Shown piece after piece: positions 1-64,000 of a stretch of DNA of 64,000 nucleotides. The notes under the pieces are model-generated. The model saw only the letters and a list, made by a program, of their open reading frames with translations. It did no database searches and was not told where the DNA came from. The stretch's first letter is position 1. Each line of letters opens with the position of its first letter. Made by a program: the position numbers and the translations under genes. Location: contig DLUF01000045.1 of assembly GCA_002742765.1 (NCBI GenBank), positions 1 through 64,000 of the forward strand, read 5' to 3'. Source of the DNA: Sulfurospirillum sp. UBA12182. Lineage in GTDB: Bacteria > Campylobacterota > Campylobacteria > Campylobacterales > Sulfurospirillaceae.

Positions 1-1158
1 AGCTTCAACTCTAAAATCACTCCCTTTTACTATCTCGACTCCTGCTCTACCGCTTGCATCTTTTGAGCCTAGCATAGTTTTTTGCATTTCGATACCAATG
101 ACTTCATTTTCACTATTTACTATAATCTCTTTAGGACTAGCATTATAGATAAATCTTGCGCCCTCTTCAGTAGAGTTTTTAAACTCTTTCTTACTTCCTG
201 GCATGTTGTACTTATCTCTTCTATAAAGACAAGTGACACTCTTTGCACCTTGTCTAATAGAGGTTCTAAGACAATCCATCGCAGTATCACCCCCACCTAT
301 AACGACAACATTCTTATCTTTTACTTCAAAGTTTTTGTTATAAGCTTCATTGAAGAGTTTTTGTTGGACATTTCTTAAAAAATCTATCGCCATAAAAACA
401 TTTTTTGCATTTTCATTAACGATATTTGCTTTTCTTGAAGCTTCTGCTCCGATACCTAGAAAAATCGCATCATGATTGCTTGTAACTTCATCAAAGCTTA
501 CATCTTTTCCAATCTCACAGCCAGAATGAAGTGTCATACCAGCTTCTTCAAGCCATCTAATACGACGAGCAACAATCTCTTTATCCAACTTAAAACCAGG
601 GATACCATAAGTAAGCAATCCTCCTGCTTTTGACTGTTTTTCATACATATCCACTTTGATACCAGCTCTTAGAAGATAGGTTGCACAAGCGATTCCAGCA
701 GGTCCACTTCCTATAACAGCTACGCTCTTTTTTGTAGTAATTCCTGGAAATTCTGGCTTTAGTCCTTTTTTAAATCCATACTCAGAGATAAAAGTCTCAA
801 TCGAACCGATTGTAATAGCTCCATGCCCATCATTTAAGGTACAATCACCCTCACAAAGTCTCTCTTGGGGACATATTCTACCTGTAATTTCTGGGAAAGG
901 ATTACTTTCATTTGATAATTTAAAGGCTAGCTCTTTATCTAAATTACTTGTAGCTTTTAACCAATAAGGTATATAGTTATGGAGTGGACATTTGTTATGG
1001 CAAAAAGGATCGCCACACTGAACACATCTACTAGCTTGTCCCGAAGCCTCTTCTTGGCTCATTACTTCATAAATCTCTCTAAAATCGTGGATTCTCTCTG
1101 CACTATCTCTTTTTTCAGGGTCAAGTCTTTCTATGTTGATAAAATTTTGCATTGCCAT
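1..1158 (-). CDS. gltD: Glutamate synthase (NADPH) small subunit, 3' part truncated by window edge
   Basis: Reverse-strand reading from ATG at 1158 gives MAMQNFINIERLDPEKRDSAERIHDFREIYEVMSQEEASGQASRCVQCGDPFCHNKCPLHNYIPYWL, typical GltD N-terminal Fe-S region. Absent from ORF track because it runs off the window. Immediately downstream of gltB. Confidence 0.9.
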   Translation of the reverse strand, partial: MAMQNFINIERLDPEKRDSAERIHDFREIYEVMSQEEASGQASRCVQCGDPFCHNKCPLHNYIPYWLKATSNLDKELAFKLSNESNPFPEITGRICPQERLCEGDCTLNDGHGAITIGSIETFISEYGFKKGLKPEFPGITTKKSVAVIGSGPAGIACATYLLRAGIKVDMYEKQSKAGGLLTYGIPGFKLDKEIVARRIRWLEEAGMTLHSGCEIGKDVSFDEVTSNHDAIFLGIGAEASRKANIVNENAKNVFMAIDFLRNVQQKLFNEAYNKNFEVKDKNVVVIGGGDTAMDCLRTSIRQGAKSVTCLYRRDKYNMPGSKKEFKNSTEEGARFIYNASPKEIIVNSENEVIGIEMQKTMLGSKDASGRAGVEIVKGSDFRVEA

Positions 1159-1159
1159 C

Positions 1160-4100
1160 TTAATCTCCTTGTTCCGGATTTAATGGAACTTTCGTCATAT
1201 CTTTTGGTCTTACCATCCAAAAATCTCTTACAGCATGACGGAAATTTTCCAAAATATCTGTTGCTTTGATACTCTTTGTTTCATTTATATGCGCTCTTAA
1301 AAGTCTTTTTAAGAAGTGACGTGCTTCATCCATTTCGTCAGTATCAATCCTCTCAGCAACAACTAACTCTTGATTGAGTTTATCGATAAAATCATGGCTA
1401 GTATCATAAACAAATGCAACACCACCTGTCATACCTGCACCAAAATTTACTCCAGTATTTCCTAAAATTGCGACAACTCCACCTGTCATATATTCACAAG
1501 CATGATCACCTGTTCCCTCAACAACTGCTAAAGCACCAGAATTTCTTACACAAAATCTCTCACCAACTTCTCCAGCAGTAAAAAATTTACCGCCAGTTGC
1601 ACCATATAAACAGGTGTTACCACAAGTTGTATAGCCTTCTCTTTGATACTTAGGAGTAATGATGATTTTACCACCATTCATACCTTTACCGATATAATCA
1701 TTCGCAGTACCATTTAAATTAATCGTAATTCCATTTGCCAAAAATGCACCAAAAGATTGACCAGCTACACCGCTAAGTTCAAATCTAATAGTGTCGTCTT
1801 TCAAGCCTTTATTCCCATAGAATTTTGCTATCTCACCACTGATGAGTGCTCCAAAACTTCTATTTACATTTCGTATCTCTTCATGGATAACAATTTTATC
1901 ATCAGGATTTTCGATAACTTTATAAACTTTTTTCAAGATATTATGTTCGAACTCATTTGGGTCAAAAGGAGGATTTGAAGATTTTTGACAAGTATCCACT
2001 CCATCAAGACGCATAAGAACAGATGAAAAATCAAATTTTTTCGCAAATTCATCATCTATCACACTTAAAAGGTCACTTCTACCTATGATATCTTGTAATC
2101 TTTCATAACCCAAACTCGCTAAAATCTCTCGTACATCTTCTGCTACAAGTGTAAAGAAATTAACAAGCTTATCAACAGTACCTACAAAATGCTCTCTTAA
2201 TTTTTCATCTTGCGTAGCCACACCAACTGAACATCTGTTTTGGTGGCATACTCTTAGAACTTTACATCCGATAACAGTTAAAGCAACTGTACCAAAAGCA
2301 TAACTTTCAGCACCCAAAAGTGCCGCTTTTACGATATCAAGTCCTGTTTTTAAACCTCCATCAGTTTGTACATGTACGCTATCTCTTAAATGATTTGCTT
2401 TTAGAGCATTATGTGCTTCACTAAGTCCTATTTCCCAAGGATTACCAGCAAATTTAATAGATGTTAAAGGAGCTGCACCAGTACCACCATCTCCTCCAGA
2501 GATAATGATTTTATCAGCATACGCTTTAGCAACACCAGCGGCGATAGTACCCACTCCTGCTGTTGAAACAAGTTTTACCGTGATGGTAGCTTCTGGGTTA
2601 ACTTGTTTTAAGTCATATATAAGTTGTGCTAAATCCTCAATAGAGTAAATATCATGATGAGGCGGAGGAGAGATAAGTGTAACTCCTGGTATCGTATAAC
2701 GAAGACTTGCGATAAGAGGACTTACCTTATGTCCTGGAAGTTGTCCACCTTCTCCTGGTTTTGCACCTTGCGCAACTTTGATTTGAATTTCAGTTGCACT
2801 TCTTAGATACTCAGGAGTTACTCCAAAGCGTCCACTTGCAACTTGTTTTATCTTAGAGTTTTTGTTTGTTTTCAATCTCGAAGGAGACTCCCCACCTTCT
2901 CCCGAGTTACTCATACCACCAAGCTTATTCATCGCTTCTGCAAGTGCTTCGTGTGCTTCAGGCGAGATGGAACCTAAACTCATAGCTGCTGAATTAAATC
3001 TTTTAAATATCTCTTCTTTTGACTCAACTTTTGAGATATCTATCGGCTCTTTATCACTTTTGAGTTCAAAAAAGTCACGAATCATTTTTTTATCTCTACC
3101 ATTTACCAAGTTAGCATAGTAGCGGTAGTCTTTTTTATCTGCACTCACACAAAGCTTATGTACTGCATGAACAACAGCTGGACCAAAATCATGAAACTCA
3201 CTTCCATCAATATGTTTGTAAAAACCACCAATTTCCAATGGAAAAAGTTTCTTTGTCAAATCAAGTTCATAAGCTAATGTATGTGCTTTGTTAATTCTCT
3301 CTTCAATATCTTCGTAACCGATTCCTGGCACAAGTGCATGAACATCAGGAAAACAATCATCAGTTATCTCTTTAGCAAGTCCTAAAGAATCAAAAAGAGC
3401 AGAACAGCTATAAGAAGCTATCGTTGCAATTCCCATTTTTGACATAACTTTGAGTAAACCTTGGTTTAAAGCATTGTTTACATTTTTTAAAGCTGTTTTT
3501 GTTTCATAAGCTGATTTACCTAGTTTTTTTGACTCTTCAAGAGCTGATGCATACAAAATATAAGGATAAACAGCACTTGCTCCAAAACCGATAAATGTTG
3601 CACAAGAGTGCGAATCAAAAACCTCACCACTAATAGCAACGATAGAAGTTTGATGTCGAACCCCTTCATCTAGTAAAGCTTGGTTTAATCTACCTACAAC
3701 CATTAGCATCGGCATAGGTTTTAGTTTTTTGTTTAATCCTCTATCATCTAAAAAGATGATTTTAACTTTATCGTTTTTAACTGCATCTATAACATCATAA
3801 ACTAAATCTTCCAAACTTCCTTTTAGATTTTCATCAAACAAAGTTGAAAATACTCTGTTTTTGTACTCATCTTTATATCTTGGTTTTGTGATATCTCCAA
3901 AAGACATTAAAACTTCTAATTTCTCTTGCATTAAAACTGGTGAAATCGACTTTACTCTTATAGCGTGATCAGGAGATTCTTCTAGGATATTTCTCATTTC
4001 ACCAAAGCCAGCATTTAAACTCATAACAACTTTTTCACGAATTGGGTCAATCGGAGGATTTGTTACCTGAGCAAATTTTTGTTTGAAAAAATCAGAAAAA

Positions 4101-5587
4101 TTTCTCTGTTTTTTACTAAAAGCAGCAAGTGGTGTATCATCTCCCATCGCACCAACACCCTCTTTGCCATCTTTCATCATAGGCTCTAGTACCATATCTT
4201 TAACTTCTTGAGTTATGTTAAAAAATCTCTGTTCTAAATGTAGGTTTTTTCTCTCATAATCACTTGTTTCAGTGAAAGGAAGTTCAACAAACTCTTGAAG
4301 ATAAACAAGGTTTTTGTTTAACCAATCTGCATATCTATTTGAGCTTTTAATATAATCATCAATTTCATGGGATTTCATAACTTTGCCAAACTTTAGGTCA
4401 ATCCCTATCATCTGCCCGCTCTGCAATCTTCCACGTTCTTGTATGTTTTCTTCTTCAATATCAATTACCCCATATTCACTAGAGATAATGATTCTATCAT
4501 CTTTTGTTATAACATATTTTGCTGGACGAAGACCATTTCTATCTAACACACAGCCAATATGTCTTCCATCTGTTAAAGAGATTGCGGCTGGTCCATCCCA
4601 AGGCTCGAAATTGATACTTGCATACTCATAAAATGCTCTTAATTCTGAATCCATATGCGGTGAATTTTGCCATGGAGCTTGGATGAGAACACGTGCTGCT
4701 TTGAAAAAATCAAATCCATTTACAATCATAAATTCGAACATATTGTCTAAGCTTGCACTATCGCTCATGTTAGAGTTTGTGATAGGAAGAAGTTTTTCTA
4801 ACTCTTTGTCAGAAAAAACATTACTCTTAGCACACTCTCCTTTCATTCTTGCAAAGAATCTATTTGCTGCTATCGAATTAATCTCTCCGTTATGAGCAAT
4901 CGCTCTAAAAGGTTGTGCCAATTTCCACTTCGGTAAAGTGTTTGTTGAAAATCTTTGATGAAAAAGAGCAAAAGTTGTTTTAAAATCTTCATCACTCAAA
5001 TCTAAAAAGAGTGTTTTGATATGAGTTGGCATTACCAACCCTTTATAAGAGATTACCTTGTTTGAAAAAGATGGGATATAAAACTCATCTTCATCTTTAA
5101 GCGCATTTTCTATCTCTCGTCTTGTTAAATATAAAAGTGCTTCAAATCTTTTCGTCGCTATAAGAGAGTTTGGTGTTACAAAGATTTGAACGATTTGAGG
5201 AAGTGTATCAAGTGCTTGTTGTCCTAATGCTTTTATATTGATAGGGACATCACGGTAAAGTAAAACTTTTAAATCATTTTTTTCACACTTTTCTTCAAAA
5301 ACTCTTTTTTGTTTATCATTTTGTAAAAATACCATCGCAACAGCAAACTGTTTAGGTAAATCTACTCCCAATTTTCTCGCTTCTTTTTTCATAAATTCTT
5401 TTGGCATAGAAAAGAGTAGACCACTACCATCTCCACTTTTGCCATCTGCTGCAACAGCACCTCTATGCATCATTCTTTCTAATGCACAAATAGCATCTTC
5501 AACATTCTCATGAGTTGGAATATTGTTTATATTTGCAAGCAGACCAAAACCACAGTTGTCTTTAAAACCGGTTATAAGATCTTTCAT
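1160..5587 (-). CDS. gltB: Glutamate synthase large subunit
   Basis: 1475 aa; CGFGLLANI N-terminal amidotransferase, GGEGGESPSRL and GDGGTGAAPLTS motifs of the FMN/Fe-S synthase domain. Confidence 0.97.
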   Translation of the reverse strand: MKDLITGFKDNCGFGLLANINNIPTHENVEDAICALERMMHRGAVAADGKSGDGSGLLFSMPKEFMKKEARKLGVDLPKQFAVAMVFLQNDKQKRVFEEKCEKNDLKVLLYRDVPINIKALGQQALDTLPQIVQIFVTPNSLIATKRFEALLYLTRREIENALKDEDEFYIPSFSNKVISYKGLVMPTHIKTLFLDLSDEDFKTTFALFHQRFSTNTLPKWKLAQPFRAIAHNGEINSIAANRFFARMKGECAKSNVFSDKELEKLLPITNSNMSDSASLDNMFEFMIVNGFDFFKAARVLIQAPWQNSPHMDSELRAFYEYASINFEPWDGPAAISLTDGRHIGCVLDRNGLRPAKYVITKDDRIIISSEYGVIDIEEENIQERGRLQSGQMIGIDLKFGKVMKSHEIDDYIKSSNRYADWLNKNLVYLQEFVELPFTETSDYERKNLHLEQRFFNITQEVKDMVLEPMMKDGKEGVGAMGDDTPLAAFSKKQRNFSDFFKQKFAQVTNPPIDPIREKVVMSLNAGFGEMRNILEESPDHAIRVKSISPVLMQEKLEVLMSFGDITKPRYKDEYKNRVFSTLFDENLKGSLEDLVYDVIDAVKNDKVKIIFLDDRGLNKKLKPMPMLMVVGRLNQALLDEGVRHQTSIVAISGEVFDSHSCATFIGFGASAVYPYILYASALEESKKLGKSAYETKTALKNVNNALNQGLLKVMSKMGIATIASYSCSALFDSLGLAKEITDDCFPDVHALVPGIGYEDIEERINKAHTLAYELDLTKKLFPLEIGGFYKHIDGSEFHDFGPAVVHAVHKLCVSADKKDYRYYANLVNGRDKKMIRDFFELKSDKEPIDISKVESKEEIFKRFNSAAMSLGSISPEAHEALAEAMNKLGGMSNSGEGGESPSRLKTNKNSKIKQVASGRFGVTPEYLRSATEIQIKVAQGAKPGEGGQLPGHKVSPLIASLRYTIPGVTLISPPPHHDIYSIEDLAQLIYDLKQVNPEATITVKLVSTAGVGTIAAGVAKAYADKIIISGGDGGTGAAPLTSIKFAGNPWEIGLSEAHNALKANHLRDSVHVQTDGGLKTGLDIVKAALLGAESYAFGTVALTVIGCKVLRVCHQNRCSVGVATQDEKLREHFVGTVDKLVNFFTLVAEDVREILASLGYERLQDIIGRSDLLSVIDDEFAKKFDFSSVLMRLDGVDTCQKSSNPPFDPNEFEHNILKKVYKVIENPDDKIVIHEEIRNVNRSFGALISGEIAKFYGNKGLKDDTIRFELSGVAGQSFGAFLANGITINLNGTANDYIGKGMNGGKIIITPKYQREGYTTCGNTCLYGATGGKFFTAGEVGERFCVRNSGALAVVEGTGDHACEYMTGGVVAILGNTGVNFGAGMTGGVAFVYDTSHDFIDKLNQELVVAERIDTDEMDEARHFLKRLLRAHINETKSIKATDILENFRHAVRDFWMVRPKDMTKVPLNPEQGD

Positions 5588-5781
5588 ACAGCAACCTTCT
5601 GAAAATTTTTCCTTTTGTTTATGTCACTTTCGCAAAAGGAGAGTAAGCATACTAAAAAAATCCTTATTTTTTGCTAAAACTCTAAATATCGGCTATTTTA
5701 AAACATCTTATTATCTTTTTTTAACTTAAATATCAATAAATAATTTTAAACAGGCAAATTATGAATTATTTTGAATAAAAA

Positions 5782-6414
5782 ATGCTAAAATTTCGTATGC
5801 AAGGATATATTATAAATGTAAACCCAGTTAAAGATGAAGACCTTATCGTTACAATTTTAACCAAAGAAACCATACTTGTCACTTATAGATTTTATGGTGC
5901 AAGACATCCTACGATTCAGCTAGGATATAAGATAGACTTTGAAGCCCAAACATCTATCAAGTCTACTATCCCCCAACTGCGAAGTGTTATGCATCTAGGA
6001 GCTAAATGGCTTACTCAAAGAGAGAGGGTTTTTGTATGGCAAAGTTTTATTGGACTTTTTTATAAGCATTTAAAAGATATTGATGATATTGATGATTTTT
6101 ATTTTGATTTATTAGAGCAAAGTGCTCAAAAATGGGAAAAGCAAAATCCTAAAAGAGTGGTGATTGAAAGTTATTTAAAGCTTTTAGAACATGAGGGGAG
6201 AATCCATGATGAATTTATCTGTTTTAATTGTGAACAAAAGATAGAAGAGGATCCTACCTTAATCCGTGGTTTCTTAATGGCACACCAAGAGTGTGTGTAT
6301 TCTCACTCTTTTGAACGTTTACATGTAAAGCATATGTTTGAGAAAAAAAGTACGATTTACTTTGATGATGAAATGGTAGAAAAACTCTGGAGAATAGTTT
6401 TGGAGGGATTTTAA
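5782..6414 (+). CDS. recO: Recombination protein RecO (Campylobacterota type)
   Basis: 210 aa; MQGYIINVNPVKDEDLIVTILT start resembles RecO OB-fold; C-terminal CFNC pair. Confidence 0.75.
   Translation: MLKFRMQGYIINVNPVKDEDLIVTILTKETILVTYRFYGARHPTIQLGYKIDFEAQTSIKSTIPQLRSVMHLGAKWLTQRERVFVWQSFIGLFYKHLKDIDDIDDFYFDLLEQSAQKWEKQNPKRVVIESYLKLLEHEGRIHDEFICFNCEQKIEEDPTLIRGFLMAHQECVYSHSFERLHVKHMFEKKSTIYFDDEMVEKLWRIVLEGF
6318..6329. repeat. TTTACATGTAAA palindrome (exact 12-mer)
   Basis: In recO, reads RLHVKHMF. Confidence 0.9.
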
Positions 6415-7169
6415 TCCCTCACTAGATACTTTTCATCACAAAAACTTGAAAGATGGATATTTTCAAAGGCTTTTTTCAAAGAGATAAACAAATCATGATT
6501 TTCTTCTTCCATACGTGCAAGCATCTCTTTTGTTTTTGCCCTTGCAATTGGCATTTTTATATCAAATCGCATAGCAGGGCAAGCTTCATCTCCAATAGTT
6601 GGCATATTTTCCCTCACAGCTTGATCACGTAACTGCCTCTCTCTTATATGGATAAAAGGTCTAATGACTTCTAAGCCATTCTCAGCCTTGTAGATAGGAG
6701 GCATTGAGCGTATAGCACCGTTATACATGAAATTCATAAAAAAACTCTCTGCTGCATCATCAAGATGGTGTGCAAGAGCTAGTTTTTTATAACCATTTTC
6801 AAGAGCATATGTATAAAGAGCACCTCTTCTCATACGAGAGAAAAAACTACAAAAAGAGGAATTTTTTCTAATTTTTTCTTCTGCTAAAGAGTAGATATTT
6901 GTCTCGTGTACAACATGGTCTATCTCATGCTCTTTACAATGAGCTTTTAAAGCTTCTAAATTTTCTCCCATTCCATAGCTTATCGTCACAGCTTTAAACT
7001 CAAAATCAAAAGGAGCAACACGCTGCATATGTTTTAAAGTATGTGCTAAAGTTAGAGAATCCTTGCCTCCACTAAGTCCTAAAAGAACTTTATCACCTTC
7101 TTGAATGAGGTTATACCTAGCGTTAGTTCGCCCAGTTCTTTTTAATATTTTTTTACTTATTTCAATCAT
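6411..7169 (-). CDS. ttcA: tRNA 2-thiocytidine biosynthesis protein TtcA-like
   Basis: PP-loop SGGKDSLTLAH, CSFFSRMRRGALYTYA, AHHLDDAAESFFMN. Confidence 0.85.
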   Translation of the reverse strand: MIEISKKILKRTGRTNARYNLIQEGDKVLLGLSGGKDSLTLAHTLKHMQRVAPFDFEFKAVTISYGMGENLEALKAHCKEHEIDHVVHETNIYSLAEEKIRKNSSFCSFFSRMRRGALYTYALENGYKKLALAHHLDDAAESFFMNFMYNGAIRSMPPIYKAENGLEVIRPFIHIRERQLRDQAVRENMPTIGDEACPAMRFDIKMPIARAKTKEMLARMEEENHDLFISLKKAFENIHLSSFCDEKYLVRD

Positions 7170-7860
7170 TGATTATCTTATCCAACATAGCTACTACGAA
7201 CTTTGCACTTATCTTCGCTGAAGATATCATAAACTCATCAAAACTAAAACTTGCATCCATATCAGCAGCGTCACTGATAGATCGAAGGATAAAAAATGGC
7301 ACTCCAAAAGAGTTACATGTAAGAGCAACACTTGCTCCTTCCATTTCTAAAGCGTCTGCATTAAAAGTCTTTGCAATCCACTCTTTTCGAGCATTATCAC
7401 AAACGAACTGATCACCAGTAACGATGATACCCTCTTTGAGTTTGATTTCTTTTTCTTTGGCAACTTCTCTAGCAATCTCAATCAATGATGCATCAGCTTC
7501 TTCATAAACTGCTCCTTCTGGAACATATCCATAAGGATGTCCAAATGCTGTTATATCTAAATCATGCTGTCCTAATTTTGTCGCTACCACTAAATCTCCA
7601 ACATGAAGTTCAGGATTGACAGCTCCTGCAACACCACCGAAAAGAAGCTTTTCACACCCAAAATGACAAATCATTGCTGAAGCAGTAATCGTTGAATTTA
7701 CCTTACCTATCTTGCTGTATGCTATAACAATTTGGGTATTTTTGTATACAGTCGTATAGTAATTGTTATTTGCATATCTTGTTGTTTCATATGTTCCAAA
7801 GAAATTTAAAAGAGGTTCTATCTCTTCTGGCATTGCGCCCATGATAGCTATTTTTTTCAT
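7162..7860 (-). CDS. mtnN: 5'-methylthioadenosine/S-adenosylhomocysteine (aminodeoxyfutalosine) nucleosidase
   Basis: MKKIAIMGAMPEEIEPL, FGGVAGAVNPELHVGDLVVA, ALEMEGASVALTC, SDAADMDA. Confidence 0.92.
   Translation of the reverse strand: MKKIAIMGAMPEEIEPLLNFFGTYETTRYANNNYYTTVYKNTQIVIAYSKIGKVNSTITASAMICHFGCEKLLFGGVAGAVNPELHVGDLVVATKLGQHDLDITAFGHPYGYVPEGAVYEEADASLIEIAREVAKEKEIKLKEGIIVTGDQFVCDNARKEWIAKTFNADALEMEGASVALTCNSFGVPFFILRSISDAADMDASFSFDEFMISSAKISAKFVVAMLDKIIND
7313..7322. repeat. TTACATGTAA palindrome core
   Basis: In mtnN, reads ALTCNSFG. Confidence 0.85.
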
Positions 7861-7953
7861 ATCTTTTCCTTTATATCTATATATTTTTTAAAAATTTTCA
7901 CCTAAACTTTTACAGAGCTATCTTGTGTGAAAATTTAAAGCTTGGATTTTATG

Positions 7954-8709
7954 CTACTTAATTCTCAGTAGATACTTTTGTGTGTTTGAAATATGATAAT
8001 CAAGCTGTACATGTAAGAACTCTTTTTCAAATAAACAAGCACGTTTGTGTATCTCCCCTTTGGGATTGATAAGGCGAGAGCCTCCCCAAAAGCCAAGTCC
8101 ATCTTCAAAGCCAACACGATTTACAAATGCTACATGTGAGCCTGAGAGAATAGCGCTTGCACATAAAAGTGAATTCCATTGGTCTTCTATCAAAAGTTTA
8201 TCATTTTCAAAGCCACGAGCAGGTGAATTTGCTAAAACTATCACAAGTTGTGGTTTTTTTGAAGCAATCTTTTCTATCATTTTTGCGGAAAACATCTCTT
8301 CACAAATCACAAGCATAACTTCTCCAAAACTTGTTTGAAAGCTTTCACAACTTTCTCCTTCAAAGAAGAATCTTGCTTCTTGAAAAAGTCCATAATTTGG
8401 AAGAACATTTTTATGGTGTACATGTAAAACTTTTCCACCACTACAATAAACAGCAGAGTTATAAATCTTATGAGATATTTTCAAAGCGCAACCAAAAACG
8501 ATATCTTTTGTCACACTTAATTTTGCAAACTCTTCTATCTCACTCATGCTATAAGCATCTTCAAAAACAGCATCTTTTAGAAGATATCCATTTAAGGCAA
8601 GCTCTGGAAATACTATAAGGTTTGAATCTATTTTGCTTAGTTCTTCTTCAAACTTCTCAAAGCTCATCTTTTTGAGTTTTGGAATGTTTTGTACAAGTGT
8701 AAGTTGCAT
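7954..8709 (-). CDS. Carbon-nitrogen hydrolase (nitrilase) family protein
   Basis: FPELALNGY (Glu), HHKNVLPNYGLF (Lys), ICEEMF (Cys) catalytic-region motifs. Confidence 0.8.
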   Translation of the reverse strand: MQLTLVQNIPKLKKMSFEKFEEELSKIDSNLIVFPELALNGYLLKDAVFEDAYSMSEIEEFAKLSVTKDIVFGCALKISHKIYNSAVYCSGGKVLHVHHKNVLPNYGLFQEARFFFEGESCESFQTSFGEVMLVICEEMFSAKMIEKIASKKPQLVIVLANSPARGFENDKLLIEDQWNSLLCASAILSGSHVAFVNRVGFEDGLGFWGGSRLINPKGEIHKRACLFEKEFLHVQLDYHISNTQKYLLRIK

Positions 8710-9633
8710 TTATAATTCCGATAAAACTTGCTCAAGTGATTTCATATCAGTTACACAAAGGGTTGGTTTTGAAGTCGTTCTTTTGTTAAGACCTTTTAAA
8801 ACAGTACCACCAAACTCAATAAATCTATCAACATTTTCTTCTATATTCACGATAGATTGTTTATATTTTACTGGCATCACTAACTGATTTGTTAACAACT
8901 CGATTGCTTCTTCTTTGCTCTTATAAGAAGCAGCGGTGACATTTGAGATGATTGGAGCTTGAAAATTCTCTTTTAAGAAGCTTTGAAGATACTCTTGTAA
9001 AGGCATTTTTGCACTCTCAAGAAGTGGACAGTGACTTGCAACAGACATATTTAAAACTAATGCTCTTTTTGCTCCTGCATCTTTAAAAACTCCCTCCAAG
9101 CCAATCAAATCCTCTTTATCTCCAGCAACGACAATCTGTCCATCACTATTGTAATTTGCTGCCCATACTTTTTTACCATTTTCTCTTTGTTTTTGAGTAA
9201 TCTCTTCAACACTCTCATCACTAAGACCGATAAGAGCCATCATGCCTGCATTTATCTTTTCACAAGCTTCTTTCATAAGAAGCCCTCTTTTATGCACTAG
9301 TTCTACTGCATCAAGATAATCAATCCCATCAACAGCGCAAAGAGCCGAAAATTCTCCTAAAGAGTGTCCTAATGCACAAGCAGGCAACTCTTTTGAGTAC
9401 TTTGCAAAAAGAGCATAAGCGATAGAGCTTACAAGTAAGATAGCTGGCTGTGTATACTCTGTTTGCTCTAATAATTCATTTTCTTCAAACAAAAGTTTCG
9501 TAAAATCAAAACCCAATCTCTCACTTGATTTTTCAATCATCTCTTTTGCTAGCATATCATTTTCATAAAAATCTTTTCCCATACCAACACTTTGACTACC
9601 TTGTCCAGGGAAAATAAAAACACTCTTATTCAT
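8710..9633 (-). CDS. fabD: Malonyl-CoA:ACP transacylase
   Basis: FPGQGSQSVGMGKD, ALGHSLGEFSALC. Confidence 0.96.
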   Translation of the reverse strand: MNKSVFIFPGQGSQSVGMGKDFYENDMLAKEMIEKSSERLGFDFTKLLFEENELLEQTEYTQPAILLVSSIAYALFAKYSKELPACALGHSLGEFSALCAVDGIDYLDAVELVHKRGLLMKEACEKINAGMMALIGLSDESVEEITQKQRENGKKVWAANYNSDGQIVVAGDKEDLIGLEGVFKDAGAKRALVLNMSVASHCPLLESAKMPLQEYLQSFLKENFQAPIISNVTAASYKSKEEAIELLTNQLVMPVKYKQSIVNIEENVDRFIEFGGTVLKGLNKRTTSKPTLCVTDMKSLEQVLSEL

Positions 9634-9653
9634 ATTTTTTATCCTTAAATCAC

Positions 9654-10445
9654 TTACTCTTCTAATCCAAATCTATCTTTGTATTCGTTGATTTTTTTTC
9701 TCAGGGTATTTCGATTGAGTCCAAACCTCTCACTCATAGCAAGTTGTGAATGAAATTTCTTAAATCCACTCCTAATCAAAGGGACATCAAAGAGGTGTAG
9801 CTGATCACGATAATCATTTCTTCCACCTATCTTCTTAGATAAAAACTCTTCCATAACAAGCATTACATCTTCTTCACTAAACGAATCTATAAGATACTTT
9901 AAGTAAACTGATTTTCTAAGTGAGTAGCAGTTTTCGCTTATATCAAACTTGAAATCGTCTAAAGAAATATCTTTGTATTTATCTTCACCAAACACATGGG
10001 ATACCTCTTCAAAAAATTTTTTAGCAAGAGGCTTAATATCCTCTTCTCTTTCTCTAAGAGGAGGAATAGTAATCTTTAAGCTAAAAAAATCATCCATAAT
10101 CTTTTCATTAAGAGATTTTGTAGAAGTAGCGATTATTCTTGTTTTATAGACTTCAATCGCTGATTTAACTTTTTGAAAATTACTGATTTGGTTGAAATTT
10201 TTGATGATGACATTATCTTTTGTACTTATATAACCTAAAATCTCTTGTAAGTCATTGCCTTCGACAACTTGAGCATCAGGAAGGATGTATCTGCATAACT
10301 CCTCTTTTCCAACACCATTTTCACCAAGGATTATGGCATTAATGTTAAGACTTTTAAGAAGATTTGCTGATTTAAGAGCCTCTATCGAGGCTCTTGATTT
10401 TGCGATATACTTAATGTGTTCCACAGCATCCACTGCCATTTTCAT
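9654..10445 (-). CDS. Fis-type HTH protein with compact NtrC-like AAA domain
   Basis: ORF track extends to 10553, but the extra N-terminus is an out-of-frame reading of the slyD tail. ATG at 10445 (MKMAVDAVEHIKYIAKSR) is more plausible. GENGVGKEEL Walker A-like, IPPLREREEDI, C-terminal LAMSERFGLNRNTLRKKINEY Fis HTH. Confidence 0.7.
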   Translation of the reverse strand: MKMAVDAVEHIKYIAKSRASIEALKSANLLKSLNINAIILGENGVGKEELCRYILPDAQVVEGNDLQEILGYISTKDNVIIKNFNQISNFQKVKSAIEVYKTRIIATSTKSLNEKIMDDFFSLKITIPPLREREEDIKPLAKKFFEEVSHVFGEDKYKDISLDDFKFDISENCYSLRKSVYLKYLIDSFSEEDVMLVMEEFLSKKIGGRNDYRDQLHLFDVPLIRSGFKKFHSQLAMSERFGLNRNTLRKKINEYKDRFGLEE

Positions 10446-11004
10446 GGTGGTGTTCTCCACCACAACACTCATGTGAACTATCATTTGTTGTGTGGCAACT
10501 GCCACCTGAATCACATCCACAACCACCAGCATATGGGTTGCCGACATATCCATTTATAAGTTCGTCTGCTGTTGCATCACGAACTTCTGTTACGCTAATA
10601 GCAAACAATAAATCTTTTCCAGCTAAAGGATGATTAAAATCTACTTCAACGCTTTCATCGTTAAAACTTTTAACAACAACTTGAACAGTACCACCATCTT
10701 CACCTTGACCATAAAGTGTCATACCTTCACTTAGTTCTAAACCAGCAAATTGTTCTTTTGGTAGTGACTGTACTGCTGCGGCATCATACTCACCATAAGC
10801 ATCTTTAGCAGCTACTCTAATTTCAGCATTATCACCAGAGTTTAAATTTTTAATCTCATTTTCTAATCCTGGAATTATCTGACCTTTTCCAACAATGAAT
10901 GATAATGGTGCTGAATTGATATTAGAATCAATAACATCCCCACTATCAACGTCTTTCAATTCATAACTAATTGAAACGACTTGATTGTCATTAATCGCCA
11001 TCAT
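10411..11004 (-). CDS. slyD: FKBP-type peptidyl-prolyl cis-trans isomerase SlyD with metal-binding Cys/His tail
   Basis: SYELKDVDSGDVIDSN, FIVGKGQIIPGLE, C-terminal GGCGCDSGGSCHTTNDSSHECCGGEHHHENGSGCCGTH. Confidence 0.93.
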   Translation of the reverse strand: MMAINDNQVVSISYELKDVDSGDVIDSNINSAPLSFIVGKGQIIPGLENEIKNLNSGDNAEIRVAAKDAYGEYDAAAVQSLPKEQFAGLELSEGMTLYGQGEDGGTVQVVVKSFNDESVEVDFNHPLAGKDLLFAISVTEVRDATADELINGYVGNPYAGGCGCDSGGSCHTTNDSSHECCGGEHHHENGSGCCGTH

Positions 11005-11067
11005 ATCTCCTTCATTAATGAAGCCTAGATTATAGCGTAAATATGTTTTATACTCTCTTAGAGTGTT

Positions 11068-11958
11068 TTATTTTTGTAAAGAAAGAGCTTCTTTACTTTG
11101 AGGATAACCATTTTTCAAAGCTTCAAAAAACTTTTTTGCTTCTTCTGGTTTGTTTAATTTACTAAAAGATATCCCTGTATGATAAAGAAGTTGAGGCATA
11201 TAAGAGGCTTTATCATATAAAGAAATACTTTGTTTATAATGAGCAATAGCTTGTGTATAAGATTTTTGAGCATAATAAATCTCAGCTAAGTAAAAATTAC
11301 TACGAGCTGGCTTATAATTTTTATCAATCAACTCTTTGAATTTTGCTTTCGCATTCTCATAAGATTTTTGTTCAAAATCTTTCACAGCACTCTCTAAAAG
11401 TTCTGCACCACTCATATTTGCAAAATCAGAACTTTTTTGATTTGTCTGTGTAGCTTGTTTTTCTAAAGAGGCTATCTTTTCTTCAAGAGTTGCTAACTCT
11501 TTTTTAGAGACATAATTGTTGTTGATAGAATCTATAAGAGAACTCATCTCAGAGAGAACTATTTTGATATTCTCTTGATTCTTTTCTTGTAGTGTTCTAC
11601 TCTCTTCTACATAAGATTTTAAAGTTTGTATCTCCTCTTGGATACTTGCGTTGTTCTCATCTACTTTTGTATCTAACTCTAAAATTTTTGCATCAATTTT
11701 AGCGATTTTAGCTCCTATGGCTTCAGTAACAGAACGAAGTCCTTCGTAATTTTCGTTGATTTGAGATAGTTGTACACTTACACCACCAACTTTTTTCTCC
11801 AGAGTTTTAACTTCTTGTTTATTCTTTAAGATATGCTTTTCACTAGAAGTTAGTCCATATGGTGTGGGACTATCTAAATCTCCAGCACTATAAGCAGAAG
11901 GTTCATTTGCTGCTAGCAGTACAAAAGGTACTGCTAGCAATAAAATATTTTTTTTCAT
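11068..11958 (-). CDS. Tol-Pal system protein YbgF/CpoB-like (coiled coil plus TPR)
   Basis: Signal peptide, coiled coil and C-terminal TPR (AIAHYKQSISLY); downstream of pal. Confidence 0.8.
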   Translation of the reverse strand: MKKNILLLAVPFVLLAANEPSAYSAGDLDSPTPYGLTSSEKHILKNKQEVKTLEKKVGGVSVQLSQINENYEGLRSVTEAIGAKIAKIDAKILELDTKVDENNASIQEEIQTLKSYVEESRTLQEKNQENIKIVLSEMSSLIDSINNNYVSKKELATLEEKIASLEKQATQTNQKSSDFANMSGAELLESAVKDFEQKSYENAKAKFKELIDKNYKPARSNFYLAEIYYAQKSYTQAIAHYKQSISLYDKASYMPQLLYHTGISFSKLNKPEEAKKFFEALKNGYPQSKEALSLQK

Positions 11959-11973
11959 TATTTGAAGTTTAAT

Positions 11974-12522
11974 TTACGGTAGAAGTTTAAAATCAGCTCT
12001 TCTGTTTTTATCCCAGCACTCTTTAGTTTTTTCACTACAAACTGGGTTACTCTCGCCATAGCTTACTAGCATAACTCTTTCAGCGCTAACACCAAGTGTT
12101 ACAAGAGAGTCTTTAACACTTTTTGCTCTTTTAAGTCCTAATGCATAATTGTACTCATCAGTACCCCATTCATCACAATTTCCTTCCACTTTGATAGAAA
12201 GGTCTTTTGCTTCAGTGGTATTAAAAAGTGCTGCATTTGCATCAATTTTTGCTTGCATATCAGGACGGATATTGTACTTATCAAAATCAAAATAAATTAC
12301 ACTTGACTTTTCTTCTAATCCAGCGATTTTCTTTGCGACTGCACTTTGAACATCACCTGAATCCATATTGTTAGCATCCATGCCTGAAATATCAGCAGCT
12401 TTTTTATCAGCGGTACTTACTTGCTGTTGCTGTTGTTGCATGTCAACTTCAGGATTTTTTTGACTACATCCACTTAATATTAGCATTGCAACTGCTAAAC
12501 CTGTTAAAGCGATTTTATTCAT
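11974..12522 (-). CDS. pal: Peptidoglycan-associated lipoprotein
   Basis: Lipobox LILSGCS; OmpA-like IYFDFDKYNI, EGNCDEWGTDEYNYALGLKRAKSVKDSL. Confidence 0.93.
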   Translation of the reverse strand: MNKIALTGLAVAMLILSGCSQKNPEVDMQQQQQQVSTADKKAADISGMDANNMDSGDVQSAVAKKIAGLEEKSSVIYFDFDKYNIRPDMQAKIDANAALFNTTEAKDLSIKVEGNCDEWGTDEYNYALGLKRAKSVKDSLVTLGVSAERVMLVSYGESNPVCSEKTKECWDKNRRADFKLLP

Positions 12523-12587
12523 TCTTGACCCCTTTTTTTTACTGGTTTGTCGTTAGTTTAACATCTTTTTCTTAAATTTACTACTAA

Positions 12588-13859
12588 TTACCAATCAATA
12601 GATTGAATTTTTCCCACTTTTAATGGAAAATGATAGCTTTTGTTTGCATTCAATCTAATTATTCCTAAAGCACTCTGATTTTCAAACTCTTTTATAAATA
12701 AAATTGTCTCTTTATCATTAGCAAATCTAGGATAGAGATTTTTGCCTGTTGCTGTTAATTGTCTTATATAATCAGTTTGTGTAGAGATCAAATAAAGATT
12801 AAATGTTTTTGAACCAAATTCACTATCCCCTTCTCTACTTGAATAAACTATATAGTTATCTAATGCTGAACAAGAGTTATTATTTCTTCCATGATAAACC
12901 ATTTGCTCTACACTACTAGAGCCTATATTTTGGGCGAAGATATTTGGGTACCCTAATCTATCCGAAACAAAGACTATCCTTTTATCGCCATCTATAAAGT
13001 TTCCATTTACATCAATCCCACTATATTGCGTTATTTTTTCTAATGTTTTTGTTTGTAAGTTATATACAAAGATATCTGCTTGATCTTTTGGAGCCATTGT
13101 TAAAAGAAGTTTTGTGCCATCTGCTGAAACATCAGAACATACTAGCATCCCTTTTGCAGATATGATTTTTTCTCTTTTCCCTGTATTTACATGTACTCTA
13201 TAAAGTGTTGGCTCTGCATTGTTATACGAAGTATAATAAAAGATATTTTGTTCTTTATTTGCCCATTTCGGAAAAACATTTAAACCACCTTTTACTACTG
13301 TTTTTTGAAAGCTAAGAGTATAATCTGAGATAACTATCTCACTTTGTTTACTTGATGTGTATTTGGAAAAAATAACAAACTGCTCCATCCACTTTATGCT
13401 AGGAGCTCCTATCTCATTGTTTACATCAACTGCTATTTTATGCGCTAAAAATGGATATCTATTTTGTACAGAAATTTTATAGTTTTTTTCGAAACTTGCT
13501 TGTCCATCTTTTGTATTAATAAGCTTAACTTTAGCTAAAATTGAACCATCATATTCAAATGAAAGTTGATATCTCAAAATCAAATCACTTTTAAAATCAT
13601 TCATAAAATTTTCTTGCAAATTACCTTCGTAGCTGCTTTGCAAATAATCATCAACAACTTCAAAGTGAGCACTCACTCGCAGGTCTCCTGCTAAAATCTT
13701 ATGAAATTTCACCCTAAAATTTTGCTCTACATTACTCATTGATGCATCTTGGAAGATAATACGAGGTAGTCTATCCATTTTTTTGACTATTTCAACAGTT
13801 GCATCATAGGCAAAAAGTGTACATGTAAGTGTTAAGATAGTCATTAGTTTTTTAAACAT
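12588..13859 (-). CDS. tolB: Tol-Pal translocation protein TolB
   Basis: Signal peptide, beta-propeller repeats (FPKWANKEQNIFYYTSY, CSDVSADGTKLLLTMAP), tol cluster context. Confidence 0.9.
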   Translation of the reverse strand: MFKKLMTILTLTCTLFAYDATVEIVKKMDRLPRIIFQDASMSNVEQNFRVKFHKILAGDLRVSAHFEVVDDYLQSSYEGNLQENFMNDFKSDLILRYQLSFEYDGSILAKVKLINTKDGQASFEKNYKISVQNRYPFLAHKIAVDVNNEIGAPSIKWMEQFVIFSKYTSSKQSEIVISDYTLSFQKTVVKGGLNVFPKWANKEQNIFYYTSYNNAEPTLYRVHVNTGKREKIISAKGMLVCSDVSADGTKLLLTMAPKDQADIFVYNLQTKTLEKITQYSGIDVNGNFIDGDKRIVFVSDRLGYPNIFAQNIGSSSVEQMVYHGRNNNSCSALDNYIVYSSREGDSEFGSKTFNLYLISTQTDYIRQLTATGKNLYPRFANDKETILFIKEFENQSALGIIRLNANKSYHFPLKVGKIQSIDW

Positions 13860-13871
13860 ATTTATTTTCCT

Positions 13872-14633
13872 TTATTCTAATATATCTTTAAATACGACTT
13901 TCATGTGAAAAATTTCGCCATCTTCAAAAGGTGGAAATTCGATATCTTTCATCTGTTCTAAAAAGTCTCGTAGTTTTGAATTAAAGTTATCATTATATGA
14001 CAAAGTTTCTATTGTATAACTAAAATTTCCAAATTTATTTATCCCTATTATAACTTCTGCACTATTTCCAGAAACAGTATCTACTGTTTCTTGCCAGTGC
14101 GTATCTAGTATATCTGCAATTTTGCCTTTAAATTCATCATAAACTCCATCTTTTTGTGTAATGATTAGATTTTCTTGTTTTTCAAATTTTAAAGATTGAG
14201 CTATTTTAGAAGCTTTTTTTACTTCGGTAACTTCTTGATACTCTTTTTTTTCAATTTTCTTTCTAATCTTTTTTTCTTGTTTTTGTTGTTCTTCTGGTAA
14301 ATCTTTCAAATCTATGTTCTCAAAAAGATTTTTAAAATCTGGTTGGGGTTTATTTGCAACAGTTCTTATAGTTTTTTTCTCTTCTTTTGGAATCTCTTGT
14401 TTTGCAACACTTTCTACTTTTTTCACTATCTTCTTTTTTTGTGGTTCACTTTTTTGCCTCTCAACCAATGTAACATTTAGGAGATTTTTTTTGCTTGCTG
14501 TAAATTTTTCAACCTTGAAAGTACTCTCTTTGAGCATCAAAATAGCTACAAAAAGAACAAAAAGATATAGTAAAAAAGAGAGTGTCCAACCTACATAAGT
14601 TGATGATGTATCACTAGGCATTTTTTCATCCAT
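13872..14633 (-). CDS. TolA/TonB-like periplasm-spanning protein
   Basis: N-terminal TM, Lys/Glu-rich linker, C-terminal TonB/TolA-like domain; between exbD/tolR and tolB. Confidence 0.75.
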   Translation of the reverse strand: MDEKMPSDTSSTYVGWTLSFLLYLFVLFVAILMLKESTFKVEKFTASKKNLLNVTLVERQKSEPQKKKIVKKVESVAKQEIPKEEKKTIRTVANKPQPDFKNLFENIDLKDLPEEQQKQEKKIRKKIEKKEYQEVTEVKKASKIAQSLKFEKQENLIITQKDGVYDEFKGKIADILDTHWQETVDTVSGNSAEVIIGINKFGNFSYTIETLSYNDNFNSKLRDFLEQMKDIEFPPFEDGEIFHMKVVFKDILE

Positions 14634-15018
14634 TTGTCTCTAGTGAAACATTGATAAATCCTGCTTCTTTGACACTTTTTAAAACAAACATAACATCTTT
14701 ATAGCTTAAAACTTCATCAGCTTTTATATAAACGATAGTCTTATCTGTTGAAAATTTTTGTGCATACATGATGAAGTTATCAGGAAATTCATTGATAGAG
14801 AATTTGTCTTGCTTGATATAGACATCTCTATCTTTTGTAATTCTAATTTCAATTTCAGGTATTTTTTGAATTACTTTAGTTTTTGTTCCATCTGGAAGTG
14901 TAATTTTTTCCTCATAGATAAGAGCTGGTGTAGTAACCATCAAGATAGCTAATAAAACCAGCATGATATCAACAAGTGGTGTTATGTTAAGATCAGGTGA
15001 TTCATCCCAATCATACAT
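14626..15018 (-). CDS. ExbD/TolR family protein
   Basis: LNITPLVDIMLVLLAILMVT. Confidence 0.92.
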   Translation of the reverse strand: MYDWDESPDLNITPLVDIMLVLLAILMVTTPALIYEEKITLPDGTKTKVIQKIPEIEIRITKDRDVYIKQDKFSINEFPDNFIMYAQKFSTDKTIVYIKADEVLSYKDVMFVLKSVKEAGFINVSLETNG

Positions 15019-15607
15019 CTTTTATATCTTCTTTATTTTTTTCTCTAAAAGAGAGTATAAAATCAACCTCTCTTTGGATATAAACCATCACTTCATAGGC
15101 TTTTCTTTTTAGAATCAAATGTCCACTATAAGCAGGAATTGCAACAAAAATTCCAGCCGCAGTTGCTACTAAAGCTTCACTAATTGCAGGAGCAATGATA
15201 CCTAAAGATGCACTTGAACTTTGTCCTAATCCACTAAAAGTCTCTAATATAGAAACGACTGTTCCAAATAAGCCTATAAATGGAGATGTGGAAGCTATCA
15301 TCGAAAGCATCCACAACCCGCTAGTAGCATTTTTTTCTGCTACACTTTTGCAAACTTGAAGTAAATTTTCATTGCTAGAGTGGTTAGAGCACTTTTTTAA
15401 AATGGAATCATCTCTAACAGTTTTTGCACCCATAAGCATAGCTTCAAGCGAGCTTTTTTCTTTTGCTTCCCACGAATTAAGAAACATGTATCTACTAAAA
15501 AGTACTCCAAATGTCATAATAAAATAGATAGAAAGCCATGCTAGTACTATAAATGTAATTAAACTACTTCTACTAAGATAGTTTAAAATTAAGTCGATAC
15601 CGTCCAT
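15011..15607 (-). CDS. MotA/TolQ/ExbB proton channel family protein
   Basis: STSPFIGLFGTVVSILETF, ISEALVATAAGIFVAIPA. Confidence 0.92.
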   Translation of the reverse strand: MDGIDLILNYLSRSSLITFIVLAWLSIYFIMTFGVLFSRYMFLNSWEAKEKSSLEAMLMGAKTVRDDSILKKCSNHSSNENLLQVCKSVAEKNATSGLWMLSMIASTSPFIGLFGTVVSILETFSGLGQSSSASLGIIAPAISEALVATAAGIFVAIPAYSGHLILKRKAYEVMVYIQREVDFILSFREKNKEDIKDV

Positions 15608-15614
15608 CTATTAC

Positions 15615-16007
15615 CTAAAAACGACTTTTTGCTATAGATTCAATCTTTGCTGTTGCTGCAGCAATTGCAAAATCAGAATCACTCATACTCTCTAAAAGTT
15701 TTCTAGCATTTTCCAATGAATTAGCTATTTGACTCTCACTATCTCCTGCGATTGAAACAGCGCCATCAGCTAAAACAGTTACTGAGTTTTCATCCACTTT
15801 AGCATGACCCCAGTTAATTGCTACTACTTCGTGATTTCCATTTTTTAATTCTATATCAATTACACCAGCTTGCAACAATGAAACAAGTGAAGCGTGTCCT
15901 GGGTATACACCAAATTCGCCTTCACTTCCTGGAAGTGTTACATCTTTTACATCATCACTAAAGATTTGTCCTTCAGGTGTAACAATTTCTAATCTCAAAG
16001 TTTCCAT
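15615..16007 (-). CDS. atpC: ATP synthase F1 epsilon subunit
   Basis: LEIVTPEGQIFSDDVKDVTLPGSEGEFGVYPGHASLV. Confidence 0.96.
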   Translation of the reverse strand: METLRLEIVTPEGQIFSDDVKDVTLPGSEGEFGVYPGHASLVSLLQAGVIDIELKNGNHEVVAINWGHAKVDENSVTVLADGAVSIAGDSESQIANSLENARKLLESMSDSDFAIAAATAKIESIAKSRF

Positions 16008-16089
16008 TTTTATTTGTCTCCTTTTATCGGATTCTCATCCAATAAAACTCTTGCGGAGTATCTCTCTCCGCATAGAATTTACTCTTATT

Positions 16090-17493
<1,404 letters not shown>

Positions 17494-17524
17494 TTATTCT
17501 CCTTTTTCTTTTTACAAAAACAAA

Positions 17525-18409
17525 TTATTTCATTGATTCAACACCACTGATAATCTCAATTAACTCAGTAGTGATCGCTTCTTGTCTAGCTTTATTATAA
17601 GCTAGTGTTAACATTGCCACACGCTCTGACGCATTATTTGTTGCGTTATCCATCGCCTGCATTCTGGCACTATGCTCAGCCGCCAATGAATCAATAAGTG
17701 CATAATACATATTGTATTCAAAATACTTTTTCATCAAAGAATCTAAAATCGTTTCATCTTCTTCTGGCTCTAAAGTCATAAGAGATTTTGATTCTGACTC
17801 AAAACCCGCTGGTTCTTCAACAGGAACGATATCATTGATTTTCAACTCTTGTGAAATCATGTTTTTGTATCCGTTATGAACCAAAATTACTTTATCAGTA
17901 GCTCCATTTGTAAAGTCTTCTATCGCTTCAGCGATAATTTCTTGGGCTTTTTCATAAGTAGGTGCTGAACTTACACCGACATATTCTGATTTTAATTCAA
18001 TGTCTTGAAATTTAAAGAAGTCAATTCCTTTTCTTCCTACACCTCTAAGACGAACTTTTACTTTTTTGCTCTTATACTCTTCCATAAGTCTTTTGACAGC
18101 TTTAATTGTTTGAACATTAAAGCCACCGCATAAACCTTTATCAGCAGTAACAAAAACAATATCTACTTTTTCAGGATTGTCAATTACATCAAAAAAGCGA
18201 CTTTCAATCCCACCAACTTTGTATTGGTTGATTTTATAAGCGATTTCAGATAAAACCTCATTGATTTTATCAGCATAGACTCTTGACTGTTTTGCAGCAG
18301 TCTCGGCACGCTTTAGTTTCGCAGTTGAAACTAATTTCATCGCTCTAGTCGTTTTTTGTGTATTTTCAACACTCTTGATTTTTCTTTTTATCTCTTTAAG
18401 GTTTGACAT
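17525..18409 (-). CDS. atpG: ATP synthase F1 gamma subunit
   Basis: [30 protein letters not shown]. Confidence 0.98.
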
Positions 18410-18418
18410 TGTCTCTCC

Positions 18419-19936
18419 TTACTTAACGGCAAACGTTGCTTTAAACTCATTTAATGCTTTTGTTAATAGATCTTCAATCTCTTTATCTAATACTTTTTTA
18501 CTTCTAACTTGTTCAAGTATTTCAGGATATTTCGCTTCTACAAATGGATATAATTCAGCTTCAAAACGAGTAACATCAGCAACTTCTATATCATCTAAGA
18601 AACCTCTTGTTCCTGCAAAAACCATAACAATCTGTTTTTCAACTGGAAGTGGAGAATATGGAGGTTGTTTTAAAACTTCTACCATTCTTTGTCCACGCTC
18701 AAGCTGTTTTCTACTTGATTCATCAAGGTCACTAGCAAACTGAGCAAACGCTTGTAGTTCACGATACTGTGCAAGGTCAAGTCTTAAGTTACCAGCAACT
18801 TGCTTTGTAGCTTTGATTTGAGCAGCACCACCAACACGGCTTACTGAAAGACCAACGTTAATAGCTGGACGAATACCTGAGTTAAATAGGTCTGATTCTA
18901 GGAATATCTGACCATCAGTAATAGAGATAACGTTTGTTGGGATATATGCTGAAACGTCTCCTGCTTGAGTTTCGATGATAGGAAGTGCTGTTAGTGAACC
19001 TGCACCTAATTCATCATTAACTTTTGCTGCTCTTTCAAGAAGTCTTGAGTGAAGATAGAAAACATCACCTGGATATGCTTCACGACCTGGAGGACGTCTA
19101 AGGATAAGTGACATTTCACGATAAGCAACCGCATGTTTAGATAAATCATCATATACGATTAATGCATGACGTGAATTATCTCTAAAATATTCACCCATAG
19201 AAACACCCGCGTATGGTGCTAAGTACTGAAGAGCTGGCGAATCAGAAGCACCTGCACTTACAACGATAGTATAATCCATCGCTCCGTGTTCTTCTAGCTT
19301 TTTTACAACTTGTGCAACTGTTGATTGTTTTTGACCAATCGCAACATAAATACAAACAACATCTTGACCTTTTTGATTGATAATCGTATCAACTGCAACT
19401 GTTGTTTTACCAGTTTGTCTATCACCAATGATAAGCTCTCTTTGTCCTCTACCGATTGGAACTAGTGCATCAATAGCTTTTAGTCCAGTTTGAAGTGGTT
19501 CGTGAACTGATTTTCTAGCCATGATACCATGTGCTTTTTCTTCAACGAATCTACTTTCAGTAGCTTCGATTGGTCCTTTTGAATCAATCGGATCACCAAG
19601 TGCATTTACAACACGACCGATAAGAGCATCACCAACAGGAACTCTTAAAAGACGACCTAATCTTTTTACAGAAGTGCCCTCTTTAATCTCTGTACTTTTA
19701 CCTAGAACAACAACACCTACGCTTGCTTCTTCTAAGTTTAGTGCCATACCTCTTTCACCATTTTCAAACTCAACCATTTCACCAGCCATAACATTGTTAA
19801 GACCATAAACATTTGCAATACCATCAGCTGCTGAAACTACTTTACCTGTCTCTTCTACATCTACATTGAGTTCGAAGTCTTCGATGCGCTCTTTAATGAT
19901 TGAACTGATCTCATCAGCTTTCATTTTTGCTCCCAC
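18419..19936 (-). CDS. atpA: ATP synthase F1 alpha subunit
   Basis: [15 protein letters not shown]; start probably at internal [14 protein letters not shown] (19924). Confidence 0.99.
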
Positions 19937-20038
19937 AAACTACTCCTTAACGTCTATTTTATTTTCATTTTATTTTCTATCTACTCAGATAAATCCAAAT
20001 AGATACTTTTTTGCTAAAACGTACGCTTTAGCCCTCTT

Positions 20039-20569
20039 TTAAATTGCTTTTAATATATGCTCTACCATCTGGGATTTAAGTCTATTTAGTGAAAAACTAA
20101 CTTCAACTCCTAAATCATCAAGCTCTATTTTAATACCAGGATAATTACTTACCACATTGTTTAGTTTAATTTTTGCATTAAACTTTTTACCAAAGTTCTC
20201 TTCTAATTTTGCAATTTGCTCTTTGCTAAGCTCAAAATTACTTATAATTTCACCTTCAAATACATTGTTTCTAAGTGATATTTGGTATTTTAATTCTTTG
20301 CTTATAGAAGGGATGATAGATAATCTATCATTTTTTGCTAGCAACTTAATGAAATTTGTTAACTTTACGTCAACTTTTTCGATTAATGAGAGAACAAATT
20401 CACATTTCTTTTCGCTAGTAACATCTGGAGAAAGAATAATGTTGTTAAATCTTGCTAACCTAAATGCAGATGTAAGTTGTGACAATGATTCACCGATAGA
20501 AAGCAACTCTTTTTCACTACAGCTTTTCACCAAAGCATTTACATATTTTTTTGCAATAGTTCCTTTCAT
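20039..20569 (-). CDS. atpH: ATP synthase F1 delta subunit
   Basis: IAKKYVNALVKS, LEENFGKKFNAKIKLNNVVSNYPGIKIELDD; cluster position. Confidence 0.92.
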   Translation of the reverse strand: MKGTIAKKYVNALVKSCSEKELLSIGESLSQLTSAFRLARFNNIILSPDVTSEKKCEFVLSLIEKVDVKLTNFIKLLAKNDRLSIIPSISKELKYQISLRNNVFEGEIISNFELSKEQIAKLEENFGKKFNAKIKLNNVVSNYPGIKIELDDLGVEVSFSLNRLKSQMVEHILKAI

Positions 20570-21084
20570 TAGGCAACCTTTTTCATAACTATTGTAACCA
20601 ACTCTTCTTTATCAAGAGCGATAGAACCACCATCAAATAGTTGATCTAAAACGTTATTGACAACTTCTCTAGTCATTTTACGTCTTTCAATCTCTGTTCT
20701 TTCTTGAAAAGCTTTATCTAAATTAGCAAGTTCATTTTGAGTCTCTTTGATTATCTTTTCAGATAAAAGTTGGGCCTCTTTTTTTGAAGTTTCTATCAAA
20801 GATTTAGCATTTGCTTTTGCTTCTTCAACTTTTTTTTGAGCTTTCTCTTTTGCGTTGTTTGATTCTTTTAATTTTGATTGAATCGAATCAAGCTTTTCTG
20901 CGATTCCTGCTTTTCTACTAAAATAGAAATTTTTAGCAGGTTCAGCTACAAGATAGTACATAATAGCCGCAAAAATTGCAAAATTGATAGTTCTTGGAAG
21001 GATGTCAGTTGGACCACCTTCACTTCCACCTGAAGCAAGCAGTAAAGCAGGAGTAATCATAAGTAGTATGTGTCTTAATTTCAT
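20569..21084 (-). CDS. atpF: ATP synthase F0 b subunit
   Basis: Single TM plus long coiled coil; cluster position. Confidence 0.93.
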   Translation of the reverse strand: MKLRHILLMITPALLLASGGSEGGPTDILPRTINFAIFAAIMYYLVAEPAKNFYFSRKAGIAEKLDSIQSKLKESNNAKEKAQKKVEEAKANAKSLIETSKKEAQLLSEKIIKETQNELANLDKAFQERTEIERRKMTREVVNNVLDQLFDGGSIALDKEELVTIVMKKVA

Positions 21085-21097
21085 ATTCCAGCTTCTC

Positions 21098-21562
21098 CTA
21101 TATTTGACTTAGCTTTGCTCTAACACCCTCTTGGAATAGAGGTATTTGAGCAGATAAGCTATCTGTAAATTCTGTTTTTTCTGCATCCAAATCTTTCAAG
21201 AAAGAAGTATACTCCTCTTCGAGTTCACTCTTTTTTTGCTCGATTTTTTTAGCAGCATCAACTTTTGCTTTATTTAAAGCTGCTTCTCTTATCTTTCCTG
21301 CTTCAGCTTTTGCTGCAAGAATGATTTGATCCGCTTCTTTAAAATAAGCTTCAACGTCACTGGTATTTTTGCCCGCATTTTCCAAGTCACGTTTTATGGA
21401 GTTGTTTCTGTTATCGATAAACTCTATAAGTGGCTTGTATAACATTTTGTTAAGGACTATTAACAAAGTGAAAAACACAGCTCCTGTTACCAGCAAAAGC
21501 GCCGGGCTAATGTCCATCATGTTTTTGCTCCTTTTTCTTAATGAGACTTTATTTGACCACAA
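21098..21562 (-). CDS. ATP synthase F0 b' subunit
   Basis: MMDISPALLLVTGAVFFTLLIVLNKMLYKPLIEFIDNR; likely start near 21520 rather than 21562. Confidence 0.9.
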   Translation of the reverse strand: MWSNKVSLRKRSKNMMDISPALLLVTGAVFFTLLIVLNKMLYKPLIEFIDNRNNSIKRDLENAGKNTSDVEAYFKEADQIILAAKAEAGKIREAALNKAKVDAAKKIEQKKSELEEEYTSFLKDLDAEKTEFTDSLSAQIPLFQEGVRAKLSQI

Positions 21563-21647
21563 ATTTAATCAAGGCACATAGAATGAGCTTGATTAAAATT
21601 GCGCGAATTTTAACATAAGTAAGTAAAAATCTTTATTAAACGGGAAG

Positions 21648-22517
21648 TTATTTTTTAATTTTTTCTAAAAACTCTTCAATTAAAGCGTTATTTTTAAATT
21701 CAATTGTGATACTTCGATCTTTAATTTTTGTTTTTAGACCAAAAGAATGTAGTGTTTTTTCTAGTTCTTGAAAGTCAAAAGACGATTTTATAAGCTCTTT
21801 TTTTGGAGTGTCACTAATTTGTTCACCAGCTTTTAGTTTTTTTACTAAATTTTCAGTTTCTCGAACACTTAGTTTTTGTCCTAAAATTGTATTAATGATA
21901 GTTTCTTCATCTTTTGGTTCTAGCCCAACAACAACTTTAGCGTGTCCTTGTGAAATCTTACTAGCGATAATCAAGTCTTGTGTTTTTTTTGTTAAAGAGA
22001 GTAACCTTAAGGTATTTGTAATTTGAGTTCTACTCTTTTTTATGATTTCAGAGAGTCCTTCTTGTGTTATATTATACTCTTCTATAAGCTCTTTGTAGGC
22101 AATTGCCAGTTCTATCGGGTTTAAATCTTCTCTTTGGATATTTTCTATAAGTGCAAGTTCTCTGAGATTTTCTGATTCAATATCTGCAACTATGGCTCTA
22201 ATAGTACCAAACCCAGCCTCTTTTGTTGCTCTAAATCTTCTTTCCCCTGCTAAAAGCATATAATTGTCATCTTTTTCAACAACAATGATAGGCTGCAAAA
22301 GTCCATGTTTTTTGATAGATTCACTAAGCTCTTTTATCGCAGCTTCATTAAAATACTTTCTTGGCTGATAAGGGTTTGGTGAGATACGGTTTACATCTAT
22401 TTCTCTTACTAAATCAGGAGAGCTTGAACTTATAAACTCTCTGTTATAAGCATCTTCAACATCTTCAAAAATTGCACCCAAACCTCTTCCTAATGCTTTT
22501 TTTGATGAACTACTCAT
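21648..22517 (-). CDS. parB: Chromosome partitioning protein ParB
   Basis: KALGRGLGAIFED, INRISPNPYQPRKYF, AGERRFRATKEAG, ENIQREDLNPIE. Confidence 0.97.
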   Translation of the reverse strand: MSSSSKKALGRGLGAIFEDVEDAYNREFISSSSPDLVREIDVNRISPNPYQPRKYFNEAAIKELSESIKKHGLLQPIIVVEKDDNYMLLAGERRFRATKEAGFGTIRAIVADIESENLRELALIENIQREDLNPIELAIAYKELIEEYNITQEGLSEIIKKSRTQITNTLRLLSLTKKTQDLIIASKISQGHAKVVVGLEPKDEETIINTILGQKLSVRETENLVKKLKAGEQISDTPKKELIKSSFDFQELEKTLHSFGLKTKIKDRSITIEFKNNALIEEFLEKIKK

Positions 22518-22605
22518 CTTAAAATGTCCCTTTAACGTGAGAAAACAAAGTTAAATTACTAAAGAAGTTTCTCTTTTGTATAGAAAATTTCATAAAACTC
22601 CTTTT

Positions 22606-23388
22606 TTAACTAGCCAAAATAGAATTTGCTAAACTTTGATAGGCGATTGAACCCGCTGATTGTACATCATAAAGAATGATAGGCTTTCCAAAGCTTGGAG
22701 ATTCTGCAAGTTTAACATTTCTAGGAATTACTACATAATTTGAAGACTCATCGACAAATAGTTTATTTTTAAAATGCTGTTTCAAATCTGCAAATACCTG
22801 TTTTGAAAGGTTATTTTGAGTGCTATACATAGTAGGCAAAAAACCTTTTATATCTAATTTAGGATTTATCGTCTTTTTGATTAATTTTACAGTATTTAAA
22901 AGTTGTGCAAGTCCTTCAAGTGCGAAAAACTCACACTGAATAGGGATAATAACAGAGTTTGCTGCGCTAAGTGCATTAATCGTTATACTTCCTAATGCAG
23001 GAGGTGAATCAATGATGATATAGTCATATTGATCTTTTATCTCTTCAATTTTATTTTTTAAGATAAGTTCACGTCCATTTGTTTTTGCATCATAAAACTC
23101 TTTTTCAACTCCAACTAAGCCTATATTAGAAGGTGCTAAATGCAAAGTAGGGAGTGTAGTTTCTAAAATGATTTGTGAAAGTTTTTTCCTGCCAATAAGA
23201 ACATGATAGATATTGTATTCATAGTCATTTCTATGAAAGCCTAGTCCTGTCGTAGCATTTGATTGTGGATCTATATCAATGAGCAGAACTTTTTTTTCTG
23301 CAACTGCTAAAGAAGCTGCCAAGTTTACAGCTGTTGTCGTTTTACCAACTCCACCCTTTTGATTTGCAATAGCGATAATTTCACTCAT
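22606..23388 (-). CDS. parA: Chromosome partitioning ATPase ParA/Soj
   Basis: IAIANQKGGVGKTTTAVNLAA, IIDSPPALG. Confidence 0.97.
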   Translation of the reverse strand: MSEIIAIANQKGGVGKTTTAVNLAASLAVAEKKVLLIDIDPQSNATTGLGFHRNDYEYNIYHVLIGRKKLSQIILETTLPTLHLAPSNIGLVGVEKEFYDAKTNGRELILKNKIEEIKDQYDYIIIDSPPALGSITINALSAANSVIIPIQCEFFALEGLAQLLNTVKLIKKTINPKLDIKGFLPTMYSTQNNLSKQVFADLKQHFKNKLFVDESSNYVVIPRNVKLAESPSFGKPIILYDVQSAGSIAYQSLANSILAS

Positions 23389-24020
23389 CTTAAACTGTAC
23401 ACCCTTTTGTTTTCTACTTCAATTGACCCATCATACAGTAATTTTGCATTTTGCAAAGATATTTTTTGCCCGTCTATATGAGAGGAAAATTGGAGGCTAT
23501 TTTGAAATTCTATCTTATATTTGCTAAAAACATTCTTCCATGAAATATTTTTTTTTAATTCTTTTATAAATAATTCTATCAAAGGTTTTGGAGTTATTTG
23601 AACATCTAAAACACCAAATTCTTCGGGAGCATAAAGTAAATTTATACCGATTGAACCTATAATAAAATCTTTAATTTTTGTGGTAATCACTCCACCAACT
23701 TTTTTGTCGTTGATATAAAAATCATTTGGCCATTTTATCCATATCTTCGAGTTTAAAGAGACCAAAACCTCTCTCATCATCCAAGCTATATATATGGAAG
23801 TTGACTCTATGAGCAAATCTTGTGGCAACTGTTTCGCTTCTACACAAAATGAAAAATAGAGATTCCCCTCTTCTCCTTGCCAACTGTTTCCACGACTTCC
23901 AACTCCATCACTTTGAAAATCAACTCCTAAAGCTATGGGAGGGGTTAAAGTGCCATTTTTGATACTTTCTATGAGATGTTTATGCGTAGAAGGAAGATGT
24001 TTAAACCAAAGTATTTCCAA
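23385..24020 (-). CDS. birA: Biotin--[acetyl-CoA-carboxylase] ligase
   Basis: GVGSRGNSWQGEEGNLYFSF, IKWPNDFYINDKKVGGVIT. Confidence 0.92.
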   Translation of the reverse strand: MEILWFKHLPSTHKHLIESIKNGTLTPPIALGVDFQSDGVGSRGNSWQGEEGNLYFSFCVEAKQLPQDLLIESTSIYIAWMMREVLVSLNSKIWIKWPNDFYINDKKVGGVITTKIKDFIIGSIGINLLYAPEEFGVLDVQITPKPLIELFIKELKKNISWKNVFSKYKIEFQNSLQFSSHIDGQKISLQNAKLLYDGSIEVENKRVYSLR

Positions 24021-24917
24021 CTTCTAACCTTTTACCTCTTGCATACTCTACTCCACTCATCTGTTTTTTAGAAGGGGGCTGTAAAGAAGCGATAGCAAGA
24101 CAGCCTTCTTTACATGTAACGATTATCTCTTTATCAATCTCTACAATAGTAGCTGGTTTTGTATCTGTTTTAAACTCTACGATTTTTATCTCTTTCAATT
24201 TTAAGCCTGATTCAAGATAAATTCCAGGCCAAGGGTCATAGGAGCGAAATTTGATATAAATCTCTTTGGCACTCATGCTCTCAAAAGAAACTAATCCATC
24301 TTGTTTAGAAATTTTTTTTGCATAGTTTGAGTCTGCATTGAGCTGTGCTAAAGGTTGTAAAAGAGAGAAATTTCTCAAAGTTTTTACACTCAATTTTGCA
24401 GCCAAAACAGAGAGTTTTTCAAATAGTGCATCGATTTTTATATCTTCATTGAGTTTAAAATAGGAAAATCCTAACATATCTCCTGTATCAAGTCCCTCTT
24501 CCATCAGCATAGATGTTACACCAGCGTATCTATCTTGGTTTAAAATCGAAGATTGGATAGGACTTGCTCCTCTATAATTTGGGAGTATTGAAGCATGTAG
24601 ATTGATGCAAGGTGCAATCTTTAAGATAGAAGGTGGAAGAATTTTTCCATATGCAGCTACAACTATAAAATCAGGATTAAATGAACTAATGTATTCTCTA
24701 GCTTCTTCGGTTTTTAATGAAGTTGGCTGATAGATTTTTATCTCAGGACAATTTTGCAAAGCCCACTCTTTGATATGAGGAGGTGTCAAAACCTGTTTTC
24801 TACCAACAGGTTTATCATCTTGCGTGACTAAAAGAGGTACTTGTATATCTTTACATGTAAGAAGCTCTTTTAGAATTTGCGTTGCATAATCTGGCGTTCC
24901 CATAAATACAATTTTCA

Positions 24918-24918
<1 letters not shown>
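24001..24918 (-). CDS. fmt: Methionyl-tRNA formyltransferase
   Basis: MKIVFMGTPDYATQIL, NLHASILPNYRGASPIQ. Confidence 0.97.
24110..24119. repeat. TTACATGTAA palindrome core
   Basis: In fmt, reads IIVTCKEGC. Confidence 0.85.
24851..24860. repeat. TTACATGTAA palindrome core
   Basis: In fmt, reads ELLTCKDIQ; second copy in the same gene. Confidence 0.85.
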
Positions 24919-25694
<776 letters not shown>

Positions 25695-26798
25695 TTAAAG
25701 CTCTTCTTCTTTAGCTATTTTAACTTTTTTAACCACTTGCGATAAAGCATACTTCATACTGTTCAAATTTAAATTAGAGATTGATGAAATAGGTGCTACA
25801 AAAAATGGTTTTTTTATATCATATTCATCCATATTTTGAACATATGCAGGTTTTTCAAAATGAAACTCTTCTTCTGTTTCATTAGATTTTAATCCAATCT
25901 CATTTAAAAAAGCTTGTGTCTTTTGTATAACTTCATCTGTACTCAAAGCATCACTTCTACTTAAAGCGATGGCAAATCCTCTTTGAGATAAGTCTTGTGA
26001 AAAATTTTGTAACTCTTTTTGTAAGGTTTCATACTGTTCAAAAAGCTCTCGATAATTTGCAATGTCCAACATAAAAAGTAAAAATTTTGTTCGTTCAATA
26101 TGTCTTAAAAACTCTAAACCAAGACCTTTCCCTTCACTAGCCCCACCTATAATTCCAGGGATATCTGCCATCACAAAAGAGCTATAATTGTCCGTTGGAA
26201 CAACGCCTAATTTTGGAGTTAATGTCGTAAACTCATAATTTGCGATTTCAGGCTGGGCATTTGAGAGAACTGAAATCAGAGTTGATTTTCCTACATTAGG
26301 GAAACCGACAAGTCCAACATCAGCTATAAGTTTTAACTCTAATCTAACCTGTTTTGTAACCCCTGTGATTCCAGGTTGGGCATGAGTTGGTCGTTGGTTT
26401 GTAGAAGATTTAAAGTGGACATTACCAAGTCCTCCTTTTCCACCTTCTAAAAACTTTATTTTTTCTCCATCTTCTAAAAGGTCTAGTAAAATCTCATCTG
26501 TTTCATTATCTATGATTTGCGTACCCGGTGGTACGATAATCTCTAAAGACTCTCCTGATTTTCCATAACATTTTCGTCCACCACCTGGTTGTCCGTTTTT
26601 TGCTTTAAGGTGGAGATTACCTCTAAAGTGTGAGAGTGTATGGGTGTTTTTATCTACTTTAAAATAAACATCACCTCCTCGACCACCATCACCACCGTCT
26701 GGACCGCCTTGGATAACATGTTTTTCTCTTCTAAAAGATACTGCACCAGCACCACCTTTTCCTGAACTAAGAGTTATTACTACATTGTCGATAAACAT
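25695..26798 (-). CDS. obgE: Obg family GTPase (ribosome assembly)
   Basis: Gly-rich Obg fold [34 protein letters not shown]. Confidence 0.98.
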
Positions 26799-26894
26799 TT
26801 TTAGAGCCTTTAAAATTTTGAAGAAATAGAGTTACGAGCCTATTTATAACCTCTAACATTTAGAATTTATAAATACACTGGATTTTGAAAGGGA

Positions 26895-26915
26895 TTGGAC
26901 GGCTTAGCCGTCCAA
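26895..26915 (-). terminator. Perfect 9-bp hairpin TTGGACGGC-tta-GCCGTCCAA just after rpmA stop
   Basis: Perfect inverted repeat 5 nt beyond the rpmA stop codon; no U-run on the rpmA-sense 3' side, so terminator function is uncertain. Confidence 0.45.
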
Positions 26916-26919
26916 AAAT

Positions 26920-27174
26920 TTATGCGGGGATTACAGAAACTTTTTTTCTGTTTTTATCTTTACGTCCAAATTGAACGTGTCCATCAACAAGAGCAAAAAT
27001 CGTATGGTCTGTTCCCATACCTACGTTTTCACCTGGATGTGTTTGTGTTCCACGCTGACGAATAATGATATTTCCAGCACGTACAAATTCACCACCAAAT
27101 TTTTTAACACCTAGTCTACGACCAGCTGAATCTCTATTATTTTGGGTACTACCTTGACCTTTCTTGTGAGCCAT
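26920..27174 (-). CDS. rpmA: 50S ribosomal protein L27
   Basis: [29 protein letters not shown]. Confidence 0.99.
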
Positions 27175-27207
27175 TTGATTCTCCTATACTTTCTTAGTGT
27201 CTATGGG

Positions 27208-27516
27208 TTAAGCTTTAATGCTTAAAACTTTTACTTTTGTGAACTGTCTTCTAAAACCACGCTTAAGCTTAGAATCTTTTCTTCTACGCTTTTTATAGAT
27301 AATTACTTTTTTATCTTTACCTTCAGTTACAACTTCTAGTTCAACTTTTGCACCATCTACATATGGAGCTCCCACTTTAAGTTCTCCTGCATTTACAGCT
27401 AGAACCTCAGTCACCTCGATTTTGTCTTTTGGCTGAGCGTCAAGTCTGTCGACATTTACATAGTCGCCTTCTTGAACTTTTAATTGCTTCCCGCCACATT
27501 TGATAATTGCATACAT
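27208..27516 (-). CDS. rplU: 50S ribosomal protein L21
   Basis: [40 protein letters not shown]. Confidence 0.98.
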
Positions 27517-27659
27517 CAGTATGTCCTTTGACAGAGTTTTATTTTAAGAGGTGGATTATACCCAACATTTCTTTAAGTAAATATTAAAGTTTCTCTTCTA
27601 TGTTAAATAACAGATCTGCCTAAAAAAAGATTTTTAAATATTTAATGACACAAGTAATT

Positions 27660-28343
27660 TCATGTTTTTTTGAGATAAAGGTAACTCACGGTTGAAATCC
27701 CTGAGCTTCCCAAAATCATAAACATAACCATCATCTGGTATCTTACTGCAACAAGTGGGTCAACACCTGCTAAAATCTGACCGCTCATCATACCTGGTAA
27801 TGAAACTAAGCCAACTGCTAAAAATGAGTTTATCTGAGGGATTAAAGAAGCCTTAAATGCCACGGCTCTTGCTTGTTCATAACTTGATATTTTCAGCTCT
27901 TTTTCAAAACGCTCAGCGACCAAAGAGACTGCATTCATACAGTTAGCATAGAGCATACCAGCAAGAGGTACTACATATCTTGGAGCATTGAGACTTTGAA
28001 GGTCAAGTACGAAGTAAACAACTAAAAAGAGGTTTATACTCCCTCCTAAAAAGATGGAGAAAAATATAGCAAAGTAAATCTCTTTTGATTTATGTGTAAT
28101 GTTTCTTAGAGTGATGAACGAAGCAGCACTTATCATAACTAATACTACTAAAAATGTGATATAAGAAGCCTTTGCTTCAAAGATATAAATAAGCAAGTAC
28201 CCTATGAGTAAAAGTTGCAGTAGCATACGAAAACTAGCATAGATGATTTCTGTTTTGTTACCAATCCATTTATAATAAAAATATCCAACAAACAAGATAG
28301 GAAAAAACATATAAAGGAGGTTCCAAGCTTCTATAATCTGCAT
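27660..28343 (-). CDS. ABC transporter permease, FetB/YbbM-like family
   Basis: Multi-TM; PRYVVPLAGMLYANCMNAVSLVAERF and GLVSLPGMMSGQILAGVDPLVAVRYQ motifs. Confidence 0.85.
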   Translation of the reverse strand: MQIIEAWNLLYMFFPILFVGYFYYKWIGNKTEIIYASFRMLLQLLLIGYLLIYIFEAKASYITFLVVLVMISAASFITLRNITHKSKEIYFAIFFSIFLGGSINLFLVVYFVLDLQSLNAPRYVVPLAGMLYANCMNAVSLVAERFEKELKISSYEQARAVAFKASLIPQINSFLAVGLVSLPGMMSGQILAGVDPLVAVRYQMMVMFMILGSSGISTVSYLYLKKT

Positions 28344-28373
28344 AAAAACTCTTTTTTTTGAATTAAAGAACCA

Positions 28374-28964
28374 TTATAGCATAAGCGAAACTCCAAACGA
28401 TATCAAAACTACCCCAGCAACTTTTTCTATCTGATATATATAAAAACTTAGTCTGTTTTTTACTCTTTTATTTCCTAGTAAATAGACAACAAAAACATCC
28501 CAAGCCAGTACAGCAAAGCTCATCCAAAGTCCATAAAGAACTCTTACATGTAAAGATGTTTGCACTGAGACAATCACAGAAAAAAGAGAAAAATAGAACA
28601 AAATGTTTTTAGGATTTAAAAAAGCACTTAAAAATCCCAAAAGAAAATAACTCTTTACATGTAAAGATTGTTTATCGGATTTTATCTCTATCTTTTTTGC
28701 TTTTAAAAGCATAACTCCTATATATATCAAATACCCACTCCCTAAATATCTAAGAAGCGTTAAAACAAAATGTAAATCTCGAATAATCTCTAAACCAAGA
28801 ACTGCCATAAGAATATACAAAGCGTTTGCACTTGCGATTCCAAAACAGACTTTTAAAGCGTCTTTGAGAGGACGTTTGAGTGTCGTATGCACGATAAGAA
28901 AAAAATCAACACCAGGGCTAAGAAGTGCTAAGAAATGAGCACTTGCTAGGATAAAAAACTCCAT
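28374..28964 (-). CDS. LysE/RhtB family transporter
   Basis: SPGVDFFLIVHTTL, GFLSAFLNPKNILFYFSLF, multi-TM. Confidence 0.88.
   Translation of the reverse strand: MEFFILASAHFLALLSPGVDFFLIVHTTLKRPLKDALKVCFGIASANALYILMAVLGLEIIRDLHFVLTLLRYLGSGYLIYIGVMLLKAKKIEIKSDKQSLHVKSYFLLGFLSAFLNPKNILFYFSLFSVIVSVQTSLHVRVLYGLWMSFAVLAWDVFVVYLLGNKRVKNRLSFYIYQIEKVAGVVLISFGVSLML
28544..28553. repeat. TTACATGTAA palindrome core
   Basis: In the lysE-like gene, reads SLHVRVL. Confidence 0.85.
28654..28665. repeat. TTTACATGTAAA palindrome (exact 12-mer)
   Basis: In the lysE-like gene, reads SLHVKSY; second copy in the same gene. Flanks extend it to CTTTACATGTAAAG. Confidence 0.9.
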
Positions 28965-29010
28965 ATTATCTCCTAAATTTTTGCAAATTATAGGGATTTA
29001 TAGAAAAGTT

Positions 29011-29823
29011 TTATTGTAAAAAATTGAGTTGATACTCTCTTGGGGTAAGTGTTGTGAGCGCTTTAAAGTAACGATGAAAATGGCTTTGGTCAAAAAAACC
29101 ACACCTTAGAGCAACCAAACAGATATCTTCTTGCTGTTGCAATAACTCTTTTGCATACTCGATTTTGGCGTTTATCCTATATGCATGAGGTGTGATGCCA
29201 ACCTCTTCTTTAAAATTTCGTAACAAAGTGTAAGGATTTATCCCCATCGTTTTAGCGATACTCTCCAAAGTAACATCTACATCAAAATCACTTTGCATCT
29301 TCTCTTGTAAACTCTTTACATGTAAAGAGATTTTTTCCTCTTTTTTTGGTTTTTTTAGTTCGAGTTTCAAAAAGATTTTTTGCAACAAAGAGACCATCTT
29401 TTGCTCTTTTTCAAGGAGAAAATCTTCTTGCATAAAAAAATCCATAACTTCTATATACTCTTCATAGATTTTTTCATCTGCTAAAATAATCTGATTTGAA
29501 CAGATAAAGCTGTTTGTTTCAAAAAGAGATTGTTGGACTTGCAAAACCCAAGAAGTATCCAAATAAAGCATATAATAACTTCTTTTTATACCATTGAGAG
29601 GATTGCAATAGTGTAGAGAATTTGGGTTGATGAGTGCTAACTTGCCTCGTCCAAGCTGCGCTTCTTTGCCTGCGACATTATAAAGTACTTCCGCTTTATC
29701 AATAGCCCCTATACTAAAGCCAAAATGGATATGAGGCTTATAGTGTTTAGAGCTATTTGTTGTGTATCTGCACTCTATAAAAGGGAGATTTTTATCTTTG
29801 AAAAAAAGCTCTTTAGTTTTCAT
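29011..29823 (-). CDS. AraC family transcriptional regulator
   Basis: C-terminal LESIAKTMGINPYTLLRNFKEEVGITPHAYR...CGFFDQSHFHRYFKALTTLTPREY. Confidence 0.93.
   Translation of the reverse strand: MKTKELFFKDKNLPFIECRYTTNSSKHYKPHIHFGFSIGAIDKAEVLYNVAGKEAQLGRGKLALINPNSLHYCNPLNGIKRSYYMLYLDTSWVLQVQQSLFETNSFICSNQIILADEKIYEEYIEVMDFFMQEDFLLEKEQKMVSLLQKIFLKLELKKPKKEEKISLHVKSLQEKMQSDFDVDVTLESIAKTMGINPYTLLRNFKEEVGITPHAYRINAKIEYAKELLQQQEDICLVALRCGFFDQSHFHRYFKALTTLTPREYQLNFLQ
29315..29326. repeat. TTTACATGTAAA palindrome (exact 12-mer)
   Basis: In the araC-like gene, reads SLHVKSLQ; flanks give CTTTACATGTAAAG. Confidence 0.9.
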
Positions 29824-31099
29824 TTTGGCTTATTTGACTCTTGCAATGAGAACAAAACTCAAACCCTTTAATCGTATAATGCTGACAATTTGGACATGAG
29901 ATTTTAAGCGTATTGGCACAGTTTGGGCAAAAGTTCATAGAGTGATAATCTACTTTTATACCACATTTATCACATTTATTTGCTCTATAACTCTCGATAA
30001 AAGTTATAGTTGTTTTTTTCTTGTTTTTGTTGAAATTTTGAATCTTTAAGATAATGAAACTAAAAAGCACTATCCCTAGGAACAAAAGTACATAATACGC
30101 TACAAAAGGTATCTGTAAAGTATAAAAAAACATAAGCACTTTTTGTATAAAAACATGTGGGATAAAATTGTAGATGATAGAGATTAGATTGATGAGAAAA
30201 AATATCATTGAAATCACAAAAACATTTTTAAAGATTATATACTTTGTATAGTTCCTTTTTGCATTTTGGACACCCATCTGCCAATAAAAAAGAGTGATGA
30301 GAGGAAGTAAAAAGCCTATTATAATGCCTGATCTTTTTAGAAAATATCTACTATTTTCCCTCTTATAATCCTCTAGGATATCTCTTTTATGCTCTTTTAT
30401 ATACTGTTCTAAAGCAAGTACGAAAGTGTGGTTTTGAAACTCTGATTTTAAAAGGCTGATACTTTTTTCATGTGAAGCTATATTTTTTTTCAAAGTATCA
30501 TATTTTGCTTTGATATTTTTTGTTTCCAAATCCATCTCTAAGATAGAGTGAGACTCTTGCTGATTTGCTATCTTTTCAAACAAAACAGTATTGTAATTGT
30601 TTTGAATATAATTGATATCGCCTTGGAATTTTGTCTTCTCTTTTTCTAAAGCTTTTATACTTTTTTTTATATTTTGTAGCTCATTGGAGTTTGATATATT
30701 TTCGATTTGTGTTTTGATGTTTGCACATCTAGTATCTAACTCTTTTGATTTTATCTCTTTGATAAGATTTTTACTAGCCTGTGTCGTTCCATTTTGGTAG
30801 ATATAGTTTTGATTGTTTTGATTTTGAGGTGTAGTTTTGTACTGATACCAGTTATAATCTTTTACTCTCTCAACATCTTCTATGATATTTCTACACTGAT
30901 ATGTGAATTTCGTAGAGGGGTTATTTAAAGTAGCGGTTTGAAACTCTATACCCATATTAATCGCACTATAAACAAAAATATCAAGGATAATAACAAACAA
31001 AACTGCCCATTTTGTTAGTTTTTCGATATTTTTACTCTCTTGTTGGTAACTTAGCTTGTATCTATAAAAATCTAAAATTTTGCGAAATATTTTTATCAT
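29813..31099 (-). CDS. Membrane protein with coiled coil and C-terminal tandem zinc ribbons
   Basis: N-terminal TM, long coiled coil, cluster of TMs, then CDKCG...CPNC...CPNC...CSHC. Confidence 0.7.
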   Translation of the reverse strand: MIKIFRKILDFYRYKLSYQQESKNIEKLTKWAVLFVIILDIFVYSAINMGIEFQTATLNNPSTKFTYQCRNIIEDVERVKDYNWYQYKTTPQNQNNQNYIYQNGTTQASKNLIKEIKSKELDTRCANIKTQIENISNSNELQNIKKSIKALEKEKTKFQGDINYIQNNYNTVLFEKIANQQESHSILEMDLETKNIKAKYDTLKKNIASHEKSISLLKSEFQNHTFVLALEQYIKEHKRDILEDYKRENSRYFLKRSGIIIGFLLPLITLFYWQMGVQNAKRNYTKYIIFKNVFVISMIFFLINLISIIYNFIPHVFIQKVLMFFYTLQIPFVAYYVLLFLGIVLFSFIILKIQNFNKNKKKTTITFIESYRANKCDKCGIKVDYHSMNFCPNCANTLKISCPNCQHYTIKGFEFCSHCKSQISQNEN

Positions 31100-31132
31100 A
31101 ATAACCCTTTGTGTTACAAAAGAGTGATTATA

Positions 31133-31603
31133 TCAAAAAATCAGATTTTCTTGTTTTGCTTGGAGAATCTGTACCAATGCCTTTGGAGAGAGTTTGATTT
31201 GCGCACCCCTAATCCCAGCACTCACACATATAAACTCTTGCTCACTTGCGCTTACATGTAAAAAAGTAGGATAGAGCTTTTTCATCCCAAAAGGAGAACA
31301 TCCCCCACGGATATAACCTGTGAGTTTAAGCAAATCTTTCTGCGGAATCATCACACACTTTTTACGATTTGCTACTTTTGCTAAAGCTTTTAAATCAAGC
31401 TCATCATCCCCAGGGATGCAAGCAACAAGAGGTTGATTTTTCTCATCTATACAAACCAAAGTTTTAAAAATTTGCTTGATATTTATCCCTGAAACTTCGG
31501 CTACATGTAAAGCACTCAAATCACTCTCATCAACCTCATACTCTATCACTTCATATTCGATTTTGTGTTTGTCTAAGATGCGACATGCGTTTGTTTTTTT
31601 CAT
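31133..31603 (-). CDS. ybaK: YbaK/EbsC-type aminoacyl-tRNA deacylase
   Basis: MKKTNACRILDKHKIEYEVIEYE, KTLVCIDEKNQPLVACIPGDDELD, YIRGGCSPFGMKK; ORF track start 31636, internal ATG at 31603 preferred. Confidence 0.9.
   Translation of the reverse strand: MKKTNACRILDKHKIEYEVIEYEVDESDLSALHVAEVSGINIKQIFKTLVCIDEKNQPLVACIPGDDELDLKALAKVANRKKCVMIPQKDLLKLTGYIRGGCSPFGMKKLYPTFLHVSASEQEFICVSAGIRGAQIKLSPKALVQILQAKQENLIF
31252..31261. repeat. TTACATGTAA palindrome core
   Basis: In ybaK, reads FLHVSASE. Confidence 0.85.
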
Positions 31604-31645
31604 AATAACTCCTTGGAACTCTTGATATATTTTCAAATAAATTAC

Positions 31646-31860
31646 TACGGCAATAAATCCAACCCCAACTCTTTTAAAAATGCATTATGCTCATTTGTAT
31701 ATTTGAGTATATCTTTTTCCAGATTCACCACGTAGTTCTCGCAATTGTCAAATAATCCTTTACAACTGAGTTTTGCTCTAACTCGCCGCAAGAAGCGATA
31801 CAAAAGCTTTAACGTCTATTGCGTTGTAGATGATGATGTTTTTTTCTTCAACCATCTATT
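31646..31860 (-). pseudogene. Probable decayed coding remnant
   Basis: Two out-of-phase coding-like fragments: MVEEKNIIIYNAIDVKAFVSLLAAS* and (open) LKLLYRFLRRVRAKLSCKGLFDNCENYVVNLEKDILKYTNEHNAFLKELGLDLLP*. No intact gene. Confidence 0.4.
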
Positions 31861-32854
31861 CTCCTAAAATATTTACTATCAGATTTATCACGGTTTCTTT
31901 TTGTTGTGGGTCACTTTTGGCGCTCATGAGCGAGAGTGCCACCAGAGCGTTATCGTTGATTTTTAGCTCACCACTACTTTTGTAAAGCATATTGTTTTTT
32001 GACAAAAAAAGTATAAACATAAAAGCACCAATGCGTTTGTTGCCATCATTAAACGGATGCCCCTTGATGATGTAGTAAAGCAGATTTGCCGCTTTTTCTT
32101 CAACACTAGGAAGGAGATCAACACCGCCAAATGTTTGGTAGATATTTCGCACCATTCCACCAAACTCTCCGGCTTTTTCTCTTCCAAAAAGCTCTGTAGC
32201 TTCCCCTTTTCTCATAAGTTCACTTTTGAGTTGAGCGATAGCCTCTTTTGCCTCATCAACATCCAAAACAAACTTTGCCTCTTTGGGTACGATGTTTACA
32301 TGTAAAGAATCCTCATCATACCCTTGCAGCAGTGACCAGGTACGAGAATAATTAAGTATCACATCCAACAACCCTTTGGCTTCATGAAGCTCAAGCTCAC
32401 TTTGTGAAATCGTACTTTGTAGCAGAGATATCGTCTTGTTTAACTCTTGAAGCCCTTTTTGCTCTAGCCTTTTTTGGTTGAGTGCGTAACCGTTTATGAG
32501 ATATTCTTTAAGAACTTTGGTCGCCCATACTCTAAAGCTTGTGGCTCTTTTAGAATTTACTCTGTAGCCCAAAGAGATAATCATATCGAGGTTATAGAAC
32601 TCTACTTCCCGCTTGACTTCTCTTTTTCCTTCTTTTTGAACTGTTTCCATTTTGGAAATAGTTGAACTATTTAATTCGCCATCTGAAAGAATATTTTTGA
32701 TATGTTTATTTATAGCAGGCACATTTACATCAAAAAGCAAAGCCATCTGCTTCTGGCTCAACCATACAGTATCGTTTTCAAGCGATACATCAAGCTTTAT
32801 CTCTCCGTTAGCATCTTTGTAGATGATGATTTGGTTGTTTGGTTCGGTTATCAT
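31856..32854 (-). CDS. RhuM-like N-terminal domain fused to Fic/DOC domain
   Basis: RhuM-like IIIYKDANGEIKLDVSLENDTVWLSQKQMALLFDVNVPAINKHIKNIL and VEFYNLDMIISLGYRVNSKRATSFRVWATKVLKEYLINGYALNQ; Fic motif HPFNDGNKR. Confidence 0.9.
   Translation of the reverse strand: MITEPNNQIIIYKDANGEIKLDVSLENDTVWLSQKQMALLFDVNVPAINKHIKNILSDGELNSSTISKMETVQKEGKREVKREVEFYNLDMIISLGYRVNSKRATSFRVWATKVLKEYLINGYALNQKRLEQKGLQELNKTISLLQSTISQSELELHEAKGLLDVILNYSRTWSLLQGYDEDSLHVNIVPKEAKFVLDVDEAKEAIAQLKSELMRKGEATELFGREKAGEFGGMVRNIYQTFGGVDLLPSVEEKAANLLYYIIKGHPFNDGNKRIGAFMFILFLSKNNMLYKSSGELKINDNALVALSLMSAKSDPQQKETVINLIVNILGE
32295..32306. repeat. TTTACATGTAAA palindrome (exact 12-mer)
   Basis: In rhuM-fic, reads SLHVNIVP. 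Confidence 0.9.
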
Positions 32855-32855
32855 T

Positions 32856-32960
32856 TTAAGCTACCTTTTGAACTGTTGCAAAATTTACAACAACTGGATT
32901 TTGTCTGGTTATAGTTTGTGTTGTTGAAGTTTTGATTATTTTGCATACACCTTTCAGCAT
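32856..32960 (-). CDS. 34-aa micro-ORF between the RloC-like and RhuM-Fic genes
   Basis: ATG directly abuts the RloC-like TAG; reads MLKGVCKIIKTSTTQTITRQNPVVVNFATVQKVA*, ending 2 nt before the RhuM-Fic ATG. Absent from ORF track because of size. Confidence 0.3.
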   Translation of the reverse strand: MLKGVCKIIKTSTTQTITRQNPVVVNFATVQKVA

Positions 32961-35195
32961 CTATAAATTCTTCTTCATAACTTCAATTTGCCCATCAAAT
33001 TTGCTTGAAATAACTTCAATAACCTTTTTACAACCTTTTATTATCATATCTGGAGTAGTTGCCATTTGGTTTCTATAATTGCCATGAGAATTATCATGGA
33101 TTAGTGCATACAAAAATTCATTATCATCTTTTAAAAGCTCTATATTTTCGCAATATGTGATAAAATCTAAATTAGGTTTTTCAAATTTATTGATCGTCTC
33201 TAAAATATGCCTGATTAAGTTTGGTATCGTATGAGATGGTGTTTTTGTACCTTCAGACACCTCATAAATATCTCTTAAATGCTCTTCATAAGGCATAATA
33301 AGCTCTTTTTGAAGCTTCTTAATTTCTGATTTTTCAAGTATAAATTGTCCATTTACAATTCTATTTCTTATTAAAATGCTCATAAATTCTATGTTATGAG
33401 TCAAAACAAGAAATCGTAATTTATCTCCAATTGGAAATCTACTATCATCATTTAATCTTCTAATTATTTGAGCTACCGAATAAACATAATGAAAATCCAA
33501 ACTTGAGATTGGGTCATCTATCACAAAAAAAAGTTTTTTATAATCATCTTTTTTATTAATTTTTTTATGTGTTTCTGCTAAGAAAAAGCAAAAAGCCACA
33601 ATGCTTTTTTCGCCATCGCTCAAAACATCAGAAGCATTACTAATCAAATTGTGAGTATCAAATTTCAAACAAAAATTATCTTTGTCAAAAGTATATTTAC
33701 CCGCAAAAAACACATTTAAAAATTCTTCAAAAGCTTCTATAACTTTGTCTTTTTTTAAAGCTTTGGCTTGATTCTCTTTGTCGCTAATATCTTTCTCTAA
33801 GTTTTGAATTTCTTTTTGTAAAGCTACTATCTCATCTATATTTTTTATTTCAGATTGAAGTGTTTTTAAATATTGAGCTTTGCAAAGTCTTTTTTTGATA
33901 TTTAACTTTTCGTTATTTGTATTATTTTTAGCTTTGTTTAATTCATCGATATTTTTGTTATTTTTAATAGCCATATCGCTATTAGTTTTCTTGAATGCTT
34001 CAATATTTTTAATATGAACTTCTATACTTAGTTCTTTAGAAATATCATTCTTTGTATCATTGAGTATTGAAACTATGGCAATAAAATCATTTTCTAAACT
34101 TCCAGAATCTTGAAGCAATTCTATGTTTTGTTCTTTAAACGACGGCAAATATTTTTTTACATCATCAAAATCAGTTTTTGATTTTAATGAGTTCTTGTAA
34201 TTATTATCAATTTGTTGTTTTACTTCATCAACTCTTTTTATAAAAGTATCTATTTGAGAAATTATTTTAGCCTCTTCATCAGCTAAATATTTAGTATAAG
34301 TATCAATTAATTCTAAAGCATTTTGATCAAATGTTTGTTCACAAAAAGGACATTTATTTTCAGTTGTTATTTTTAAACCACTTTCTATAAATCCTTGTTT
34401 TGATTTAATTTTAGTTTTAAACTCTTCTGCAAAATGGCTTTTTGAGTAGCTATGCTTTAGTGTCTGTTCTAAATTGTCAAAAAAATCTGTTACGACATTT
34501 GCATTATTTACTGCTACATTTGGTAAATCATCAGGTAGAGTATTTAAAATAGTATTTTCTTTTTTTAACTCTTCAAAGCTTTTACTCTCACTATATCCGA
34601 AATCATTTTTACTAAAGATATTTTCAATTTTAAAATTTTTATATTCTGTTGTTCCTTTGTTAATAGCTAAATCTTTGTCATCAAGGATTATTTTTTGAGT
34701 ATTTACCCTAAGCTCAAACTCTTGTTTTTTTGTCTTTAAAGTTTCATTTTTTTCATCAAGTTCTTTTTTTTCTTTTGTTAAATCAATTTGAACTTTACTT
34801 AATATGTAACCCTCAATATTTCCGTCAGGCTTATATCCTAAATCTTCAATATTATCATGGACATAATCACTATTAAAAACATGAAATATAAGAGGTAAAG
34901 AAGATGAGATTGTTGGTGTAATGCCTTTATTAATATTTAGCTCCAATGTTCCGTTATTAGTTCCATCGCTTATTTCAAATTTCATTTTTCCTTCATCTTT
35001 TGTAAATGAAAGTAATTTATCTGAATTTTGACTTATTGGATTTTCAATCAAACGGAATAATCTACTAATAAAAGTCTTACCGCTCCCATTGTTGGCATAC
35101 ATTGCCGTTTTTAAGGAAGATGTTTTTCCTGTAAAATCAATCTTTGCATGAGGTCCGATATTTTCAATTTTTAATCCAATAGTTAATTCAGCCAT
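32961..35195 (-). CDS. AAA_13-type ATPase, RloC/PrrC-like candidate anticodon nuclease
   Basis: Walker A ANNGSGKT, hook-like CPFCEQTF within coiled coil, LSDGEKSIVAFCFFLAETH signature, Walker B LFFVIDDPISSLD; C-terminal RHILE...IHDNSH resembling the PrrC R-x3-E...H arrangement. Confidence 0.75.
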   Translation of the reverse strand: MAELTIGLKIENIGPHAKIDFTGKTSSLKTAMYANNGSGKTFISRLFRLIENPISQNSDKLLSFTKDEGKMKFEISDGTNNGTLELNINKGITPTISSSLPLIFHVFNSDYVHDNIEDLGYKPDGNIEGYILSKVQIDLTKEKKELDEKNETLKTKKQEFELRVNTQKIILDDKDLAINKGTTEYKNFKIENIFSKNDFGYSESKSFEELKKENTILNTLPDDLPNVAVNNANVVTDFFDNLEQTLKHSYSKSHFAEEFKTKIKSKQGFIESGLKITTENKCPFCEQTFDQNALELIDTYTKYLADEEAKIISQIDTFIKRVDEVKQQIDNNYKNSLKSKTDFDDVKKYLPSFKEQNIELLQDSGSLENDFIAIVSILNDTKNDISKELSIEVHIKNIEAFKKTNSDMAIKNNKNIDELNKAKNNTNNEKLNIKKRLCKAQYLKTLQSEIKNIDEIVALQKEIQNLEKDISDKENQAKALKKDKVIEAFEEFLNVFFAGKYTFDKDNFCLKFDTHNLISNASDVLSDGEKSIVAFCFFLAETHKKINKKDDYKKLFFVIDDPISSLDFHYVYSVAQIIRRLNDDSRFPIGDKLRFLVLTHNIEFMSILIRNRIVNGQFILEKSEIKKLQKELIMPYEEHLRDIYEVSEGTKTPSHTIPNLIRHILETINKFEKPNLDFITYCENIELLKDDNEFLYALIHDNSHGNYRNQMATTPDMIIKGCKKVIEVISSKFDGQIEVMKKNL

Positions 35196-35197
35196 TT

Positions 35198-35467
35198 TTA
35201 GTCCGCCTCTTTTGATGGAAATAGCTGTTGCATCGGCTCTTTTTTATATTGTGCCGTGAAGACATCAGCAGAAATAATTTGCTCTATTAATCTTGAAAAC
35301 TCTGCATCACTTAAATTGACGTAATTTAGTTCTTGAAATTTTTCGCGGAAATTTTGGTTAAGCGCATCACGGGTTCGGATATCGGGACGATATGTATATT
35401 TTTGTTCTATGAGTTTGTTTATAAAATTTTGCTCGATGTGATTTTCTTTTGTCATGCCTCTTCCCAT
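35198..35467 (-). CDS. HsdR N-terminal fragment (type I restriction R subunit stub)
   Basis: 89 aa; HIEQNFINKLIEQKYTYRPDIRTRDALNQNFREKFQELNYVNLSDAEFSRLIEQIISADVF resembles HsdR N-termini, then ends. Confidence 0.7.
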   Translation of the reverse strand: MGRGMTKENHIEQNFINKLIEQKYTYRPDIRTRDALNQNFREKFQELNYVNLSDAEFSRLIEQIISADVFTAQYKKEPMQQLFPSKEAD

Positions 35468-35613
35468 GATAATACTTTTACTTGTTTTATATATTTATTG
35501 CCTATCAATTTGATAAATCATAAAAAAATAAAGGATAGCATATGCATACTTCTAAAAGAATAAAGAGTATTTTGACATCGCAAAAGAGTCCAAACGAGGT
35601 AATTATATTGGAA

Positions 35614-36162
35614 TTAAAAGTGCAAAATCTTGCTTTTTTGAAAATAAATCCTATATCCCACAAGCACTATAGCAAAAGCTATAAAAAAGTATTCTAAAAT
35701 TCCCATAACTTTTTGTGCCATATTTTCGTGGATAACTACCAAAATGAGAGCTATATAAACTAACTTATGCCATTTATTATACTTTGCAAAGAGTTTTTTT
35801 GTAGAGGTAAATCCCATAAAAACAAAAATCAAAAAGGCTACCATCCCAAGGTAGATAAAAGGTTTATCCAAAGTCTCTTTCAAAACAAATGAGATATCAA
35901 ACTGTGCGTCTAAAACAAAAAAATTGGCAAAGTGTAAAAATGCATAAAAAAGGGCAAAAAGCCCTAAAGTTTTGCGATAAACCATCAGGTTATATATCTT
36001 TTTTAAAGGGCTTATGCAAAGCGAAGCAAACAAAAAGCCCATAGAGCTAAGGCCTGTAAAAGTATAGATATACTTTATCGGGTCATTGGCATTTTGAACG
36101 CTATATACAAGATACAAAAGAGGGGTTAAAGAGATGAAAACAAGAAGAGTTTTTTTCATCAA
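35614..36162 (-). CDS. msrQ: Protein-methionine-sulfoxide reductase heme-binding subunit MsrQ
   Basis: Multi-TM ferric-reductase-like; overlaps the msrP end. Confidence 0.88.
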
Positions 36163-37124
36163 AAGTACCGTTTCAAGTCCATATCTTTGTACATGTAAGC
36201 CACCTCTTTTTCATAGCCATTGAACATCAAAGTCTTTGTCTTTAAAAAACTTCCGAGCTTTCGCTCTTTGGCTTGTGACCATCTTGGATGATCAACTGTT
36301 GGATTGACATTGGCATAAAAGCCATACTCTACTGGGTTGACTACTTGCCAAGTATTTTTTGGCTCTTTTATAGTAAATTCTACATAGTCTATGGACTTTA
36401 TGGATTTAAAACCATACTTCCAAGGAACTATGAGACGAAGTGGTGCTCCATTTTGTTTTGGTAACTCTTTTCCATACATCCCAATTGCCACAAAGGCTAG
36501 TTCATTGAGCGCTTCATCCATGCGTAAACCCTCTACATAAGGATAAGGAATCGCTCCAAACATCAAACCTCTGCTTTGGTCTGGAAACATTTGTGGGTCA
36601 TACTTTGTTTTAAATGCAACATACTTTGCTTTTGCATTTGGCTTTGCTATATCTAAGAATTTTTTAAGAGGAAACCCTATCCAAGGCACGACCATCGACC
36701 AGCCCTCAACACAGCGAAAGCGGTAAATCCTCTCTTCAAGTGCAACTTGCTTTAAGATATCTTCTACTCCTAAGATAGTACTATTTTCACACTCTCCATA
36801 AAATCCAACATCCCAAGGGCTTGTTATAAGCGTATGTGCCATTTTTGCTGGTTTTTCTTTTGAAGTTGAAAATTCATAAAAGTTATTATAAGTGCTTGCT
36901 TGCTCAAAACTGTTTAACTCTAAACCCTCTCCATAAGAGGTTTTTACAAAAGATAGAGGAGTTCTTGGGGTTGTTTCCATAGCAGAGAGTTTTTCAACTA
37001 CGACACTTGAAGATACAAGCGCAGCAGCACCAAGTTTGAGGAACTCTCTTCTTTTATGGAAAAGAGTCTCATCGGTTACTTCATTTTCGCTTAGTTGCCA
37101 AGTTGGTTTTCTTAAGATATACAT
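36159..37124 (-). CDS. msrP: Protein-methionine-sulfoxide reductase catalytic subunit MsrP (YedY)
   Basis: Tat-like [36 protein letters not shown] molybdopterin region. Confidence 0.93.
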
Positions 37125-37200
37125 AACATCTCCTTTAAGAAGATTATACGATTTTTTTGTGTAGTAAATGTTAGAAGAGAGGAGTGCTTCTCCCCTCTTT

Positions 37201-38646
37201 TTATAAGACTAAGTCTTCGTAGTACTCGATTTGTTCTTTTTTCAAAATTCTAATGAAGTTTGTACTTCCTTCCACTCCTGTTGGATAACCTGCTGTAACG
37301 ATATAAGTTTTATTTTTGTCGATAAAACCTTTTTGAATTCCTTTTTGCATCGTATGCCCTAGCATCAGGTTTAAACTTCCTGTTTCTATGTTCATAATCG
37401 GCTTAACACCCCAAGCGATAGTAAGTGAACGAGCAACTCTCTCATCATGTGTTACTGCGTAAATATCACTTTTGATTCTGTAACGAGCCAATTTTTTAGC
37501 ACTCATACCAGAACTTGTCAAGCTTATAACTGCCTCTACATTCAATCTTTCAGCAAGTTTTGCAGTTGAACTTGAGATGATATCTGTTTCATCAGAAAAT
37601 TCATAAACTCCAAATTTGTTATAAGGATAGACTGATTCTGTTTCTTTGATAGTATTTGCCATAACAGTAACAACATTTACTGGATTTTTCCCTATCGCAC
37701 TCTCTTCGCTTAACATCACAGCATCTGTTCCATCTAAAACGGCATTTGCTACGTCACTTATCTCAGCTCTTGTTGCCATCTCTTTTTCTGCCATAGAAAG
37801 AAGCATCTGTGTCGCAGTGATAACTGGTTTTGAGAGAGCATTTGCTTTTTTGATAATTCTTTTTTGGATACTTGGGACTTTATAGTAAGGTACTTCTATC
37901 CCTAAATCCCCACGAGCTACCATCAAACCATCACTCACTTCTAAAATCTCATCGATATTTTCAACAGCATCAAATTTTTCTATTTTTGCAAACACTTGTG
38001 CTCTTGATTTGTACTCAGCTAAAATATTTTTTGCTTTTCTTACATCGTTTGCATTTTGAACAAAAGAAACTGCAACAAAATCAACTCCATTTTGTGCGCC
38101 CCAGAGCAAATCTTTTTTATCTTTTTCAGTAATCACTTCTATGTTGATTACTGTGTTTGGAAAATTCACTCCTTTGTTTGATGAGAGTTTTCCATCGTTT
38201 TCGATTTTCGTTACTATCTGTTCCCCTGTTTGTATCACTTTTGCTCTGATGTTACCATCATAAAGATAGATATATTCTCCAGTTTTGAGCATATTTAAAA
38301 TCTCTGGTTGATTGATACAAAGTTTATATCTTCCTTCAGCGATTTTTTCACCCTCTATAATCTCTTTGACAAATGTAACTTCATCTCCACTTTTCAATAA
38401 AAAATCCTCTTTAAGCATACCAACTCTTACTTTAGGACCACAGATATCTTGTAAAACACCTACTTTTATACCTACATTCTCAGAAGCTTGTCTAATTTTT
38501 TGTAAAGTTTGAGAATGGTATTCATGGGTGCCATGAGAAAAATTCATTCTAAATACATTTACACCTGCTTTTATCATCCCTTCTAAAATCTCTAGCTTAT
38601 CGCTTGCAGGTCCAACTGTTGCCAATATTTTTGTTTTTTTATCCAT
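37201..38646 (-). CDS. pyk: Pyruvate kinase
   Basis: [53 protein letters not shown]. Confidence 0.97.
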
Positions 38647-38835
38647 GAAGCAAACTCCCCTTTTTTTATAAAATATATCTTACTTTTATTACACAATTAT
38701 AACACATTTAATAGTAATAGTTTTTTTTAACCAATTTATTAAAGATATTTCCATAAAATACTTTAGTTTTTTTCGTAAACTTTGTGACTTGTCTCAAATC
38801 TTCAGAGTTTATCAATCCAAATAAAAAAGTGTTAT

Positions 38836-39897
38836 ATGAGAAGTGTTAAAAATCAAATTGTTTATGTCCTCTATGAAGGTAATTTTTCACAAAGAAGCTC
38901 TTCTTTACTCTTTCAAGAGATTTTAGACTTAAAACCTATCATCCTAGAGAGAAATCTTTTAGGTGTTTGTATCAAGATGAAAAATGTCCAACTAACACTT
39001 CCTCAATGTAAAGAATTTGTACAAAAATTAGTTGAAATCCAAAATAAAATCTTTGCACCTATCGCTGTTATAGAATACAGAAGTAAAATGTTCCCATACT
39101 GGAGGGAAGCAACGAAAAACAGTTCTATCAAGCTTTTTAAAACAGAACAAATTGCGCAGCTTTTTTTAAATCCAAAGTCTCTTAAACAGAAGCTAAAAGT
39201 ACTTTTGTTTGATGATGCTGATGAGATAGAAGTTGAAAAACAAGCCTCTTTTTTAGCAAAATTTGAACACAACATCGTTTATACCTCCGATAAAACAGAC
39301 TTTGAAACAAAACTTTCAAATCAAAGTGTGGATTTTGCAATAAGCCAAACAAAACTAAATCAACAAGCAAGTCAAAACAAACCAGACTCATCTGTTAAAA
39401 GTACCTCATCAGGGGTGCTAAAACTTTCTAAAAATGTCATTTTAAATCTACCTCTTTTTATAGATACAGCGGTCGATAACTTAGTAACACTTACTGGTCT
39501 TAATGCCCAAAAAACCTCTCATAACATCGCTCCTTTTCAAGAAGAGATAGAGCCAAATATCATCAGTGCCATCATGACATTTCATGGAGGTATTGAGGGT
39601 TCTTTTGTCCTTATATTTCCAAAAGATTTAGCACTTGAAGCTATCGAAGCTATGTTAGGAGAAGCTTTTGAGCGAGATGATATAGCTGGGATTAAAGATG
39701 GTGTTGGTGAGTTTTGTAACATCATCACAGGTAATGCAAAAACAAAATTTCAATCTAAAGATATCAATGTTACTTTTGAATTGCCAAAAACGTTTACTAG
39801 CATAGAAGATACAAAAAAATTTCTAAGTGATACAAATGGAGTTTGGATAAATATGAAATTGGAGAATAACCCTTTTTATATGTTTCTAACAAATTAA
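38836..39897 (+). CDS. Protein with C-terminal CheX-like domain
   Basis: C-terminal AIMTFHGGIEGSFVLIFPKDLALEAIEAMLGE...GVGEFCNIITGNAKTKFQ; divergent N-terminal regions. Confidence 0.75.
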   Translation: MRSVKNQIVYVLYEGNFSQRSSSLLFQEILDLKPIILERNLLGVCIKMKNVQLTLPQCKEFVQKLVEIQNKIFAPIAVIEYRSKMFPYWREATKNSSIKLFKTEQIAQLFLNPKSLKQKLKVLLFDDADEIEVEKQASFLAKFEHNIVYTSDKTDFETKLSNQSVDFAISQTKLNQQASQNKPDSSVKSTSSGVLKLSKNVILNLPLFIDTAVDNLVTLTGLNAQKTSHNIAPFQEEIEPNIISAIMTFHGGIEGSFVLIFPKDLALEAIEAMLGEAFERDDIAGIKDGVGEFCNIITGNAKTKFQSKDINVTFELPKTFTSIEDTKKFLSDTNGVWINMKLENNPFYMFLTN

Positions 39898-39899
39898 CT

Positions 39900-39911
39900 T
39901 TTACATGTAAA
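39900..39911. repeat. TTTACATGTAAA palindrome (exact 12-mer), intergenic
   Basis: Between the cheX-like and isochorismatase genes, abutting the Shine-Dalgarno. Confidence 0.9.
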
Positions 39912-39920
39912 GGAGATTGT

Positions 39921-40460
39921 ATGCGAATTTTACCTCAAAACACTCAAGCCCTTGTCGTTGATATCCAAGAAAAACTCTTTCCTCATATCAGTCAAAATGA
40001 AGAGCTTTTAGCTAACTGTGTTAAACTTATCAAAGGTTTAAAACTCCTTGAAATCCCTTTTATCCTCAACGAGCAATATCCAAAAGGCATAGGACATACA
40101 ATCCCTAAAATCCAAGAACTACTACAACTCAATGCTTTTGAAAAAGTAACTTTTAGTTGTTGTCAAACTCCCGCTACGATGGAAGCACTTGAAAAAGAGA
40201 AAAGAAAATTTGTTATCGTTTTTGGGATAGAAGCCCATGTATGCGTTTTACAAAGTGTCATTGACTTGCTTGAAGCTGGATTTATCCCTGTTTTGGTCGT
40301 TGATTGTATCAGCTCAAGAAAATTAAGTGATAAAGAAGTAGCGATTAGTCGTATGGTACAAGCTGGAGCTATACCTACTACAAGTGAGTCCTTGCTATTT
40401 GAACTTTGTATCAGTGCAAAAAATCAAATTTTCAAAGAGATTAGTCAACTAGTCAAGTAA
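39921..40460 (+). CDS. Isochorismatase-family hydrolase
   Basis: ALVVDIQEKLFPHI, KFVIVFGIEAHVCVLQSVIDLL. Confidence 0.9.
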   Translation: MRILPQNTQALVVDIQEKLFPHISQNEELLANCVKLIKGLKLLEIPFILNEQYPKGIGHTIPKIQELLQLNAFEKVTFSCCQTPATMEALEKEKRKFVIVFGIEAHVCVLQSVIDLLEAGFIPVLVVDCISSRKLSDKEVAISRMVQAGAIPTTSESLLFELCISAKNQIFKEISQLVK

Positions 40461-40997
40461 AAAACTCTTTATCAATTCAAACTTACTCTCAATCCCTTCG
40501 TAAGAGTGGCTTCCTCCCTCTTCAAGAAAAACTTGAGGATTTTGAAATTTTTTATATACATCTTGATAATCTAAAAGTTCGTCTCCTTTTTGCAAAAGAA
40601 AAAGAGTTTGGTTTGAAACTTGATGGCAATCAAAAAGCTTAAGCATCTCTAAATGCTCTTTTTTCCACTCAAAATGGCTTTCATCATAAAAATTACAAGC
40701 ATAGCCTAATGCTGATTTTAATCTCTCATAAGGATATAGTGCAGGATTTATCACAATTGCCTTTGTACAAAACTTTCTAGCCAAATATAAAGCATAATAA
40801 CCACCCAAAGATGAACCGATAAATTTTACATCTTTAAAGTTAGCTATCAACTCTTCAAGAGTATTGATGGCAAGTTCTGGGATATAAGAGAGAGAAGGTG
40901 CTAAAAAAGAGATATTGTGGCTTTGAAAATAGTTTCTAAAAGCTTTTGCCTTATAGCCCTCACCACTTCCTCCAAAACCATGTATATAGATGATCAT
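40449..40997 (-). CDS. YqiA/YcfP-like alpha/beta-fold esterase
   Basis: IIYIHGFGGSGEGYKA, FIGSSLGGYYALYLA. Confidence 0.85.
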   Translation of the reverse strand: MIIYIHGFGGSGEGYKAKAFRNYFQSHNISFLAPSLSYIPELAINTLEELIANFKDVKFIGSSLGGYYALYLARKFCTKAIVINPALYPYERLKSALGYACNFYDESHFEWKKEHLEMLKLFDCHQVSNQTLFLLQKGDELLDYQDVYKKFQNPQVFLEEGGSHSYEGIESKFELIKSFLLD

Positions 40998-41677
40998 CTT
41001 TTTTGAAAAACCATTATCTCTTTTTCATTTGCGGAAGAAAACATACTGTGATAGTAGCTTTTTATCAAAGAAAATCCATCTAATTTTTTAAAAAAAGATT
41101 TTGGGTGAAAAAATTGTAAGATATCTCCACTCTCCCTTGTATATCCACTAATATCCTTGTAAAAATACTCTATATGAGTTTTTAAAACTTCTTTTTCAAA
41201 ATTAGCTTCTATACATAAAACTTCATTTTCAAGAGTGTTGAGCATGACTCCATCAGCTATCTCAAAACCCTCTTTAGTATTTACATCAGCGATGAAATAT
41301 CCTCCATCTTTTAAAACATCTTTTACATGTAAGAAAAATTCTCTCAACTCTTCTTTTTTCATATAATTCAAAACATCACCGATTGCAACAGCAACATCAA
41401 AGGAGTTTTTTGGAAATTCATAAAGTTCTTTTTGGCTTACTTCTACACCTATATTTTGAGCAGTTTTTAACATAGAAGCACTTCTTTCTATGCCACAAGC
41501 TTCATACGCTTCATCTCTTAAAAGCTCTAAAAACCTTCCTCTGCCACACCCTATATCTAAAATACTCTTTACATGTAAAGGTTGTAAAAGTTTTAAATAC
41601 CTTTGATAGAGTAAATCATACTCTTCATAAAACCCTATCAAAGGCTCAATGCGTGCATATAAATCTAGTGATTCCAA
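40994..41677 (-). CDS. SAM-dependent class I methyltransferase
   Basis: ILDIGCGRGRFLELL, FDVAVAIGDVLNYM. Confidence 0.88.
   Translation of the reverse strand: MESLDLYARIEPLIGFYEEYDLLYQRYLKLLQPLHVKSILDIGCGRGRFLELLRDEAYEACGIERSASMLKTAQNIGVEVSQKELYEFPKNSFDVAVAIGDVLNYMKKEELREFFLHVKDVLKDGGYFIADVNTKEGFEIADGVMLNTLENEVLCIEANFEKEVLKTHIEYFYKDISGYTRESGDILQFFHPKSFFKKLDGFSLIKSYYHSMFSSANEKEIMVFQKR
41323..41332. repeat. TTACATGTAA palindrome core
   Basis: In the methyltransferase gene, reads FLHVKDVL. Confidence 0.85.
41568..41579. repeat. TTTACATGTAAA palindrome (exact 12-mer)
   Basis: In the methyltransferase gene, reads PLHVKSIL; flanks give CTTTACATGTAAAG. Confidence 0.9.
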
Positions 41678-41698
41678 GAATATCCTCTTTGTTTTTTC

Positions 41699-43042
41699 TT
41701 AGTCTACCAAATCCTTGTTGAACTCTTCTTGATGAAAATTCTTTCTTAGATACTCACATACAAGTTTTGTATCTCTCTCAGCATTGCCTAGACAGCTCGT
41801 AGCACCAGGGCTTGGAGTCATGTTAAAGATTATACCTGTACCAGGGTTGATGCTTGCTTCTCCTAGCATAAGTTTTTTTGTTGTTTTGTTTAAAACTTGT
41901 GGGCGAACCCCTCCAAAACCTTCCGCATACTCTATATCTTCAAGTTGCAAAGAAGGGACGATTTTTCTAGCATCTTTTAAGAAAAGCTTTTTGTTAAAAT
42001 AAGGAACTTCAAATAAAAAGTTTCTAAAAATATAGTTTCTAATATCGCTATCTTTTAACAAATCAACAAAGATTTTAGCGATACTACCATCAAAATTAAG
42101 CGTTTGAAGAAAATCAATCACAGTAGAATTACCATGGTATCTCTCTAATTTTGGCAATACTAAAGCTGTTGGGCCAAATCTTGTAAAACCATTTGCTAAG
42201 ATATCTGGGTCTCCATGAAGTGCGGCAAAAGGGAGCTTTGGATTTTGAACCATATAAACTTTACCATTTAAAATCTTTTTCGTTGTAAGGTAAAAACTCC
42301 CTGCAACTGGTAAACAGCCAAACTCTTTTCCATGACCCATCTTATGAGCAAGGTAGAGTGAGTGAGCACCTGCGTTAACTACAACAAAATCAGCTGTAAA
42401 AACGCCTTGTTTTGTGTGTAGAACATGTATTTTTCCAAGTTTGCTTATGCCATCTACTTCTGCGTTTAAAAAAACATCTGTAACTTTTTCAGGAATTGCT
42501 TTTGCGTTTTCTACCAAGCTATCACTCATCGCACCAAAATCGACAGTACTCCACTCGCCACTGCACACTCCAACCCCAACTATATCTTCAGGTCTCTCTT
42601 GTCCATTTTCATCAAAAACAAGTTTTGGCTCTATCTCTTTGAGTTTTTCTTTTTCAAAAACTTCCAAATAAGGGAAAAGCTCTTTAAAATCCTCATACCG
42701 CTTGCGCATATAAGCAACTTCACTCTCACCTACACCTATCGCCATTTTTTGGTGAGCAAACATAAATTTGTTTTCATAGCCATACTGAAGACAATACTTT
42801 TCAACCATCTTGGCTGTTCTTTTAACATTTTTTGCTTTTTCTAACGTATAATTCGTTTCGATATCACCACAATGAATCGTTTGAGAATTACTTGTTCCTT
42901 TTGAATTTAATGAAGCCAAGGTATCATATTTTTCAAGTAAAGCTACCTTTTTTATATCAGTATATTTCGCCAACTCATAAAAAAGTGCTGCTCCAGAGAT
43001 TCCCCCTCCAACAACTATGACTTCGTAGTGATTTTCTTTCAT
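41699..43042 (-). CDS. mqo: FAD-dependent malate:quinone oxidoreductase
   Basis: VIVVGGGISGAALFYELAKY, SNSQTIHCGDIETNYTLEKA, TGIIFNMTPSPGATSCLGNA. Confidence 0.85.
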   Translation of the reverse strand: MKENHYEVIVVGGGISGAALFYELAKYTDIKKVALLEKYDTLASLNSKGTSNSQTIHCGDIETNYTLEKAKNVKRTAKMVEKYCLQYGYENKFMFAHQKMAIGVGESEVAYMRKRYEDFKELFPYLEVFEKEKLKEIEPKLVFDENGQERPEDIVGVGVCSGEWSTVDFGAMSDSLVENAKAIPEKVTDVFLNAEVDGISKLGKIHVLHTKQGVFTADFVVVNAGAHSLYLAHKMGHGKEFGCLPVAGSFYLTTKKILNGKVYMVQNPKLPFAALHGDPDILANGFTRFGPTALVLPKLERYHGNSTVIDFLQTLNFDGSIAKIFVDLLKDSDIRNYIFRNFLFEVPYFNKKLFLKDARKIVPSLQLEDIEYAEGFGGVRPQVLNKTTKKLMLGEASINPGTGIIFNMTPSPGATSCLGNAERDTKLVCEYLRKNFHQEEFNKDLVD

Positions 43043-43249
43043 AAAGACTCCCCTAAAGTGTTTATTACAGTTATGTTACATAAAAAAATACGTCAAAGTA
43101 ATATAAAAAAAATTTATATACTAACTTTAAACAGAAATTAAAGTATATAATAATTGAATGTCAAAAATATGTAAAAAAGTTTATTAGAAAATTTTTATAC
43201 ATTTATGCTATTATTTTCAAAGATTTGAGATTGATTTAAAGGAGAATTA

Positions 43250-43552
43250 ATGGACCACACACTTGATGCAGATTTGGCACTCAAAGATAGTGCGATGGTA
43301 GGAGATGAGAAATTTTTAATCTCAACAATTAAGATGGAAGTGAGACACTCTTGGCTTAACCAACATGAAAATGTTTTCGTGTACGAAACTATGGTTTTTG
43401 AAGACATACAAGGCAAGATACAGTATCAAAAACCTGTCTTTTATAAAAGATATGCAAACTGTGAAGAGGCAAAAGTAGGTCATGAAGAGACACTAAAAAA
43501 TATAGAAAAAATCATCAGAACTACAAGAGAGTGTAGAGCGAGACTCTCTTAA
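43250..43552 (+). CDS. Hypothetical 100-aa protein
   Basis: Intact ORF preceded by AAAGGAGAATTA Shine-Dalgarno; divergent from mqo. Confidence 0.7.
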   Translation: MDHTLDADLALKDSAMVGDEKFLISTIKMEVRHSWLNQHENVFVYETMVFEDIQGKIQYQKPVFYKRYANCEEAKVGHEETLKNIEKIIRTTRECRARLS

Positions 43553-43929
43553 AGAGTCTCCTTAAGCGCTATCGCTTCTATCTCTACTTTCACTCCAAGT
43601 GGAAGTGTTTTTACTGCCACAGTTGAGCGAGCTGGTTTGTGAGAGCCAAAAAACTGAGCATACACTTCATTTACGCTTTTGAAATCATCCATATCACTTA
43701 AGAAAATAGTCGTTTTTACAACTTTATCTAAACTACTTCCAGCCTCTTTTAACACTTCACTAAGATTTGTCAAAACCTGTGTTGCTTGAACTTTAATATC
43801 CCCATCATTCAAACTTCCATCTGGCTTTAGAGCGATTTGTCCTGATGTAAAGATAAAATTCCCCACGCTAATCCCCTGAGAGTAAGGTCCGATAGCCTGT
43901 GGTGCTTTACTTGTTACTATGTATTGCAT
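43549..43929 (-). CDS. RidA family deaminase
   Basis: APQAIGPYSQGISVGNFIFTSGQIALKP, RSTVAVKTLPLGVKVEIEAIA. Confidence 0.95.
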   Translation of the reverse strand: MQYIVTSKAPQAIGPYSQGISVGNFIFTSGQIALKPDGSLNDGDIKVQATQVLTNLSEVLKEAGSSLDKVVKTTIFLSDMDDFKSVNEVYAQFFGSHKPARSTVAVKTLPLGVKVEIEAIALKETL

Positions 43930-43938
43930 TTTTTTCCT

Positions 43939-45033
43939 TTAAAAATCTTTTATTAATCTTTTAAAAACTTCTTCTAGTTCCTCAACTTCTTGCATACCAC
44001 ATCTCTCATTTGGAGCATGTATGGTATCATTGATTACGCCAAATTCTACGGTTTTTACTCCAAACTTTGAGATAAATCTCGCATCACTTGTACCGCCTGC
44101 TGTTGAGAGTTTAGGCTTAAGAGTGGTTATATTCTCAATAGCGCTACAAAGGTGCGTAACGATTTTTGAATCACTTGAGGTTACGAAAGGATATGCTCCT
44201 TGATAAAGGGTTAGGGTAAAGTCCAAACCATCAAAAACTTTCTCAATATAATGCTGTACATCCTCTTTTGTTGTTTTTGTAGAGTTTCTTACATTAAACA
44301 TCAACTTCAAACTTCCTGGCGTTACATTTGTCACTTCCATTCCTGCTCTTATGTCCGTTATGACAAGTTGTGAAGGTGCAAAATCTTTATCTCCATTATC
44401 AAAGTAGTGCCCCGCGATTTTATCTAACAAAGGGGCTATGAGATTGATTGGATTTTTTGATTTTTCTGGATATGCAGCATGTCCTTGAACACCTTGCAAT
44501 AGTAAAGTACCGTTGATTGAGCCGCGTCTTCCTATCTTGATGGCATCTCCAAATACTTTTTCAGACGTTGGTTCAGCTACAACACAATAATCTGGTAAAA
44601 AGTTCTTTTTTTCTAAATATTTTAAAACTTCTATTGTCCCGTGTTTTGCATCCCCTTCTTCATCACTTGTTAGCAAAACAGAAAGTGTCCCTGAGAAAGA
44701 AGTAGTTTCTTTGCAAGCTTTTAAAAAAGCACATACTCCACTTTTCATATCTTGCGTACCTCTAGCATACACTTTGCCATCTTTTAAAACTGGGACAAAC
44801 GGTTCACTATCCCAACCGTCTCCTGGAGGCACTACATCTATATGACCTGCAAAACACAGATGTTCCCCATCTGAAAATTTTTTATATAAAAAGAGATTTT
44901 TTGTATCTGCAACATCAATTCGTACATGTTCAAAATGGTCTAAATACTCAGCGATAAATTCAAAAGCTCCATCATCATCAGGAGTGATTGATTTATACTT
45001 TAATAACTTAAAAAATAGCTCTTGCGTTTTCAT
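43939..45033 (-). CDS. dapE: Succinyl-diaminopimelate desuccinylase
   Basis: CFAGHIDVVPPGDGWDSEPF, LLTSDEEGDAKHGT, STAGGTSDARFI. Confidence 0.95.
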   Translation of the reverse strand: MKTQELFFKLLKYKSITPDDDGAFEFIAEYLDHFEHVRIDVADTKNLFLYKKFSDGEHLCFAGHIDVVPPGDGWDSEPFVPVLKDGKVYARGTQDMKSGVCAFLKACKETTSFSGTLSVLLTSDEEGDAKHGTIEVLKYLEKKNFLPDYCVVAEPTSEKVFGDAIKIGRRGSINGTLLLQGVQGHAAYPEKSKNPINLIAPLLDKIAGHYFDNGDKDFAPSQLVITDIRAGMEVTNVTPGSLKLMFNVRNSTKTTKEDVQHYIEKVFDGLDFTLTLYQGAYPFVTSSDSKIVTHLCSAIENITTLKPKLSTAGGTSDARFISKFGVKTVEFGVINDTIHAPNERCGMQEVEELEEVFKRLIKDF

Positions 45034-45070
45034 CGGTAACCTTAAAAATGATTAGAGTTTTGCAATTATA

Positions 45071-46546
45071 TCAAAGTGAACTTATATCCACTAAAGACGA
45101 AGTAGGTTCACCTAGATAAAAGCCTTGAAATTCATCAATTCCAAGTTCTTTGCACTTTTCATAAACCTCTTTAGAGTGAACATACTCAGCGATTGTTTTG
45201 ATGCCAAGTTTTTTAGAAAACGCTAAAATAGCAGATACTATGGCGATAGAGTTATCATCGGTGTCGATATGTTTTATCAAACTGCCATCTATCTTGATAT
45301 AATCAGGTCTTAACTTTAAAAGATAAGAAAAATTACTATACCCTGTACCAAAATCATCTATGGCGATCTTAACACCCATCCTGCGAACACGGTCTAAAAA
45401 GCTCTTTACTCTTTCTAGTTTTTCTATATTTTCATCTTCTAAAATTTCAAGAACAACTTGTTTAGCTACTCCGTACTCTTTGATTTTATCTACGATATAA
45501 TTGCTTACATCACTATCACTCATATCTCTTGCTAAAAGATTGATAGATATTTGTTTATCTGTTTTAGAAATTTTGCTAAAAGATTTTTCTATCAACACTT
45601 TTGCGATTTTTGCATATTGTCTTACATTTTTTGATGTTTCCATAAATATTATAGGAGATATAGCTTTGTCTTCACTAACAATTCTAGCTAAACACTCGTA
45701 CTTCACAAGTTTGCCATCAGCATCAAAAATAGGTTGAAAATAAGGAATAATCTCATCTTTGGTTATCGCTTCTTTGATAAGGTTTGACCACTTTACCTGT
45801 TTGGCATAAGCCTCTTTTGTATCTAAGCTTTGCATATAAAAAGCAAAATCTTTTTGCGTTTGCTTAGCATGAGCTAGGGCTATATGTGCTTTTGCAAAAG
45901 TTTTACTACTCTCTAAAGAAGCTCCTATGGTCACATGGATTTGTATACTTTGATTTAAAGAGGGAATCTCTATCTCTTTAGCCTTTAATTCAAAAACCAA
46001 CTCTTCTAACAACTCCTCGTACTTTTCTATATCTAAACTCTCATCCTCAAGCAAAGCAAATTCATCAGCACCAACCCTATATACTTTAGCATCAAATTTT
46101 TTAGCAAATTGGAGTAAAAAATCCCTTACATGTAAAAGGATAAAATCTCCAACCTCACTCCCATAATACTCATTTATATCCCCAAAGGAATCTATATCAA
46201 AAAGGATAATCTTTGGCGTTTTCATCTTTTCTATATCTTCAAAAAGTGCTTTTTTATTGGGGAGTTTTGTAAGGAGGTCTTTGTAGAGCATCTGCTTTAA
46301 AAGCTTGTTTTTTTCTTTTAGCTGTTTTCTTTTTTTATCTAAATCTCTAGCATATTTGTCTATACTATCATAAATCTTTTTTGCAACAAGATAAACAAAA
46401 AAACATAAAATTATAGTGATAAGAAGAAGATACCCTATGTCAACACTTCTTTGAAGCAAAAAACTAACAAAAAACATAGATATTATTACAAAGACGATAG
46501 GTGAATAGATAATAATCAGAGAAATTTTTCGTCTTTTTTGCATCAA
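45071..46546 (-). CDS. GGDEF-EAL protein (cyclic-di-GMP), degenerate GGDEF (GADEF)
   Basis: YRVGADEFALLEDE; EAL signatures KYECLARI, DDFGTGYSNFSYLLKL, FQGFYLG. Confidence 0.92.
   Translation of the reverse strand: MMQKRRKISLIIIYSPIVFVIISMFFVSFLLQRSVDIGYLLLITIILCFFVYLVAKKIYDSIDKYARDLDKKRKQLKEKNKLLKQMLYKDLLTKLPNKKALFEDIEKMKTPKIILFDIDSFGDINEYYGSEVGDFILLHVRDFLLQFAKKFDAKVYRVGADEFALLEDESLDIEKYEELLEELVFELKAKEIEIPSLNQSIQIHVTIGASLESSKTFAKAHIALAHAKQTQKDFAFYMQSLDTKEAYAKQVKWSNLIKEAITKDEIIPYFQPIFDADGKLVKYECLARIVSEDKAISPIIFMETSKNVRQYAKIAKVLIEKSFSKISKTDKQISINLLARDMSDSDVSNYIVDKIKEYGVAKQVVLEILEDENIEKLERVKSFLDRVRRMGVKIAIDDFGTGYSNFSYLLKLRPDYIKIDGSLIKHIDTDDNSIAIVSAILAFSKKLGIKTIAEYVHSKEVYEKCKELGIDEFQGFYLGEPTSSLVDISSL
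46126..46135. repeat. TTACATGTAA palindrome core
   Basis: In the GGDEF-EAL gene, reads LLHVRDFL. Confidence 0.85.
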
Positions 46547-46592
46547 AAACCTTTTTGGGATTTTCTCAATTATACAAAAAAATAGTTATATT

Positions 46593-48803
46593 TTACAAAC
46601 GAACAATCGTCGCACCAAATCCACCTTGATTTGGTGGGGCATCGCAAAAAGAGACAACGCTTGGATGTGATTTTAAAAATGTTTTAACAGCATAAGCGAG
46701 CTTTCCTGTTCCAATTCCATGAAAGATACTCACTTCATCATAACCATTGATAAGTGCATCTGAGAGAAACTTGTCTAATTTTTCAAGAGCATCTTCGGCT
46801 CTTAAACCATGTAAATCGAGGATAATTGTTGCATTTGACTGGGTTGTAGTTTTTATAGTAACTTTTGGTACTTTTGTTTTAGGAGCATTACCACTTCTTT
46901 TCAAACTAGAAAGAGGAACGGTGAGGGTTATTCCATCCATATCTATCATCGCACTCTCTTTTTTGATAGACTTGATGACACCTTTAGAGTTTCCATATTT
47001 GACCCTATCGCCTACTTGCAAAGGCTCAGGTTTAAAAATCTCTTCTGAAGGCTTTACATGTACAGCTTTTTTGTACTCATTTGCTCTATTTAAAAGTCTA
47101 TGGGCTTCGCTTATATCTTTTGATTTGATAGCCTCTTTTGCACTAGAGATTGCTTTGTTGTACTCAAAAAACATTTGGGATTTAAGTTTATCAAACTCCT
47201 CTTTCTCCTTTTCTTTTTGCTCACTTAAAGAGTTTTTGAGTTTTTCTACCTCTTGAAGCTTTTCATTCAATTCTAAATTTTTTTGCTTCATTTTTAATTC
47301 TAAATCAATATTCTTTTGAATTAAATCACCCAATTTTTCTTTATCTTCCCCGTATACTTCTTTGGCTAAAGCTACGACATTTGCACTAATCCCATAGCGA
47401 AGAGCTGTTTCAAAAGCATAACTCTTGCCGATAGTTCCTTGCAAAAATCCAAACGTAGGTCTTTGATTTTTTTCATCATAAATCGCAGCCAAAAGTTCAA
47501 CTTGTTCATGTGTTGCCATCAAAGAAGCCAATCTTTTGTGATGTGTTGTGATAACTATCTTCATCCCTTTTTTTACTAGTTCTTCGATGATAACTTTAAA
47601 AAGACTTGCTGCTTCATCTGCATCTGTTCCAAGCTCTATCTCATCAACTCCGACCAAGATATCTTTTTTGTGAAACAAAGCTGCAAACTGATTCATACGA
47701 CCAGCAAAAGTTGAGATATCATTTTTGACATTTTGAGGGTCATCTAAGATAGCATTTATCTCTTTAAAAGAGCCGATAGAAGAGTTTTGAGCGTCGATTT
47801 TCATAGGAAGGAGATACTTTGCTAAGAGACAAGAGCTTAAGATGGCTTTTAAAAGCATAGTCTTTCCTCCAGCATTTACCCCTGTTATCATCAAAACTTG
47901 TTTAGAAAAATCGATACTTATGGGTTTGGGGTCATGTAAAGCTGGATGAGAAAATCTCTCCAATTTTATAACACCACTCTTTTTAGGGATTAAAAACTCC
48001 ATATCTTTCTCTTTTGCAAACTGAACTCTTGCACTGTAATTGTCAAATCTATCAAACTCTTTATTTATGTATTTTAAAAATGACAAAAATTTTGAAAAAA
48101 GTGTCGAAATCTTTTTACAGTATTCATAGATTAAAGCCTCTTTTTTATCGAGTAAATCGCTCTGTTTTGATTTGAGATTTGAGATATTTTCTGGAGTAAC
48201 ATAAAAAAATCCACTACTACTTCTAGCTATGATGTTGCCTTTTAAGACATGGTTAAATCCACCTCTTACCAAAAGAGCTTCTTGGTTATTGATGTAGTGT
48301 ACTTGCCTATCTACTAGATAAGGAGTTAATTTAGAATTTGACATAATGCGTCTTAACGCTTGGCTCATATCCTCTTTGATATAAGCTAATGCTGATTGGA
48401 TAGATGCAAAATTTTCATCTATATCGCTTTTTAATTCGCCTTTTTCATTAAAATACGCGCTTATTTCAAAAACTTCAGGTGGAATCTCTACTTTTTGCAT
48501 CCACGAAGCCAAATTTCCCTCTATAAAGATAGTTTTAAGATATGCAAAATAACGAATGATTTTTACAAAAGCAAAAATCTCTTCGAGATGTAAAACACCA
48601 CTTTTTTGCAAATGAGCAAGTGCTGAGTCAAGATTTATCATAGCTGGAACAGGCTTTAAAGAGCTATATTGGCCTAATTCTTCTATCATTTTATAATGAA
48701 GGTTTATATCCCCTTCCATAAAAAGTGGTTTTTCTCTTGCTAAGTATGATTGGAATGATTTGGCATAATCAGCCAAATCAAGTTTTGAGAGAATTTCTGT
48801 CAT
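46593..48803 (-). CDS. mutS2: Endonuclease MutS2
   Basis: ITGVNAGGKTMLLKAIL, VGVDEIELGTDADEAASL, Smr domain LDLHGLRAEDALEKLDKFL...GTGKLAYAVKTFL. Confidence 0.95.
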   Translation of the reverse strand: MTEILSKLDLADYAKSFQSYLAREKPLFMEGDINLHYKMIEELGQYSSLKPVPAMINLDSALAHLQKSGVLHLEEIFAFVKIIRYFAYLKTIFIEGNLASWMQKVEIPPEVFEISAYFNEKGELKSDIDENFASIQSALAYIKEDMSQALRRIMSNSKLTPYLVDRQVHYINNQEALLVRGGFNHVLKGNIIARSSSGFFYVTPENISNLKSKQSDLLDKKEALIYEYCKKISTLFSKFLSFLKYINKEFDRFDNYSARVQFAKEKDMEFLIPKKSGVIKLERFSHPALHDPKPISIDFSKQVLMITGVNAGGKTMLLKAILSSCLLAKYLLPMKIDAQNSSIGSFKEINAILDDPQNVKNDISTFAGRMNQFAALFHKKDILVGVDEIELGTDADEAASLFKVIIEELVKKGMKIVITTHHKRLASLMATHEQVELLAAIYDEKNQRPTFGFLQGTIGKSYAFETALRYGISANVVALAKEVYGEDKEKLGDLIQKNIDLELKMKQKNLELNEKLQEVEKLKNSLSEQKEKEKEEFDKLKSQMFFEYNKAISSAKEAIKSKDISEAHRLLNRANEYKKAVHVKPSEEIFKPEPLQVGDRVKYGNSKGVIKSIKKESAMIDMDGITLTVPLSSLKRSGNAPKTKVPKVTIKTTTQSNATIILDLHGLRAEDALEKLDKFLSDALINGYDEVSIFHGIGTGKLAYAVKTFLKSHPSVVSFCDAPPNQGGFGATIVRL

Positions 48804-49141
48804 TTAATAGTACACTTTGAAACTTCTAAAATCAGTCCCTTATGTTCATAATTATTGCTCAAAGGAACAAAAGTTTGCGTTCCACTCACATAATCAAAAT
48901 CTTTTTTTGAAACTTCTATATTATTGCATAGCAAAGTTTTACCTTGTAAAAAAGCATTGACTTTTTCTCTGCTCTCTTGAGCATTAGCATTTTTGTTAAA
49001 CTCATAGACAGTCCCTAAAATGATAATCACTAAGATAGAAACCATCATGGTAGTTTTAGTTTTTGTTGAAAGCTCATCTTTTTTTACGGCAAAAACCAAA
49101 ATAATGACCAATATAAAAATCAAAAAAAGAACAATTTGCAT
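48800..49141 (-). CDS. Hypothetical small membrane protein
   Basis: 113 aa with two N-terminal hydrophobic segments; overlaps the mutS2 start. Confidence 0.7.
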   Translation of the reverse strand: MQIVLFLIFILVIILVFAVKKDELSTKTKTTMMVSILVIIILGTVYEFNKNANAQESREKVNAFLQGKTLLCNNIEVSKKDFDYVSGTQTFVPLSNNYEHKGLILEVSKCTIK

Positions 49142-49149
49142 CTTTTCTC

Positions 49150-50448
49150 CTAAGCCCCTCTTAATTGATAGGTTATATCCCCAGCACCAAAGCCTATGAT
49201 AAGACCTTCTTGTAAAGATTTTTCACTCTCATCTAGGTTTATAAACTCACCAACTCTTTTAATTTGGTTGACGAATTTTGGATTATATCTTCCAAACTCT
49301 TTAGCAAAATCTATATCTCTTTTGCTCTCTCCAGCACTCCACACAGGCAAGATGATGAGTTCATCAACACCCTCAAAACACTCCACAAAACCTTTTAAGT
49401 TATCAACTGTTCTGGAGTATTTATGCGGTTGCCAAATCGCTGTAATCTTATCTATTCCCAAAAGTGCCGCATACTTTTGTGCCGAAGCGATGGTTGCTTT
49501 TATCTCTGTTGGATGGTGTCCATAATCATCTATCAAAGCATATCCATTGCTTTTTGTAAGTATATCAAATCGTTTTTTAATTCCACGAAAATTTTTAATC
49601 TTCTCTCTTGTTGTTTCAAGGTCAATCTCATTTATCGCTGCTAAAATCGCCAATGAAGCATCAACCGCTATATGATAACCAATCCCCCATACTTCAAATC
49701 TACCTAAATCTTTGAGTACAAAAGAGGTAAAAGGTTCTCCATTTTTAATGATAGTTTTTAGCTCAGTGATATCTCGACTTGGATAAAGTCTAATAGCCTC
49801 TAAGTTATCTAAAGTGGCTAAAAACTCATCTTCAGCATTAATAACTCTTATCGTTGCACTTTGTAAAAACAACCTATAAGCATCATAAAATTTTTCATAA
49901 TCGTAATTATAATACTCCATATGCTCTGGTTCTGCATTGGTTACGATAGCGATATAAGGATTTGAGTTTAAAAAGCTAGAATCACTCTCATCAGCTTCAA
50001 AAATGACATTGTTACTCTCTTTATAATGCATATTAGAGCCATACTGTTTTGATTCTGCTCCTATGATAACTGAGCCATCAACCATGCTAGCTAGTATGGC
50101 ACTTGTTGTACTTTTCCCGTGAGCACCACAAACAGAAAAAACTCGTTTTTCTTTGAGGATAAAAGGAAGAGCGTCTTTTCTTGAAAGGGTTACGATACCT
50201 TTTTTTCTCGCTTCTAAAAGCTCGACATTATCATCTTTTATAGCTGCTGAATAGATAACCAAATCTTGATTTGTTATATTTTTTTCACTATGAGGTATAC
50301 AGACTTCTATCCCCTCTTCTCGTAAACATTTTGTAATTTTCGTCTCTTTAATATCACTACCACTTATCTCAAACCCTTGCTTTTTAAGATATCTTGCCAA
50401 AGCAGAAAGCCCGATACCGCCAATACCTACAAAATGAATAAATTTCAT
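49150..50448 (-). CDS. murC: UDP-N-acetylmuramate--L-alanine ligase
   Basis: HFVGIGGIGLSALARYL, VCGAHGKSTTSAILA, DDYGHHPTEIKAT. Confidence 0.97.
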   Translation of the reverse strand: MKFIHFVGIGGIGLSALARYLKKQGFEISGSDIKETKITKCLREEGIEVCIPHSEKNITNQDLVIYSAAIKDDNVELLEARKKGIVTLSRKDALPFILKEKRVFSVCGAHGKSTTSAILASMVDGSVIIGAESKQYGSNMHYKESNNVIFEADESDSSFLNSNPYIAIVTNAEPEHMEYYNYDYEKFYDAYRLFLQSATIRVINAEDEFLATLDNLEAIRLYPSRDITELKTIIKNGEPFTSFVLKDLGRFEVWGIGYHIAVDASLAILAAINEIDLETTREKIKNFRGIKKRFDILTKSNGYALIDDYGHHPTEIKATIASAQKYAALLGIDKITAIWQPHKYSRTVDNLKGFVECFEGVDELIILPVWSAGESKRDIDFAKEFGRYNPKFVNQIKRVGEFINLDESEKSLQEGLIIGFGAGDITYQLRGA

Positions 50449-51578
50449 ATTGACTTTTCCTTTATGAAGTCGCTTATGCGATTTAATATTTCTTTCGTTT
50501 TTTCACTGTTTTCAACCAGCGCTATACGGACATAAGCATGTCCCATTCCCTCGCGACCTAAAAAAGAACCAGGAAGAACTTTTACATTCTTTTGTCTATA
50601 AAGCTCTTGTGTAAAAACAAGATCATCTCCAACTTCCAACCAAACATAAAAAGTAGCCTCTAAATTCTTTACATGTAAAACCTCACTTGCTAGTTGGAGA
50701 TTTTTCTTGTAAACTTCTCTAGCAGCGACAACATGCTCCTCATCACTCCAAGCCATAGCTGCTGCTTTTTGAAGAGGAAGAGGCACAGCAACTCCTACAT
50801 AAGTTCTATAAAGCATATAATCTTTAAGAATTTGCTCATCTCCAGCTATAAAGCCTGAGCGAAGACCAGGAGCGGAGCTTCTTTTTGAAATCGAGTTAAT
50901 CACTAAGACATTTTTAAATGTTTCATTGCCTACGTTTACACAAGCTTCTAACAAAGATACTGGTTTTTGATGGACATACAACTCGCTATAACACTCATCA
51001 TTTAAAAGAACGAAGTCATATTTTAAAGCCAGTTTGACCCACTCACCAAGCTCCTCAATCCCAAGCGTTGCACCTGTTGGGTTGTTTGGAAAATTTAAGA
51101 TGACTAATTTTGCTTTTTTTAATCTCTCATCGCCAATATCTGGTTTAAAGTTATTCTCTTTTGTAAGATTAAGATGTATTACCTTAGCTTTACTCGCTTT
51201 TGCCGCACCTTCGTATATCTGATAGAAAGGATTTGTATAAGCCATAACAGGCTCACTTATGTCATGTAACAAAAATTGAGGAAAATTAAACAGTACTTCT
51301 CTTGTTCCAAAAGTTGGGATAATTTGTGTCTCTTTTAGTTCAAGCCCAAATCTCTTTTTGATAAACTCTCTTTGAGCACTCTTAAGATACTCTTCTCCTG
51401 CACTTTTGGGATATTTGTTAAGGAGAGTTGTGTTTTCTTTTAGGGCATCTTGGATAAAAAGAGGTGTTTGAAATTGTGGTTCACCTATGGTTAAAACAGC
51501 ACTTTCATACTCACAATTTGGAGTGATACCTTTCAATAAATCATTTAATTTTTCAAATGGATAAGGCTCAAAATTCAA
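50445..51578 (-). CDS. Succinyldiaminopimelate/LL-DAP-type class I aminotransferase
   Basis: LNFPNNPTGATLGIEEL, NSISKRSSAPGLRSGFIAGD. Confidence 0.88.
   Translation of the reverse strand: MNFEPYPFEKLNDLLKGITPNCEYESAVLTIGEPQFQTPLFIQDALKENTTLLNKYPKSAGEEYLKSAQREFIKKRFGLELKETQIIPTFGTREVLFNFPQFLLHDISEPVMAYTNPFYQIYEGAAKASKAKVIHLNLTKENNFKPDIGDERLKKAKLVILNFPNNPTGATLGIEELGEWVKLALKYDFVLLNDECYSELYVHQKPVSLLEACVNVGNETFKNVLVINSISKRSSAPGLRSGFIAGDEQILKDYMLYRTYVGVAVPLPLQKAAAMAWSDEEHVVAAREVYKKNLQLASEVLHVKNLEATFYVWLEVGDDLVFTQELYRQKNVKVLPGSFLGREGMGHAYVRIALVENSEKTKEILNRISDFIKEKSI
50668..50679. repeat. TTTACATGTAAA palindrome (exact 12-mer)
   Basis: In the aminotransferase gene, reads VLHVKNLE. Confidence 0.9.
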
Positions 51579-51588
51579 TTTTTTTCCT

Positions 51589-51624
51589 TTTAGTTTAATT
51601 CAGGGGTCAGGTCACTAATCTAAA
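51589..51624. repeat. Solitary REP/RAYT-like relic with GGGGTCAGGTC core
   Basis: TTTAGTTTA-attcaGGGGTCAGGTCac-TAATCTAAA imperfect inverted repeat in the intergenic gap. Confidence 0.35.
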
Positions 51625-51627
51625 CTT

Positions 51628-52296
51628 TTATACTGGCATCCCAAACTTTTGTGTTATGAGTTCACCTTCATCATTAAAATACAGATAATATAAAAAATCT
51701 TTCTTTACATGTAAACCTACAAGATAGCGTAAAGCAAGATTGGCTTGAAGTGATGCGATATGCATTACGATAGGAGCAGCAATCCCCTCAGGTTTTTTAT
51801 CACTCACTTTAAATGCACTAAAACTACTCTTTTGGAAAAAACAAACTTGCCCATTGAAAGCTTCAACAGAGCCATATATCCAAGGGGTTTCTATCTTTTT
51901 TGCCCAGATATCAATCTTTGCTCTAGTTGGTAGATTATCGGTTGCATCTATAATCAAATCTGGTTTTATCTCTTTTGTTGTAAAACTATCAAAATCTTCT
52001 ACATGTACAACTGTTTTTACATAAGGACATCTCTCTTCTACAAGCTTTGCTACAACTTCTGCTTTGTACTTTCCCTCATCTCCAACTTTAAAAGCTATTT
52101 GACGATGGATATTATGTACGCTTACCTCATCAAAATCAACTAAATGAATCTCACCGATGCCACTACTGCCAAGAGCAATAGCTAGTGAACTACCAAGTCC
52201 ACCACAACCTATAATGACGATTTTTTTGCTGCTTAGTGAGTTTTGTCTCTCTTCTCCCCAAAGCTGTATTTGTCTGTGAAAATAATCACCCATCAT
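51628..52296 (-). CDS. ThiF/MoeB/HesA family adenylyltransferase
   Basis: RQIQLWGEERQNSLSSKKIVIIGCGGLGSSLAIALGSSGIGEI, DATDNLPTRAKID. Confidence 0.92.
   Translation of the reverse strand: MMGDYFHRQIQLWGEERQNSLSSKKIVIIGCGGLGSSLAIALGSSGIGEIHLVDFDEVSVHNIHRQIAFKVGDEGKYKAEVVAKLVEERCPYVKTVVHVEDFDSFTTKEIKPDLIIDATDNLPTRAKIDIWAKKIETPWIYGSVEAFNGQVCFFQKSSFSAFKVSDKKPEGIAAPIVMHIASLQANLALRYLVGLHVKKDFLYYLYFNDEGELITQKFGMPV
51704..51715. repeat. TTTACATGTAAA palindrome (exact 12-mer)
   Basis: In the thiF-like gene, reads GLHVKKDF. Confidence 0.9.
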
Positions 52297-53083
52297 ATCC
52301 CCTTTTTTTGATGGCTTTTTTCCAACCCCAATTTTTTCTCGCTTTTAAAACTTCTTCTTTATCGATTTGAGCTATTAAAATCTCTTCTTTATCTCCTAAA
52401 CTCATCTCTACTTCTCCCCAAGGAGAGACAAGATTACTATGACCATAAAATTTCCAATTTTCATCTTTATTTGTAAAAGTTCCTACTCGATTAGCTCTTA
52501 GGATATAAACATTGTTGAGCAAAGCTCTTGTTTTTAAAAGCTCTTGCCATCTTCTGCTTGATTCAAAAGTAGAACTTGAAGGTGTTAGGATAACATCTAT
52601 ATTTTTTTTCATCACTTCTATAAAAACTTGGTCAAAATGGAGTTCATACCCACTTATAACAGCAAATTTTATATTTTTATGTGAGAAAGAGGCTAATTCA
52701 TAAGGTTTTACTTCATTGTCAAAAAATTTCTCTTCATTCCAATGCTTATAATTAATCAAAAATTGCTGATCAAAATAGCTCACAGACTTTGGAGCAAATT
52801 TTGCATTTGTTTTATAAAGATGATTCCCTTTTACATGTACAAGTGGAGCTACCACATTCATTTCATATTTTTTGCAAAGCTCTTTTAAAACTTCGATTTT
52901 ATGATTTGATTGCTCTTTTATCATAGAAAGAGGCATCACCTCTAACTCTTTGAAAAAACTATTAAGAGCATATTCGCTTAGGAGCAAAAGTTCTACTTCT
53001 TTCTCTTTACAAATCCTAAAATAATAATCCAACTTTGCACTACTCATAGGGAGTGTTGCTAGTTGCAAAGCAGCAATTTTCAT
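52286..53083 (-). CDS. Carbon-nitrogen hydrolase (nitrilase) family protein
   Basis: LLLSEYALNSFF, NYKHWNEEKFF, C-terminal NNVYILRANRVG. Confidence 0.75.
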   Translation of the reverse strand: MKIAALQLATLPMSSAKLDYYFRICKEKEVELLLLSEYALNSFFKELEVMPLSMIKEQSNHKIEVLKELCKKYEMNVVAPLVHVKGNHLYKTNAKFAPKSVSYFDQQFLINYKHWNEEKFFDNEVKPYELASFSHKNIKFAVISGYELHFDQVFIEVMKKNIDVILTPSSSTFESSRRWQELLKTRALLNNVYILRANRVGTFTNKDENWKFYGHSNLVSPWGEVEMSLGDKEEILIAQIDKEEVLKARKNWGWKKAIKKRGYDG

Positions 53084-53283
53084 TTAACTTCTTCTTTTGA
53101 TTGTAAAGTTTCATATTCGATTTTTGCTTCTTCTATCATCTTATTTGCATCTTCTAAAAGTTTGATTCCATCTTTGTATTTTTTCATACCTTCAGCTAAA
53201 GAGATTTCTGGATTTGACAACTCTTCTAAAACTTTTTTTACATTTTCTAGTTTTTGCTCAAAACTTACTACTTCATCACTCAT
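53080..53283 (-). CDS. xseB: Exodeoxyribonuclease VII small subunit
   Basis: FEQKLENVKKVLEELSNPEISLAEGMKKYKDGIKLLEDANKMIEEAK. Confidence 0.92.
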   Translation of the reverse strand: MSDEVVSFEQKLENVKKVLEELSNPEISLAEGMKKYKDGIKLLEDANKMIEEAKIEYETLQSKEEVK

Positions 53284-54386
53284 CGTATCTTTTCCTCTAA
53301 AGCTTTTTTGATATAAAAATCAAATTTATCATACTCAATTAAAAAGGCATCATGCCCATAATCACTATCAACGCATACATACTTTACCTGTTCACTTCGA
53401 CCTAGATTTATAAGCGTATCTCTTATTTCTTCCATTTCACGAGGGCGAAATAGCTTATCTTCTTTAAAAGAGATAAGGGTAAGTTTTGACTTGATATGGC
53501 GTAAAGAATCTGCAAGTGAATCATAGTTTCTCGTAGCATCAAAGATATTCATCGCTTTTATGATATAAAGATAGCTTAAAGGGTCAAATCTTTTAGCAAA
53601 ACTATGTCCGTTGTACTCCATATACCGTTCAACTTGAAACCTTCCAAACAGTTCATATAAACCATCTGTTTCAACATAATTGCGTCCAAACTTTTGATCC
53701 ATAGAGTGAGGAGAGAGAAAACTTATATGTCCTGCCATTCTTCCAACAGCAAAACCTAAAAGCCCCTCTTCTTTAAAATCATTTTTATCGTAGTGTCCAT
53801 TTTTAAATCTTGGATCATTGACGATGCCTTCCATCGCAAGTCGATTAAAGGCTATCGCCCAAGCTTGTGTCGCATAAGTAGAGGCTAAACAGATAACTCT
53901 ATCTGTAAAACTCGGATACTCAACAGCTGTACACAAAGCTTGCATACCACCCATAGACCCACCTATGACAGCATAAGCCTTTTCAATCCCTAAGTGTTTA
54001 AAAAGTCTCATTTGCGCTTTTACCATATCGCTAATGGTAATAACTGGAAACTTTAAACGTAAAGGCTCTTTATCTCCATTATCCATAGGTCCAGTTGAAC
54101 CAAAACAAGAGCCTAAAACATTTGCGCAAATAACAAAGTACTTTGTTGTATCTAAGATTTTTCCATCTCCGATTAAAGGATCCCACCAACCAGATTTTTT
54201 ATCGCCTGCATAACGACCCGCTGCATGATGGCTCCCTGTAAGAGCATGGTATACCACTATCGCATTTGATTTCTCTTGATTTAACTTTCCATAAGTCTCA
54301 TAGGCTAATTTATAAGATTCTAAGATTCGTCCACTCTCCAAATAAAGTGGTTCGTTAAAATGATGAATTGCAGTGTGAACTACCAT
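53280..54386 (-). CDS. metX: Homoserine O-acetyltransferase
   Basis: YETYGKLNQEKSNAIVVYHALTGSHHAAG, VIGGSMGGMQAL. Confidence 0.96.
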   Translation of the reverse strand: MVVHTAIHHFNEPLYLESGRILESYKLAYETYGKLNQEKSNAIVVYHALTGSHHAAGRYAGDKKSGWWDPLIGDGKILDTTKYFVICANVLGSCFGSTGPMDNGDKEPLRLKFPVITISDMVKAQMRLFKHLGIEKAYAVIGGSMGGMQALCTAVEYPSFTDRVICLASTYATQAWAIAFNRLAMEGIVNDPRFKNGHYDKNDFKEEGLLGFAVGRMAGHISFLSPHSMDQKFGRNYVETDGLYELFGRFQVERYMEYNGHSFAKRFDPLSYLYIIKAMNIFDATRNYDSLADSLRHIKSKLTLISFKEDKLFRPREMEEIRDTLINLGRSEQVKYVCVDSDYGHDAFLIEYDKFDFYIKKALEEKIR

Positions 54387-54432
54387 TTAACGCTCTTTTT
54401 TATCGTAAGAAACAAGTTTTTGTATATACAAA

Positions 54433-55896
<1,464 letters not shown>

Positions 55897-55899
55897 TTA

Positions 55900-55977
55900 A
55901 GTAAGCAAAGCTTACTGAAAATTCCTCTCAACTCGGCGCTTGCTCCCTCTTTGAGAAAGCTACAGCTTTGCTGAGAG
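55900..55977 (-). promoter_or_regulatory. Candidate structured 5' leader of guaB (nested inverted repeats)
   Basis: Inverted repeats CTCTCA/TGAGAG (55925-55930 with 55972-55977), AAAGCT-ac-AGCTTT (55956-55969), AGTAAGC-aaa-GCTTACT (55900-55916) in the gatA-guaB gap. Confidence 0.4.
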
Positions 55978-55992
55978 TCCTCCATAATCCCT

Positions 55993-57354
55993 TTATTTTA
56001 ATATTTTTTCTAAACTCAAAGCACCATCAAAAAGATTTTGTTCTCCGTATGCTTTTCCTATGAACTGAGCACCTACTGGCATACCATCACTAGCTTTTCC
56101 GATAGGCACTGAGATAGCTGGAAGTCCTGCTAGATTTACTGAAATCGTATAAATATCTTGTAAATACATCTCAAGTGGGTCACTTTTTGAGCCAAACTCA
56201 AAAGCCGTAGTAGGTGTCACTGGAGTAAAAATCAAATCTGCTTCACTTAGAATCTCTTCAAATCTTGACTTTATAAAGTGTCTTGCTTTTTGCGCCTTGA
56301 TATAGTAAGCATCATAGTACCCACTACTCAAAACAAAAGTTCCAAGAAGTATCCTTCGTTTAACCTCTTCTCCAAACCCTTCACTTCTTGTTTTTTTATA
56401 CATCTCTTTGAGGTTTGAACTCTCGGTTCTGTTACCATATCTAACACCATCATATCGTGAGAAATTCGCACTTGCCTCAGCAGCAGCGATAACATAGTAA
56501 GTTGCAATATCATATTTTGAATCGCTAAGACTTTTATAAACTATCTTATGTCCTGCTTCTTCTAAAGCTTTTATCGCATTTTTCATCACATCTTTGATGG
56601 CATCATTTGCCTCTTCAAGATAATTTTCTATAACTGCGATAGTCTGTTTTTTATCGCTATTGAGTTTATCACTCACTTTTTCATGAACGAGATTTGCACT
56701 TGTTGAGTCTTTTATCTCATGACCTGCTATGATATCAAACAAGATAGCTGCGTCTTCTACATTTTGTGTGATTGGACCAATCTGATCTAATGAACTAGAA
56801 TAAGCACCAAGTCCATAACGACTCACTTTTCCGTAAGTTGGCTTCATCCCCACACATCCACAAAAAGCAGCAGGCTGTCTGATACTACCACCAGTGTCAC
56901 TTCCTAAAGCTGCTATCGCGATACCAGCAGCAACAGCAGCAGCACTTCCACCACTACTACCACCAGGAACGCATTTTGTGTTGTGAGGATTCAGTGTTTT
57001 ACCATAAAAGGAAGTTTCTGTTGAGCTACCCATCGCAAACTCATCCATGTTTGTTCTCCCAAAAGGGGCTAAACCATGAGATAGCATTTTATCGATAACA
57101 GTTGCATTATAAGGGGCAACATACCCTTGTAAGATATTTGACGCACTTGTGACATTCCAACCCATAACTTGGATATTGTCTTTGATTGCTATCGGGATTC
57201 CTTCACCATACTCGCTGATTTGTATCCCTTGTAACTGCTCAACATATGCTCCTAGTTCTTTCTTTTCTTCGATAGCCTTTTTTAAATCTTCTCTTAAGGC
57301 AATAATTTCTTCTTTTGGAAGTTGTAACGCTTCTTTTAAAGTTATCAATGCCAC
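55993..57354 (-). CDS. gatA: Asp-tRNA(Asn)/Glu-tRNA(Gln) amidotransferase subunit A
   Basis: GIPIAIKDNIQVMGWNVTSASNIL, VPGGSSGGSAAAVAAGIAIAALGSDTGGSIRQPAAFCG. Confidence 0.97.
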   Translation of the reverse strand: MALITLKEALQLPKEEIIALREDLKKAIEEKKELGAYVEQLQGIQISEYGEGIPIAIKDNIQVMGWNVTSASNILQGYVAPYNATVIDKMLSHGLAPFGRTNMDEFAMGSSTETSFYGKTLNPHNTKCVPGGSSGGSAAAVAAGIAIAALGSDTGGSIRQPAAFCGCVGMKPTYGKVSRYGLGAYSSSLDQIGPITQNVEDAAILFDIIAGHEIKDSTSANLVHEKVSDKLNSDKKQTIAVIENYLEEANDAIKDVMKNAIKALEEAGHKIVYKSLSDSKYDIATYYVIAAAEASANFSRYDGVRYGNRTESSNLKEMYKKTRSEGFGEEVKRRILLGTFVLSSGYYDAYYIKAQKARHFIKSRFEEILSEADLIFTPVTPTTAFEFGSKSDPLEMYLQDIYTISVNLAGLPAISVPIGKASDGMPVGAQFIGKAYGEQNLFDGALSLEKILK

Positions 57355-57357
57355 TCC

Positions 57358-57468
57358 TTATACTTTTTTTAATTTTACTAGCCAAATACCTATGGCAATG
57401 ACAACGCAGATAATAGCTACTGTTATAAGCACAAAACCAAACTCTAATGGAGTTGATGTATCAAGCAT
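57358..57468 (-). CDS. 36-aa single-TM small membrane protein, unannotated in ORF track
   Basis: [36 protein letters not shown]; start overlaps the ileS stop (ATGCTTGA), fills the ileS-gatA gap. Confidence 0.5.
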
Positions 57469-60217
57469 TGATGACCTTTTCACATCTTGGGCATAATCCC
57501 TCTTCTACATCAGCTTTATACTTCCAACATCTTGGGCATTTATGTTCACTTGCTTTTTTGATTTGGAAGCTATCCCCTAAGAGTTCAAAACTACTTACAA
57601 CTTCGCCTTCCATCTCCGCTTTAACACCACTTACAGTAAACCAATCTTCAGCATCTGTCTCATTCAATCTTTTTACATGTAAAGATTTTGTCACGAGTAC
57701 AAGTTCTAAAGTTGACTTGATAGTTTTCTCTTTTTTGAGTGTATCTACAATCTCAAAAAACTTTTCTCTCGCTTCCATCATGAAAGCTCTATCAAAATCA
57801 ACACTTACCTCTTCAAGAGGTTTATAAACCAAATCAAAAACGTCTTTTGCATCCTCTTTGATAACTTCTGGGGCATACTCTAAAATCTCATCAACAGTAT
57901 ATGTCAAAGTTGGAGCGATAAGAGCTAAAAGACGCTGCGCGATAAGAGCTGTTGCACTTGCGCTTGAAAGTCTTGCGATATCATCTTCTTTGTTACAATA
58001 AAGTCTATCTTTTGAGATATCCAGATAAATCCCACTAAGTTCAACAGTGATAAAATGACTTAGAGCAGAAAAACCTTTTGTAAAGTCATACTCTTTAAAA
58101 CTTTTTTCTACTTTATCAAATACCTCTTTAGCCTCAGCCAAAATCCATCTATCTAAAGTCCCCATCTTTGAAACAAGAAGTATCTCTTTTAAGTCTCCTG
58201 TATTTGCCAACAAAAATCTACATGTATTTCTGATTTTTCTATACTGTTCACTTAGCTGTTTTAAGATATTGTCACTAATTTTCAAATCAGTTGAGTACTC
58301 ACTCATACCAACCCAAAGGCGAAGAATCTCAACACCATATTTTTTTGCGATATCATTAGGTGCTACTACATTTCCTTTGGATTTACTCATCTTTTCACCC
58401 TTCTCATCAACCGTAAAGCCATGAGTAAGGATTTTGCCATATGGAGCATGTCCACGAGCAGCAGTGGAGACTAGAAGTGAACTTTGAAACCAACCTCTAT
58501 GTTGGTCACTTCCTTCTAAGTACATACTAGCAGGATAATCTCCAGCATCATATTCACGAGACTCTAAAACAGCTCTCCAAGTACTTCCACTATCGAACCA
58601 AACATCTAAAATATCCATTACTTTTTCTAAATTTTGTGGTTCATATCCACTTCCAGGATAGAGTAAATCTTTGATTTCCATATCCCACCAAGCATCAGCA
58701 CCATGACGTTCAAATATCATAGCTGTATAATTTAAAACTTTTTCATCAAAGATTGGTTTTCCTGTTGTTTTATCTCTAAAAAAGGCGATAGGAACACCCC
58801 AATCTCTTTGTCTTGAGATACACCAATCAGGTCTGTTTTCTATCATAGTGCCTAAACGATTTATGCCACTTGCAGGATAAAAACGAACTTTTTGAAGCTC
58901 ATTTGTTGCCATTTCTCTAAGAGTATTTTCATTTTCACCCTTTTCATCCATCGCTATAAACCACTGTTTAGTTGCTCTATAAATCACTGGTTGATGTGTT
59001 CTCCAACAGTAAGGATAAGAGTGAGAAAATTTTGAACATTTTAAAAGAGAATTACCTAGTAACTCTAAGATACGCTCATTTGCTTTAAAGATATGCTCTC
59101 CTACAAAACTCTGTGGATTAGGAAGGAGTCCTTCTCTCACAACCGTTTCATCATAACAGCCTCTTTCATCTACTGGCATTACAACTTCTAAGCCATAATG
59201 TAACCCCACACGATAATCCTCTTCACCATGTCCTGGAGCAGTATGTACACAACCACTTCCCCCATCCATAGTAACGTGTTCTCCCAACACAAGTTTAGAA
59301 TCTCTGCCATTTAAAGGAGAAGTAGCATACAAGTTTTCAAGCAAAGAAGCTTTGAAAGTTTTTATGATTTTACCTTTGATTACCTCTTGTTCGATGAGAT
59401 TATCATAAAGTGGCTTTGCTACGATATAACCATCTTCAGTTACAACATAATCAACTTCTGGATTAAATGCGATAGCAACGTTCGCTGGTAAAGTCCAAGG
59501 AGTTGTTGTCCAGATGATAACACTAGCTTCTGTAACATCAAGAGCTTTTTTAGCATCATCTTTCAAAGGATATGCCACAAAAATCGAATAATCCTCTTTA
59601 TCTTTATACTCCACTTCAGCTTCAGCCAAAGCACTTCTTGCTGCCCAAGACCAATAAACTGGTTTACTTCTTTCTACCAAAAGCCCTTTTTTCGCAACTT
59701 CACATAATGCTCTATAGATATCTGCTTCAAAGTCAAACTTCATAGTCATATAAGGATTTGACCAGTCCCCTATAACACCTAAAGATTTGAACTCTTCTCT
59801 TTGAATATCGATGAACTTTCTTGCATGTTCGCGGCATAATTCTCTAATTTTACTTTTTGCTAATGTATCTTTTTTCTCTTTTCCAATGTCTTTTTCAACT
59901 TGTTGCTCTATCGGCAATCCATGGCAATCCCAACCTGGAACATATCTAACATTGTCTCCAAAAAAGTAGTGCGTTTTAACGATAATGTCTTTTAAAACTT
60001 TATTTAAAGCGTGTCCTATGTGAATGTGTCCATTTGCATAAGGAGGTCCATCATGTAAAAAGAAGCTATTTTTAGCATCTTTTCTATTAGCTTTCATCTT
60101 CTTGTATGCAAAGTCATTTTCAAACCATCTTGTATATCTTTTTGGTTCATTTTCTGGTAAATTTCCTCGCATAGGAAAATCTGTCTTTGGGAGGAGTAAA
60201 GTATCCTTAAAATCCAT
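57461..60217 (-). CDS. ileS: Isoleucyl-tRNA synthetase
   Basis: [33 protein letters not shown]-terminal [22 protein letters not shown] track start 60268, [19 protein letters not shown] start at 60217 preferred. Confidence 0.97.
57672..57683. repeat. TTTACATGTAAA palindrome (exact 12-mer)
   Basis: In ileS, reads SLHVKRLN. Confidence 0.9.
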
Positions 60218-60354
60218 TCTTTTGTCCTTAGAGTCTACTACGTCTTTGTATAGTATAAAATTAGGCAATTTTATCTAAAATCTATTTAATTTCTTCTTAC
60301 CTACTTGTAAGTGTATGCTATAATAGGTCACTATCAAAAATCAAGAGGTCTTTT

Positions 60355-61452
60355 ATGCAAACTTCACTCATCATCGTTGGGCAATCGTTAAGTCTTAACA
60401 AGCCATTTTTAGAATATATCTTTTTACATATACAAAAGTATATAAACTCATTTGATGCAACATACTACTTTGACAATAACGATAAAAATATTTTGTTAAA
60501 TCTTGAAAAAATCATCAATGAAAGTGAACAAATCATCATCGTTTCTTCTAAAAACAGTTTTAACACTATCAGCAAAATTTTGTGTACACTATCTCAAGAC
60601 TCTTTAGAGTTAAAAGCAGAAACGCTCATACCTTCAAAATCTCCTCTATTTTCAAAAGACTCCTATAAACTTCTTGTAGAAGAAAAACCAATCTATGCTA
60701 TCTGTGCTCTTGAAACACAAATATTGCCACCTTTACATGTAGAAATGATTTCTCCTTGTGACACCTTTTTTATCGTTGGTTTAGATGAAGATTCTACAAA
60801 GATTCTTTTAGAACCATTAGCAGCAACTTATGATGTGAAACTTGTTACAACGAAGATAGTTGAGGGTTTTTCAAAGGTTAAAGCAATAGCTTCAAAATAT
60901 GGAGATATTGAGAGTTTTATCCATGCATCAATGGCTCTTTTCCCTGATAAAATCATCAAAAATGACAATATCATGGAACATATCGTATCTTCTTTAAAAC
61001 AGAACAATAAAACACTAAGTACAGCAGAAAGTTGTACTGGCGGACTTATCGCTTCACTCATCACAAGTGTTAGTGGCTCGTCTGAAGTTTTTCATGGAGG
61101 TGTTGTGAGTTATTCTAATGACATTAAACGCTCTTGGCTAGGAGTAAGTAAAGAGACTTTACAAAACTATGGAGCAGTAAGCGAACTCTGCCTTAGAGAG
61201 ATGATGGAAGGTGTTTTAAATGCAAGTAACTCTGATTTTGCTGTCGCAACAAGTGGCATAGCTGGTCCTAGTGGAGGCAGTGTTGAAAAACCTGTTGGAA
61301 CAGTTTTCGTTGGAGCTAGAGATACTAAAGGAGAAGTTTTAGTAGAAAGAGTCTTGCTACAAGGGGATAGAAACTATATACAACATCAAAGTTGCTACCA
61401 TGCTTTAAGGCTTTTACTATTAGTCGGAAAAGAGTATTTTTTCAAAAAATAA
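60355..61452 (+). CDS. CinA-like protein with C-terminal PncC-type amidase domain
   Basis: LSTAESCTGGLIASLITSVSGSSEVFHGGVVSYSNDIK, ATSGIAGPSGGSVEKPVGTVFVG; N-terminal half divergent. Confidence 0.85.
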   Translation: MQTSLIIVGQSLSLNKPFLEYIFLHIQKYINSFDATYYFDNNDKNILLNLEKIINESEQIIIVSSKNSFNTISKILCTLSQDSLELKAETLIPSKSPLFSKDSYKLLVEEKPIYAICALETQILPPLHVEMISPCDTFFIVGLDEDSTKILLEPLAATYDVKLVTTKIVEGFSKVKAIASKYGDIESFIHASMALFPDKIIKNDNIMEHIVSSLKQNNKTLSTAESCTGGLIASLITSVSGSSEVFHGGVVSYSNDIKRSWLGVSKETLQNYGAVSELCLREMMEGVLNASNSDFAVATSGIAGPSGGSVEKPVGTVFVGARDTKGEVLVERVLLQGDRNYIQHQSCYHALRLLLLVGKEYFFKK

Positions 61453-61470
61453 TTTTTTTTAGAAATTCTC

Positions 61471-61499
61471 TTGACAAATGTTTTTTTTTTGCCTATAAT
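61471..61499 (+). promoter_or_regulatory. Consensus -35/-10 promoter for the tRNA-Lys/tRNA-Glu unit
   Basis: TTGACA (61471-61476), 17-nt spacer, TATAAT (61494-61499), 30 nt before tRNA-Lys. Confidence 0.8.
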
Positions 61500-61529
61500 T
61501 TCAACCTCATTACGAGATGAAGCTAAAAT

Positions 61530-61605
61530 GACTCGTTAGCTCAGCCGGTAGAGCATCTCCCTTTTAAGGAGGTGGCCGTTGGTTCGAATCCAACACGGGT
61601 CACCA
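61530..61605 (+). tRNA. tRNA-Lys (TTT)
   Basis: GACTCGTTAGCTCAGCCGGTAGAGCATCTCCCTTTTAAGGAGGTGGCCGTTGGTTCGAATCCAACACGGGTCACCA cloverleaf with encoded CCA. Confidence 0.97.
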
Positions 61606-61618
61606 TTGTTTTTAGTGC

Positions 61619-61694
61619 GACCCCTTCGTCTAGTGGTCCAGGACCCCGCCCTTTCACGGCGGTAACAGGGGTTCAAATCCCCTTGGGATCACCA
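61619..61694 (+). tRNA. tRNA-Glu (TTC)
   Basis: GACCCCTTCGTCTAGTGGTCCAGGACCCCGCCCTTTCACGGCGGTAACAGGGGTTCAAATCCCCTTGGGATCACCA; anticodon arm CCGCC-CTTTCAC-GGCGG, encoded CCA. Confidence 0.92.
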
Positions 61695-61704
61695 TTTTAA
61701 AGTT

Positions 61705-62157
61705 TTAAATTCTATTTGCTCTTTGGCGAAATCCCTCATTTTCATAGATATCAATCTCAGTCGAATACTCTTTATTGACCTTTTTTAATTCATAATCCAT
61801 AAAAGCTATGAGTTTTGCATCTGCTTGTTTGTGGCTGGAGATAAGAAGAACAAAATTAAGATGGAGTTTTGCATCTTTTGGCATTTTGCCCTTTACTTTT
61901 GGAGGGAAAGGAAACTCTTTAACAACTTTCATAACAGCATTTGTCAGATCATTTTTTGTGCTTTTTCTATTTGCTGCAATCTCTAACAAATCTTCAATAG
62001 TAATTTTTCTTTTTTCTAATATCTCATTTGGATCTTTCAATACTCTTTTACGCACTACTGTCTTTTTGCCAAAAGAAGAAAAAACCATAATTAAAATTAA
62101 AACGATAATAATCGATAAAACAGAGATAAGTGTCACAATGAGCTGTTTTTCTTGCAA
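61705..62157 (-). CDS. Hypothetical membrane-anchored protein, TTG start
   Basis: 150 aa, N-terminal TM then charged soluble domain; start codon is TTG at 62157. Confidence 0.7.
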   Translation of the reverse strand: MQEKQLIVTLISVLSIIIVLILIMVFSSFGKKTVVRKRVLKDPNEILEKRKITIEDLLEIAANRKSTKNDLTNAVMKVVKEFPFPPKVKGKMPKDAKLHLNFVLLISSHKQADAKLIAFMDYELKKVNKEYSTEIDIYENEGFRQRANRI

Positions 62158-62166
62158 ACCTCAACC

Positions 62167-62176
62167 TTACATGTAA
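62167..62176. repeat. TTACATGTAA palindrome core, intergenic
   Basis: Just upstream of the TTG start of the 61705-62157 gene. Confidence 0.85.
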
Positions 62177-62238
62177 AGATATTGTAATTATAGCAAATAA
62201 AAAAGTATATACCCCGATTAAAGGGCATATACTAAAAA

Positions 62239-63993
62239 TTAAAGTGTTTTTGAGAGGTCTCTTTTTGGATAAGCAAGCGCGATAACACTAAAGACTACCG
62301 CAACTGTATAGTAGACAAACATTGGTATCGGAACAGGGTCTCCTGCTGCGTATGAGTGCATACCTGAGAGGTAAAAGTTTACACCAAAATAAGTCATGAT
62401 TATCGAAGCAAAAGCCAATGTTGAAGCCACAGCAAAGGCAAACTGGTTGTTTAAAGAAGGAACAAATCTAAAATGAACAATCGCAGCATAAATCAATATA
62501 GAAACTAATGCCCAAGTCTCTTTTGGATCCCAACCCCAATATCTTCCCCAACTCTCATTTGCCCAAACTCCACCTAAGAAGTTTCCGATAGTAAGAAGAC
62601 TAAGTCCTAAAATCATAGACATTTCATTGATTCTAGTTGCCTCTATGATATTTCTTTGAATCTCTTCATTGCGGGCATCATTAAGCCCTTTTTTCTTCAT
62701 AATAAAGAGTATAAGGGTAAAAAACCCAAGTAGCGAACAAAGACCTAAAAATCCATAACTTGCTGTTATAACAGAGACATGAATGTTCAGCCAATATGAT
62801 TTTAGTACTGGTACTAAAGTTGTGATTTGTGCATCCATCCAACTTAAGTGAGCAACAAATAAAGTAACCCCAGCCAAAATAGATGTTAACGATAAAGAGA
62901 CGATAGATTGCTTTGAAAAAAAGATACCCGAGAGTGCTATCGCCCATGCAATATATATCATAGATTCATAGCCATCACTCCATGGAGCGTGTTCTGCTAT
63001 GTACCATCTAAGAGCCAATCCAAAAGTATGGATAACAAAAGCTGCGATATTGACAACATAGACTATCTTTGTGATTTTTTCGATTTTGAGTTTTGGTTTG
63101 AGCATTTTTGCAAAGATAAAACCTAACAACAAAAATCCACTTACAAGATAAAAAGGTGTGAGCCTTTGAAAGATTTGTGCTTTATTAAAAAACATCTCTG
63201 CACCTATCCTACTAGGACTTGGCATAATCTCTTTTGCATACAATTCTTGATAATTTTTGATTTTTTCTACCAACTCATCAGCTCTAGTCCAATCGCCTTT
63301 TTCTAAACCCTCAGAGATGGCTTCAAAATAACCACCTAAAATCTTTCGTATATATTCGCTCTCTTCGGCTGGAAATCTTGAAATAGCTACTTTAAGACTA
63401 TACCAAGTATAGTTTTCATCTCCTATTTTTGGTATCATCCTAAAAATCTCACCTGTATAAACCATATAAATGATATTTACTCTCTCATCAACTTTGATAA
63501 CATCTTTATCAAATTTATTTTGTTGTGCAGGCTTTTTTCTACTAGCTTCTTCTGAATACTTAGTTAGTTTGTAAGTAAATTCACCTTGGGTTTCAAAAAA
63601 ATCATTAAAAGAAGCATAATTATCACTCTCATTAAGCCCTATAATCTTTTTAAGTTCAGGATGAAATACTTTTATCATCTTTTGGTTTTGCCATTTTGTT
63701 GGATGAGTCATCATGCCTAAAATAACTTGATTTGCACTCAAACCTTTATAAGAACTTTTTCTATATACCTTATTAAGCACTTCGCTTGAAACTGTATCGA
63801 TAGGTTTAATTCTCCCATCAGCGCTTTGAACTAAGATTTCTCCAAATTTATCCGCATGATGTTTATCATACAGCTTTAAAAACTCTAAATCTTTTTGTGT
63901 ATCTGCTTGTGCTGCTGTTACATTAAAGATGGAACTTGCCAGAAGAAAAACAAAAAGAATAGACTTCATTTTTTGCATATCCCTTTGAATCAT
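62239..63993 (-). CDS. Cytochrome c biogenesis protein, CcsA/CcmC-like domain
   Basis: WANESWGRYWGWDPKETWALVSILIYAAIVHFR tryptophan-rich heme-handling motif; signal-like N-terminus. Confidence 0.9.
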   Translation of the reverse strand: MIQRDMQKMKSILFVFLLASSIFNVTAAQADTQKDLEFLKLYDKHHADKFGEILVQSADGRIKPIDTVSSEVLNKVYRKSSYKGLSANQVILGMMTHPTKWQNQKMIKVFHPELKKIIGLNESDNYASFNDFFETQGEFTYKLTKYSEEASRKKPAQQNKFDKDVIKVDERVNIIYMVYTGEIFRMIPKIGDENYTWYSLKVAISRFPAEESEYIRKILGGYFEAISEGLEKGDWTRADELVEKIKNYQELYAKEIMPSPSRIGAEMFFNKAQIFQRLTPFYLVSGFLLLGFIFAKMLKPKLKIEKITKIVYVVNIAAFVIHTFGLALRWYIAEHAPWSDGYESMIYIAWAIALSGIFFSKQSIVSLSLTSILAGVTLFVAHLSWMDAQITTLVPVLKSYWLNIHVSVITASYGFLGLCSLLGFFTLILFIMKKKGLNDARNEEIQRNIIEATRINEMSMILGLSLLTIGNFLGGVWANESWGRYWGWDPKETWALVSILIYAAIVHFRFVPSLNNQFAFAVASTLAFASIIMTYFGVNFYLSGMHSYAAGDPVPIPMFVYYTVAVVFSVIALAYPKRDLSKTL

Positions 63994-64000
63994 AGAAGAG

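What the first reader, a model, noticed from the sequence alone, without database searches (positions are those of the whole stretch)
31646..35467. Remnant type I restriction island retaining only accessory/toxin genes
Order on the minus strand: HsdR N-terminal stub (35198-35467), RloC/PrrC-like ATPase (32961-35195), 34-aa micro-ORF, RhuM-Fic fusion (31856-32854), decayed ORF (31646-31860). RloC, PrrC and RhuM-type genes are known to co-occur with hsdRMS. Here the hsdM, hsdS and motor parts of hsdR are absent from the window while the toxin-like genes stay open. Either decay is in progress or the residual genes are retained as a stand-alone defence unit.
Basis: partly seen in the sequence, partly recalled or inferred. 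Interest (0 to 1): 0.62.

Follow-up and report, generated by a model that had tools for sequence, protein, structure and literature searches.

The report
Collapsed restriction operon, two toxins left
A horizontally acquired DNA-restriction operon has been whittled down by at least three deletions to scraps of each of its three enzyme genes, leaving whole only two passenger genes that resemble a self-regulated tRNA-cutting defence protein (RloC) and a Fic-domain protein; this is a clear example of a known kind of decay.

Summary
The 89-aa 'HsdR stub' is a chimera: HsdR residues 1-72 joined in frame to the last ~16 residues of HsdS. The 'decayed ORF' is the 5' part of a RhuM gene (with a ~100-bp internal deletion) joined to the last ~26 codons of hsdM. 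So pieces of all three hsd genes are present, in the order of intact relatives: hsdR-hsdS-[cargo]-hsdM, found in 9 of 9 complete loci whose HsdR resembles the stub. The best relative (G211) has an 82%-identical HsdR N-terminus and a 93%-identical RhuM-Fic in one intact operon. The hsdR-hsdS junction was seen in no other genome of 399 searched. The two open genes are a 744-aa RloC-type ATPase, with every RloC sequence motif, and a RhuM-Fic protein. Both families occur inside type I operons and, more often, without them. Published RloC works in R-M mutants, so autonomous function is plausible but untested here. Low dN/dS cannot decide, because the dead stub is as constrained (0.06) as RhuM-Fic (0.07): decay is recent. 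Verdict: a new member of a known kind (rlo/mlo cargo outliving its hsd operon), of modest interest.

The parts
35468..35564 (-). 5' region upstream of hsdR, conserved with the intact G211 operon; presumed promoter region retained
   Evidence: blastn 82% over 35253-35564 against L076 16078-16387, alignment; promoter function inferred
35253..35467 (-). hsdR 5' remnant (HsdR residues 1-72)
   Evidence: 82% aa identity to G211 HsdR; PADLOC REase_I 2.6e-18
35198..35247 (-). hsdS 3' remnant joined in frame to hsdR', giving an 89-aa chimeric ORF that ends on the hsdS stop and sits 2 nt before the ATPase start
32961..35195 (-). RloC-type ABC ATPase, 744 aa: Walker A ANNGSGKT, CPFC hook, LSDGE signature, IDDPISSLD Walker B, C-terminal R662-X3-E666-X37-H704
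32856..32960 (-). 34-aa micro-ORF, origin undetermined (weak RhuM-like scrap at best)
   Evidence: (19 of 200 shuffles score as well), family D6
31856..32854 (-). RhuM-Fic protein, 332 aa, Fic motif HPFNDGNKRIG
   Evidence: Pfam RhuM 8e-28, Fic 1.1e-11; PADLOC PDC-S23 443.7 bits; 93% identical to G211
31741..31850 (-). RhuM 5' remnant with a ~100-bp internal deletion (frameshift) between 31788 and 31787
   Evidence: two blocks against L076 9278-9215 and 9114-9068, alignment
31644..31724 (-). hsdM 3' remnant, last ~26 codons and stop
   Evidence: 75% to L076, 86% over 59 bp to L080; 0 of 1000 shuffles

Best explanation
The locus is a horizontally acquired type I restriction-modification operon with the layout hsdR-hsdS-[RloC-type ATPase, RhuM-Fic, RhuM]-hsdM. 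It lies between msrQ and ybaK, where two congeners carry other genes. At least three deletions removed (a) nearly all of hsdR and hsdS, (b) about 100 bp inside RhuM, and (c) the rest of RhuM and nearly all of hsdM (shown by the junctions). What remains is a compact unit: the hsdR 5' region and start, an 89-aa hsdR'-'hsdS leader ORF, then the intact ATPase and RhuM-Fic. Inferred: the in-frame leader keeps transcription and translation running into the ATPase. Inferred from RloC biology: the ATPase is an autonomous, DNA-break-responsive anticodon nuclease that needs no HsdRMS partner, and RhuM-Fic is a second, independent toxin-like cargo. Both could therefore still act as last-resort phage defence after restriction was lost. 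Whether either is still expressed or selected is not shown. Confidence: about 0.95 for the collapse, about 0.55 for retained function of the cargo; the figure given is for the origin together with the assignment of the two open genes.
For: Remnants of hsdR, hsdS, RhuM and hsdM in the correct order and strand. Intact relative G211 with hsdR 82% and RhuM-Fic 93% identical in one operon. Constant hsdR-hsdS-cargo-hsdM order in 9 of 9 complete loci with this HsdR type. A junction query over 399 genomes matches hsdR parts and hsdS parts separately, together only in this genome. ATPase relatives sit in type I operons in G333, G355 and L095. All RloC motifs present, with R/E/H and CPxC invariant across nine relatives. 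Published RloC criteria: R-X3-E-X36-52-H, CXXC hook, 658-897 aa (PMC2610378); RloC active in hsdR and hsdM mutants (PMC3874168).
Against: No expression, toxicity or phage data. The stub's dN/dS (0.06) equals that of RhuM-Fic (0.07), so open frames may only mean that decay is young. For the ATPase the nearest relative is 55% identical with dS near saturation, so current selection cannot be measured. The number and extent of deletions assume a G211-like ancestor; the real donor allele was not found.
Confidence: 0.85

Rival explanations
1. Simple ongoing pseudogenisation: the two open genes are inert passengers that have not yet been hit, with no defence role left.
For: Stub and RhuM-Fic show the same low dN/dS, so decay is recent relative to the G211 split; neighbouring RhuM is already broken; the unit is found in one genome only.
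Against: Every deletion fell in hsd or RhuM sequence and none in 3.2 kb of cargo coding sequence; both cargo families live without hsd genes in many genomes; RloC does not need HsdRMS.
Confidence: 0.35
2. The ATPase still works with the other type I system of the same genome (contig C20) in trans, as proposed for Geobacillus kaustophilus RloC beside its hsdR relic.
For: C20 holds hsdM, hsdS and an hsdR cut by the contig end; precedent in PMC2610378.
Against: HsdM of C20 is only 26% identical to the G211-type HsdM; A. baylyi RloC is neither silenced nor activated through R-M.
Confidence: 0.08
3. A purpose-built compact defence unit that never belonged to a type I operon; similarity to hsd genes is coincidental.
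For: Both cargo families are often found without hsd genes.
Against: Four hsd/RhuM remnants in operon order, each with significant DNA matches; a 93%-identical RhuM-Fic lies in an intact operon in G211.
Confidence: 0.02

Closest known systems
Campylobacter jejuni hsd loci with rlo/mlo cargo genes (Miller et al. 2005, as described in PMC5183652 and PMC2610378)
   Same: Type I hsd operon with variable extra genes between its subunit genes, including RloC-type genes; mlo genes lie between hsdS and hsdM, as the cargo does here
   Different: Here the hsd genes are reduced to scraps; the cargo is a RloC-type ATPase plus RhuM-Fic plus a broken RhuM
Geobacillus kaustophilus rloC beside an hsdR relic (PMC2610378, Fig. 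7)
   Same: An rloC gene left next to a dead fragment of a type I subunit gene, with an hsd locus elsewhere in the genome
   Different: There the relic is the hsdR C-half, rloC lies in an IS4-family transposon and the relic is 98% identical to the resident hsdR; here all three hsd genes left pieces, no transposon was seen, and the resident system is of another type
RloC anticodon nuclease (A. baylyi, G. kaustophilus)
   Same: ABC head, zinc-hook CXXC in a coiled-coil insert, C-terminal R-X3-E-Xn-H triad, size
   Different: Enzyme activity not tested here; no direct alignment with a characterised RloC was made
RhuM/Fic proteins (PADLOC phage-defence candidate PDC-S23)
   Same: Same two-domain protein, 93% identical to an operon-borne copy
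   Different: No functional data for this family were found; here left behind after hsd loss

Membership tests
RloC anticodon nucleases | ABC ATPase head split by a long coiled-coil insert | tested here: met
   Walker A at 34-41, signature and Walker B at 525-567, long helices 291-347 and 392-475 in the model; Rad50/SMC heads among fold matches
RloC anticodon nucleases | Central CXXC zinc-hook motif | tested here: met
   C282-P-F-C285, invariant CPxC in nine relatives; criterion from PMC2610378
RloC anticodon nucleases | C-terminal R-X3-E-X36-52-H triad, often S before H | tested here: met
   R662, E666, S703-H704 (X37), invariant in nine relatives
RloC anticodon nucleases | Length 658-897 aa | tested here: met
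   744 aa
RloC anticodon nucleases | tRNA anticodon cleavage with wobble-nucleotide excision | not testable with these tools
   needs biochemistry
PrrC | About 341-416 aa, no coiled-coil insert, linked to a type Ic hsd locus | tested here: not met
   744 aa with insert, hsd genes dead; PrrC profile matches only the C-terminal third
Functional type I restriction-modification system | Complete hsdR, hsdM and hsdS | tested here: not met
   only fragments at this locus; no other HsdR of this type in the genome
Type I hsd locus with rlo/mlo cargo (origin) | hsdR-hsdS-cargo-hsdM order on one strand | tested here: met
   remnant order matches 9 of 9 complete relatives
RhuM-Fic (PDC-S23) | RhuM N-terminal domain plus Fic domain with HxFxDGNKR-type motif | tested here: met
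   (FxDGNKRIG invariant in 14 sequences)

The most novel reading that the evidence does not exclude
The collapse was selected: an in-frame hsdR'-'hsdS fusion turned the restriction genes into a short leader that keeps the old promoter and translational coupling, converting a cargo-bearing type I operon into a minimal restriction-free RloC plus RhuM-Fic defence operon.
Probability: 0.2. Interest if true: 0.5.

Novelty: new member of a known kind. Interest (0 to 1): 0.33.

Why it matters
It shows, junction by junction, how a type I operon can lose restriction and modification while its passenger toxins remain open. That fits the published idea that RloC, unlike PrrC, has its own switch and does not need its restriction partner. 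The locus is also a natural test: RloC-type and RhuM-Fic genes separated from HsdRMS can be assayed as they stand. It also warns that low dN/dS of open cargo genes is not evidence of retained function when the dead remnants show the same value.

Tried and rejected
A single-protein scan of genome contigs with the ATPase found nothing; an alignment query worked. The micro-ORF was tested as a RhuM scrap: no significant relative. dN/dS as evidence for retention was rejected because the stub behaves the same. Direct or inverted repeats bounding the island: none convincing. Promoter-like sites in the interval are fewer than in shuffles, so no promoter call was made. Solved structures by sequence: none for the ATPase, a weak Doc-type hit for RhuM-Fic. 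The fold search returned SMC, Rad50, Lamassu and retron-associated ATPase heads with low whole-length TM-scores, so it supports only the ATPase class. Exact microhomology at the deletion points could not be decided because the donor allele is unknown. czcCBA of the congeners was looked for elsewhere in this genome: only distant RND pumps.

Full report
Observation. The 744-aa ORF scores 845 bits against PADLOC PDC-S06 and also matches PrrC over its C-terminal third; the 332-aa ORF scores 444 bits against PDC-S23 and holds RhuM and Fic domains; the 89-aa ORF matches only the N-terminus of type I HsdR.

What the scraps are. Aligning the interval with the best relative, G211 (L076; found by both the stub at 82% and RhuM-Fic at 93% identity), and with G230 (L080) resolves every piece. 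Window 35564-35253 is hsdR with about 95 bp of upstream sequence. Window 35247 to the stub's stop is the hsdS 3' end. Window 31850-31788 and 31787-31741 are two blocks of RhuM, missing 100 bp between them. Window 31724-31644 is the hsdM 3' end with its stop. The two shortest protein tails beat all of 1000 shuffles. A query spanning the first junction hit hsdR (positions 1-88) and hsdS (91-136) separately in other genomes, never together outside this genome, in 399 genomes of the order.

Ancestral layout. In nine complete loci whose HsdR belongs to the stub's type, the order is always hsdR-hsdS-(cargo)-hsdM, with cargo ranging from nothing to SIR2-like, AlbA-type, PHP-ATPase, short AAA_13-type and RhuM genes (the names of the cargo genes other than RhuM are my reading of their sequences). 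The window keeps exactly this order, with the ATPase and RhuM-Fic in the hsdS-hsdM gap. So an operon hsdR-hsdS-ATPase-RhuM-Fic-RhuM-hsdM lost its enzyme genes by at least three deletions: about 3.9 kb across hsdR/hsdS and 3.4 kb across RhuM/hsdM if measured on G211, plus 100 bp in RhuM.

Site. In the two other genomes of the genus the msrQ-ybaK interval holds other genes (a CzcCBA-type efflux operon in G002; LysR, transporter, fumarase, two-component and efflux genes in G001). The ATPase is absent from both, and close homologues were found in only two other genomes of 349 sampled in the order. The island is therefore a local acquisition at a variable site.

The ATPase. It meets each sequence criterion published for RloC (PMC2610378): length, ABC head split by a coiled coil, CXXC hook, and R-X3-E-X36-52-H. 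The hook cysteines and the triad are invariant in an alignment of nine sequences, the others 29-55% identical to it. The AlphaFold2 model (mean pLDDT 82.7, pTM 0.51) shows the split head and long helices; fold matches are SMC/Rad50-type ATPases. Relatives lie in type I operons (G333, G355, L095), beside other DNA methylases (L093), or with no hsd gene in reach (for example L086, L087, L089).

RhuM-Fic. Of 25 relatives with flanking sequence, 4 lie by type I genes and 21 show none in the DNA fetched, some of it cut by contig ends. In the same genus (G001) one lies between two-component genes. The family is also widespread on plasmids.

Function. RloC, unlike PrrC, has an internal switch: in A. 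baylyi it is activated by DNA-break inducers even in hsdR and hsdM mutants (PMC3874168). Loss of HsdRMS therefore need not silence this ATPase. The chimeric leader ends 2 nt before the ATPase start, and its in-frame fusion would keep ribosomes running to that point; this is inference. Whether the genes are still selected is open: between this genome and G211, dN/dS is 0.07 for RhuM-Fic and 0.06 for the 72-codon dead hsdR stub, so the value reflects the time before decay.

Other hsd genes. The genome has a second type I system on contig C20 (hsdM, hsdS, and hsdR cut by the contig end), 26% identical in HsdM, next to an integrase. No other HsdR of the stub's type was found.

Known or new. Cargo genes within C. 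jejuni hsd loci are the original rlo and mlo genes (PMC5183652), and G. kaustophilus rloC lies beside an hsdR relic (PMC2610378). The present locus is a well-resolved further case, not a new kind.

Noticed in passing
L076:10990-11091 and L079:9314-9421: Fragments of the RhuM 5' end (34-36 codons) lie after hsdS and just before the same AlbA-type gene in two intact type I operons that also carry a full RhuM further down; they look like footprints of cargo exchange inside hsd operons.
   Followed up: partly
window 31603-35614; L077, L078: The msrQ-ybaK interval is a variable site: each of three genomes of the genus carries different genes there, and G001 has a 62-bp duplicate of the msrQ 3' end (L077 9846-9906) that may mark an insertion.
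   Followed up: partly
L015 (G000:C20:1-14000): A second type I hsdM-hsdS (hsdR cut by the contig end) sits by a HipA-like pair and a tyrosine integrase.
   Followed up: partly
window 29813-31099: A 428-aa membrane and zinc-ribbon protein lies between ybaK and an AraC-type gene; in G001 these two neighbours are directly adjacent, so this gene is probably another local insertion.
   Followed up: no
L133:6059-7656 and L134:7059-8852: hsdM matches split into two pieces in two relatives with this type I system, suggesting a broken or phase-variable hsdM.
   Followed up: no
L081:4534-5532: In a genome of the same genus a RhuM-Fic gene lies between histidine-kinase and response-regulator genes, its start overlapping the end of the kinase gene.
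   Followed up: no
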